Source of the DNA: DASRDR01 sp963812945 [NCBI: uncultured Candidatus Rokubacteria bacterium]
Lineage (GTDB): Bacteria > Methylomirabilota > Methylomirabilia > Rokubacteriales
Assembly (NCBI GenBank): GCA_963812945.1
Contig: CAWEXD010000014.1
Span: forward strand, 1-38,503
Length of the DNA stretch: 38,503 nt
Direction of reading: 5' to 3'
Of the stretch, positions 1 through 38,503 are shown in pieces; the first letter of the stretch is position 1, and each line of letters starts with the position of its first letter. The notes under the pieces were generated by a model. It was not told the DNA's origin and did no database searches. It saw nothing but the letters and a program-made list of their open reading frames with translations. A program made the position numbers and the translations under genes.

Positions 1-663
1 GTGGCAATGACGCTGACGCTTCTGCTCGGGGCCGCGCCGGCGTGGGCGGACGACGCCCAGGACGCGCGGCAGCTGGTCGAGAAGGCCAAGCTCACGGTGG
101 AGGAGTTCCAGACCGACAAGAACATGGACTCGCTCCGTGACCTCGCCAAGCGGGCCAAGGGCATGCTCATCCTGCCCCAGATGGTCCGCGCCGCGTTCAT
201 CCTCGGGGCGTCGGGCGGCAGCGGCGTGCTGGTGGCACACGAGGGCGGGCAGTGGCGCGGGCCTACGTTCCACACGCTGGGCGGCGCGAGCTTCGGCTTC
301 CAGGCGGGGGCCGACGCGGCCGAGGTGATCATCCTGGCCTTGACCGAGCGCGGGGTCAACAAGCTGATGGATCCCCAGGTGAAGCTCGGCGCCGACATCA
401 GCGTCACTGCCGGACCGGTCGGGGCCGGCGCCGCCGCGGCCACGGCGGGTCTGAGCGCGGACCTGGTCAGCTATTCGATCGCCAAGGGCCTCTACGGCGG
501 CTTCTCGGTCGACGGCTCGGTGGTGGGGGCTCGGACGTCGCTGAATCACGCGTTCTTCGGCAAGCCCGTGACCCCGGCGGAAATCCTCATCAAGGGCGAG
601 GTGAAGAGTCCGCAGGCGGAGGGGTTGCTCCAGGCGGTCACCAAGCTCGCGGGCGGTCGCTAG
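1..663 (+). CDS. SYLF (Ysc84/DUF500) lipid-binding domain protein, 5' end cut by window
   Basis: The frame is open from the first base. The first ~16 residues look like the hydrophobic and cleavage parts of a signal peptide (ending AWA-DD) without the basic n-region, so the real start is probably upstream of the window and this entry is partial. The mature part shows the SYLF pattern: a helical start (residues ~20-55), MLILPQMVRAAFILGASGGSG, then Gly-rich blocks (TFHTLGGASFGFQAGADAAE, VGAGAAAATAG) and a GLYGGFSVDGSVV segment ending in NHAFFGKPVTPAEIL. SYLF proteins bind phosphoinositides in eukaryotes; bacterial members are exported and of unknown role. It is followed by a perfect 12-bp inverted repeat, so it may be a separate transcription unit from the glucosidase. 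Family assignment is firm; function is not known. Confidence 0.88.
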   Translation: MAMTLTLLLGAAPAWADDAQDARQLVEKAKLTVEEFQTDKNMDSLRDLAKRAKGMLILPQMVRAAFILGASGGSGVLVAHEGGQWRGPTFHTLGGASFGFQAGADAAEVIILALTERGVNKLMDPQVKLGADISVTAGPVGAGAAAATAGLSADLVSYSIAKGLYGGFSVDGSVVGARTSLNHAFFGKPVTPAEILIKGEVKSPQAEGLLQAVTKLAGGR

Positions 664-682
664 CCCAGGGCGGGGACGGAAG

Positions 683-740
683 GACACCGGCCCGCTCGCT
701 CCGATGGGAAGCAGAGGTCGGACGCGACCGGGCCGGTGTC
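683..740. terminator. 12-bp perfect inverted repeat after the SYLF gene
   Basis: GACACCGGCCCG (683-694) is perfectly complementary to CGGGCCGGTGTC (729-740), with a 34-nt spacer. It starts 20 nt after the SYLF stop codon. There is no T-run, so it is not a classical intrinsic terminator. It could be a long-loop hairpin terminator, an mRNA-stabilising stem or a dyad operator. Confidence 0.4.
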
Positions 741-877
741 TCACCTCCGGCCGCGGTTGAAGGCCCCGACCCCATGACCAAGTGGCGGCGGGCCCGACGG
801 TGGAGTCGGTCGTGGTACCGCGAATGTGACGGGATGCTCGGTCGCGCGGCGCGCGCCGCGGCAATGAGGTGACACAG

Positions 878-3643
878 ATGACGACGGGACGCGACGGGGC
901 CGAGCGGCAGCGACTTGCGGAGGCTCGTGGGCAAGGCGTGCCCTGGCGGAAATGGGGCCCGTACCTCTCGGAGCGCCAGTGGGGGACGGTCCGCGAGGAC
1001 TACAGCGACTCGGGCAATGCCTGGGATTACTTCAGCCACGACCAGGCGCGTTCGCGCGCCTACCGCTGGGGCGAGGACGGGCTGGCCGGCATCTCCGACG
1101 ACCGGCAGCTGCTCTGCTTCGCACTGGCGCTCTGGAACGGGAAGGACCCGATCCTCAAGGAGCGGCTGTTCGGGCTGACCAACAGCGAGGGGAATCACGG
1201 CGAGGACGTCAAGGAGTACTACTTCTACCTCGACTCGACGGCCACTCACTCGTACATGAAGTACCTCTACAAGTACCCTCAGGCGGAGTATCCGTACGGC
1301 GGGCTCATCGAGCAGAACCGCCGCCGGGGCCGACACGACTTCGAGTACGAGCTGCTCGACACGGGCGTGTTCGACCACGATCGCTACTTCGACGTGTTCG
1401 TCGAATACGCCAAGGCGTCCCCGGAGGACCTCCTCGTCCAGATCACCGTCGAGAACCGCGGTCCGGAGCCGGCCACGCTGCACGTGCTGCCGACCCTCTG
1501 GTTCCGCAACACCTGGTCGTGGGGAGGAGACGCGCCTCGCCCAGCGCTCCGGCAGGCGGCCTCCGGCGTGATCGCGGCCTCCCACCCGGATATCGGGGAG
1601 CGCTTTCTTTCCTGCGAAGGCGCTGCCGCGCTGCTCTTCACGGAGAACGAGACGAACACGGAGCGGCTGTTCCAGAGCCCCAACCGGACCCCCTACGTCA
1701 AGGACGGGATCAACGACTACCTCGTCCACGGGCGCCGCGAGGCGGTGAACCCCCAGCAGACGGGGACGAAGGCGTCGGCGCACTATCCGCTCACGGTGGG
1801 GGCGGGGGAATCCCGCACCATTCGGCTGCGGCTCAGTGACGTGACGCCGGCGGGGCCGGCGCCGACAGGGCACGGGCGTGGCGGGCCGTCCGGCAGCGAC
1901 TTCGACAAGGTCATGGGGGCGCGTCGGACGGAGGCGGACGAGTTCTATGCGGCGATCATCCCCTCGTCGCTGAAGGACGATGCGGCCAACGTGATGCGCC
2001 AGGCACTGGCCGGGATGCTGTGGACCAAGCAGTTCTACCACTACGATGTCGACCGGTGGCTCGAGGAGCACGGCGCCGGCCCCTTCAAGCCGACGCGGCG
2101 CGCCGCCTCGCGCAACGACCAGTGGCACCACATGCACAACGCCGACGTGATCTCCATGCCGGACAAGTGGGAGTACCCCTGGTACGCGGCGTGGGACCTG
2201 GCGTTCCACATCCTCGCGCTGACGCTGGTCGACGAGGACTTCGGCAAGCAGCAGCTGGACCTCATGCTCCGGGATCACTACCTGCATCCCAGCGGTCAGA
2301 TTCCCGCGTACGAGTGGAACTTCGGGGACGTCAACCCGCCGGTGCACGCCTGGGCCACGATCTTCACGTACAGGCTCGAGAAGGCCCGGCGGGGCCAGGG
2401 CGACGTCGAATGGCTCGAGCGCGCCTTCCAGAAGCTGACGCTGAACTTCACCTGGTGGGTGAACCGGAAGGACCGGTCTGGTAGCAACCTCTTCGAGGGC
2501 GGCTTCCTGGGGCTGGACAACATCGGAGTCTTCGACCGCAGCGCCCCGCTGCCGACGGGCGGCTACCTGGAGCAGGCCGACGGCACCGCGTGGATGGCGC
2601 TCTTCTGCCAGAACATGTGCGAGATCGCCAGTCAGCTGGCGCTCGAGCGGCCGGCCTACGCGGACATGGCGCTGAAGTTCGTCGAGCACTTCCTGTGGAT
2701 CTCGACGTCGATGATGCACGCCGGCGGAGACACCGGGATGTGGGACGAGGCCGACGGGTTCTTCTACGACGTCCTCCGGCTCCCGAACGGCCACGCCCAG
2801 CGTCTGAAGGTGCGCTCCATGGTCGGGCTGCTCCCGCTGTGTGCCGTCACCGTGTTCGACGGCAAGCTGCTGGAGAAGTACCCTGAGCTACGCCAGCGGC
2901 TGCGCCAGTTCATCGAGGCGCGCCCGGAGCTCCGGGCGTTCATCCACGACCCGGCGAAGCAGGGTCAGGGGGGCCGGCGGCTCGGCGCCATTCTGGACGA
3001 GACCAAGCTCCGGCGGGTCCTGGCGATCATGCTCGACGAGCGGGAGTTCTTGAGCCCCTACGGCATCCGGGCCCTGTCCCGCATCCACGCCGAGCAGCCG
3101 TACGTGTTCCATGTGAACGGCCAGGAGTACCGGGTGTCGTACCTCCCCGCGGAGTCCGACAGCGGCATGTTCGGGGGCAACTCCAACTGGCGGGGACCGA
3201 TCTGGATGCCCGTCAACGGGCTGATCATCCGGGCGCTGCTCCAGTACTACACGTACTACGGCGACGCGTTCACCATCGAGTGCCCCACGGGCTCCGGCCG
3301 GCAGATGACCCTGTACCAGGTCGCCGAGGAGCTCAGCCGTCGGCTGACGAGCATCTTCCTGCGAGACGACCAGGGCCGGCGTCCGGTCCACGGGGGCGCG
3401 CGAAAGTTCCAGGAGGACCCGCACTGGGATTACCCCCTGTTCTACGAGTACTTCCACGGCGACAACGGCGCCGGCCTGGGCGCGAGCCACCAGACCGGGT
3501 GGACCGGCATCATCGCCCGCGCCATGCATCTGTTCGCGACGAGCACGCCGAAGGAGTTCCTCGAGCTCGGGACGGATGCCGGGGGCGCGGAGCCGGCAGC
3601 GAGTGGCCAGACCGGGGGCGCGCCGCCCAGCCGAAAGCGCTGA
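878..3643 (+). CDS. GH63/MGH1-like glucosidase
   Basis: A large (~920 aa) cytosolic-looking protein with no signal peptide. It resembles bacterial GH63-type (YgjK/mannosylglycerate hydrolase-like) glucosidases: an N-terminal beta-rich region (to about residue 340), then an (alpha/alpha)6 barrel. The barrel carries [16 protein letters not shown] (~residues 477-495), whose Asp is in the expected general-acid position, then [14 protein letters not shown] (~770-785) and [15 protein letters not shown] near the C-terminus. These enzymes hydrolyse alpha-glucosidic linkages in oligosaccharides; the substrate cannot be told from sequence. The ATG at 878 has GAGGTG seven bases upstream; an in-frame GTG at 869 would add three residues but overlaps that Shine-Dalgarno. 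Position next to a GH13 enzyme suggests a joint role in glycogen, maltodextrin or compatible-solute turnover. Confidence 0.85.
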
Positions 3644-3644
3644 C

Positions 3645-3782
3645 GTGCGGGTACCGGCGCACCCGTCGCTCCACCGGAGCAACACGGGCGCCTGGCTGAC
3701 GGAGTGGTCTCGCGCCCTGGGCCGGCCGGTGACGCCGCAAGACGCGGGGACCGCCGGGCCGGACCGTCTCGCGGGACCATGA
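3645..3782 (+). pseudogene. Decayed N-terminal fragment of a GH13 alpha-amylase gene
   Basis: Translation from GTG 3645 to the TGA at 3780-3782 gives 45 residues. They align without gaps to the start of the intact GH13 protein encoded downstream (from residue ~7): 20 of 41 positions are identical, including WLTE, LGRP and the DR near the end. The intact gene continues into the barrel, but this copy stops after about 45 codons. It begins one base after the glucosidase stop and its TGA overlaps the ATG of the lipoprotein gene (ATGA at 3779-3782). I infer that the amylase gene once followed the glucosidase directly, and that a duplication or insertion left this stub. It could still be translated as a short leader coupling the two neighbours. 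Confidence 0.7.
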
Positions 3783-4855
3783 GCCGGACCGTTCGGCTTC
3801 TCGCCGCGCTCGGCATGGCGGGATGCGCGAGCATTGGCCCGTCGACGGTGACGCGCGACCGATTCGACTACACGGGGGCGGTCGCCGAGTCGTGGAAGAG
3901 CCAGATGCTCTTGAACCTGGTCAAGCTGCGCTACGGCGACACGCCGGTGTTCCTGGACGTCGGACAGATCGTCAGCGGCTACACGGTGCAGAGCACCTTC
4001 TCGGCGGGGGGGAGCATCTTCAGCACAAGCGGGGTGGTGCCGGGGGTCCCCAACAGCAGCGTGACGCTGGGCGCTCAGGGCCAATACACCGATCGGCCGA
4101 CCATCACCTACACCCCGCTCGCGGGGGAGCGCTTCGCGCGCTCCCTCATGACGCCGGTGCCCCCGGCGGCCCTCCTGAGCTTGATCCAGGCCGGGAACCC
4201 CGTAGACCTGGTGATGCGGCTCGCGGTGCACGTCGTGAACGGCATCCACAACCGGTACGGGGGCGACGCGCGGGCGCGCGCGGCGGACCCGGAGTTCTAC
4301 CAGCTCCTGGAGGGGCTCCGGCGGGTCCAGCTCTCCGGAGCGATCGGGATGCGGGTGCGCCGGATCGACCGCGAAGAGGCCGTGGTGATGACCTTCCGGC
4401 ACAAGGTAGGCCCGAGCATCGAGGCGGAGGTGCGGGCCCTCCGGGAGCTGCTCGGCCTCGATCCGGGCGGCGCCGAGTTTCAGGTCGTGTACGGCTCGGT
4501 CGCGGCCAACGACAAGCAGATCGCGATCCTCAGCCGGTCCATCCTGGAGGTGTTGGTGGATCTCTCGTCCTTCATTGCGGTGCCCGAGGCCCACGTGGCC
4601 GACCGCCGCGTGACCCCGACGGCGGAGCCCGAGGTGGGACCGAGCGGGCCCATCCGGCCCCTGATCCAAATCGGGAGCTCCCCGGAGCGGCCGGCCGACG
4701 CGTTTCTGGCCGTGCCCTATCGGGGCTACTGGTTCTGGATCGACGACCGTGACATGGGGTCGAAGCGGCTGTTCAGCTTCTTGATGTTCATCTTCACGCT
4801 CGTGGAGACCGGCGGGAAGGAAGGGGTCCCCGTCCTGACGATCCCGACGCAGTAA
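3779..4855 (+). CDS. Conserved lipoprotein of unknown function
   Basis: A 358-residue protein starting MSRTVRLLAALGMAGC, a short lipoprotein signal peptide with its lipobox cysteine at residue 16, so it is predicted to be a membrane-anchored periplasmic or outer-membrane lipoprotein. After the cysteine comes a segment with the pattern LLNLVKLRYGDTPVFLDVGQ, which I recall from uncharacterised envelope lipoproteins, followed by a Ser/Gly/Thr-rich stretch (~60-115) and a mixed alpha/beta remainder. A late YRGYWFWIDDRDMGSK segment and a hydrophobic FSFLMFIFTLV stretch lie near the C-terminus. The start is chosen for the lipobox; the frame is open further upstream to 3704 but that would spoil the signal peptide. 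It sits between the two halves of an apparent amylase duplication, and its TAA overlaps the next possible ATG. Function unknown. Confidence 0.75.
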   Translation: MSRTVRLLAALGMAGCASIGPSTVTRDRFDYTGAVAESWKSQMLLNLVKLRYGDTPVFLDVGQIVSGYTVQSTFSAGGSIFSTSGVVPGVPNSSVTLGAQGQYTDRPTITYTPLAGERFARSLMTPVPPAALLSLIQAGNPVDLVMRLAVHVVNGIHNRYGGDARARAADPEFYQLLEGLRRVQLSGAIGMRVRRIDREEAVVMTFRHKVGPSIEAEVRALRELLGLDPGGAEFQVVYGSVAANDKQIAILSRSILEVLVDLSSFIAVPEAHVADRRVTPTAEPEVGPSGPIRPLIQIGSSPERPADAFLAVPYRGYWFWIDDRDMGSKRLFSFLMFIFTLVETGGKEGVPVLTIPTQ

Positions 4856-4866
4856 TGGAGGCGCCG

Positions 4867-6351
4867 ATGAGGCCTGCACCGTCCTACCCAGCGCTCTACC
4901 AGGTCAACACGCGCGTCTGGCTGACCGAGCGGTCCCAGATCCTGGGGCGGCCCGCGACCCTCGACGACGTTCCGGACGCCGAGCTGGACCGTATCGCGCA
5001 GATGGGGTTCGACTGGATCTGGCTCCTGAGCGTGTGGCGGACCGGGGCGGCCGGGCAGCGGGCGTCGCGCGAGAACCCCGAGTGGCGGCGGGAGTTCGAG
5101 CACACCCTGCCGGACCTCACCGAGGAGGACATCGCCGGCTCCGGGTTCGCGATCACCGGCTACACGGTGCATCCGAGCCTCGGCGGGGATCCGGCGCTGG
5201 CCCGGCTGCGCGACCGGATCCGGAAGCGCGGCCTCCGGCTCATGCTCGACTTCGTCCCGAATCACACCGCGCTCGACCACTCGTGGGTGGAAAGCCACCC
5301 CGAGTACTACGTGCCCGGCACGGAGACGGACCTGGCCCGGGCGCCGCAGAACTACACCTGGGTCAAGCGGCGGCAGGGTCTGCGGCTGCTCGCCCACGGC
5401 CGGGACCCGTACTTTTCCGGCTGGCCGGACACCCTTCAGCTCGACTACAGCAACGCGGCCACGCAGGAAGCGATGCTGGACGAGCTGCTGAAGATCAGCG
5501 GGCAGTGCGACGGCGTGCGCTGCGACATGGCGATGCTCGTCCAGCCCGACGTCTTCGAGCGGACCTGGGGCCGCCGGGCGCCGCCCTTCTGGCGGCGGGC
5601 GACCCAGCGGGTGCGCGAGCGCGTGCCCGGCTTCTGCTTCATGGCTGAAGTCTACTGGGACCTGGAGTGGACGATGCTCCAGCAGGGGTTCGACTACGCG
5701 TACGACAAGCGCCTCTACGACCGCCTGCACGAGGGGCACGCGCGGCCGGTCCGCGAGCACTTCCTGGCCGGGCTCGACTACCAGAGCAAGCTCGCCCGGT
5801 TCCTGGAGAACCACGACGAGCCCCGGGCCGCGGCGACCTTCGCGTCCCGCCAGCACGAGGCCGCCGCCGTCCTCACGTACCTGTCGCCAGGCCTGCGCTT
5901 CTTCCATCAGGGGCAATTCGAGGGCCGGCGGAAGCGAATCTCCCCGCACCTGGTCCGGGCGCCCGTGGAGCCCGCCGATGTGCCGCTCGGTCGGTTCTAC
6001 GACACTCTCCTGACGACGCTCCGGCAGCCGACTGTCCGCGACGGCCAGTGGAGCCTGCTCGAGCGCGTGCCGGCCTGGGCGGGCAACGGGTCATGGGACG
6101 GCTTCATCTGCTTCGGCTGGCAGGGGCAGGACGGCCACCGTACGCTCGTCACCGTGAACTACGTGCCGACCCAGGGTCAGTGCTACGTTCGGCTGCCGTT
6201 CGACGAGCTGCGCGGAACGTCCGTGCGGCTGCGCGACCAGATGAGCCCCGCTGTCTACGACCGGAGCGGCGACGAGCTACTGGCACGGGGCCTGTATCTG
6301 GACGTACCCGGATGGGGCTATCACGTCTTCGACGTGCCCCGGCCGTCCTGA
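4867..6351 (+). CDS. GH13 alpha-amylase family glycosidase
   Basis: About 494 residues with the GH13 conserved regions in order. Counted from the upstream ATG at 4855, these are region I DFVPNHT (132-138), region II DGVRCDMA with the nucleophile Asp224, region III FMAEVYWD with general acid Glu265, and region IV FLENHDE with Asp321. No signal peptide, so cytoplasmic. The N-terminal motif YQVNTRVWLTE followed by LDRIAQMGFDWIWLL is typical of a GH13 subgroup annotated simply as alpha-amylase family. The ATG at 4867 has a strong GGAGG five bases away (4857-4861), so it is preferred over the ATG at 4855, which overlaps the preceding TAA. It acts on alpha-glucans or oligosaccharides, possibly by transfer rather than hydrolysis; exact specificity is unknown. 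It is likely co-transcribed with the glucosidase and lipoprotein upstream. Confidence 0.88.
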   Translation: MRPAPSYPALYQVNTRVWLTERSQILGRPATLDDVPDAELDRIAQMGFDWIWLLSVWRTGAAGQRASRENPEWRREFEHTLPDLTEEDIAGSGFAITGYTVHPSLGGDPALARLRDRIRKRGLRLMLDFVPNHTALDHSWVESHPEYYVPGTETDLARAPQNYTWVKRRQGLRLLAHGRDPYFSGWPDTLQLDYSNAATQEAMLDELLKISGQCDGVRCDMAMLVQPDVFERTWGRRAPPFWRRATQRVRERVPGFCFMAEVYWDLEWTMLQQGFDYAYDKRLYDRLHEGHARPVREHFLAGLDYQSKLARFLENHDEPRAAATFASRQHEAAAVLTYLSPGLRFFHQGQFEGRRKRISPHLVRAPVEPADVPLGRFYDTLLTTLRQPTVRDGQWSLLERVPAWAGNGSWDGFICFGWQGQDGHRTLVTVNYVPTQGQCYVRLPFDELRGTSVRLRDQMSPAVYDRSGDELLARGLYLDVPGWGYHVFDVPRPS

Positions 6352-6414
6352 AATGACCAGACGATGACCACAGATTTCCGAGACGACGGGCCGGGCCTCG
6401 GCGGAGGACGGGTC

Positions 6415-8616
6415 GTGCGTCGATCGATGAGGCGTGCAGTCGGCGTCCTCGTCCTGCTGCCCGTGCTGGCCGGATGCAGCGGTAGCAGCACGCCCGCGCC
6501 CGTGTTCGGGGGGAAGTCGGTCCAGGCGGACCAGGAGTGGCCCCAGGAGCTGATGGGCGGGGACGGCTCGACGGTGCTCCTCTACCAGCCCCAGGTCGAG
6601 AGCTGGAAGGACCACAAGCTCGTCCGGGCCCGCATGGCGGTCGCGTTCCGGCGGATGGGGACCCCGGCCCCCGTCCTCGGCGGCGTGGTCCTGGAGGGCG
6701 ACACCGCGACCAGCAGCGAGGCGGGACAGGTCCGGATCTCGAACATCCGGATCCTCGAGGGGCGCTTCCCGGCGCTCTCACCGAGTGAGTCCGACCGGCT
6801 CCTCGACGCGCTGCGGGCGCGCATGACGAAGGAAGACGTGGTCATCGCGCTCGAGCGGCTCACGGCCTACCTCGACCGGGCCGAGACGGCCCTCACCGCC
6901 GTGCCGCTGAAGACGGATCCCCCGAAGATCTTCGTGAGCACACGGCCCGCGGTCCTGGTGGTCCTCGACGGGGCGCCGGTGATGGCGCCGATCGCCGGGA
7001 CGGACCTCAAGTACGCGGTCAACACGAACTGGGATCTGCTCCGCGACGGCGCGGCGTACTACCTCCGCCACGAACAGGGCTGGCTCACCGCTCCCGCTCC
7101 CACGGGGCCCTGGACACCCGTGGGCACGCTGCCACCGGGCTTTGAGCGGATCCCGGCGGGCGATCCGAACTGGGACGACGTGCGGAAGGCGGTCCCGGCC
7201 AAGCCGCTGACGCCAGCGGCTCTGCCGACGGTCCTCGTGAGCGAGACGCCGGCCGAGCTGATCCTCCTCGAGGGGGAGCCCAAGCTGGAGGCCATCCCGG
7301 GCACGAAGCTCTCCTGGGTCACGAACACGGAGAGCGACCTGTTCCGCTCGTCCACCGACGAGCGGTACTACTACCTCGTGGCCGGACGGTGGTTCCGGGC
7401 GGACAAGCTGGACGGGCCGTGGCGCTTCGCGACGACGGAGCTGCCCCCGGACTTCGCACGGATCCCTTCCAACCATCCCCGGGGCGATGTCCTCGCCCTG
7501 GTGCCGGGCACCCGGCAGGCGCAGGAGGCGGTGATCCAGGGGCACATCCCGCAGACCGCCCGGGTCGAGCGGAAGAAGGTCCAGCCGCCCACCGTGAGCT
7601 ATCGGGGGACGCCCGAGTGGAAGCCCATCGAGGGGACGCCGCTGGCGTACGCCGCGAACAGCCCGTACGACATCCTGAAGGTCGGCGATCTCTATTACCT
7701 GTGCTTCCAGGCGGTGTGGTTCGTGTCGCGCAGCCCGCAGGGGCCATGGGAGGCGGCCGACAAGGTGCCGGGCGCGGTCTACGACATCCCGCCGAGCAGC
7801 CCCGTCTATCACACGTCCTACGTGTACGTCTATGACACGGATCCGGACTGGGTGACGTACGGCTACATGCCGGGCTACTACGGCACCTACTACGCCTGGG
7901 GAGTGATGGCGTTCGGCACGGGCTGGTACTACGCGTCGTACGTCTACGACGACGTCTACTGGCCGTACGCCTACACCTACGGCGCGGGGACCTGGTACAA
8001 CGAGCACACTGGCACGTACGGGCGGAGCGCCGCCGCCTACGGGCCGTACGGCGGCGTCGGCCGCGCGGCCGCGTACAACCCCACGACTGGCACCTACGCC
8101 CGTGGCGCCGCCGCGTACGGGGATTACCAGGCGCGGGGCTGGGCCGAGGCGTACAACCCGAGAACCGGCACCTACGCGCGCACCGCCCAGGGCAGCAACG
8201 TCTACGGAAACTGGGGGACCACCGCAGTGGTGCGGGGCGACGACTGGGCCCGCACCGCGCGTGCCAGCGGCGGCGCCGGCAGCGCCGCGGCCGTCCGGAC
8301 CTCGAGCGGGGACAGCGCCGTCGTGGCGCGGGGCGACAACAACGTGTACGTCGGCAAGGACGGCCAGGTCTATCGCCGAACCGACACCGGTGGCTGGGAC
8401 CGGTACGAGGGCGGCCAGTGGAGCGGGGGGGCCTCGCGCGTCGATTCGGCCACCGCCCAGAGTCTCAACCGCGACGCCGAGCTCCGGTCCTCCGGCGCCA
8501 GCCGGGCAAGCGAGTCCCAGGCCTGGCGAAGCAGTGGCGGAAGCGCGGCGTCGCGGGCGGGCGCGGGCGGCGGCATGCGTGGGGGCGGTGGGGGACGCGG
8601 AGGCGGTCGGCGATGA
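6415..8616 (+). CDS. Large repeat-containing lipoprotein with Tyr/Gly-rich tail
   Basis: The chosen GTG has GGAGG seven bases upstream (6403-6407) and gives a 733-residue protein with a lipoprotein signal peptide (LLPVLAGC). Positions here count from the in-frame ATG at 6364. Three diverged ~75-residue repeats lie at about 188-265, 289-367 and 410-477. Each has a short strand, an IxGT motif, a YYL or similar strand, a W, GPW and a closing IP. Such proteins are often labelled carbohydrate-binding family V/XII in automatic annotation; I have no direct evidence of sugar binding. From ~480 the protein becomes Tyr/Trp-rich, then holds repeats of AYNPxTGTYAR (~570-606) and a Gly/Ser/Arg-rich end. 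Probably an outer-membrane or surface lipoprotein. Its TGA overlaps the next ATG (ATGA), which indicates coupling to the small lipoprotein. Confidence 0.78.
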   Translation: MRRSMRRAVGVLVLLPVLAGCSGSSTPAPVFGGKSVQADQEWPQELMGGDGSTVLLYQPQVESWKDHKLVRARMAVAFRRMGTPAPVLGGVVLEGDTATSSEAGQVRISNIRILEGRFPALSPSESDRLLDALRARMTKEDVVIALERLTAYLDRAETALTAVPLKTDPPKIFVSTRPAVLVVLDGAPVMAPIAGTDLKYAVNTNWDLLRDGAAYYLRHEQGWLTAPAPTGPWTPVGTLPPGFERIPAGDPNWDDVRKAVPAKPLTPAALPTVLVSETPAELILLEGEPKLEAIPGTKLSWVTNTESDLFRSSTDERYYYLVAGRWFRADKLDGPWRFATTELPPDFARIPSNHPRGDVLALVPGTRQAQEAVIQGHIPQTARVERKKVQPPTVSYRGTPEWKPIEGTPLAYAANSPYDILKVGDLYYLCFQAVWFVSRSPQGPWEAADKVPGAVYDIPPSSPVYHTSYVYVYDTDPDWVTYGYMPGYYGTYYAWGVMAFGTGWYYASYVYDDVYWPYAYTYGAGTWYNEHTGTYGRSAAAYGPYGGVGRAAAYNPTTGTYARGAAAYGDYQARGWAEAYNPRTGTYARTAQGSNVYGNWGTTAVVRGDDWARTARASGGAGSAAAVRTSSGDSAVVARGDNNVYVGKDGQVYRRTDTGGWDRYEGGQWSGGASRVDSATAQSLNRDAELRSSGASRASESQAWRSSGGSAASRAGAGGGMRGGGGGRGGGRR

Positions 8617-9020
8617 CGAACATGATCTCGGTGGGGTGGACCCGGCGGCGCGCCGTTTTGGCCGGGGCGCTCGTCGCGTGGCTCGCGACGGGCTGCCTCA
8701 TACGGGGGAACTACTACGCCGGACGCAGCAGTGGCGACCAGGAGGCGTGCATACCGTTCAACTTCGACGTCTCGATCGAGGAGGGCGGGCGCATCGTCGG
8801 GGTCGCCGCCACCGAGCACCAGTGGGGAGCGACGAGCTGGGACGTCTCGGGCCAGGTGACCGGGTTGGACATCGTGCTCGAGACGCGGACGATGGACCCG
8901 CGGGTTCCCGAGCCTCGTCTCCGGTGGCGGGGGCGTCAGCACGCGGTCTGGCTGGAGGTGACGCAGGAGGGGGGCAGCGGATGCTCCGCGCCGCGGAGCG
9001 TCTCCCTGCACAAAAAATAA
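8613..9020 (+). CDS. Small lipoprotein, function unknown
   Basis: A 135-residue protein starting at the ATG that overlaps the preceding stop by 4 bp. An arginine pair (residues 11-13) precedes a hydrophobic stretch ending LVAWLATGC, a lipobox with the cysteine at residue 28. The mature part is short and predicted to be beta-rich, with two further cysteines (one in DQEACIPF, one near the end in GSGCSAP) that could form a disulfide in the periplasm. It carries no domain I recognise. Translational coupling to the repeat lipoprotein suggests the two form one envelope complex; this is inference. Confidence 0.7.
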   Translation: MTNMISVGWTRRRAVLAGALVAWLATGCLIRGNYYAGRSSGDQEACIPFNFDVSIEEGGRIVGVAATEHQWGATSWDVSGQVTGLDIVLETRTMDPRVPEPRLRWRGRQHAVWLEVTQEGGSGCSAPRSVSLHKK

Positions 9021-9158
9021 CTTCGGCGCTACCGCACCTCTTCGACACCTTGCGGCCCAGGCGGGCAGGGATCATGTCGGAACGGACCATTCCGGCGTAG
9101 CCTCCTGACCATGGTAGTGTACGGCGGTGTGACACTCACCACGAGCCGGAGGAGACTC

Positions 9159-10148
9159 ATGCGGGTGAGAGACCGTCGGTCCTGGGGGCGCCGCGTCGAG
9201 CGGCTGGCGGTGGGCCTCGGCGTCGTGGTGTCCTTCACGGCCGCGCATGCCCAGGTCGTGCCTCCGGGAGCCCTCGAGCAGCTGGACACCCTGATCGGCG
9301 ACCGCGTCGAGACGATGTCCATCCTGAACACACAGAGCGGGGGCTCCGGCGGGACCTACGTCTTCGACGCCAACGACACGGCGCTCGACATCGGCAGGAT
9401 CATCGGGCGGGGCGACATAGGTGATCCCAAGCCGATCGGCGATTCCGGCGTCGGCTGGAACCTCCTCTTCGAGGGCGGGATCGGAAACGCAAGCTACACG
9501 AACCGGTTCAACACGAACCAGCTGGCCGGGAACGAGAGCGAGGTCTCGACCCTCGCGGTCTTCCTGGGCGGCGGCGTCCGGTTCACCTTCCTCGAGCGCT
9601 TCAGTCTCGCCCCGACGGTCGGGGTCATCTACGCGCACAGCGAGAACGAGTTCACCGCCAGGACGGACGTCGGCCGGGCGGTGCTGGCGCGGGCCGACGG
9701 GACTCTCGTGAACTGGGACGCGGACATCTTTACCATCGTCCCTGGCCTCGAGGGGCGCTACCGCCAGCGCTTCGGGCCGGTGACGATCGAGCTGACCTCC
9801 GTCTTCAAGTACTTCCATAGCTGGCCGATCCGCCGCTCGACCGAGGCGCTCAGCTTCGAGAGCGAGTCCCAGTGGTGGCGGAACGAGCTGGACGTCGACT
9901 ACCGGCTGCCCTTCTATGCGTTCGGACGGCAGTTCAGGACTGGCGCCTATTTCGCCAGGTCCGAGCTGTTCGGTGGCCTCCAGAACGCGTTCGGGAACGA
10001 TCATATGTACGACGTCGGGGGTCGGATCGTGCTGGACCTCCTCGGCGTCCTCTGGAAGGTCGAGTGGCTCGGCATCGGGGCGGGATACTTCTGGAACGAT
10101 CGCTTCTCCGGGTGGTCGGTGGGCGCCGACATCCGGATGAAGTTCTAG
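9159..10148 (+). CDS. Outer-membrane beta-barrel protein
   Basis: A 329-residue protein starting at an ATG with GGAGG six bases upstream (9148-9152). A basic n-region (MRVRDRRSWGRRVERL) precedes a hydrophobic core and an AHA cleavage site. The mature chain is rich in alternating polar/hydrophobic strands with aromatic girdle residues (NLLFEGGIGN, FSLAPTVGVIYAHS, FGPVTIELTSVFKYF) and ends in a strand closing with Phe (GADIRMKF), the usual outer-membrane-protein C-terminal signature. It looks like a solitary autotransporter-type or similar porin-like barrel without a passenger; the precise family is uncertain. It may be a separate unit from the lipoproteins upstream (139-bp gap). Confidence 0.75.
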   Translation: MRVRDRRSWGRRVERLAVGLGVVVSFTAAHAQVVPPGALEQLDTLIGDRVETMSILNTQSGGSGGTYVFDANDTALDIGRIIGRGDIGDPKPIGDSGVGWNLLFEGGIGNASYTNRFNTNQLAGNESEVSTLAVFLGGGVRFTFLERFSLAPTVGVIYAHSENEFTARTDVGRAVLARADGTLVNWDADIFTIVPGLEGRYRQRFGPVTIELTSVFKYFHSWPIRRSTEALSFESESQWWRNELDVDYRLPFYAFGRQFRTGAYFARSELFGGLQNAFGNDHMYDVGGRIVLDLLGVLWKVEWLGIGAGYFWNDRFSGWSVGADIRMKF

Positions 10149-10172
10149 CGCCCGCGGCTGGCCGGTCGGGCG
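10149..10172. terminator. Hairpin just after the beta-barrel gene
   Basis: CGCCCG (10149-10154) pairs with CGGGCG (10167-10172) across a 12-nt loop, starting one base after the TAG stop. There is no T-tract, so a terminator role is only suggested by position. Confidence 0.3.
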
Positions 10173-10236
10173 TCATGGGCGTGCTAGGATAGCCAGCGTT
10201 CCCAGACTGTTCACTCCAACTCTCGGGGGGTGGACC

Positions 10237-11028
10237 ATGCGGACCCGGACGGGCCTCTTCATCATCGGTGTGCTCACCTTGGGGGGTCTGCTTCTCCAGG
10301 GATCCTCCCTGGCGCAGGAGCGCCGGGTCGCCCAGGCCGTGGCCCCGGCGTCTCCCGAGCTCGTGGCCCGAGGCCGCGCGCTCTTCAGCGACGTCGGCCT
10401 GTCGGCGGAGGGCAAGTGGTCGTGCGCCTCCTGTCATCCGAACGAGGCGCACACGGACAACAAGACCTACGTCGGCGTCACCGTCGTGCCGGACGGCGAG
10501 CCGACCGGGCGCAGCACGCCGACGCTCTGGGGGGCCGGCTTCCGGCGGGCGTACTCGTGGGCCGGGACCGCGCCCAGCCTGGAGGCGAACATCCGCGGGA
10601 TCATCGTCAACCGGATGAAGGGCGCCGAGCCGTCGCCGGACACCCTGGCCGCGCTGGCGGCGTACGTGCGGTCCTTGCCGTATCCTCCGAATCCCAACCT
10701 GAAGGAGGACGGCTCGCCGGCGGACGGCGCACCCGCGGCCGCGAAGCGGGGCTACGAGCTCTTCCTCGTGAAGGCCGGGTGCAAGACCTGCCACGAGCTG
10801 CCGCACTACGAGAAGAAGGACCTCGAGGACATCGGCTCCGGCGGGAAGTTCAAGGTCCCGTCGCTCCGGAGCATCTCGCGGACCGGGCCGTACTTTCACG
10901 ACGGCCGCTACCAGACCCTGGAGCAGACCGTCCGGGCCATGTGGGAGTACGTGCAGAAGGCCGGCACCACCGAGAAGCTCACGGATGCCGACATCCAGGA
11001 CCTGGTCGAGTTCCTGAAGATCCTCTGA
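10237..11028 (+). CDS. Dihaem cytochrome c, MauG/cytochrome c peroxidase-like
   Basis: A 263-residue secreted protein (signal peptide to about residue 27, ending SLAQ). It carries two haem c sites, CASCH at 63-67 and CKTCH at 182-186. The segment KVPSLRSISRTGPYFHDGRY (206-225), with the family hallmark Pro-Ser-Leu-Arg and Tyr-Phe-His-Asp-Gly-Arg, places it in the cytochrome c peroxidase/MauG superfamily. It is shorter than a typical CcpA peroxidase (~320 aa). Members reduce peroxide or oxidise protein or small-molecule substrates in the periplasm using electrons from other cytochromes. No partner dehydrogenase is nearby, so the substrate is unknown. A G-rich Shine-Dalgarno (GGGGGG) lies a few bases before the ATG. 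Confidence 0.88.
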   Translation: MRTRTGLFIIGVLTLGGLLLQGSSLAQERRVAQAVAPASPELVARGRALFSDVGLSAEGKWSCASCHPNEAHTDNKTYVGVTVVPDGEPTGRSTPTLWGAGFRRAYSWAGTAPSLEANIRGIIVNRMKGAEPSPDTLAALAAYVRSLPYPPNPNLKEDGSPADGAPAAAKRGYELFLVKAGCKTCHELPHYEKKDLEDIGSGGKFKVPSLRSISRTGPYFHDGRYQTLEQTVRAMWEYVQKAGTTEKLTDADIQDLVEFLKIL

Positions 11029-11122
11029 GCCGGCCCTGGCTCGAAGGGCGTCTCCCGCCGCCCCGCGGACCATACCGTCACCATTCCGTCGCTGGCGAAG
11101 CAGAGCGGGATACCCTATCCTC

Positions 11123-12412
11123 ATGACTACAGTGGCTAATCTCGACCAGGACGCGCGCCGGGGCGCCACCGTGCCTGGGTCCGACCGAGCCCGCCTGACC
11201 GTGAGGACCGCGGTGTCACTCCTCGTGGCCGCCGGCATGGTTTCGGCCGGCTGCCAGCAGGAGACCCCTGCGACGGCCGCCTCCCAGAAGTCGGCGTCCG
11301 CGGCTCCGGCCGGCGCGGCCCCGCGGGCCGTCCGGGTCGTACCGGCCACCGAGTCCGCCGTCGCGCGCACGGTCACCGCGACCGGGACGCTGGCCGCCGA
11401 CGAGCAGATCGTGCTCGGCACCAAGGTCGTGGGACGGCTCGCCGAGATCTCCGTCGACCTGGGCAGCCTGGTCAAGCAGGGCCAGCCGGTCGCCCGCATC
11501 GACACCAAGGACTACCAGTACCGCCTGGACCAGTCGGTCGCGGCCCTCAAGCAGGCGCGCGTCCGGCTCGGGCTCCCCGCCGACGGCGATGACGACCGGG
11601 TGGACGCGACGCAGACCGCCGTCGTGCGGCAGGCCAAGGCGCTGCTCGACCAGGCTCAGCTGAACCGCGACCGGCTGGCGCGGCTCTGGGACCAGCAGCT
11701 GGTCGCGCGCGTCGAGCTGGACAACGCGGTCGCGGCGCTCCAGGTTGCCGAGGGCCGTTATCAGGACGCGCTGGAGGAGGTCCAGAACCGTCAGGGCATG
11801 CTGCTTCAGCGCCGCTCGGAGGTCGAGCTCGTCCGCCAGCAGCTTACCGACACGGTGATCGCGTCGCCGATCGACGGCGCCGTCGTCGAGCGCCAGGCCT
11901 CGGTCGGGGAGTACCTCGCCGCCGGGGCGCCGGTGGTCACTCTGGTCCGCCTGCAGCCGCTGCGGCTCCGGCTGTCGGTGCCGGAGCGCGAGGCGATCAG
12001 CGTGCGACGGGGGCAGCCCGTGCGCGTGACGGTGGACGGCGACGCGGGGGTGCACACTGGGACGGTGGCGCGCCTGTCGCCCGCGATCGCCGAGCAGAAC
12101 CGGACGCTCCTCATCGAGGCGGAGATCCCCAATCCCGGGAACCGGCTCAGACCGGGCTCGTTCGCCAAGGCCGAGGTGGTGGTCGAGCAGGGCGACCGGG
12201 TGGTCACGGTGCCGGCGTCGGCCCTGGTCACCTTCGCGGGCGTCGAGAAGGTGCTGACCGTCCGGAGCGGCAAGAGCGAGGAGCTCCGGGTCACCACGGG
12301 GCGGCGCCTCGGCGAGCAGGTCGAGGTGGTCTCGGGAGTGAAGGCCGGCGAGCCCATCATCGTCCAACCTGGGAACCTCACCGGCGGCCAGGCCGTGACG
12401 ATCGAGAAGTAG
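11123..12412 (+). CDS. RND efflux periplasmic adaptor (membrane fusion) subunit
   Basis: A 429-residue lipoprotein-type adaptor of the AcrA/MexA/HlyD family. A hydrophobic segment ends SAGC (Cys44), followed by an Ala/Pro-rich linker. Then come the split barrel-sandwich domain (TGTLAADEQIVLGTKVVGRL; later VIASPIDGAVVERQASVGEY), an alpha-helical hairpin (~residues 125-230) and a beta-barrel domain (LRLSVPEREAISVRRGQPVR). It links the inner-membrane pump to an outer-membrane channel. The ATG at 11123 leaves an unusually long n-region. A GTG at 11201 would give a standard 18-residue lipoprotein signal but has no clear ribosome site, so the start is uncertain. The permease follows after 12 bp, so both are one operon. 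Confidence 0.9.
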   Translation: MTTVANLDQDARRGATVPGSDRARLTVRTAVSLLVAAGMVSAGCQQETPATAASQKSASAAPAGAAPRAVRVVPATESAVARTVTATGTLAADEQIVLGTKVVGRLAEISVDLGSLVKQGQPVARIDTKDYQYRLDQSVAALKQARVRLGLPADGDDDRVDATQTAVVRQAKALLDQAQLNRDRLARLWDQQLVARVELDNAVAALQVAEGRYQDALEEVQNRQGMLLQRRSEVELVRQQLTDTVIASPIDGAVVERQASVGEYLAAGAPVVTLVRLQPLRLRLSVPEREAISVRRGQPVRVTVDGDAGVHTGTVARLSPAIAEQNRTLLIEAEIPNPGNRLRPGSFAKAEVVVEQGDRVVTVPASALVTFAGVEKVLTVRSGKSEELRVTTGRRLGEQVEVVSGVKAGEPIIVQPGNLTGGQAVTIEK

Positions 12413-12424
12413 GGGGGAGAGAGC

Positions 12425-15400
12425 GTGCAGAAGCTCGCCGAGGTCTGCATCCGCAGGCCCGTGTTCGCGACGATGATCGTCCTCGCCCTCGTCGTCGTGG
12501 GCAGCGCGAGCTACTTCCGCCTCGGCGTCGACCGGTTCCCGTCCGTCGAGCTGCCCACGGTGAGCGTCCGCACGGAGCTCCCCGGCGCCTCGGTCGAGGA
12601 GGTGGAGACCCAGGTCACCCAGAAGATCGAGGAGGCGGTCAACACGGTCCAGGGCATCCAGGAGCTCCGGTCGCTCACCGGCCCCGGGACCAGCAACGTC
12701 ACCGTCACCTTCAACCTCAGCCGCTCCGTGGACGTGGCCGCGCAGGACGTCCGTGAGAAGGTCCTGAACGCGGTGCGCAACCTGCCCCGCGACATTCGGT
12801 CTCCCACCGTCTCGAAGCTCGACAACGACCAGGCGCCGGTCCTCACCCTGGCCGTGTCCGGCAACCGAACCCTGCGCGAGCTGACGGAGATCGCCGACAA
12901 GATCGTCAAGGTCGACCTCGAGCGGGCCCTGGGCGTGGGGGAGGTGCGGCTCGTCGGGGGGCTCCTGCGTGCCGTCAACGTCTGGGTCGAGGCGGACCGG
13001 CTGGCGGCGTACCAGATCCCGATCACCGCCGTCCGCGACGCCATCGTGCGGCAGAACGCCGACCTGCCCGGGGGGAACGTCACGGCCGGCCGCCAGGAGC
13101 AGTCGCTCCGGACCATGGGCCGGGTGGTCGACCCCCGCTCGTTCAACGACGTCGTGGTGGCTACGATCAACGGGGCGCCGGTGCGCATCCGCGACATCGG
13201 GCGCGCGGAGGACGGCACCAAGGAGCAGCGCTCGGCCGTCCGCGTGAACGGCGTGCCCACCGTCATCCTGGAGGTCCGCCGTCAGTCGGGCGAGAACACG
13301 GTGGCCGTGATCGCGGCGGTCAAGGCAAACCTGGCCCGCCTCGCGTCGGTGCTGCCCGCCGACATCAAGGTGGACATCATCCGCGACCAGTCGCGGTACA
13401 TCCACGCCGCGCTTCGCGAGATCAACGTCCACCTCGTGCTCGGGAGCATCCTGGCGTCGCTCGTGGTGTTCGCCTTCATGCGAAGCTGGCGCTCCACGAT
13501 CATCGCGGCGGTCGCGATCCCGACGTCGGTGATCTCCGCGTTCGGCATGATGTGGGCGCTCGGCTTCACCCTGAACAGCGTCACGATGCTGGCCCTGGTC
13601 CTGATGGTCGGCATCGTCATCGACGACGCCATCGTCGTGCTCGAGAACATCTTCCGCTTCGTCGAGGAGAAGGGGATGTCCCCGTTCGAGGCGGCGCGCG
13701 CGGCCACCGCCGACATCGGCCTCGCCGTCATGGCCACGACGTTCTCCCTCGTGGTCATCTTCGTTCCGGTGTCCTTCATGTCGTCGGTGTCCGGCCGATT
13801 CCTCTACCAGTTCGGGCTCACGGCGGCCGTGTCGGTGCTGGTGAGCCTCCTGGTGTCGTTCACGCTCACGCCCATGATGAGCGCCCGGATGCTCCGCGCG
13901 GAGGACGCGCTGGGCGAGCACGAGGCGGCCCGCTCGCGGCGCGGGTTCTACCGATGGATCGACGCCACCTACGCGTGGCTGCTCCGCCTGGCGATCACCC
14001 CGATCGGGCGCGTCGTCGTGGCGCTGGTGGCGCTCGCCGTCATCGCCTCCTCGGTGCCGCTCTACGGGATGGTCAAGCGCGAGTACGTGCCGACCGACGT
14101 GGACGAGGCCGAGTTCGAGATGTTCTACGAGGGGCCCGAGGGGATCAGTCTCGCCGCGATGGACGAGGCGGTCCAGGCGATGAGCCGCGAGATCCAGGGA
14201 GTTCGCGGCGTGCGGCTGGCGCTGCTGACCGCGGGCGGCAACTTCCTGGGGCGCGTGAACCAGGGCGGGGGCTACATCCGGATCGCCCCGCACAGCGAGC
14301 GCACGGTCACGCCGGCGCGCCTCTGGGAGGGGCTCCGGCAGGGCGACCCGCTGGCGGCATTCCGCGGCAACTACACGCAGCGCGAGGTGATGCAGGAGGT
14401 CCGGCAGCGCCTGCGGAAGTTCCGCGACATGCGCATCACCGTGCGGAACGTGCCCGGCTTCAACATCGGGGGCGGGAACTTCGACATCGACTACGTCCTC
14501 CGCGGCCCCGACTTGCCGACCCTCGCGCTGTACGGCGAGCAGCTCCGGCAGCGCGCCCAGCAGATCGGGGGGATGCTCGACCTGAACACGACGCTGCGCC
14601 TGGACCGGCCGGAGCTGCGGGTCCAGGTCGACCGGGACCGGGCGGCCGATCTCCGGGTGGACGTCGAGCAGATCGCGACGGCCCTCCGGCTCATGGTCGG
14701 CGGGGACCAGGAGGTCTCCCGCTTCCACGACCCGTTCCTCGACCAGGACTACGACGTCCAGCTGCGTCTCAGCGAGGCCGACCGGCGCGACCCCCGCACC
14801 ATCGAGCGGCTCTACGTCTCGAGGGCCTCGTCGACCGCGTCCACCTCGCTCGGGGCCGCCCCCCAGGTCGGGCTGGCGCCCGGCGGCGGTCTGGTTCGGC
14901 TCGACAGCGTCGTGAAGATCGTGCCCGGGCAGACGGCGTCCCGGATCGACCGGTCGGAGCGCCAGCGCGAGAACCGCCTCCGCGGGGTCGTCGCCCCCGG
15001 CTACGGTCAGGCCGACCGGATCGACGCTCTCCGTCAGGCGACCGCCGAGCTCAAGCTGCCCGCCGGCTACACGACGGTCGTGTCGGGGCGGGCCCGCGAA
15101 TTCGAGCGGACCTTCGTGGAGTTCCTCTGGGTCTTCCTGCTGGCCGTGATCTTCATGTACATGATCCTGGCCTCCCAGTTCGAGAGCGTGGTCCACCCCT
15201 TCACCATCCTGCTCTCGCTGCCGCTGGCGGTGCCCTTCGCGCTCTTCTCGCTCTGGTACACGGGCAACACCATCAACCTCTACTCGGCCCTCGGCATCCT
15301 GGTCCTCTTCGGCGTCGTCAAGAAGAACGCCATCCTCCAGATCGACCACATGAACACGCTCAGGCAGGCGGGGCACGATCGGCGCACGGCCATCCTCCTC

Positions 15401-15814
15401 GGCAACCGGAACCGGCTGCGGCCGATCCTGATGACGACGCTCGCGCTGGTGGGGGGCATGCTGCCGCTGTGGATGGGGACCGGTCCCGGCTCGGAGGAGC
15501 GGCGCGCGATCGCCGTCGTGGTCATCGGCGGCCAGACCCTCTCGCTCCTGCTGACGCTCCTGGTGACGCCGGTGGCCTATCTCTGGCTCGACGACCTGGC
15601 GCGGCTCCTGGGCGGGCGCCGCCGCGCTGATGAGGCAGGGCCGGCGGCGGCGCGTCACGAGCCCGCGGCCGGTGCCGTTCCCGCGCTCGCGGTCGCGGGC
15701 GACGTGAGCGGGGCGCGGAACGGTCCGACATGGTCCGGCGAGCCGACCCCGGTCAGCGGGGTCGGCGATCGCCTGCCGGCCGCCCCGCGCGACCGCGAGA
15801 AGCGCCTCCCGTAA
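12425..15814 (+). CDS. RND efflux permease (AcrB/MdtB-like)
   Basis: An inner-membrane proton-driven efflux permease of 1129 residues. The N-terminus (RRPVFATMIVLALVVVGS) is the usual first transmembrane helix. The proton-relay pair is visible as Asp400-Asp401 in GIVIDDAIVVLEN in TM4, and the relay lysine is in FGVVKKNAIL in the second half; both periplasmic porter halves are present. It is about 80 residues longer than most family members because of a charged, Pro/Ala/Arg-rich cytoplasmic tail after the last helix (residues ~1065-1129). The GTG start is preceded by a long G/A-rich ribosome site. No TolC-type channel gene is in the window, so the pump must use one encoded elsewhere. Hydrophobic drug-type (HAE) substrate class is likely but unproven. 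Confidence 0.93.
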   Translation: MQKLAEVCIRRPVFATMIVLALVVVGSASYFRLGVDRFPSVELPTVSVRTELPGASVEEVETQVTQKIEEAVNTVQGIQELRSLTGPGTSNVTVTFNLSRSVDVAAQDVREKVLNAVRNLPRDIRSPTVSKLDNDQAPVLTLAVSGNRTLRELTEIADKIVKVDLERALGVGEVRLVGGLLRAVNVWVEADRLAAYQIPITAVRDAIVRQNADLPGGNVTAGRQEQSLRTMGRVVDPRSFNDVVVATINGAPVRIRDIGRAEDGTKEQRSAVRVNGVPTVILEVRRQSGENTVAVIAAVKANLARLASVLPADIKVDIIRDQSRYIHAALREINVHLVLGSILASLVVFAFMRSWRSTIIAAVAIPTSVISAFGMMWALGFTLNSVTMLALVLMVGIVIDDAIVVLENIFRFVEEKGMSPFEAARAATADIGLAVMATTFSLVVIFVPVSFMSSVSGRFLYQFGLTAAVSVLVSLLVSFTLTPMMSARMLRAEDALGEHEAARSRRGFYRWIDATYAWLLRLAITPIGRVVVALVALAVIASSVPLYGMVKREYVPTDVDEAEFEMFYEGPEGISLAAMDEAVQAMSREIQGVRGVRLALLTAGGNFLGRVNQGGGYIRIAPHSERTVTPARLWEGLRQGDPLAAFRGNYTQREVMQEVRQRLRKFRDMRITVRNVPGFNIGGGNFDIDYVLRGPDLPTLALYGEQLRQRAQQIGGMLDLNTTLRLDRPELRVQVDRDRAADLRVDVEQIATALRLMVGGDQEVSRFHDPFLDQDYDVQLRLSEADRRDPRTIERLYVSRASSTASTSLGAAPQVGLAPGGGLVRLDSVVKIVPGQTASRIDRSERQRENRLRGVVAPGYGQADRIDALRQATAELKLPAGYTTVVSGRAREFERTFVEFLWVFLLAVIFMYMILASQFESVVHPFTILLSLPLAVPFALFSLWYTGNTINLYSALGILVLFGVVKKNAILQIDHMNTLRQAGHDRRTAILLGNRNRLRPILMTTLALVGGMLPLWMGTGPGSEERRAIAVVVIGGQTLSLLLTLLVTPVAYLWLDDLARLLGGRRRADEAGPAAARHEPAAGAVPALAVAGDVSGARNGPTWSGEPTPVSGVGDRLPAAPRDREKRLP

Positions 15815-16112
15815 CGGGACCCGTCCGATCGGCCGGCTACCGATCCCCCCTGGTTCGCCGCTGGCGCTTACGCTAGAGCCGTGCCCGCCCGGCTCGAACC
15901 CATTGAAGATCCACTCGCTTTTATTAGCTTTTTTGCTCCAGACCGGTGGGCAAGATCGCAACCCTGGAGTCGCCAACGGCCGCATTCAGTCCCTCATCGT
16001 GACCGTGAACGTGTCGGCATCCGGCATGCGACCCCGCGGAACTGAAGGCTGTCAGGAGGGCTGGCCTTGACGCGCCATGCGCTGCGGGGCGTGGAGACTC
16101 GCCGTCACGCGA
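15815..16112. other. Intergenic region between convergent genes, with hairpin and AT-rich patch
   Basis: No confident gene. GATCGG (15827-15832) and CCGATC (15840-15845) form a 6-bp stem 13 bases after the pump stop, a possible weak terminator. Around 15917-15943 there is an AT-rich T-rich patch (TTTTATTAGCTTTTTTG) that stands out from its surroundings. A TTG-started reading frame (15903 to 16070) crosses it and would encode ~55 residues with a short hydrophobic start, but it matches nothing I recognise. Confidence 0.4.
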
Positions 16113-18023
16113 TCACGAGCCGGTCAGGCCCACGTGGAGGCGGAGGATGCGGCGCACCTCCTCGATGGTCCGGGGGTGTCCCTGAGTTGAATGGCTCGAC
16201 GGCTGCACGACGAGCTCCGACTCGACCCCATCGATGTGGGCGCTCGCGTACGCGACGACGCCGTCGCTGCCCTGCTCGATCGGTCCGTTCCCCTGGATGG
16301 CGATGATCGAGTGGGCCGTGACGGACGGGGCGACGGGGATCGTCTGCAGGCCCCGGATGAAGAGGTGGCGCGGCGACATGTTGTCGATGGCCGACGGGAC
16401 GACGAGCGGGCCGTACGCGGCGTCCGGATTTCGGGCGATGTCGGCCGCTACTCCGGTGAGAGCGAAGGGCAGGCTTACGAGCTTCCGGACGACGTTGGCG
16501 ATGATCCGCCGGCCCGCCACGAAGCTCCCGCGATGCGGCGTGGCGATGAACACGATGCGAGAGACCTCCGGGAGCGGCTCGACGAACAGCCCGCGCCGGA
16601 GCAGGTCGCGGGTCTCGTCGGACACCCGCACCTCCGCGAACGGCCTGCGGCTGACCGCATTCCAGATCCGATCTCCGCTGTGGATCGCCTGCATCTTGGC
16701 CAGCAGGCCCCCCTGGCTGTGCCCGATCAGCACCATCCGGCGGAGGGCCGCGTCCGTGCCCCCGGGGTCGAGCTGCGCCACCGCCCCGGTCAGCGCATCG
16801 CGCAGCTGAAGGGAGGACAGCGCCACGGGCTGGCCGGAATCGTACTGGAAGAACCAGAACTGGAAGCGGCGTCGGATCTCGGGATCGGCCTGGAGGCGGT
16901 TGTACATCTCCGCCCAGCGGACCACGCTCGACTGCGTGCCGTGCACGAAGACGACGGGGACCAACCCTGGCCGGTACGGCGTGACGGAGATGAGCGGCAG
17001 CCGCGTGGTCCCGCCGAGCCGGCCTAGGAACCCGAGGAGCTCGAGCCGCAGGGTCGGCACGTCGGTGAGGGTCAGCGCGAGCGCCGCCGATGGCTCCATC
17101 TCGAGGGGGACCGGCTCGCCGGCGATCGAGACCGTCTCCGTATCCCAGGCCAGGTGGAGCTCGAGCGTGGCCGAGAGCGGGCGCCCCTCCACCAGGGCCC
17201 GCCGGGTCTCGGGGACCCGCAGGAAGGCCGTCACCGGCACCTGGATGCGCGGCGCCACCAGGTCCCGGCCGGGGCTTGCGGGATCGATGGGTCTAGTGGC
17301 GGCGGCCAGCGGGGCGCCGAGTCCCGGCCACCGGTACCGCATCGCCAGACCGTGCACCTCCAGCTCCGTCGTCGGCGTGAACCGGTAGAGCTCCCGGTCC
17401 CCGGCCCGCAGGCTGGCCGGATCGAAGGCCACCTCGATGGGTCCGAAGGGCAAGGGGAACGTGCCGCCGCGGAGCACGACCTCCGAACGGTCTTGGGAGG
17501 CGAAGGCGCCGGTGAGCGCCCAGTTGTAGAGGTCCGCCGCGATCCTCAGACGCGGGTCGAAGCGCCCGGGGGCCGCCTCGGATCCCTCGGGGAACAGGAA
17601 GGCGTACGCATAGACGGCCGCGGCCAGGTGAAAGCTGGGGTTCGTGGTCGCCTGCCCGTGAAGGAAGGAGAGCTCGGCCAAGGCGAACAGGAGGCCCGCG
17701 TCCCCCCCCGACGCGACCATGGCTCGGTGGAGCTCGGCGACCGCGGCTTCCGGGCGCGTCTCGAAGGCATCGAGCAGGCCGCGCTCGGCAAGATGGTTGC
17801 GGGTGGGCCAGCTCGGCTCGCCCGTGGTGGTGGCGCTCCGCGCCAGTTGGCGGTGAGCGACCGCGGGGTCGACGCGTACCGCGCCCACCGGGCTTGCGCA
17901 GGCCGCCGCGGCCATCCACAGGGCGCCGAGAAGCGCGAGGCGACTGCGCTGGAGCGTGCCCCGACGAGGAGTCCTCCCCGCGCTCGACGGTGTCAGAAGA
18001 CGCCTATTCCGCCTTCTGGCCAC
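16113..18023 (-). CDS. Probable lipoprotein alpha/beta hydrolase (lipase/esterase-like)
   Basis: 636 residues. A basic N-terminus is followed by a hydrophobic segment ending MAAAAC, a plausible lipobox with Cys42, so it is likely anchored to the membrane facing the periplasm. The N-terminal half (~50-340) is an all-alpha then beta-rich region without a recognised family. The C-terminal part (~350-636) is an alpha/beta hydrolase: VVFVHGTQSS gives the oxyanion-loop HG, GHSQGG places the nucleophile at Ser436, and a late His (SSHSTQGH) can complete the triad. This layout resembles large lipoprotein esterases often found near secretion or envelope genes; the substrate is unknown. GTG 18023 is the furthest convincing start. 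The gene lies 164 nt downstream of an outward-pointing copy of the dyad element, a likely promoter/operator. Confidence 0.8.
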   Translation of the reverse strand: MARRRNRRLLTPSSAGRTPRRGTLQRSRLALLGALWMAAAACASPVGAVRVDPAVAHRQLARSATTTGEPSWPTRNHLAERGLLDAFETRPEAAVAELHRAMVASGGDAGLLFALAELSFLHGQATTNPSFHLAAAVYAYAFLFPEGSEAAPGRFDPRLRIAADLYNWALTGAFASQDRSEVVLRGGTFPLPFGPIEVAFDPASLRAGDRELYRFTPTTELEVHGLAMRYRWPGLGAPLAAATRPIDPASPGRDLVAPRIQVPVTAFLRVPETRRALVEGRPLSATLELHLAWDTETVSIAGEPVPLEMEPSAALALTLTDVPTLRLELLGFLGRLGGTTRLPLISVTPYRPGLVPVVFVHGTQSSVVRWAEMYNRLQADPEIRRRFQFWFFQYDSGQPVALSSLQLRDALTGAVAQLDPGGTDAALRRMVLIGHSQGGLLAKMQAIHSGDRIWNAVSRRPFAEVRVSDETRDLLRRGLFVEPLPEVSRIVFIATPHRGSFVAGRRIIANVVRKLVSLPFALTGVAADIARNPDAAYGPLVVPSAIDNMSPRHLFIRGLQTIPVAPSVTAHSIIAIQGNGPIEQGSDGVVAYASAHIDGVESELVVQPSSHSTQGHPRTIEEVRRILRLHVGLTGS

Positions 18024-18126
18024 ATCGACGCTCAGGGCCCTCAGAACTGGTACGCAGTGGACATGGTCGCCACGTGGCCACGGGACCGAGCCTCTGCATC
18101 CACCTGGTCACCACCGGTCGCCGCAT
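18004..18126 (-). other. Short ORF with strong ribosome site overlapping the hydrolase start
   Basis: On the minus strand AGGAGG lies seven bases before an ATG at 18126. The reading frame is 40 codons long and ends at 18004, in another frame across the hydrolase start at 18023. The peptide is Arg/Pro-rich and resembles no protein I know. It could be a leader peptide controlling hydrolase translation, or the good ribosome site could be chance. Confidence 0.25.
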
Positions 18127-18187
18127 CTCGAAACCTCCTCAGGTCATCCCCGACCTTGCGCCTGCTCCACAGTGCGGCTCTCGGCGG

Positions 18188-18245
18188 GCTACCGGCATCG
18201 TTTCTCGCATCGCGGAGACCGATCAACTAGACCTTGGTCCAGTAC
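18188..18245 (-). promoter_or_regulatory. Dyad-containing element, left copy, pointing to the hydrolase
   Basis: Read on the minus strand, this 58-nt block begins GTACTGGACCAAGGTC and runs to GGTAGC. It matches 23386-23446 (plus strand) with three substitutions and one 3-nt deletion. It contains the dyad CTGGACC-AA-GGTCTAG (18227-18242; one base off a perfect 7+7 palindrome), followed by TTGATC. It is oriented toward the hydrolase gene, ending 164 nt before its start. Conserved sequence plus conserved orientation relative to a gene suggests a promoter/operator module; a mobile repeat is the alternative. Confidence 0.55.
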
Positions 18246-18516
18246 GGTCGTCGCCGGCCACCTCGGCATCAGACGAGTTCGCATCGAGCTGCCGATGCGA
18301 GGGCCCGGCAAGGCTCGTGTTGTTCTTCCCAGGGCAGTTCTGCCATAATTCTTGCGGCTTTGCTGGCGCGGTCCGGGCGCCATCACTCCCGATGGCTCTC
18401 GCGAATTGCGAGCCGGTGGTCAAGGAGGCTCCGCCTCACGCATGTTCTTCGGAGGACCCGGCATTCGTGGCCATCGCGACGCGCGCGGCATGGGCGGCAA
18501 CGCGCCGTCGCGGCCC

Positions 18517-18577
18517 TCTCCGCCGTATCGCCCGGGGGCTCGGCGCGGAGGGCGCGAGCCTGTGGCGGTTATCGACG
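18517..18577 (+). repeat. 61-bp partial copy of the kinase GAF-region sequence
   Basis: This block matches 20011-20071, inside the histidine-kinase gene, at about 56 of 61 bases. In the corresponding frame it encodes LRRIARGLGAEGASLWRLST against LRRIAQGLGAEGASLWRFST in the kinase. It lies 85 bp upstream of the kinase start. It is either a scar of duplication within this locus or the last trace of a second, related sensor kinase gene. Confidence 0.7.
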
Positions 18578-18661
18578 GAGGCCACGTGCCCCAACGGGAA
18601 GGCGTGGCACCCCTCGACCGGCAGTCTGGCTTTTGGAGGCTCGCCACGATGACTGGCCCGG

Positions 18662-21600
18662 ATGCCTGAGCGGCCGGTGAACATTCGCCAGGGGTGTCTC
18701 AAGAGCCACCTCTCCGTGGCGGCGCTGGCGCTCTGGATGCTCTTGGCCGGGTCCGGGCTGGCCGTGGGTCAACCAGTCCCCTCGACGGGAGGTCCACCGC
18801 CCTCGGACCCCCGCCCGGTGCCGGACGGCCCGGGGAAGGCCCGCCGGGTGCTCCTCCTCTTCGGCGCGCCGCGATTGACCCCGGCCATCGAGGCTGTCGA
18901 CACGGCGATTCGATCGACGATCGAGTCCCGATCGCCGATCCCGGTCACCTTCTACACCGAATATCTGGACTTCACCCTCTTCGGCGGCGACGAACCCCAG
19001 CCCGAGCTGCGCGCGTTGCTCGGGCGAAAGTACGCCACCCGCCCCATCGACCTGATCGTGGCGCTCGCCAGCCGTCCGCTCCGCGTCGCCCTGCGCAACC
19101 GGAAGGACCTCTTCTCGAACGCGCCCGTCGTCTTCGTGAGCGTGGACTCGAAGGCCGCCGCCGACCTTCGGCTCGATGCCGACGTCACGGGCACATGGCT
19201 CCACATTGGCTGGACGGAGACGCTCGACCTGGCGCGCCGCCTCCAGCCCGATATCCGACGAGCGGTCGTGATCGGGGGTGTGACGCCCGCCGATCGGGTC
19301 TGGCTGGATCAGGCGCGCCAGCAGCTCGGCATGCGGTCTGGATCGGTCGAGGTCGAGTATCTCGCCGGTCTCGGCCTGGAGGACGTCCTGAAGGCGGTCG
19401 CCGCCCTCCCGACGCGGACGGTTGTCCTGGTCGGTCCCTTCCTGCGCGACGTGACCGGGCGCGATTTTGTCATGCCGGAGGCGATCGGACGGATCGCCGC
19501 GTCGTCCAGCGTGCCCACCTACGGCGTCATGGACAGTGCTGTGGGAGCCGGCGCCGTCGGAGGGCATGTGGTGAGCTTCGAGGCTCATGGTCGCACCGCG
19601 GCGGACCTGGCGCTCCGGGTCCTGGCGGGCGAGCGGCCGCCACCGACGGAGGCGAGCACCACCGTCTCCATGGTCGACGCACGCCAGCTCACGCGCTGGC
19701 ACCTCGATGCACGACGGCTGCCCGCCGGCACTGTCGTCCGGTTCCGAGAGCCCTCCCTGTGGGAGCAACACCGTTGGGCGATCATCTTGGCCCTGAGTGT
19801 CCTCGCTGGCCAGACGCTCGTCGTCGCGGCGCTGCTCTTCGAGCGGCGCCGTCGGCAGCGTGCGCAGGCGGCGCTTGAGGACCGCCTGCGCTTCGAGACG
19901 CTGCTGACCGAGATCGCCGCCGGCTTCGCCGACCCGCCGGGCGGCGTGCTGCGGGAGCCTGACCGAACAGCCCGTCCAGCGGACAGCGTCGACGACTTGA
20001 TCCGCGAAGGTCTCCGTCGTATCGCCCAGGGGCTCGGCGCGGAGGGCGCGAGCCTGTGGCGCTTCTCGACCTCAGGGGCGTCGTTGACCGTCTCCTGGTC
20101 GCAACCGGGGCTCAGCGCCCCGCCCGCGGAGGTCTCGCTCGATGACTTTCCTTTCCTGCGGACGAGGGTGATGCAGGGCGAGACCCTGCGGCTCCTGAGC
20201 CTGGACGAGCTGCCATCCGAGGCCAGCGTCGATCGGCAGAGTTTTACGCGATACGAGGTCCGGTCGTTGGTCGCGGTCCCACTGGAGGCCGCCGACCCGG
20301 ATCGCCGGACGATCTCCTGCCTGACCCTGCGGAACGGGAGAACGTGGCCGGACGACGTCGTTCAGCGTCTCCGGACGGTCGGAGAGGTGTTCGCGGGCGC
20401 GCTCGCGCGGGCCCAGGCGGAAGCCGCGCTGAGCGAGAGCGAGGCGCGGTTTCGCTCCATGGCCAACAACGCGCCTGTCCTCATCTGGATGTCCGGTCTC
20501 GACAAGGGCTGCACGTTCTTCAACAAGGGCTGGCTGGACTTCACGGGACGCCCCATGGCGAAGGAGCTGGGCAGTGGATGGGTCGACGGCGTGCACCCCG
20601 ATGATGTCGACCGCTGTCTCGAAACCTACGTGAGCGCCTTCGACCTTCGACACCCGTTCTCGATGGAATACCGCCTGCGCCGGCACGATGGGCAGTACCG
20701 CACCATCGTGGATAGAGGCGTGCCGCGGTTCGCGCCGGACGGGACGCTTGTCGGGTACATCGGGTGCGCCGACGACATCACCGAGCGCAAGCGAGGCGAG
20801 GAGCTGCCGCGGCAGGTGCTCGACGCGGCGCCGAACGCGATGATCATGGTCAATCAGGATGGCCGGATCACCCTGGTGAACGCCGCCGTGGAGACGGTGT
20901 TCGGCTACGCCCGCGAGGAGCTCATCGGGTCCGCCATCGAGATCCTGGTCCCCGAGCGTGTGCGGTCTCACCACCCGGGCGATCGCACCCACTACTTCGC
21001 CGATCCCAGTGTGCGGATGATGGGCGCGGGGCGCGAGCTCTACGGTCGTCGCAAGGATGGGAGCGCGGTGCCGGTCGAGATCGGGCTCACCCCCATCCAG
21101 ACGCCGGAAGGGCTGTTCGTGCTGGCATCCGTCATTGACATCACCGCGCGAAAGGCCGCCGAGCTGGAGGCGGAGCGGCATCGCGCGGAGCTCGCCCATG
21201 TCGCGCGCATCTCCACCATGGGCCAGCTCGCGACGTCGCTGGCCCACGAGCTGAACCAGCCGCTCACGGCGATCCTGGCAAACGCGCAGACCGCCCAGGA
21301 GTGGCTTTCGCGCGCCTCCCCCGACCTCGCGGAGATCCGGGAGACGGTGGACGACATCATCACGGAGGACATCCGGGCGAGCGAGGTGATCCGGCGGATG
21401 CGCGGGCTGCTCCGGAAGGGTGAGCTGCGATCGGATGCCGTCGACCTCAATGAGCTTGCCCGCGATGTCACCCGGCTGATCGCCAATGATGCCCTGCTCC
21501 GGGGTGCCTCGATCGAGTGCGACCTGTGGCCGGCCCTGCCGACGGTCCGGGGCGATGCGGTCCAGTTCCAGCAGGTCCTGCTGAACCTGCTCGTCAACGG

Positions 21601-21916
21601 CCTCCACGCGGTGACCGAGCAACCCTCACCCCGGCGCCGGGTGATCGTGCGCACGGCGAGCCGGGATGGCGGCGTCGAGGTGTCCGTGCAGGACACGGGC
21701 AAGGGCATCGCCGAGAGCGACCTGCAGCAGGTCTTCGCGCCGTTCTACAGCACGAAGGGCGAGGGGCTTGGGGTGGGGCTGTCCATCAGCCGGTCGATCG
21801 TCGAGACGTACGGCGGCCGGATCTGGGCCGAGAACAACCCCGATGGCGGCGCGATCTTCCGGATTCGCCTGCCGGCCAGCTCCACCGCCGCGGAAACCAC
21901 CGGACCACCCCGCTGA
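18662..21916 (+). CDS. Sensor histidine kinase with ABC-type substrate-binding, GAF and two PAS domains
   Basis: 1084 residues. A signal or first membrane segment lies at ~17-36. A periplasmic domain (~60-350) resembles ABC-transporter substrate-binding proteins of the PF04392 type (LLLFGAPR..., VVFVSVDSKAAADL, AVVIGGVTPADRVWL). A transmembrane helix follows (~371-394), then a GAF domain (~440-585), PAS (~592-712) and PAS (~715-835). The HisKA domain carries phospho-acceptor His862 in the H-box LAHELNQPLTA, and the HATPase has N979 (N-box), DTGKGI (1011-1016) and a GEGLGVGLSI G2 box. It should sense a ligand outside the inner membrane and phosphorylate the FixJ-like regulator whose gene follows directly. 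No receiver domain is fused. The ATG at 18662 has no strong ribosome site; GTG 18677 is an alternative. Confidence 0.92.
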   Translation: MPERPVNIRQGCLKSHLSVAALALWMLLAGSGLAVGQPVPSTGGPPPSDPRPVPDGPGKARRVLLLFGAPRLTPAIEAVDTAIRSTIESRSPIPVTFYTEYLDFTLFGGDEPQPELRALLGRKYATRPIDLIVALASRPLRVALRNRKDLFSNAPVVFVSVDSKAAADLRLDADVTGTWLHIGWTETLDLARRLQPDIRRAVVIGGVTPADRVWLDQARQQLGMRSGSVEVEYLAGLGLEDVLKAVAALPTRTVVLVGPFLRDVTGRDFVMPEAIGRIAASSSVPTYGVMDSAVGAGAVGGHVVSFEAHGRTAADLALRVLAGERPPPTEASTTVSMVDARQLTRWHLDARRLPAGTVVRFREPSLWEQHRWAIILALSVLAGQTLVVAALLFERRRRQRAQAALEDRLRFETLLTEIAAGFADPPGGVLREPDRTARPADSVDDLIREGLRRIAQGLGAEGASLWRFSTSGASLTVSWSQPGLSAPPAEVSLDDFPFLRTRVMQGETLRLLSLDELPSEASVDRQSFTRYEVRSLVAVPLEAADPDRRTISCLTLRNGRTWPDDVVQRLRTVGEVFAGALARAQAEAALSESEARFRSMANNAPVLIWMSGLDKGCTFFNKGWLDFTGRPMAKELGSGWVDGVHPDDVDRCLETYVSAFDLRHPFSMEYRLRRHDGQYRTIVDRGVPRFAPDGTLVGYIGCADDITERKRGEELPRQVLDAAPNAMIMVNQDGRITLVNAAVETVFGYAREELIGSAIEILVPERVRSHHPGDRTHYFADPSVRMMGAGRELYGRRKDGSAVPVEIGLTPIQTPEGLFVLASVIDITARKAAELEAERHRAELAHVARISTMGQLATSLAHELNQPLTAILANAQTAQEWLSRASPDLAEIRETVDDIITEDIRASEVIRRMRGLLRKGELRSDAVDLNELARDVTRLIANDALLRGASIECDLWPALPTVRGDAVQFQQVLLNLLVNGLHAVTEQPSPRRRVIVRTASRDGGVEVSVQDTGKGIAESDLQQVFAPFYSTKGEGLGVGLSISRSIVETYGGRIWAENNPDGGAIFRIRLPASSTAAETTGPPR

Positions 21917-22530
21917 TCTTCCTGGTTGACGACGACGCGGGCGTCCGCAAGGCGCTCGTGCGGATGCTCCGTGCGGCCGGGCACGCGGTCGAGGCGTTCG
22001 CCTCGGCCCGCGAGTTCCTGGCCCGGGAGCGGGACGAGGGGCCGGGCTGTCTCGTGCTCGACCTTCGCATGCCGGGTATGACCGGGCTCGAGCTGCAGGA
22101 CGCCCTGGAGCGCGCTGGCTATGCCATTCCGGTCGTCTTCGTCAGCGGCCACGGGGATATCCCGGCGAGCGTGAAGGCCATGAAGGCCGGGGCGATCGAT
22201 TTCCTCACGAAGCCGGTACAGAACCGCGACCTGCTCCAGGCCATCGAGCGGGCCCTGGCTCGCGACCGCGCGGCGCGGGCCACCCGGGTCGAGCGAGACG
22301 CGGCCCGGGCCGAGCAGCACGCGGCCCGGGCGCGCGTGGCACGCCTGACTCCGCGGGAGCGCCAGGTGTGCGCGCTCGTCGCCACTGGCATGCTGAACAA
22401 GCAGATCGCCGCCGAGCTGGGCACCGGCGAGAAGAACATCAAGCTTCACCGCGCCCACGTCATGGAGAAGCTCGGGGTGGGCTCGGTCGCCGAGCTCGTC
22501 CGCCTCGTCGACCGGGCCGGCCTCGCCTGA
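21913..22530 (+). CDS. FixJ/NarL-type response regulator lacking a standard start codon
   Basis: From the CTG at 21913 this is 205 residues: a receiver domain with the acidic pair in FLVDDDAG, phospho-acceptor Asp50 in CLVLDLRMPGM and the conserved Lys100 in LTKPVQ. A basic, Ala-rich linker (112-143) leads to a LuxR-type helix-turn-helix (LTPRERQVCALVATG to ~203). No in-frame ATG, GTG or TTG lies close upstream of IFLVDDD, and the next one downstream would delete the acidic pocket. The CTG overlaps the kinase TGA (CTGA), so initiation may be non-canonical and coupled, or the original start was lost by mutation, or the assembly is wrong here. It is the evident partner of the kinase and could bind the dyads at 18.2 and 23.4 kb. 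Confidence 0.85.
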   Translation: MIFLVDDDAGVRKALVRMLRAAGHAVEAFASAREFLARERDEGPGCLVLDLRMPGMTGLELQDALERAGYAIPVVFVSGHGDIPASVKAMKAGAIDFLTKPVQNRDLLQAIERALARDRAARATRVERDAARAEQHAARARVARLTPRERQVCALVATGMLNKQIAAELGTGEKNIKLHRAHVMEKLGVGSVAELVRLVDRAGLA

Positions 22531-22541
22531 CCTCGCCCGCT

Positions 22542-22556
22542 CCGAGCCACGCTCGG
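22542..22556. terminator. Short hairpin between convergent regulator genes
   Basis: CCGAGC and GCTCGG form a 6-bp stem with a 3-nt loop, just after the response-regulator stop and before the convergent receiver-protein stop. There is no T-run. It could serve as a weak bidirectional terminator. Confidence 0.35.
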
Positions 22557-22636
22557 CGAGTCGGGCAACGGAGCTAGGGCAGCTACACGAGCATCGGCTT
22601 GGCGCGTGCCGCGATCGCTCTCGAGTCTGCCGGAGG

Positions 22637-23014
22637 CTAGCCGTTCACCGAGCGTCGGATCGCGTGTCCGACGGCCTCGATCAACGCGGACCGGTCGATT
22701 GGCTTGCGGAGCCAGGTGGCGACGCCGGCGCCCGCCAATGCCTCCCGGGTCCGTGCGTCGTCCGCCGCCGTGATGAACACGGTCGCGATCGCCGCGCCGC
22801 GCTCGACCAGCATCCGGCTCAGCTCCACCCCGCTCATCCCCGTCAAATTGAGGTCGAGAACGAGGCAGTCCGGCGTCTCCCCAGGTGAGCGGGCAAGGAA
22901 CTCCTCAGCGCACTCGAACGTCATCACCCTGAACCCTGCGGAGCGCAGAGCGCGGGCGAGCGCCTTCCGGACTGGCGCGTCATCCTCGATGAGCGCGACC
23001 GTGTGCAGGGTCAC
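22637..23014 (-). CDS. Single-domain response regulator (receiver only)
   Basis: 125 residues from the GTG at 23014, which has GGAGGGG nine bases upstream. The frame stays open to 23182, but that extension is Arg/Pro-rich and not domain-like. The chain is a bare receiver: acidic residues in LIEDDAP, phospho-acceptor Asp54 in CLVLDLNLTGM, a Thr in TVFITAADD and the conserved Lys in WLRKPID. There is no output domain. It is convergent with the FixJ-like gene, and could act as a phosphate sink, an intermediate in a phosphorelay or a protein-binding switch for the adjacent kinase. The close match of its second half to the FixJ-like receiver suggests they are related. Confidence 0.85.
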   Translation of the reverse strand: MTLHTVALIEDDAPVRKALARALRSAGFRVMTFECAEEFLARSPGETPDCLVLDLNLTGMSGVELSRMLVERGAAIATVFITAADDARTREALAGAGVATWLRKPIDRSALIEAVGHAIRRSVNG

Positions 23015-23145
23015 GCCGGCGGTCCCCTCCGGTTCGCTCCGCGCCCGCGATGGCCGCATGCCTCGAACGCGCCGGTTGGCCGGCGGCGACCGGCGGCCTG
23101 GCTCGGCGCGCGGTCGACGCCAAGCGCGGCGCCCGAGCTGCTGAG

Positions 23146-23289
23146 GCGTCGGGCCTCTTCGGTCACCCGGGTCGTTCCCCACACGCCAATCACGCGGAGA
23201 GCCTCCGCCCGGGACAGGCCTCTGAGGTTGCTGATGTCCCGGAAGCCTTCAGCGTCCCCCAACACGTGCACCGCACCTCGATCTATCGT
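23146..23289 (-). pseudogene. Possible remnant of a GAF-domain sensor gene
   Basis: Minus-strand translation gives about 48 residues with TIDRGAVHVLGDAEG and AEALRVIGV. This spacing is reminiscent of the strand order in GAF domains of bacterial sensor kinases, where a VHVxD motif is followed about 25 residues later by a hydrophobic strand. The reading frame continues on both sides without a recognisable start or other domains. The match is from memory of the family pattern, so this is tentative. Confidence 0.3.
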
Positions 23290-23365
23290 CGGTGGCGACC
23301 GGTGATCCAGGCGGCGATGGCACGTTCTGGACGCGATGGTGGGGCACGCCCGGGAATGTCCGCTA

Positions 23366-23446
23366 CTGGACCAAGGTCCAGCCCGGTACTGGACCAAGGT
23401 CCAGTTGATCGGTCTCATCCGCGATGCGAGAAACGATGTCGGCAGC
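23366..23446 (+). promoter_or_regulatory. Tandem perfect dyads and right copy of the element
   Basis: CTGGACCAAGGTCCAG, a perfect 7+7 palindrome around AA, occurs at 23366-23381 and again at 23389-23404, a 23-bp repeat distance of about two helical turns. The second one is followed directly by TTGATC and by the block shared with 18188-18245. The element points toward the glycine-zipper gene and ends 105 nt before its ATG. Two phased palindromes abutting a -35-like hexamer are typical of activator or repressor sites; no good -10 is visible at 17-18 nt. The adjacent FixJ-like regulator is the obvious candidate binder. Confidence 0.6.
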
Positions 23447-23551
23447 TGCGCGACCTGGACGCCTCGGTGTCCGGAGCGTGCGAGACCCGTGACGGTGTGC
23501 GTCGCGCAGAGTGGCTGGTCGCCGATCAACGCGCGATGGGGGAAACGTCTC

Positions 23552-24334
23552 ATGGGACCCAAGCAGGCCTGTGCGGGCGCGCGGAGGAACACGCCAACGC
23601 TGGTGTTCATCGCGGGCATCGTGATCCTCATGCTGGCCGGGATGTTCCTGCCGCGAGTGGGATGGACCCAGGTGGGCCGTCGTGGACCTCCGGTCAGTCC
23701 CGGAGCGTACGGCGCCCCCTCCGGCGGCTATGGCGCGCCGGGAGGCGGGTACGGCTATCAGGGCGGTTCGGCGCCGGCGCCCCCGGCCTACCCCCGGGCC
23801 GGCTACGGCGCACCAGCACCGCAATACGCGCCTGGCGGATATGGACCTCCCGGCTCCCTGCCACAAGGGTACGCCCCGCCGGCCTATCAGCAGCCCTACG
23901 CCTATCCCCCTCCGGGGCAGAACCTACAGCAAGCGGCGGCGACCCAGACGCAGTGCCAGTCATGGGCGAGCGCGCAATCGGGGTACAACCCGAACGCGCC
24001 AGGCAGCCCGGGCACGACGGTAGCGACAGGCCAGGTCGCGATGGCGGGTGGACGGTCGGTCGTCCGGGGTGGCGCGCGGGGGGCCGCCGCAGGCGCAGCG
24101 GGGGGCGCGGCCGGCGCGGCCGTCCAGGGTGAGGATACCGGGAAGACCGCCGCGACGGGCGCGGCGGCGGGAGCTGCCGTCGGGGGGGTGATGGGCGGGG
24201 TCAAGCGGCGAGACCAGCGGTCCGCCGAAATGCAGCAACAGAACCAGGCGCTGCAGCAGCAGAGCCAGCAAAGCGTCGCCTATAGCCGCGCCCTGGAGGC
24301 ATGTCTGGCGGGGCAAGGCTACACCGTGCGCTAG
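23552..24334 (+). CDS. Secreted Pro/Gly/Tyr-rich protein with glycine zipper
   Basis: 260 residues from an ATG with a GGGGGAAA ribosome site. A hydrophobic segment (~16-33) is a signal peptide or anchor. Residues 44-125 are low-complexity Pro/Gly/Tyr/Ala. A short conserved block follows (CQSWASAQSGYNPNAPG, 135-151), then a long Gly/Ala glycine-zipper stretch (~167-216) that could insert in a membrane, a Gln-rich segment (~221-241) and a conserved tail EACLAGQGYTVR. It is a paralogue of the protein encoded at 24904-25497, which lacks the zipper. Probably envelope-associated; function unknown. The upstream dyads suggest control by the nearby two-component system. Confidence 0.72.
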   Translation: MGPKQACAGARRNTPTLVFIAGIVILMLAGMFLPRVGWTQVGRRGPPVSPGAYGAPSGGYGAPGGGYGYQGGSAPAPPAYPRAGYGAPAPQYAPGGYGPPGSLPQGYAPPAYQQPYAYPPPGQNLQQAAATQTQCQSWASAQSGYNPNAPGSPGTTVATGQVAMAGGRSVVRGGARGAAAGAAGGAAGAAVQGEDTGKTAATGAAAGAAVGGVMGGVKRRDQRSAEMQQQNQALQQQSQQSVAYSRALEACLAGQGYTVR

Positions 24335-24346
24335 AGGAGAAAACGC

Positions 24347-24772
24347 ATGAGTCAGTGGATCCGGTGGGCAGGACGTGGCTGGCTAGTGATCGGCCTGTGC
24401 GCGACGGCGCCAGGCATGGCAGGGGCGGCGGAGTTGGACGGCTCGGCCCCGATCCTCTGTGTCGTCATGGGCCTCACCGAGTGCGATCGCTGGGGGGCGT
24501 GCGAGCGGGTCGGACGGGAGGTTCTGGAGCTTCCGCCGTTCGTGCGGGTAAACGTGGCCGCGAAGGCCCTCGAGGCGATGGATGGGTCGGGCCGCACGAC
24601 GGCGATCCACTCGTCAGCGCTGGTGAAGGAGCAGGCGCGGCTGATCCTCCAGGGCGGCGAGAACGGGCGGGCCTGGAGTCTTGTGATCGACCAGAAAACG
24701 GGCGAGATGACGGCCGCGGTCGCCGACCACGATGGCGGCTTCCTCATCGCTGGCGTCTGCACGCTGCCATAG
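24347..24772 (+). CDS. Small secreted protein of unknown function
   Basis: 141 residues with a signal peptide (hydrophobic core ~11-22, cleavage near AGAAE). The mature chain has four cysteines (in PILCVVMGLTEC, GACERVG and near the end in AGVCTLP), suggesting two disulfides. There is no low-complexity sequence and no domain I can name. Its ATG is 13 bp after the upstream stop, with GGAGAAAA as ribosome site. It lies between the two paralogous Pro/Gly/Tyr-rich proteins, so the three may work together at the cell envelope. Confidence 0.7.
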   Translation: MSQWIRWAGRGWLVIGLCATAPGMAGAAELDGSAPILCVVMGLTECDRWGACERVGREVLELPPFVRVNVAAKALEAMDGSGRTTAIHSSALVKEQARLILQGGENGRAWSLVIDQKTGEMTAAVADHDGGFLIAGVCTLP

Positions 24773-24903
24773 CCGAGACCAGGGGAGTCAGCAGCAGTGC
24801 TGCCTCTACGAGCAGCGCCAGGCCCACCTGTGGGCGGGGCGATGAGCGGACCGTGTCTCTGCCCGAACTCGCCCGCGAGGCGACCAGAGAAACGAGGAGA
24901 GCG

Positions 24904-25497
24904 ATGAAGATTCGAGCAGTGGTGACGGCGATCGTGGTCCTGGTGGTGGCCGGCGCGCTCTGGCCGCGAGTGGGGACGGCTCAGCCGGTCCGTCCGGCGG
25001 GGCCGCCTGCCTGGCAGCAGCAAGGAGGCGCGCCGCTCCCGCCGGGCGGTTACCCGGCTCCGGGCGCGTACGCCCCACCGCCCGGTGGCTACCCGGCACC
25101 CGCCGGTCCGGCACCGGGTTGTCCACCAGCGGCAAGCTACGCGCCATCCGGGGATCTCGCCCTGAACGTCCCGCCTCCAGCCTATCAACCGCCCTATGCC
25201 TATCCCCAGCAGGGGCAGAACCCGCAGCAGGCCACGACCGACCAGAGCGAGTGTGGGGCGTGGGCGTCTCGGCAAACGGGATTCGACCCGAACGCGCCGG
25301 GCGGCCCCTCCTCCGGGGTGGGCGCTGCCGGCGCGTCGTCCCCTCCTGGGGTGTTCGGCGGGATCCAGCGGCGGGAGGAGCGGCGGGACGTGCGGCGGCA
25401 GCAGCTGGTCGGGCAGAACGCGGCCGGTTCCCAGCAGGACGGGTACATACGGGCACTGAACGCCTGCCTGACCGCCCGGGGCTACACGGTGCGCTAG
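24904..25497 (+). CDS. Secreted Pro/Gly/Tyr-rich protein without glycine zipper
   Basis: 197 residues with a clear signal peptide (MKIRAVVTAIVVLVVAGALW, cleavage near GTAQP) and a GAGGAGA ribosome site. A Pro/Gly/Tyr/Ala-rich segment (~30-105) leads to the conserved block CGAWASRQTGFDPNAPG (117-133) and a basic Arg/Gln-rich linker, and it ends NACLTARGYTVR. The PPAYQxPYAYP segment, the CxxWA block and the ACLxxxGYTVR tail match the protein at 23552-24334 closely, but the ~50-residue glycine zipper is absent. The two conserved cysteines may pair. Function unknown. Confidence 0.72.
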   Translation: MKIRAVVTAIVVLVVAGALWPRVGTAQPVRPAGPPAWQQQGGAPLPPGGYPAPGAYAPPPGGYPAPAGPAPGCPPAASYAPSGDLALNVPPPAYQPPYAYPQQGQNPQQATTDQSECGAWASRQTGFDPNAPGGPSSGVGAAGASSPPGVFGGIQRREERRDVRRQQLVGQNAAGSQQDGYIRALNACLTARGYTVR

Positions 25498-25605
25498 CCC
25501 GATCCCGGTCGTGAGGCCAGGGGACTGCAGAGAGACCAGGCGATCCACACGGCGCGGGTCGGCGCGTGTGAGTCGTCGGAAAAGCGAAGGGCGAGGAGGA
25601 GAGTG

Positions 25606-26550
25606 ATGGATCGATCCCACTATGCGAAGGACTCCGGGAGCGGCACGTGGCACTGGGCCGGCCTGGGACTGGTAACCATTGTCCTGGCGTTGGTCCCCTG
25701 GCCGGGCCGCGCGGATGAACCGTGGACGGGCAGTGAGCGACTCCGGCTGCTGGAGTCGCCCGCCGGCAGTGCCGCCGGGCCGCCGGCCAGCCAGAATGTC
25801 GTCGCAGCGCTCACGCCGGGGTCCGTGCTCCTCGCCCAGGCCGGCGCCGGCGCCGCGCCGGCCGCCGCCCCCGGCGGCTGGCAGTTCACGATCGCCCCGT
25901 ATCTCTGGACACCGCGCACCGAGATCGATCTCACGGTGGGGCCTGTCACTCGGTCCACCACGATCGACTTCTTCGAGGACGTGGCCGACCACTTGAACTT
26001 CGGCTTCACCGGCCATTTCGAGGCCACCTGGCGGGAGTGGACCCTCCTGGCGGATCTCCTGTACCTCAAGGTCGGCAAAGACGAGACGACGGGGGCCGGC
26101 GTTCAAACGGATCTGGACTACGAGCAGCTGCTCTTCGAGGTCGGCGGGACCTATCGCCTCGTCACCCTGCCCGTCGGACGTACCGGCCGGCTCACGCTCG
26201 AGGCGCTGGCCGGCCTCCGGCTGATGCACATCGACGCCGAGCTCACCGTTGGCGCCCAGTCGCGCTCGCGAACCGGGACGGTGGTCGACCCGATGTTCGG
26301 AGGCCGCATCGCATACCACATCACCGACACCGTCGCGCTTTGGTTTCGGGGGGACGTGGCCGGCTTCGGAATCTCCGACAGCCAGAGCGAGCTCACGTAC
26401 AACCTGATCGCGGGGGTGAACTGGCGCTTCTCGCAAGTCTCGTCCGTTTTTGCCGGATGGCGCTACATGCACGTCGAGATCGAGAAAAGCACGTGGAATG
26501 CGGACGTCTCGTTCAACGGACCGTTCCTCGGCTTCAATTTCTATTTCTGA
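25606..26550 (+). CDS. Outer-membrane beta-barrel protein
   Basis: About 314 residues. The ATG at 25606 follows GAGGAGGAGAG; a GTG immediately before it (25603) is also possible. The signal segment (~17-35) ends GRADEP. A 50-residue Ala/Pro/Gly-rich linker precedes a barrel of about 220 residues that starts WQFTIAPYLWTPRTEIDL, has TDLDYEQLLFEVGGTYRL in the middle and closes with FLGFNFYF, a terminal aromatic suited to BAM recognition. This is the pattern of a widespread uncharacterised ~8-10-strand outer-membrane protein family. It is in the same direction as the three secreted-protein genes, separated by 108 bp, and may share their regulation. Confidence 0.78.
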   Translation: MDRSHYAKDSGSGTWHWAGLGLVTIVLALVPWPGRADEPWTGSERLRLLESPAGSAAGPPASQNVVAALTPGSVLLAQAGAGAAPAAAPGGWQFTIAPYLWTPRTEIDLTVGPVTRSTTIDFFEDVADHLNFGFTGHFEATWREWTLLADLLYLKVGKDETTGAGVQTDLDYEQLLFEVGGTYRLVTLPVGRTGRLTLEALAGLRLMHIDAELTVGAQSRSRTGTVVDPMFGGRIAYHITDTVALWFRGDVAGFGISDSQSELTYNLIAGVNWRFSQVSSVFAGWRYMHVEIEKSTWNADVSFNGPFLGFNFYF

Positions 26551-26864
26551 GCCGTGGGCCGCGGGGGCAGGCGAGCCGGCCGAGGGGGGCGCCGGGGCGA
26601 TGGCCTTGCTCGCGCGTCTGCCGGCCGGGCGCGATCGAAGAGTCCCGTGACCTTGCGTCCGGCCGACCCCCTTGGGCCGAAGGCGGGCGACCCCCGTCAT
26701 TCCGAAGCTCATGAATTGCGAGTGTGAAGACGGCCGACCGATGCCATTGAGGCCAACAACCACATGCAGCGGACGGCTCCCGCACTCGAGCTGTTAGCCG
26801 TGTGTCGCGCAGGGCAAGAGCGAGACGAGTTGGGGCCGCGGGACCTCGACGAAAGGGAGGGGCC
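26551..26864. other. Intergenic region upstream of the DUF3604 operon
   Basis: 314 bp with no convincing gene. It contains an attC-like sequence (26751-26799) and must hold the promoter of the DUF3604 operon, which I cannot locate with confidence. The GC-rich first 130 bases contain no recognisable hairpin with a T-run. Confidence 0.4.
26751..26799. other. Degenerate attC-like (integron recombination) sequence
   Basis: GGCCAAC (26751-26757) and GTTAGCC (26793-26799) are complementary at six of seven positions and resemble the R'' and R' core sites of integron attC elements. The left-arm block CATGCAGCGGACGGC is reminiscent of many chromosomal-integron attC sites, but the matching right arm is missing and the spacing (49 nt) is short. 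No integrase gene is in the window. I treat it as a possible remnant. Confidence 0.25.
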
Positions 26865-29213
26865 ATGAGCAGGGTGAGCTCTCGGGTTTACAGGGCAGCG
26901 GGGATCCTCGCCACAGCGCTTGCGGTCGGGCTTGCCGTATCCCCGGCGACTCTGCGGGGGCAGACCTCCGTACCGACCAAGCCGGCGCCGGCAGCTCCCG
27001 CCAAACCCGCGGCTTCCGCCCCGGCCCAGTCTCCGGCCGCCGCGCCGGCCAAGCCGAACCCGCTGCGGGACGTGTTCTTCGGCGAAACACACCTCCATAC
27101 GAGCTGGTCGTTCGATGCGTATGTCTTCGGAAACACGCTGGCCGGGCCCGAAGACGCGTACCAATTCGCCTTGGGCAAGCCGATCCGGCATCCCGCGGGC
27201 TACATGGTGCAGATGAAGCGTCCGCTCGATTTCGCGGCCGTCACGGATCACGCGGAATACATGGGCACGATCCCCCTCGCCAACGATCCACGGTCGGACT
27301 TGAGCAAGCTGCCGATCGCGCGACAGCTGACCGTCAAGAGCAAGGACGATATCCAGAGGATCTATCTCTTCCTCGCCACTACGATCCTCAAGAACGAGCC
27401 GATCAAGGAGCTCACAAGCCCCGAGGTCGCCGGCTCCGTCTGGAGACGGGTCGCCGACATTGCCGACAAGTTCTACAAACCGGGCAAGTTCACCACCTTC
27501 GCCGCGTACGAATGGAGCTCGACGCCCGACAATCGCAATTTGCACCGCAATCTGATCTTCAGAGATACGAAGAAGATTCCGATAGTGCCGTTTAGCGCGA
27601 TCGATTCCACCCATCCGGAGGAGCTGTGGACCTGGATGGATGGCCAGCGCAAGGCCGGGAACGAGCTGCTCGCCATTTCGCATAACGCGAACCTCTCCGA
27701 TGGCGTGATGTTTCCGCTGGAGGTCGACAGCAAGGGCCGGCCGATCGATGCCGCGTGGACGCAATCCCGGGTGAACAACGAGCCGCTGTCCGAGATACAG
27801 CAGCTCAAGGGCGCATCGGAAACGCATCCGGCGCTATCGCCCAGCGACGAGTTCGCCCAGCACGAGATCATGGAGTATCTGCTGGGCGGCGTCGACCGGG
27901 GCCCCAGGCTGCACGGCAGCTACATCCGCGAGGCGTACCAGAACGGGCTCGCGCTACAGGACACGCGCGGCTACAACCCGTACAGGTTCGGCCTCGTGGG
28001 CGCGAGCGACACGCATGGCACCGCGATGGCGCATACGCAATCGAACTATTTCGGCGGGCACGCCCTGCTCGATGCTACGCCGCAAGGCCGACTCAGCGGC
28101 GAGAAGCATTCCGGGATGACGTCGGACCGGTTTGCGACGTCCGGATTGGGCGGCGTCTGGGCCGAGGAAAATACCCGCGAGGCGATCTTTGCCGCCATGC
28201 AGCGCAAGGAAACATTCGCGACCAGTGGCGTGCGCATCAGAGTACGCTTCTTCGGCGGCTGGGGCTTCGCGCCCGGCGTCCTGCAAGGCAAGGATTGGGT
28301 CAGGACCGGGTACGCGAACGGCGTTCCGATGGGCGGCGATCTGCCGGCGGCGACATCCAAGGCGCCGACGTTCATCGTGTGGGCCGTCAAGGATCCCGAC
28401 GACGCCAGTCTCGATCGGATCCAGATCGTCAAGGGATGGACGCGCAACGGCCAGATCTTCGAGAAGATCTACAACGTCGCCTGGTCCGGGGACCGCGCGG
28501 TCAAGGGCGGCGCCCGAATGTCCGATGCCCTCGTTCGGCGCGGCGAGGCCGAGTTGCCGCCGGTGCGCAACACCGTGGATGTCAAGAACGCGACGTATTC
28601 CAACACGAGCGGCGCGGTGGAGTTGAAAACGGTCTGGACCGACCCGGACTTCGATCCGAGCCAGTTTGCTTTCTACTATGCCCGGGTGCTGCAGATTCCG
28701 ACGCCGCGCTGGACGACGTACGACGCGAAGAAGCTCGGTGTCCCGCCGCCGGCCAACGTGCCGACGACGGTTCAGGATCGTGCGTGGACGTCTCCGATCT
28801 GGTATTCGCCGAGCGACGAAGCGCGCAAAGCGGCGAAGCCTGGGACGACCGTTGCCGAATTGAAGCAGAAGGGCGCCATCGCGCTCGGTGACGCGCAGCT
28901 GACGCAATTGATCGTCGGAAAGACGCTCAAGATCCGCAACACGGTGACAGGGCAGCGCTTCGAGATCCTCTACGGACCCGAGGGGCGGCGCCTGATCCTC
29001 AGCGTCGACGGCAAGCAGCCGCCCGCCGGTCAGGTGGGCGACGTAATGCATAGCGGCGAGCTCGGGTCGCCGGCGCACTACGAGATCCGCGAGAACAGGA
29101 TCATGACGACGATCGCGGGTGCACCATTCGAGGTGAGTGTCTACAAGATCGGCGACAAGTACGTCGCGGCCCGCAGTAACGAGTTCGGGTACGCCAACTA
29201 CGAGGTGGAATAG
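26865..29213 (+). CDS. Exported DUF3604 protein (PHP-like metal-dependent enzyme)
   Basis: 782 residues from an ATG with GGGAGGGG upstream. A signal peptide (~1-33) and an Ala/Pro/Lys linker (~37-65) precede the DUF3604 domain. Likely metal ligands typical of PHP-fold phosphoesterases are visible: GETHLHTSWSFDA (His76, His78), VTDHAEYMG (Asp128, His129, Glu131), AISHNANLSDG and VGASDTHGT. PHP-fold enzymes use two or three metals to cleave phosphoester-type bonds; DUF3604 proteins themselves have no established reaction that I know. Expected location is the periplasm. The stop is followed without a gap by the prolyl isomerase gene, then by HupE-type genes. The gene looks somewhat less GC-rich than neighbours, which may mean a different origin. 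Confidence 0.88.
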   Translation: MSRVSSRVYRAAGILATALAVGLAVSPATLRGQTSVPTKPAPAAPAKPAASAPAQSPAAAPAKPNPLRDVFFGETHLHTSWSFDAYVFGNTLAGPEDAYQFALGKPIRHPAGYMVQMKRPLDFAAVTDHAEYMGTIPLANDPRSDLSKLPIARQLTVKSKDDIQRIYLFLATTILKNEPIKELTSPEVAGSVWRRVADIADKFYKPGKFTTFAAYEWSSTPDNRNLHRNLIFRDTKKIPIVPFSAIDSTHPEELWTWMDGQRKAGNELLAISHNANLSDGVMFPLEVDSKGRPIDAAWTQSRVNNEPLSEIQQLKGASETHPALSPSDEFAQHEIMEYLLGGVDRGPRLHGSYIREAYQNGLALQDTRGYNPYRFGLVGASDTHGTAMAHTQSNYFGGHALLDATPQGRLSGEKHSGMTSDRFATSGLGGVWAEENTREAIFAAMQRKETFATSGVRIRVRFFGGWGFAPGVLQGKDWVRTGYANGVPMGGDLPAATSKAPTFIVWAVKDPDDASLDRIQIVKGWTRNGQIFEKIYNVAWSGDRAVKGGARMSDALVRRGEAELPPVRNTVDVKNATYSNTSGAVELKTVWTDPDFDPSQFAFYYARVLQIPTPRWTTYDAKKLGVPPPANVPTTVQDRAWTSPIWYSPSDEARKAAKPGTTVAELKQKGAIALGDAQLTQLIVGKTLKIRNTVTGQRFEILYGPEGRRLILSVDGKQPPAGQVGDVMHSGELGSPAHYEIRENRIMTTIAGAPFEVSVYKIGDKYVAARSNEFGYANYEVE

Positions 29214-30155
29214 ATGCGCGCGATATCCGGGCTAAGGCGTGCGCTGGGCGAGCCGCTGTTGCAGTTCATCGTGATGGGCGTGTTGCTGTTCGCGGGCTAC
29301 CGGCTCGTTCATCCCGAGCGGCTGGCCAAGGGCGAGGACCAGCGCATCGAGCTGACCGCCGCCGACGTGCGGCAACTCGAGATCGTGTGGACGGCGCAAT
29401 GGCATCGGGCACCGACGCCGGATGAGCTGCAGGGACTCGTGGCGAGCCGAGTCCGCGAGGAGATCCTCTACCGCGAGGCGCTCGCGCTCGGCCTCGAGCG
29501 CGGCGACACGATCATCAAGCGCCGGTTGGCGCAGAAAATGGAGTTCCTGGCCGACGACCTTTGGGCCGTGCGCACTCCGTCGGTCGAAGAGGTCCGCGCC
29601 TGGTATTCGCGCACTTCCGCGCAGTTCGCGGATCCTGATCGCCGTTCCTTCCGACACCTATACTTTTCCGCGGACCGCCGTGGCGATCGTGCGCAGCAGG
29701 ACGCCGTGCGTGCGCTTGTCAAGCTCGGCCGGACGCCCACCGATACACTCGCGCTCTCGGCCATCGGCGACCCGTTCATGTTCCAGGAGCACTACGCCGA
29801 TCGCACGCCGGAGCAGATGGCCGCCATCTTCGGCAGTCACTTCGCCACGGCCGTGCGTCAGCTGCCGGTCGGCACGTGGCAGGGGCCGATCGAGTCGGGC
29901 CTCGGGTGGCACCTCGTGTTCGTCGACACGCTGATTGCCGGCCGCGTGCCGTCCTTCGAGGAAGTCGAGACGGATGTGAAGGCGGCATGGCTCGCCGAGC
30001 AGAAGGCGATGGCGTGGGACAAGGCGTTCACGGAGATGCGCGCGAAGTACACGGTGCTGCTGCCCGTGCCTCCCGAGAATGCGTCGTCGGGGCCCCGGGC
30101 CGCGTCGCTGTCGTCGGGAGGTAGGTCGGAGGCCGCGACGAAAGGGGCGCGGTGA
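29214..30155 (+). CDS. Membrane-anchored PpiC/SurA-type peptidyl-prolyl isomerase
   Basis: 313 residues. The start abuts the preceding stop. An uncleaved-looking N-terminal helix (LLQFIVMGVLLFAGYRLV, ~15-32) anchors it in the inner membrane. An alpha-helical SurA-like segment (~40-120) is followed by a parvulin-like domain (~120-255) with FRHLYFSADR, and GTWQGPIESGLGWHLVFVDT, the usual end of the PpiC fold. It should help fold exported proteins, most simply the DUF3604 protein encoded just upstream. The C-terminal ~30 residues are disordered Ser/Gly/Ala-rich. Its TGA overlaps the GTG of the next gene (GTGA). Confidence 0.85.
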   Translation: MRAISGLRRALGEPLLQFIVMGVLLFAGYRLVHPERLAKGEDQRIELTAADVRQLEIVWTAQWHRAPTPDELQGLVASRVREEILYREALALGLERGDTIIKRRLAQKMEFLADDLWAVRTPSVEEVRAWYSRTSAQFADPDRRSFRHLYFSADRRGDRAQQDAVRALVKLGRTPTDTLALSAIGDPFMFQEHYADRTPEQMAAIFGSHFATAVRQLPVGTWQGPIESGLGWHLVFVDTLIAGRVPSFEEVETDVKAAWLAEQKAMAWDKAFTEMRAKYTVLLPVPPENASSGPRAASLSSGGRSEAATKGAR

Positions 30156-31168
30156 GCGTCGCGATGCGCGCCGTCGGAACTCTCATCGCCGTCTGGTTAC
30201 TGGCGACGGCGTTGCTCGTGCCCGCAGCGGGGGCTCACGAGTCGCGCCCCGCGTACCTCGAGATCAAGGAGACGGCGTCGGGCCAGTTCTCGGTGCTCTG
30301 GCGCACGCCGGGCAAGCGCTTGCCGCTGGTGCTGAAGATGCCCGAGGGCGTCACGAACCTGAAGGAGCCCGTGGTCCAGGAGCTCACCGATTCACTGGTG
30401 GAGCGCCGGTGGATCGACGCGGGGCGGGATGGGCTCGCCGGCCAGCGCATCGAGATCGTCGGGCTTCAGTTGACGATCACCGACGTGCTCGTTCGCGTCC
30501 AGTTCCTCGATGGCCGGACGTTGCAGACCATCGCACGCCCGTCGCGGCCGTGGGTCGAGATCGCCGCCTCGCCGTCATGGTGGCAGGCGATCGTCACGTA
30601 CATCGTGGAGGGAGTCCGGCACATCCTGTTTGGCGCCGATCACCTGCTGTTCGTGCTGGGCCTGCTGCTGATCGTGAAGGATCGGTGGATGCTGGTAAAG
30701 ACGATCACCGCCTTCACCATCGCCCACAGCCTCACGCTCGCCATCGCGACGCTCGGCTATGCCGAGGTGCCGATGCTGCCGCTCAACGCCGCGATCGCCC
30801 TGAGCATTCTTTTTCTCGGACCCGAGATCGTGCGCTCCTGGCGGGGCCAGACGAGCCTCACGATCCGCCACCCGTGGGTTGTGGCGTTCGCCTTCGGGCT
30901 GCTCCACGGCTTCGGCTTCGCCAGCGCGCTGACCGGTGCCGGTCTGCCGCGGGGCGACCTGCCGCTGGCGCTCCTGTCCTTCAACGTCGGCGTCGAAGTC
31001 GGGCAGCTCGGTTTCGTGGGGCTCAGTCTCGCAACGGAGCGTGCGTTCCGCGTGCTCGAGATCCGCTGGCCGCGCTGGGCGCAGGTGCTGCCCGGTTACG
31101 CGGTCGGCACGCTGGGCGCGTTCTGGACCGTGCAGCGCCTGGTGGTGCTCGTCGGAGGCGCACGGTGA
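30152..31168 (+). CDS. HupE/UreJ family membrane protein with periplasmic N-domain
   Basis: 338 residues from a GTG overlapping the preceding stop by 4 bp. A signal peptide (to ~28, ending AGAHE) leads to a beta-rich extracytoplasmic domain (~30-140). Then come six to seven membrane helices with the HupE hallmarks: a His followed by ADH (GVRHILFGADHLLFVLGLLL), FTIAHSLTLAIATLGY and LLHGFGFASAL. HupE/UreJ proteins are nickel (or cobalt) permeases in the characterised cases, linked to hydrogenase or urease; neither enzyme is in this window. In the present operon the metal could supply the DUF3604 enzyme; this is inference. Confidence 0.85.
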   Translation: MSVAMRAVGTLIAVWLLATALLVPAAGAHESRPAYLEIKETASGQFSVLWRTPGKRLPLVLKMPEGVTNLKEPVVQELTDSLVERRWIDAGRDGLAGQRIEIVGLQLTITDVLVRVQFLDGRTLQTIARPSRPWVEIAASPSWWQAIVTYIVEGVRHILFGADHLLFVLGLLLIVKDRWMLVKTITAFTIAHSLTLAIATLGYAEVPMLPLNAAIALSILFLGPEIVRSWRGQTSLTIRHPWVVAFAFGLLHGFGFASALTGAGLPRGDLPLALLSFNVGVEVGQLGFVGLSLATERAFRVLEIRWPRWAQVLPGYAVGTLGAFWTVQRLVVLVGGAR

Positions 31169-31191
31169 GAACGGAAACGGGGAGGCCAAGC

Positions 31192-31776
31192 ATGGCGCGC
31201 TGGATGATCGTGCTCGTGGCCGGGTGCCTCTGGGTAGAGCCCGCCTTCGCACACGTGGGACAGGGCGAGGCCGCCGGGTTCGTAAGCGGCCTGGCCCATC
31301 CGATCTCGGGGCTGGACCACGTGCTGGCGATGGTGGCGGTCGGCCTGTGGGGGGCGCAACTGGGCAGCCCGGCCATCTGGCTACTGCCCGTCGCGTTTCC
31401 GATGGTCATGGCACTGGGCGGAATGCTCGGGCTCGTGGGCGTGCAGCTTCCCGGCGTCGAGTACGGGATCGCCGCGTCCGCCATCCTGCTCGGCGCGGCC
31501 GTGGTGTTCGAGCTGCGTCCGCCCCTCGCCGTGGCGGCGGCGCTGGTCGCGTTCTTCGCCATCTTCCATGGGCACGCCCACGGGACGGAGCTGCCACCGG
31601 GCCAGAGCGCCATGCTCTACAGCATGGGCTTCGTCGCGGCGACGGGCTGCCTGCATGCGATGGGCATCGGTGTCGGCGAGGCCCGGCGATGGGTATGGGG
31701 TAAGGGACTGCTACGCGCTAGCGGCGCCGTCGTCGCGGTGGGCGGGGTCTTCTTCATGTGGAAGGCGCTCACATGA
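31192..31776 (+). CDS. HupE/UreJ family permease
   Basis: 194 residues, the compact classical HupE/UreJ size, from an ATG preceded by GGGGAGG. The signal peptide ends EPAFAHVG, so His is at the mature N-terminus, which is typical of the family. Six or so helices follow with HPISGLDHVLAMVAVGLWG (the HxxxGxDH motif) and FHGHAHGTELP, both expected metal-binding sites. The nearest characterised function is nickel import. It follows the larger HupE-like gene by 23 bp, and its stop overlaps the next gene by 4 bp (ATGA). Confidence 0.88.
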   Translation: MARWMIVLVAGCLWVEPAFAHVGQGEAAGFVSGLAHPISGLDHVLAMVAVGLWGAQLGSPAIWLLPVAFPMVMALGGMLGLVGVQLPGVEYGIAASAILLGAAVVFELRPPLAVAAALVAFFAIFHGHAHGTELPPGQSAMLYSMGFVAATGCLHAMGIGVGEARRWVWGKGLLRASGAVVAVGGVFFMWKALT

Positions 31777-32387
31777 AGGACGTCGACCGACCCGGGTTGC
31801 CGCTTCACGCGGTGGCCGTTCTTGCGATGATGGCATGTCCCGCCCTTGCCGAGGCGCACCTGAACTCGAGCGGCATGGGGCCGGTCTACGACGGGGTGGT
31901 GCACTTCGTCACGAGTCCCGAGGACATGGCCCCGGTGCTGGCGCTCGCCCTCCTGGCCGGGTTGCGTGGCGCCGACCACGGGCGCAGGACCCTCTTCGTG
32001 CTCCCGGTCACCTGGTTGCTGGGAGGTCTCGTCGGAACCACGTCTCTCGCGACAAGTGGCGGCGCTCTGTCCTCCGCGATCGTTGTCCTGTTACTGGGTG
32101 GACTGCTGGCGACCGACGCGAAGCTCTCCCTCGGTGTGACCACAGTGCTCGCCGGGCTGCTCGGCCTGTCCCGCGGATACCTGAATGGCAGCGGGATGGG
32201 ACAGCTCGGGGTCGCGGTGGCGGCGCTCCTCGGCCTGGCGTCGGCGGTGTTCGTCTTGGTCGCGCTCGCGGCCGCGCTCGCGGCCGGCCTCCGCACCCAG
32301 TGGGCCCGGATCTCCGTGCGCGTCGCTGGAAGCTGGATCGCAGCCAGCGGGCTCTTGATGCTCGGCTGGGCCGTCCGCGCACGGTAG
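31773..32387 (+). CDS. HupE/UreJ-like membrane protein, divergent
   Basis: 204 residues from the ATG overlapping the previous stop. A signal peptide (~10-29, ending AEAH) leaves His near the mature N-terminus. About six hydrophobic helices follow, with residual family motifs: HFVTSPEDMAPVLALALLAG in the position of the His/Asp-His motif, and LRGADHGRRTLFVLP. The canonical FHGHAHG is missing, replaced by a GLSRGYLNGSGMG segment, so metal transport may be altered or lost. It ends the operon. It could be a subunit working with the other two HupE proteins. Confidence 0.72.
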   Translation: MKDVDRPGLPLHAVAVLAMMACPALAEAHLNSSGMGPVYDGVVHFVTSPEDMAPVLALALLAGLRGADHGRRTLFVLPVTWLLGGLVGTTSLATSGGALSSAIVVLLLGGLLATDAKLSLGVTTVLAGLLGLSRGYLNGSGMGQLGVAVAALLGLASAVFVLVALAAALAAGLRTQWARISVRVAGSWIAASGLLMLGWAVRAR

Positions 32388-32478
32388 GGTTGACGCTCCG
32401 TGGGTTGGTGCGGCGTCTCCCGATTCCCGCCCACTGGAGCGCGCTGCTGCGTCCGGCTGCGATTCGGCCCGGCGCTAG

Positions 32479-32494
32479 CGGCTGGCGCCAGCCG
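32479..32494. terminator. 16-bp perfect palindrome after the HupE operon
   Basis: CGGCTGGCGCCAGCCG is fully self-complementary, 91 bp after the last HupE-like stop and 11 bp before the next gene. It could be a terminator stem, although the loop would be tight and no T-run follows, or an operator for the bestrophin-like gene. Confidence 0.3.
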
Positions 32495-32505
32495 CCCATC
32501 AGACT

Positions 32506-33273
32506 GTGAATCCCACTAGTGTCGGCATCATCGCTTTCACGTGTACGTTCGGTGGTGCGATGCTCGGGATGTGGTTGCAGAGGGTCCTGCCACCGCATCA
32601 CCTCGACACGAGGTCGAAAGACACGATCAGGGTTGGCATCGGGCTCATCTCCACGATCACTGCACTCGTTCTTGGTCTCGTCACTGCCTCCGCCAAGAGC
32701 TCCTTTGACGCGGCGGACGCAGCGGTGGAACAGAGTGCCACCAACATTCTCGCGCTCGATCGCACCCTGGCTCGCTATGGGTCCGAGACCAACGAGATTC
32801 GAAGGGCCTTGCAGCACGCGCTTCGGGCCCGGATCGACACGATCTGGCCGCAGGACTCATCCAAACCCATCGATCTGGATCCGAGTCGTGCGGTGACGGG
32901 GCGAGCCGCCGAGGGAATCGCGGCGGCGATCCACGGCCTGAGGCCGCGCGATGACTCCCAGCGAGAGCTCCGGGTGCGTGCGCTGGAGCTCGCCGAGACG
33001 ATGTTGCGGACGCGATGGCTGTCAGTCGCCGCCGCCGAGACATCAGTGTCAATGCCATTTTTTCTGATTCTCGTGTTCTGGCTCACAATCACATTCTCGA
33101 GCTTCGGGCTGTTTGCCCCGCGGAATGCCACGGTCCTCGCGGTCCTTTTCGTGTGTGCACTGTCCGTCGGTAGCGCCGTGTTTCTCTTGCTGGAGCTGTA
33201 TGCGCCACTCTACGGCGTGCTCAAGGTGTCGGCGGAGCCGCTGCGTTACGCGCTTGCGCATCTCAACCAGTAG
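32506..33273 (+). CDS. Bestrophin-like (DUF4239) membrane protein
   Basis: 255 residues. Two N-terminal membrane helices (~5-24 and ~42-62, the second with GLISTITALVLGLVTASAKSS) are followed by a long helical soluble segment (~63-175) and two C-terminal helices (~180-200, FFLILVFWLTITFSSFG, and ~208-230). This 2+2 layout with a helical middle matches the bestrophin-like DUF4239 family; an ion-channel role has been proposed by fold only. The GTG start has no strong ribosome site, so the N-terminus could be a little different. It looks monocistronic. Confidence 0.72.
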   Translation: MNPTSVGIIAFTCTFGGAMLGMWLQRVLPPHHLDTRSKDTIRVGIGLISTITALVLGLVTASAKSSFDAADAAVEQSATNILALDRTLARYGSETNEIRRALQHALRARIDTIWPQDSSKPIDLDPSRAVTGRAAEGIAAAIHGLRPRDDSQRELRVRALELAETMLRTRWLSVAAAETSVSMPFFLILVFWLTITFSSFGLFAPRNATVLAVLFVCALSVGSAVFLLLELYAPLYGVLKVSAEPLRYALAHLNQ

Positions 33274-33283
33274 GTGCGGGAGA

Positions 33284-33311
33284 CCGGGCGGCGCGGCCGC
33301 GCTCGGCCCGG
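33284..33311. terminator. GC hairpin after the bestrophin-like gene
   Basis: CCGGGC (33284-33289) pairs with GCCCGG (33306-33311), with additional GC pairing possible in between (GCGGCCGC). It begins 10 bases after the stop. There is no T-run; a terminator role is suggested by position only. Confidence 0.35.
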
Positions 33312-33455
33312 CCGAGTGGGGGCATGCCACGCGGGCTGAGCCTCATGGCGGGACTCGGGAGCAGCTTGGAAGGTGCTCGCCCTCTGGGAACGGCCGCCTT
33401 GCTGTCAGCCCGAGCAGGTGTCTGAGGCAGTAGTAGACGCAAGAGGAGAAGGCCG

Positions 33456-34148
33456 ATGAACGCCATTCTCGCACTGGCAGTGGTAATGATTGTATTGCTT
33501 GGGGCGGGCTGCACCACCACGGTGCAGCGAACGGCGGAGCAATCGCCGATCATTTGTGGATTCCTGGCGGCGGATCTGTGTGCCGAGCTCAAGCCGGGCG
33601 CGAAGGAGGAAGCGGGCCTGCGCTACGTGAACCCGAAGGGCATGTTCACCCAGTACGACAAGGTGATGATCGTCGTAGTGGGCTTCTTCGGGGGCGATCC
33701 GGCCAAGGTGTCGCCCAAGGACGAGCAGCGACTCACCGACCTCTTCTACAAGAACCTCAACGAGGCGCTGGCCACGCGTTACCAGGTGGTGGATGAGGTC
33801 GGTCCCGGGGTGATGAAGGTCGAGGTCGCGCTCCTCGATGTCGAGGCGGCGACTCCGGGGCTCCGGGCGGTCACGATGGTGGTCCCCCAGTTTAGGGTCC
33901 TCAGCGTTGGCTACGCCCTCGCGTCGGGAAGATACCCATTCTCGGGGGGAGGCCAGGCCGCCGCCCGGATCTCGGACTCCATGACGGAGCAAGTCCTCGG
34001 ACTCGCCGTGGATCGCCGCGCCGGGGGCGGGGCAATTCAGACGGCTGCTCAGTGGCAGTGGGGAGACGCCGAGAACGCGATCAAGGCCTGGTCCTCGCTG
34101 CTCGCCGACGGAATGTATCTTTACACCTCCGGCGCAAGGAAACCATGA
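33456..34148 (+). CDS. DUF3313-type lipoprotein
   Basis: 230 residues starting MNAILALAVVMIVLLGAGC, a standard lipoprotein signal with the cysteine at residue 19. GAGGAGAAGG lies just before the ATG. The mature domain (DEQRLTDLFYKNLNEALATRY, later VMKVEVALLDVEAATPG) matches the DUF3313 pattern of periplasmic lipoproteins, in which a helix is followed by strands predicting assembly on the outer membrane. The C-terminal part contains WGDAENAIKAW, a common end of that family. Its TGA overlaps an ATG (34145) that would extend the next gene; I prefer a later start for that gene. Confidence 0.8.
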   Translation: MNAILALAVVMIVLLGAGCTTTVQRTAEQSPIICGFLAADLCAELKPGAKEEAGLRYVNPKGMFTQYDKVMIVVVGFFGGDPAKVSPKDEQRLTDLFYKNLNEALATRYQVVDEVGPGVMKVEVALLDVEAATPGLRAVTMVVPQFRVLSVGYALASGRYPFSGGGQAAARISDSMTEQVLGLAVDRRAGGGAIQTAAQWQWGDAENAIKAWSSLLADGMYLYTSGARKP

Positions 34149-34261
34149 ACGACGATGTCGGCCCGGCCTTTGTCGGCGCACCGGCCTGGCCGTTGATGGC
34201 CAACACACCGACCTCGGACCGGCAAACCGGCCCGATGCTTCTTCAGGGGAGGACTGTCACC

Positions 34262-35005
34262 ATGCGCAAGAACGCGCCGACGCCCCTAGACAATCGGGTG
34301 AACCGCCGCGCCTTCCTCACGACCACCAGCATCGCGTCTGCCACCGCGATTCTGGGCATCGTCCCTGCCGGCCGCCTCGCGTACGCGGCGACGCTGACCA
34401 AGGAGCAGCGCGACAAGCTGACGCCGGACGACATCATCGCGTTGATGAAGAAGGGCAATGAGCGCTTTCGCATTGGGCAGGAATCCCCGCACGACTATCT
34501 CGTCCAGCAGAAGGCCAGCGCCAAGGGTCAGTATCCCGCCGCGGTGATCCTGAGCTGCATCGACTCCCGGGCGCCCGCCGAGACGATCATGGACCTGGGC
34601 ATCGGCAACGTCTTCAATGCGCGCGTGGCCGGCAACATCGCCAACGACGACATCCTCGGGAGCATGGAGTTCGCCTGCAAGGTCGCCGGGGCGAAGGTTG
34701 TCCTGGTGATGGGGCACACCGCCTGCGGCGCGATCAAGGGCGCGATCGACAAGGTGCAGCTTGGCAAGCTCACCGGGCTGCTCGCCAAGATTCGCCCGGC
34801 CGTGGAGGCGACCCGGTATCAGGGCGAGCGCTCGGCGACGAACTACGACTTTGTGGACGCGGTGGCGCGGAAGAATGTCGAGCTGACGATGGCGGACGTC
34901 CGCAAGCGCAGTGCAGTCCTGGCCGACCTCGGAGCCTCGGGCGCGATCAAGATTGTCGGTGCGATGTACAACCTCGACTCAGGACTGGTCGAGTTCTTCG
35001 GTTGA
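34262..35005 (+). CDS. Tat-exported beta-carbonic anhydrase
   Basis: 247 residues from the ATG with AGGGGAGG upstream. An alternative ATG at 34145 overlaps the previous stop but would bury the signal sequence. VNRRAFLTTTSIASATAIL (13-31) is a Tat signal motif (Arg15-Arg16, Phe, Leu) followed by a hydrophobic core, so the enzyme should be exported folded with its zinc. The beta-class zinc ligands are visible: Cys99 in LSCIDSR with the Asp101-Arg103 dyad, and His152 and Cys155 in GHTACGA. It interconverts CO2 and bicarbonate. A periplasmic position suggests a role in CO2 capture, buffering or in a lineage-specific process. It lies between two lipoprotein genes. Confidence 0.92.
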   Translation: MRKNAPTPLDNRVNRRAFLTTTSIASATAILGIVPAGRLAYAATLTKEQRDKLTPDDIIALMKKGNERFRIGQESPHDYLVQQKASAKGQYPAAVILSCIDSRAPAETIMDLGIGNVFNARVAGNIANDDILGSMEFACKVAGAKVVLVMGHTACGAIKGAIDKVQLGKLTGLLAKIRPAVEATRYQGERSATNYDFVDAVARKNVELTMADVRKRSAVLADLGASGAIKIVGAMYNLDSGLVEFFG

Positions 35006-35109
35006 GGCGGCACAACGGGCGCCGTTACGGCAGACGATCGCCAAGAGGAGTCGTCGCGCGGGTCGTCCTCGCCACGTCGTCCGAACTCACTCAAGGAGGG
35101 GGTTCCTTG

Positions 35110-35811
35110 ATGTCACTTCAGCGTGTCGCATCGTGCTTGTCCGTTCTCGTGATTGCAGCCGGATGCGCCTCCACGACCGTCACCGAGCAGCGTTATTACG
35201 CGGGGACAGCCGAGCTGGCTCGGCCCGATCGCATCTACGTGTATCCCTTTGCGGAGACCCCCGGCGACATTCCGACCTGGTCCGCTGCGGCCGGCCGGCA
35301 TGCTCAACCCCGCACAGCGGAGGAGCTCGAGGCAGGTCGCAAGCTGGGCGCTCTCGTGGCGAATGAGCTGGTCTCGGAGATTCGGGGAATGGGCCTACCG
35401 GGGGCGGTGGCGGGGCTCCAAACGCCTCTGCAGGTCAACGATCTGCTCTTCGTGGGCTATTTCGAATCGGTCGAGAAGGGCAGCGCGGGCGACCGCGTCA
35501 CGTTCGGTTTCGGATCGGGCGCGGCCGAGTTGAGGACGGCGGTCGAAGCCTACCAGATGACGAAAGACGGCCCGCGCCAACTCGGATCGGGCAAGGGTAC
35601 GGCGAGCGGCGGCAAAACGCCGGGGCTGATTGTGCCGGCTGTGGTGATGGTCGCGACGGCGAATCCGATCGGCCTCTTGGCGGGGGGCGCGGCGAAGGCG
35701 CAAGGGGAGATAGCTGGGAAGGATACGATTGAGGGCCTGGCCAAGAACACCGCCAAAACCATCGCCGAGCGACTACGGGTGAGATTCAAGGAGCAGGGCT
35801 GGATCCGCTAG
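35110..35811 (+). CDS. DUF4410-type lipoprotein
   Basis: 233 residues starting MSLQRVASCLSVLVIAAGC, with lipobox Cys19. AAGGAGGGGG precedes it; the TTG at 35107 is an alternative start. The mature chain reads ARPDRIYVYPFAETPGDIP and continues with a helix GRKLGALVANELVSEIRGMG, a central Gly-rich segment and a C-terminal helix NTAKTIAERLRVRFKEQGWI. This is the DUF4410 pattern, a predicted periplasmic lipoprotein domain of unknown function. It is in the same direction as the carbonic anhydrase, 104 bp downstream, and may be co-transcribed. Confidence 0.82.
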   Translation: MSLQRVASCLSVLVIAAGCASTTVTEQRYYAGTAELARPDRIYVYPFAETPGDIPTWSAAAGRHAQPRTAEELEAGRKLGALVANELVSEIRGMGLPGAVAGLQTPLQVNDLLFVGYFESVEKGSAGDRVTFGFGSGAAELRTAVEAYQMTKDGPRQLGSGKGTASGGKTPGLIVPAVVMVATANPIGLLAGGAAKAQGEIAGKDTIEGLAKNTAKTIAERLRVRFKEQGWIR

Positions 35812-35873
35812 TTGCTGCCCTGAGGTGGCCCCGAAGAGAGAGACACGTGAGTTAAATCAAGAGTCACCCACCT

Positions 35874-36123
35874 GTGGCCGGACTCCTGGGCTGCGACCGT
35901 CGCCGCTGGCTCATTGGCCTGGGCCTCGGGGTGTGGCTGCTGGCCGTCGGAGGTGGGCAGCCAGGCTGGGCCGACGAGGCCATGGTCGAGGATCGACCGA
36001 TCCGAGGAAGGAGTGGCTCGAGGGACTCTGGTTTCGCTTTCGCGGCGCCATCGTCCAGGACCGCGGCCGCACGACCGAGAAGGAGCTCCGGCTGATCCTG
36101 AACTACGAGTTCGCACTGCTTGA
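35874..36123 (+). pseudogene. Small secreted protein gene, apparently frameshifted
   Basis: A GTG at 35874 opens a good signal peptide: GCDRRRWLIGLGLGVWLLAV, cleavage near GWADEA. The frame then becomes Arg/Ser-rich after about residue 42. In a second frame the sequence after ~36003 turns protein-like (KEWLEGLWFRFRGAIVQDRG, then TTEKELRLILNYEFALLEG), with the signal part missing. Joining the two at ~35995 would need a one-base shift; a second shift near 36121 would reach the TGA there. I infer a decayed small exported protein, or sequence errors. No family is recognisable. Confidence 0.4.
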
Positions 36124-36160
36124 GGGACCGCAGCGCTCGGCCCGTGAGGCGCCGGGGGCG

Positions 36161-36829
36161 CTATCGTCGGGCCGCGCCCCCCGGAGCCGGCCGGGCACTC
36201 GGATGCACGCGTGGCACGTACCCTGCGGCGATCGCCGCGACCGTGGAGCGGGGCGTCAGGACCGTGACCGGTCGGCCCCGCCGCCGTGGCCGGGGCGCGC
36301 TGTACCCCGCCGGCGACCACGGGACCAGGTGCCCCCGCCAGACGAGGAGGGCGTCGCCGGCGCTCGTTCCCGCGACGAACACGCCGTCGGGGAGCGACTC
36401 GAGCGCCGCCGGGTAGGTGAGGGATCGGCCGCCGGCGCCGAGCCGGTCGCGATGGAGCTCTCGGTCGATCGCACTGGCGAGGGCATCCGCGTCGAGCTCC
36501 CGGTCGGGGTTCCCGGCGAGCCACGCGGCCCGGAAGCGCCGGAAGTCGGCGCGGCGGCATTCGCCGCACGGCCGGTGGCCGGCGGCCAGGGCCGTCGCCT
36601 CGTCCAGGAAGAACAGCTCCGTGTAGTGGCCGGGCGTCATCACGGTGCGATGGCGGCCGCGGAACGAGAGCTGGCACGCGACCCAGGCGCGGTAGCCGCT
36701 CGCGACGCGGCGCACGATCCGCCGAGTCGGGTCGTGGAGGCGGCCCCGGTTCCCCATGAGCGTGCCGCGCGCCGTCGTCCGGATCAGGTCGCCGAACGGG
36801 GTCACGCGGTTCTGAAGCGGACGCGTCAC
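36161..36829 (-). CDS. Conserved protein of unknown function with a CxxC motif
   Basis: 222 residues from a GTG that overlaps the upstream hydrolase stop (GTGA at 36826-36829), so the two are translationally coupled. The N-terminal part carries NRVTPFGDLIRTTARGTLMG and NRGRLHDPTRRIVRR. The central hallmark is TELFFLDEATALAAGHRPCGEC (here split: TELFFLDEATALAAGHRP then C88-x-x-C91), followed by RRADFRRF. I recall a family of uncharacterised ~220-residue proteins with this motif. The GHRPCGECR stretch resembles the zinc site of Ada-type methyl-acceptor domains, though only two cysteines are present. No signal peptide, so cytoplasmic. Function unknown. Confidence 0.72.
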   Translation of the reverse strand: MTRPLQNRVTPFGDLIRTTARGTLMGNRGRLHDPTRRIVRRVASGYRAWVACQLSFRGRHRTVMTPGHYTELFFLDEATALAAGHRPCGECRRADFRRFRAAWLAGNPDRELDADALASAIDRELHRDRLGAGGRSLTYPAALESLPDGVFVAGTSAGDALLVWRGHLVPWSPAGYSAPRPRRRGRPVTVLTPRSTVAAIAAGYVPRVHPSARPAPGGAARR

Positions 36830-37596
36830 ACGAGGCTCCCGACGAGCGCCCCGAGGAGCCCGAGCTCGTGGGGTTCCGACAGGCGGTGCCCTCCGTCCTT
36901 CGCGAGCGTCAGCGCGACATCCCGTCCGGTTAGCGCCTCGGCCAGGCGCCGGGACGTTTCCCACGGCACGTCCTCGTCCGCCGTTCCGTGGAGGAGGCGC
37001 ACGGGACAGGAAAGCGGGATGGGCGCGCGGAGCACGAGGTGCCGTCGGCCGTCCTCGACCAGGCGCCACGTGAAGGGGAGCGGCTCGCCGTAGCCCGAGG
37101 GCAGACGGATCACGCCGTCCCGCCGGAGGCGGACGCGCTGCTCCTCGGCGAGCCGCGCCCAGAGGAGGTCCTCGGTGAAGTCCGGCGCGGAGGCGATACC
37201 CACGAGGGCGTGGATACGCTCGGGCATCGCGAGCGCGACCAGGAGCATGATCCACGCGCCCATGCTGGAGCCCACGAGGAGGAGCGGGCCCGGCGCGCAC
37301 TCCCGGATGACGGCGAGCGCGTCGTCCCGCCAGAGACCGATCGTTCCCTCTCCGAGTTGTCCCGACGAGCGGCCGTGGCCCTGGTAGTCGAACCGGACGA
37401 ACGCCCGGCCTCGCGCCCGGCACCAGCCCTCGAGGTGCGACGCCTTGGTCCCGGTCATGTCCGATGCGTAGCCCCCCAGGAAGACCACAGTCGGGCCCGC
37501 TCCGGGGCAGCTCACGTAGGCGAGCCGCGCGCTGCCGTCTCTCCCGACGAAGCGAACGTCGAGGGGCGGGGGCGCGGACGGTGACGGGGCGGTCAC
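36826..37596 (-). CDS. Alpha/beta hydrolase
   Basis: 256 residues, cytosolic. FVRFDYQGHGRSSG (67-80) is the typical strand-loop before the nucleophile elbow. VGSSMGAW places the nucleophile at Ser111, Asp207 lies in HGTADEDVPW and His237 in KDGGHRLSEP, giving a complete Ser-Asp-His triad at normal spacing. The fold resembles ABHD10-like acyl-protein thioesterases and other small esterases; the substrate is not determined. The start is a GTG without a strong ribosome site, 43 bp after the DUF1989 gene. The stop overlaps the next gene, so the three minus-strand genes are probably one operon. Confidence 0.82.
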   Translation of the reverse strand: MTAPSPSAPPPLDVRFVGRDGSARLAYVSCPGAGPTVVFLGGYASDMTGTKASHLEGWCRARGRAFVRFDYQGHGRSSGQLGEGTIGLWRDDALAVIRECAPGPLLLVGSSMGAWIMLLVALAMPERIHALVGIASAPDFTEDLLWARLAEEQRVRLRRDGVIRLPSGYGEPLPFTWRLVEDGRRHLVLRAPIPLSCPVRLLHGTADEDVPWETSRRLAEALTGRDVALTLAKDGGHRLSEPHELGLLGALVGSLV

Positions 37597-37639
37597 GCGG
37601 CGGCCCGGGGGCTCACGCGGCGAGCCGTCCTCGCGGGCG

Positions 37640-38266
37640 TCAGGCCTGCGCCGACCCGAACACGATCACCCGCAGCCGGGTCGGGTTGTACGCGTTGCAG
37701 GGGTTCCGCTCCTGCGGGCAGTTCGAGATCGCCACCAGGAGGTCCGTCTCCGCGCGGAGGTCGATGTAGTCGCCGGCCTTGGAGAGGGGCTCCGCGATGC
37801 CCATCTTCCCGTCCCCGATCGGCACGTTCATGAAGATGTTGAAGCTGTACGGGACCTCCTTGAGGGGAATCCCGAACGGCCGGAGCGCCGCCTCGAAGTT
37901 GGCTCGGCAGTTCGGCGTGTCGGCCACGCCGTAGCGCCAGCGGTTCGTGCCCTCGCTGCAGGAGCCCGCCAGGAGGTCGTGCAGGCCGCACGTGTCGGCG
38001 GTGATCGTCATGAGCGTCCCGCACCGGTCGGACAGGAGCAGGTGCCCGGTGCTGATGTGGATCGTCCCCTGGATCAAGGCCGTGTTGTGAACCGACAGCT
38101 TCTCGCTCGTGTCGGGGCGCCGGAAGCAGACGAAGTCCGCCACCTGCTGGCCATCCACGTCGACGACGCGGACGGTCTGGCCGCGGTCGACCGGGAAGCC
38201 GGTTCGACCCCGGGCCTCGAGCATCTCGTCGCGGAGGATCGGGCCGGGCAGGCTCGTCGTCGACAT
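37640..38266 (-). CDS. DUF1989 (urea carboxylase-associated family) protein
   Basis: 208 residues from an ATG with AGGGAG upstream; a longer frame to 38398 is not supported by a ribosome site. Conserved motifs of the family are clear: VVDVDGQQVADF (35-45), TADTCGLHDLLAGSCS (89-104), NIFMNVPIGDG (143-153) and SNCPQERNPCNAYNPT (181-196). Conserved cysteines and histidines suggest metal binding. In other bacteria members lie next to urea carboxylase and guanidine or urea catabolism genes. Here there is no such enzyme or transporter, so a stand-alone role is likely. It is a cytosolic protein, first of three minus-strand genes. Confidence 0.88.
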   Translation of the reverse strand: MSTTSLPGPILRDEMLEARGRTGFPVDRGQTVRVVDVDGQQVADFVCFRRPDTSEKLSVHNTALIQGTIHISTGHLLLSDRCGTLMTITADTCGLHDLLAGSCSEGTNRWRYGVADTPNCRANFEAALRPFGIPLKEVPYSFNIFMNVPIGDGKMGIAEPLSKAGDYIDLRAETDLLVAISNCPQERNPCNAYNPTRLRVIVFGSAQA

Positions 38267-38503
38267 GCTGTCTCCCTGCGGTGTGGCGCGGCTCAGAGTC
38301 CGTCGGAGGCCAGGGTAGTCCACCGAACCCGAGGCGGCAACGCACCCCGGCTTCGGCGACGCGATCCCCGCCAAGAAGGATCGTCGCCTCGCGTTCATTG
38401 AGCACGTGGAGCTGACGTAGCGCGACGGCGTCGGGACCTGGCCGAAGGACGGTTCGCTGAGCGGCGGCGCGACCGTCTGGCCACGGGCTTCCGGGGACCT
38501 GAA
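38267..38503. other. Window end, no gene seen
   Basis: 237 bp upstream of the DUF1989 gene without a supported ORF. It should contain that gene's promoter; no clear -35/-10 pair or riboswitch fold is visible. Confidence 0.4.

Follow-up and report, generated by a model that had tools for sequence, protein, structure and literature searches.

Bacteria must place the right metal in enzymes whose folding takes place outside the cytoplasm; to our knowledge few dedicated systems for this insertion are known. NifM is a prolyl isomerase that works with a metalloenzyme, and SlyD is another such isomerase in metalloenzyme maturation. Among metal-binding membrane proteins, the anglerases Ang-1 and Ang-2 combine a signal peptide, an N-terminal His, a periplasmic beta-sandwich and a HupE_UreJ_2 permease in one chain (PMC12537917; PDB 9GCE). 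Ang-1, the crystallised anglerase, prefers copper, bound at 74 nM, then nickel, bound at 220 nM, and is slightly destabilised by zinc; the same paper presents HupE proteins as importers that bring metal into the cytoplasm (PMC12537917). ZrgA is made as a free protein, carries a His-rich loop and is partnered by a MacB-like ABC permease (excerpt of PMC9820375). For the enzyme considered below, the comparison is with the PHP-fold phosphoesterases (PDB 3e38, 2anu and RNase AM, 7ug9 and 9etk) and with the CehA/McbA carbamate hydrolases, CehA being said to use His313, 315, 453 and 495 (excerpt of PMC8292978).

Here we analyse a five-gene operon at positions 26865-32387 of contig CAWEXD010000014.1 (assembly GCA_963812945.1, DASRDR01 sp963812945), whose 38,503 nt constitute the window. 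An earlier note had listed five genes with spacings of 0, -4, +23 and -4 bp, and all five open reading frames are present with the same spacings, scoring in Pfam as DUF3604 (708 bits), Rotamase_2 (64), HupE_UreJ_2 (147), HupE_UreJ (196) and, for the fifth gene, 43 bits against a cut-off of 23. Neither hydrogenase nor urease families occur among the 19 window proteins scanned with Pfam, in line with the same note. In the open-licence literature we found no description of a DUF3604-PpiC-HupE module, nothing on HupE with PpiC and its neighbourhood, and no mention of DUF3604 besides one row of a Chlamydia transposon table; the papers listed for HupE with peptidylprolyl isomerase look unrelated by title, and the main text of PMC12537917 contains neither 'peptidyl' nor DUF3604.

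Results

The first gene, P0001 (26865..29213, plus strand as are all five, 782 aa), matches PF12228 at 708 bits against a curated cut-off of 20.4 and carries a hydrophobic signal segment at residues 8-30 by hydropathy. Up to about residue 450 its AF2 model (pLDDT 86.7, pTM 0.87) has the fold of the PHP structures 3e38 (Z 16.1, rmsd 3.5, 236 aligned) and 2anu (Z 15.9, rmsd 3.4, 209 aligned), and of RNase AM (7ug9, 9etk) at Z 8.8-8.9, with unrelated rows beginning at 6.6; Foldseek also matched 3e38 at E 1e-5, with a low whole-model TM-score of 0.24. Other Foldseek rows, apart from 3e38 and 7ug9, look like noise, and PDB searches by sequence and profile returned no solved relative. Across 50 aligned sequences H76, H78, H129, E216, H227, H273, D382 and H384 are invariant and D128 nearly so. 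We take this set to form the metal site, with His76-x-His78 (27090..27098) and Asp382-x-His384 (28008..28016) presumably being the first and last PHP-type ligand pairs. The conserved His/Asp/Glu set is common to DUF3604 and the PHP-fold phosphoesterases; DUF3604 differs from them by its signal segment and by a C-terminal half that is large and rich in beta structure. The His layout of CehA, as given in the excerpt of PMC8292978, is unlike the residue layout of P0001, and P0001 has no NCBIfam match at 1e-3, in a library where the presence of a CehA model is not assured. Signal segment, PHP fold and invariant ligand set bear out the earlier description of an exported PHP-like enzyme, and P0001 is, by predicted activity, an exported PHP-fold metallohydrolase with a conserved ligand set.

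P0002 (29214..30155, 313 aa) is a peptidyl-prolyl isomerase of the PpiC type that has a single membrane segment, at its N-terminus, and its Rotamase_2 match (64.3 bits, cut-off 27) and hydrophobic segment at residues 10-33 agree with its earlier designation as a membrane-anchored prolyl isomerase. By profile it matches solved PpiC-type isomerases and SurA in the PDB, with a best E of 2e-11. Assignment of P0002 as NifM was rejected, its 29.2 bits lying far under the NCBIfam cut-off of 168.2. The resemblance to NifM is a weak similarity and a proposed likeness of role, in that each would work with a metalloenzyme, whereas P0002 is membrane-anchored and paired with a HupE protein.

P0003 (30152..31168, 338 aa, GTG start) is a bipartite receptor-permease in which a signal peptide, a beta-sandwich and a HupE_UreJ_2 membrane domain (PF13795, 146.8 bits) follow one another (AF2 pLDDT 92.5). 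The receptor domain, residues 29-137 (30236..30562), begins with His29 directly after AGA, and the membrane domain (30578..31162), with helices between residues 143 and 337 of the model, contains His157, Asp163, His164, His192 and His252, all invariant in 54 aligned sequences. His29 is kept in 65 of 67 sequences (66 close relatives and the window), whereas in the 31 P0003-type proteins of an even draw of genomes the N-terminal position is His in 19 cases and Asp in the other 12. Among the close relatives, the two that lack this His are L036, which has an ambiguous letter there, and L039.

The closest folds to the receptor domain are the zinc-binding ZrgA and PA4063 (PDB 8f1b, 8ezw, 7amx), with Z 10.3 against ZrgA 8f1b (rmsd 2.7, 103 aligned) where unrelated rows reach 8.3. 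By a one-residue extrapolation the N-terminal His of P0003 adjoins the position of ZrgA site 1, and the second site-1 His corresponds by position to Ser31. Unlike ZrgA, P0003 is fused to HupE, has a single His in its receptor domain and is without the His-rich loop, and the operon in the window encodes no ABC permease or ATPase. The order of parts in P0003 is that of the anglerases, yet the receptor domain comprises about 110 residues against the 169-residue chain of 9GCE, and P0003, unlike anglerases, is paired with PpiC. Neither phmmer nor profile searches matched P0003 to 9GCE, which another HupE_UreJ_2 protein does match at 6e-17, and hhalign of the two domains aligned 27 columns at a probability of 23%. 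9GCE is not in the VIA structure list for P0003, an uninformative absence.

P0004 (31192..31776, 194 aa; PF04955, 196.2 bits) is a canonical HupE in which His21, 36, 43, 126, 130 and 155, Asp42 and Glu133 are kept in 24 of 24 sequences. P0005 (31773..32387, 204 aa; PF04955, 43 bits) is its divergent HupE-like partner, which has lost most HupE ligands: His29 and His44 are present in 23 of 23 sequences, no other His is conserved at 90%, and in the membrane domain only His44 stands besides the N-terminal His29, in agreement with the earlier remark that the third HupE-like protein lacks the canonical metal motif. A His lies directly behind the signal peptide in P0003, P0004 (His21) and P0005 (His29), with the AxA motif read by eye, a feature absent from that note.

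We examined linkage in 398 Pseudomonadota genomes drawn evenly, with 8-19 kb fetched around each P0003-type HupE, defined as the membrane part plus the receptor domain. Of 31 such places, PpiC adjoins all 31 and a full-length DUF3604 lies within the fetched stretch at 26, upstream at 21, downstream at 3 and on the opposite strand at 2, so that the genes stay close to one another in varying order. DUF3604 and P0003-type proteins each occur in 26 genomes, 25 of them common to both and one of these with a DUF3604 remnant (Fisher p 2e-37, the genomes not being independent). Among 9 other HupE_UreJ_2 loci, neither PpiC (0/9) nor DUF3604 (0/9) was found, and in a set of short loci that overlaps the even draw and includes genomes chosen through P0001, PpiC adjoins 16 of 17 P0003-type genes and 0 of 46 others. 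Four of the five P0003-type loci without a full-length local DUF3604 belong to genomes that have a DUF3604 copy or a remnant of one, and in G435 a P0003-type gene is present with no DUF3604 found. Eight loci of close relatives have no local P0003, and a full-length copy exists elsewhere in the genome for four of them. At four loci (L013, L020, L025, L043) the contig continues: L020 and L043 have a copy elsewhere, L013 has only a broken copy, and Variovorax L025 has DUF3604 with a full-length P0003-type gene nowhere in its genome. The loci L001, L028, L030 and L048 are cut by contig ends, no P0003-type gene being found for L030, where DUF3604 is present, and at L040 PpiC is more than 2.5 kb away.

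The genes thus co-occur outside this genome far beyond chance, contrary to the outcome that the earlier note had set against its own reading, and DUF3604-PpiC-HupE (P0001-P0003) is a widespread conserved unit. The five-gene order held for its first three genes only; P0004 and P0005 accompany them in 23 and 22 of 73 close relatives and at 2 of 31 even-draw loci, and are an optional add-on. For P0005, BLAST found a single clear relative and a piece of 61 residues in the 398 genomes, and a profile search added a 61-bit match in L168.

In a second phylum (199 genomes) 19 genomes have a P0003-type protein, 22 have DUF3604 and 16 have both. P0003-type loci were fetched for 11 of the 19, with PpiC in 9; L196 begins at a contig end. 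In three genomes a P0003-type gene is present with no DUF3604 found, one of them being G524, where 20 kb contain neither PpiC nor DUF3604. Six have DUF3604 without a P0003-type gene: the contig ends just downstream of DUF3604 in G153, G495 and G171, no PpiC is found in about 1.7 kb downstream in G569 and G196, and in the sixth, G561, DUF3604-PpiC lies beside a divergent P0003 homologue without HupE ligands that is followed by an ATPase, a MacB-type permease and a ZnuA-family protein, a ZrgA-style arrangement from a single genome. Seven genomes (G494, G513, G522, G531, G540, G565, G589) have at least six distinct DUF3604 genes, a lower bound as only six candidates were scored per genome, and one P0003-type gene each, the pattern predicted if a single apparatus served many enzymes; G557 has five DUF3604 genes, one partial.

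No Pfam family recurs more than 3 times among 121 flanking open reading frames or 6 times among 140, some of which are not genes, as they were picked by length. DUF1254/DUF1214 lead both sets; AraC-type regulators (2 and 5), FadL-type channels and sulfatases are among the few neighbours that recur, a set with a catabolic look. A crude scan of 249 stretches upstream of DUF3604 or PpiC reading frames, using consensus strings, gave no metal-regulator box (Zur, Fur, Mur, NikR, CueR and others) above background, and the window contains no known RNA element at gathering score. In the 15 kb fetched from an Alisedimentitalea plasmid (locus L074) there is a PpiC-HupE pair but no DUF3604; nearby are a DUF1826 gene and a gene for a GTP-binding protein, presumably of COG0523.

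Discussion

The near-constant association of DUF3604, PpiC and a metal-binding HupE suggests an undescribed folding and metal-supply system for DUF3604. We give an even chance to a model in which the operon encodes an exported PHP-fold metallohydrolase together with its own maturation apparatus, dedicated to its folding and metal supply, where the metal is probably zinc; the metal, the direction of its flow and the substrate are our reading of an observed linkage. DUF3604, which has a signal segment, would leave the cytoplasm unfolded, and the membrane-anchored parvulin PpiC may act at the inner membrane's outer face to help fold either DUF3604 or the receptor. The periplasmic beta-sandwich of P0003, as folded in the model, would capture a transition metal, most likely zinc, at a site to which the N-terminal His (Asp in some relatives) would contribute, and the receptor would exchange this metal with its own HupE permease. 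The metal would reach the DUF3604 active site during folding. P0004 and P0005 would be a further HupE pair, an optional one, serving this route. It is rather doubtful that PpiC and P0003 form one complex, in which HupE would let cytoplasmic metal out, the receptor would hand it over and DUF3604 folding would be tied to metal insertion, one machine serving a paralogous enzyme family. The dedicated metal-supply and folding system proposed in the earlier note is favoured by co-occurrence, the PHP ligands, the ZrgA-like domain and the ZnuA-family protein of G561; the proposal rests on linkage and homology, and its five-gene order is not a conserved unit.

Several observations count against supply. 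As HupE proteins are described as cytoplasmic importers, metal would be taken away from the periplasm, and genomes with only DUF3604 or only a P0003-type gene occur in both phyla. At 5 of 31 places PpiC stands beside a P0003-type HupE with no full-length DUF3604 nearby, so that PpiC could serve the receptor, with P0003 as its client, and not the enzyme. Import would suit metal scavenging, which we consider unlikely, where DUF3604 would hydrolyse an external metal-holding compound, P0003 would capture the freed metal and import it into the cytoplasm, and PpiC would fold the receptor domain; PpiC is tied more tightly to P0003 (31/31) than to DUF3604 (26/31), and DUF1826, found near the plasmid pair, appears by name in the legend of a figure about Zur-regulated clusters (PMC2770081). 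The genomes with many DUF3604 genes and one P0003-type gene are more suggestive of a single apparatus with many clients, however, and neither the scan for metal-uptake regulator boxes nor the catabolic look of the neighbours fits scavenging. PpiC-HupE might also be an independent two-gene unit of metal or envelope homeostasis, with DUF3604 a separate catabolic hydrolase that has regulation and habitat, not mechanism, in common with it, as the pairs without nearby DUF3604 (L153, L155, L160, L170 and the plasmid locus) and the diversity of genes outside the triad would allow; near one-to-one co-occurrence across the 398 genomes, the DUF3604 copies or remnants in the genomes of four of five exceptional loci and the survival of proximity through changes of order make this improbable.

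The identity of the metal bears on either route. Against zinc supply we count the Asp in 12 of 31 proteins, Ser31, the copper and nickel preference of Ang-1, the lack of a regulator box in our scan and of a known RNA element in the window, and the single genome of G561. That the metal is copper or nickel, and P0003 a further class of anglerase, is possible if somewhat unlikely: the Ang-1 chain 9GCE starts HEVRP, as do many P0003 relatives, and Ang-1 has the nanomolar affinities given above, but P0003 has no sequence or profile match to 9GCE, its closest receptor folds bind zinc and G561 has a ZnuA-family protein.

Read as a dedicated maturation system for DUF3604, this near one-to-one co-occurring module would offer a testable case of metal insertion outside the cytoplasm. 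Natural variants for experiments are at hand in the N-terminal His or Asp, the G561 ABC transporter behind a degenerate HupE and the optional P0004/P0005 pair. The module places DUF3604 in a functional context and points to a role of one HupE subtype beyond hydrogenase and urease.

Conserved unit of the operon

The five open reading frames at 26865-32387, with spacings of 0, -4, +23 and -4 as the earlier note claimed, are real and match by Pfam DUF3604 (P0001), Rotamase_2 (P0002, a membrane-anchored PpiC), HupE_UreJ_2 (P0003, a permease with a receptor domain), HupE_UreJ (P0004) and, weakly, HupE_UreJ again (P0005). A beta-barrel protein gene is the upstream neighbour, and on the downstream side there are genes for a bestrophin-like protein, DUF3313 and a carbonic anhydrase. 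The carbonic anhydrase family protein (34157-35005; PF00484, NF011765 above cut-off) carries an N-terminal extension that by eye resembles a twin-arginine signal. Elsewhere in the window, adjacent genes at 11123-15814 encode an HlyD/CusB-type adaptor and an AcrB-type pump, and two adjoining Pro/Gly/Ala-rich ORFs (23336-24334 and 24301-25497) share similar stretches (WAS.Q.G..PNAPG) and, by eye, are apparently tandem paralogues.

A P0001 scan of genome contigs returned 73 loci, assigned by title to proteobacteria, Acidobacteria and other groups. PpiC is present in 69 of them and P0003 in 66, in one case as a fragment cut by the end of the contig; DUF3604 stands upstream of PpiC-HupE in 61 and downstream in 3. 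Surveyed across these loci, the five-gene order described in the earlier note holds for its first three genes, whereas P0004 is found in 23/73 and P0005 in 22/73; the conserved unit is DUF3604-PpiC-HupE (P0003). All three genes are also present in five of six plasmid regions chosen by hand. The sixth, L074 (62-8002, Alisedimentitalea plasmid), has only the PpiC-HupE pair, without DUF3604 within the 15 kb examined, near genes for DUF1826, a GTP-binding protein and a transporter of the ABC type with the annotation dipeptide/oligopeptide/nickel.

Co-occurrence in two phyla

Because the 73 loci were retrieved via P0001 and are akin to one another, we took a second sample, an even draw of 398 genomes from the phylum to which G003 (Microbulbifer, locus L024) belongs; G003 was itself included though chosen for having the module. 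P0003 matches at 68 places in this draw, 31 of which (26 genomes) extend into the N-terminal domain. We examined all 31 of these P0003-type loci and, as controls, nine of the remaining 37 matches. PpiC adjoins the P0003-type gene at 31/31 places and full-length DUF3604 lies within the stretch examined at 26, with a remnant at one more, whereas the nine controls, which have only the membrane domain in common with P0003, show neither PpiC (0/9) nor DUF3604 (0/9). DUF3604 is present in 26/398 genomes, and 25 are common with the P0003-type genomes, counting a remnant in G249 (Fisher p 2e-37, p-values being descriptive only because the genomes are not independent), so that the genes do co-occur outside this genome. 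The two exceptions are G209, with a divergent DUF3604 and no P0003-type gene, and G435, with a P0003-type gene and no DUF3604 found in the genome; of the five loci lacking a full-length local DUF3604, three are in genomes with full copies elsewhere, one has a remnant and the fifth is that of G435. In 68 short loci from PF13795 searches, which overlap the even draw, include eight P0003-type loci from genomes chosen via P0001 and count one gene twice (L136, L144), PpiC occurs at 16 of 17 P0003-type loci, the seventeenth beginning at a contig end, and at 0/46 other HupE_UreJ_2 loci; five carry P0004-like proteins only.

Another phylum, that of G004 (Edaphobacter, locus L035), was covered by 199 genomes, with P0003-type set at E below 1e-60. 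P0003-type genes occur in 19, DUF3604 in 22 and both in 16. PpiC is present at 9/11 P0003-type loci examined (11 of the 19 genomes); at one of the other two, in G144, the P0003-type gene begins at the contig end, and from the 20 kb examined in G524 both PpiC and DUF3604 are absent. Seven genomes (G494, G513, G522, G531, G540, G565 and G589) each carry one P0003-type gene and at least six distinct DUF3604 genes, kinship being ignored, and G557 has one with five, one of them partial. No DUF3604 lies near the PpiC-HupE pair of G565, G531 or G557 within the 12 to 19.5 kb examined. In such genomes a single pair may act for many enzymes.

An exported family with CxxC (CPLC, CAIC and similar) directly behind an apparent signal peptide in 14/14 members forms a cluster present in 14/73 P0001 loci (e.g. 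L042 10496-11662, L067 10496-11623 and L026 6169-7224), and may be a fourth component. It occupies the DUF3604/PpiC interval in 12 loci, the PpiC/HupE interval in L026 and a contig end in L048, and the members scanned had no Pfam match. A DUF1254/DUF1214 cluster (single-linkage, its representative exported-looking) occurs in 17/73 loci, among them L010 (6175-7869).

Structural models and conserved residues

Sequence comparison found no solved relative of DUF3604. The P0001 model (pLDDT 86.7, pTM 0.87) resembles 3e38 (Z 16.1), 2anu (Z 15.9), EndoQ, RNase AM and others, the best eight matches listed all being PHP structures. All 50 sequences aligned conserve H76, H78, H129, E216, H227, H273, D382 and H384, presumably as the PHP metal centre.

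P0003 is modelled (pLDDT 92.5) as a signal helix, a beta-sandwich and a membrane-helix bundle. The nearest fold to the sandwich is that of ZrgA (Z 10.3, rmsd 2.7, 103 residues), then that of PA4063 (Z 9.3 to 9.7), with unrelated rows at Z 8.3 and below. ZrgA zinc site 1 (His35, His37, Glu66) is the sole widely conserved site according to PMC9820375. The alignment starts with P0003 residue 30 on ZrgA residue 36, placing His29, extrapolated by one residue, beside ZrgA His35, and Ser31 at the place of His37. PMC12537917 describes anglerases, HupE_UreJ_2 proteins that have a receptor domain and begin with a His; there a DALI search with crystal structure 9GCE gave the ZrgA entry 8F1B as closest. 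Since 9GCE is matched by another HupE_UreJ_2 protein (6e-17) and no sequence match to it was found for P0003, P0003 belongs to a class of its own, with a shorter chain. An N-terminal His occurs in 65/67 P0003, 24/24 P0004 and 23/23 P0005 proteins (close relatives, window included); among the even-draw P0003-type proteins the residue is His in 19/31 and Asp in 12/31, and therefore the His is not required throughout.

In G561 the gene next after DUF3604 and PpiC encodes P0006 (712 residues), related to P0003 (BLASTP 3e-11, hhalign 98.8%). Three genes come after it, for an ABC ATPase, a permease of the MacB type and a member of the ZnuA family, the stretch being L188 11604-16532. Alignments show it without His157, Asp163, His164, His192, His252 and the N-terminal His of P0003. 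As a protein resembling its C-terminal part precedes the same three ABC genes in G189, in a locus whose examined 19 kb contain neither DUF3604 nor PpiC, P0006 looks like the P0003 line fused with a metal ABC transporter. G569 has a similar C-terminal part, but these ABC genes are absent from the 12 kb examined. Though only one genome, G561 independently connects the P0003 slot with metal transport.

Proposed model

The linkage of the three genes, the conserved residues and, on models, the folds are observed, and we propose a model in which PpiC and P0003 would mature DUF3604, with zinc as the probable metal and a presumed direction of metal flow. The main difficulty for such maturation lies in the description of HupE proteins as importers. 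Metal may exit via HupE, the enzyme may be served by the receptor domain alone, or the system may scavenge, P0003 importing into the cytoplasm metal freed by DUF3604; this last reading agrees with the described import and is less probable than maturation. Among the open-licence papers searched, one, unrelated, mentions DUF3604, and none was found to link HupE and PpiC. The module is built from known families, and what maturation of DUF3604 would represent, accessory genes of a metalloenzyme, is likewise a known kind of system.
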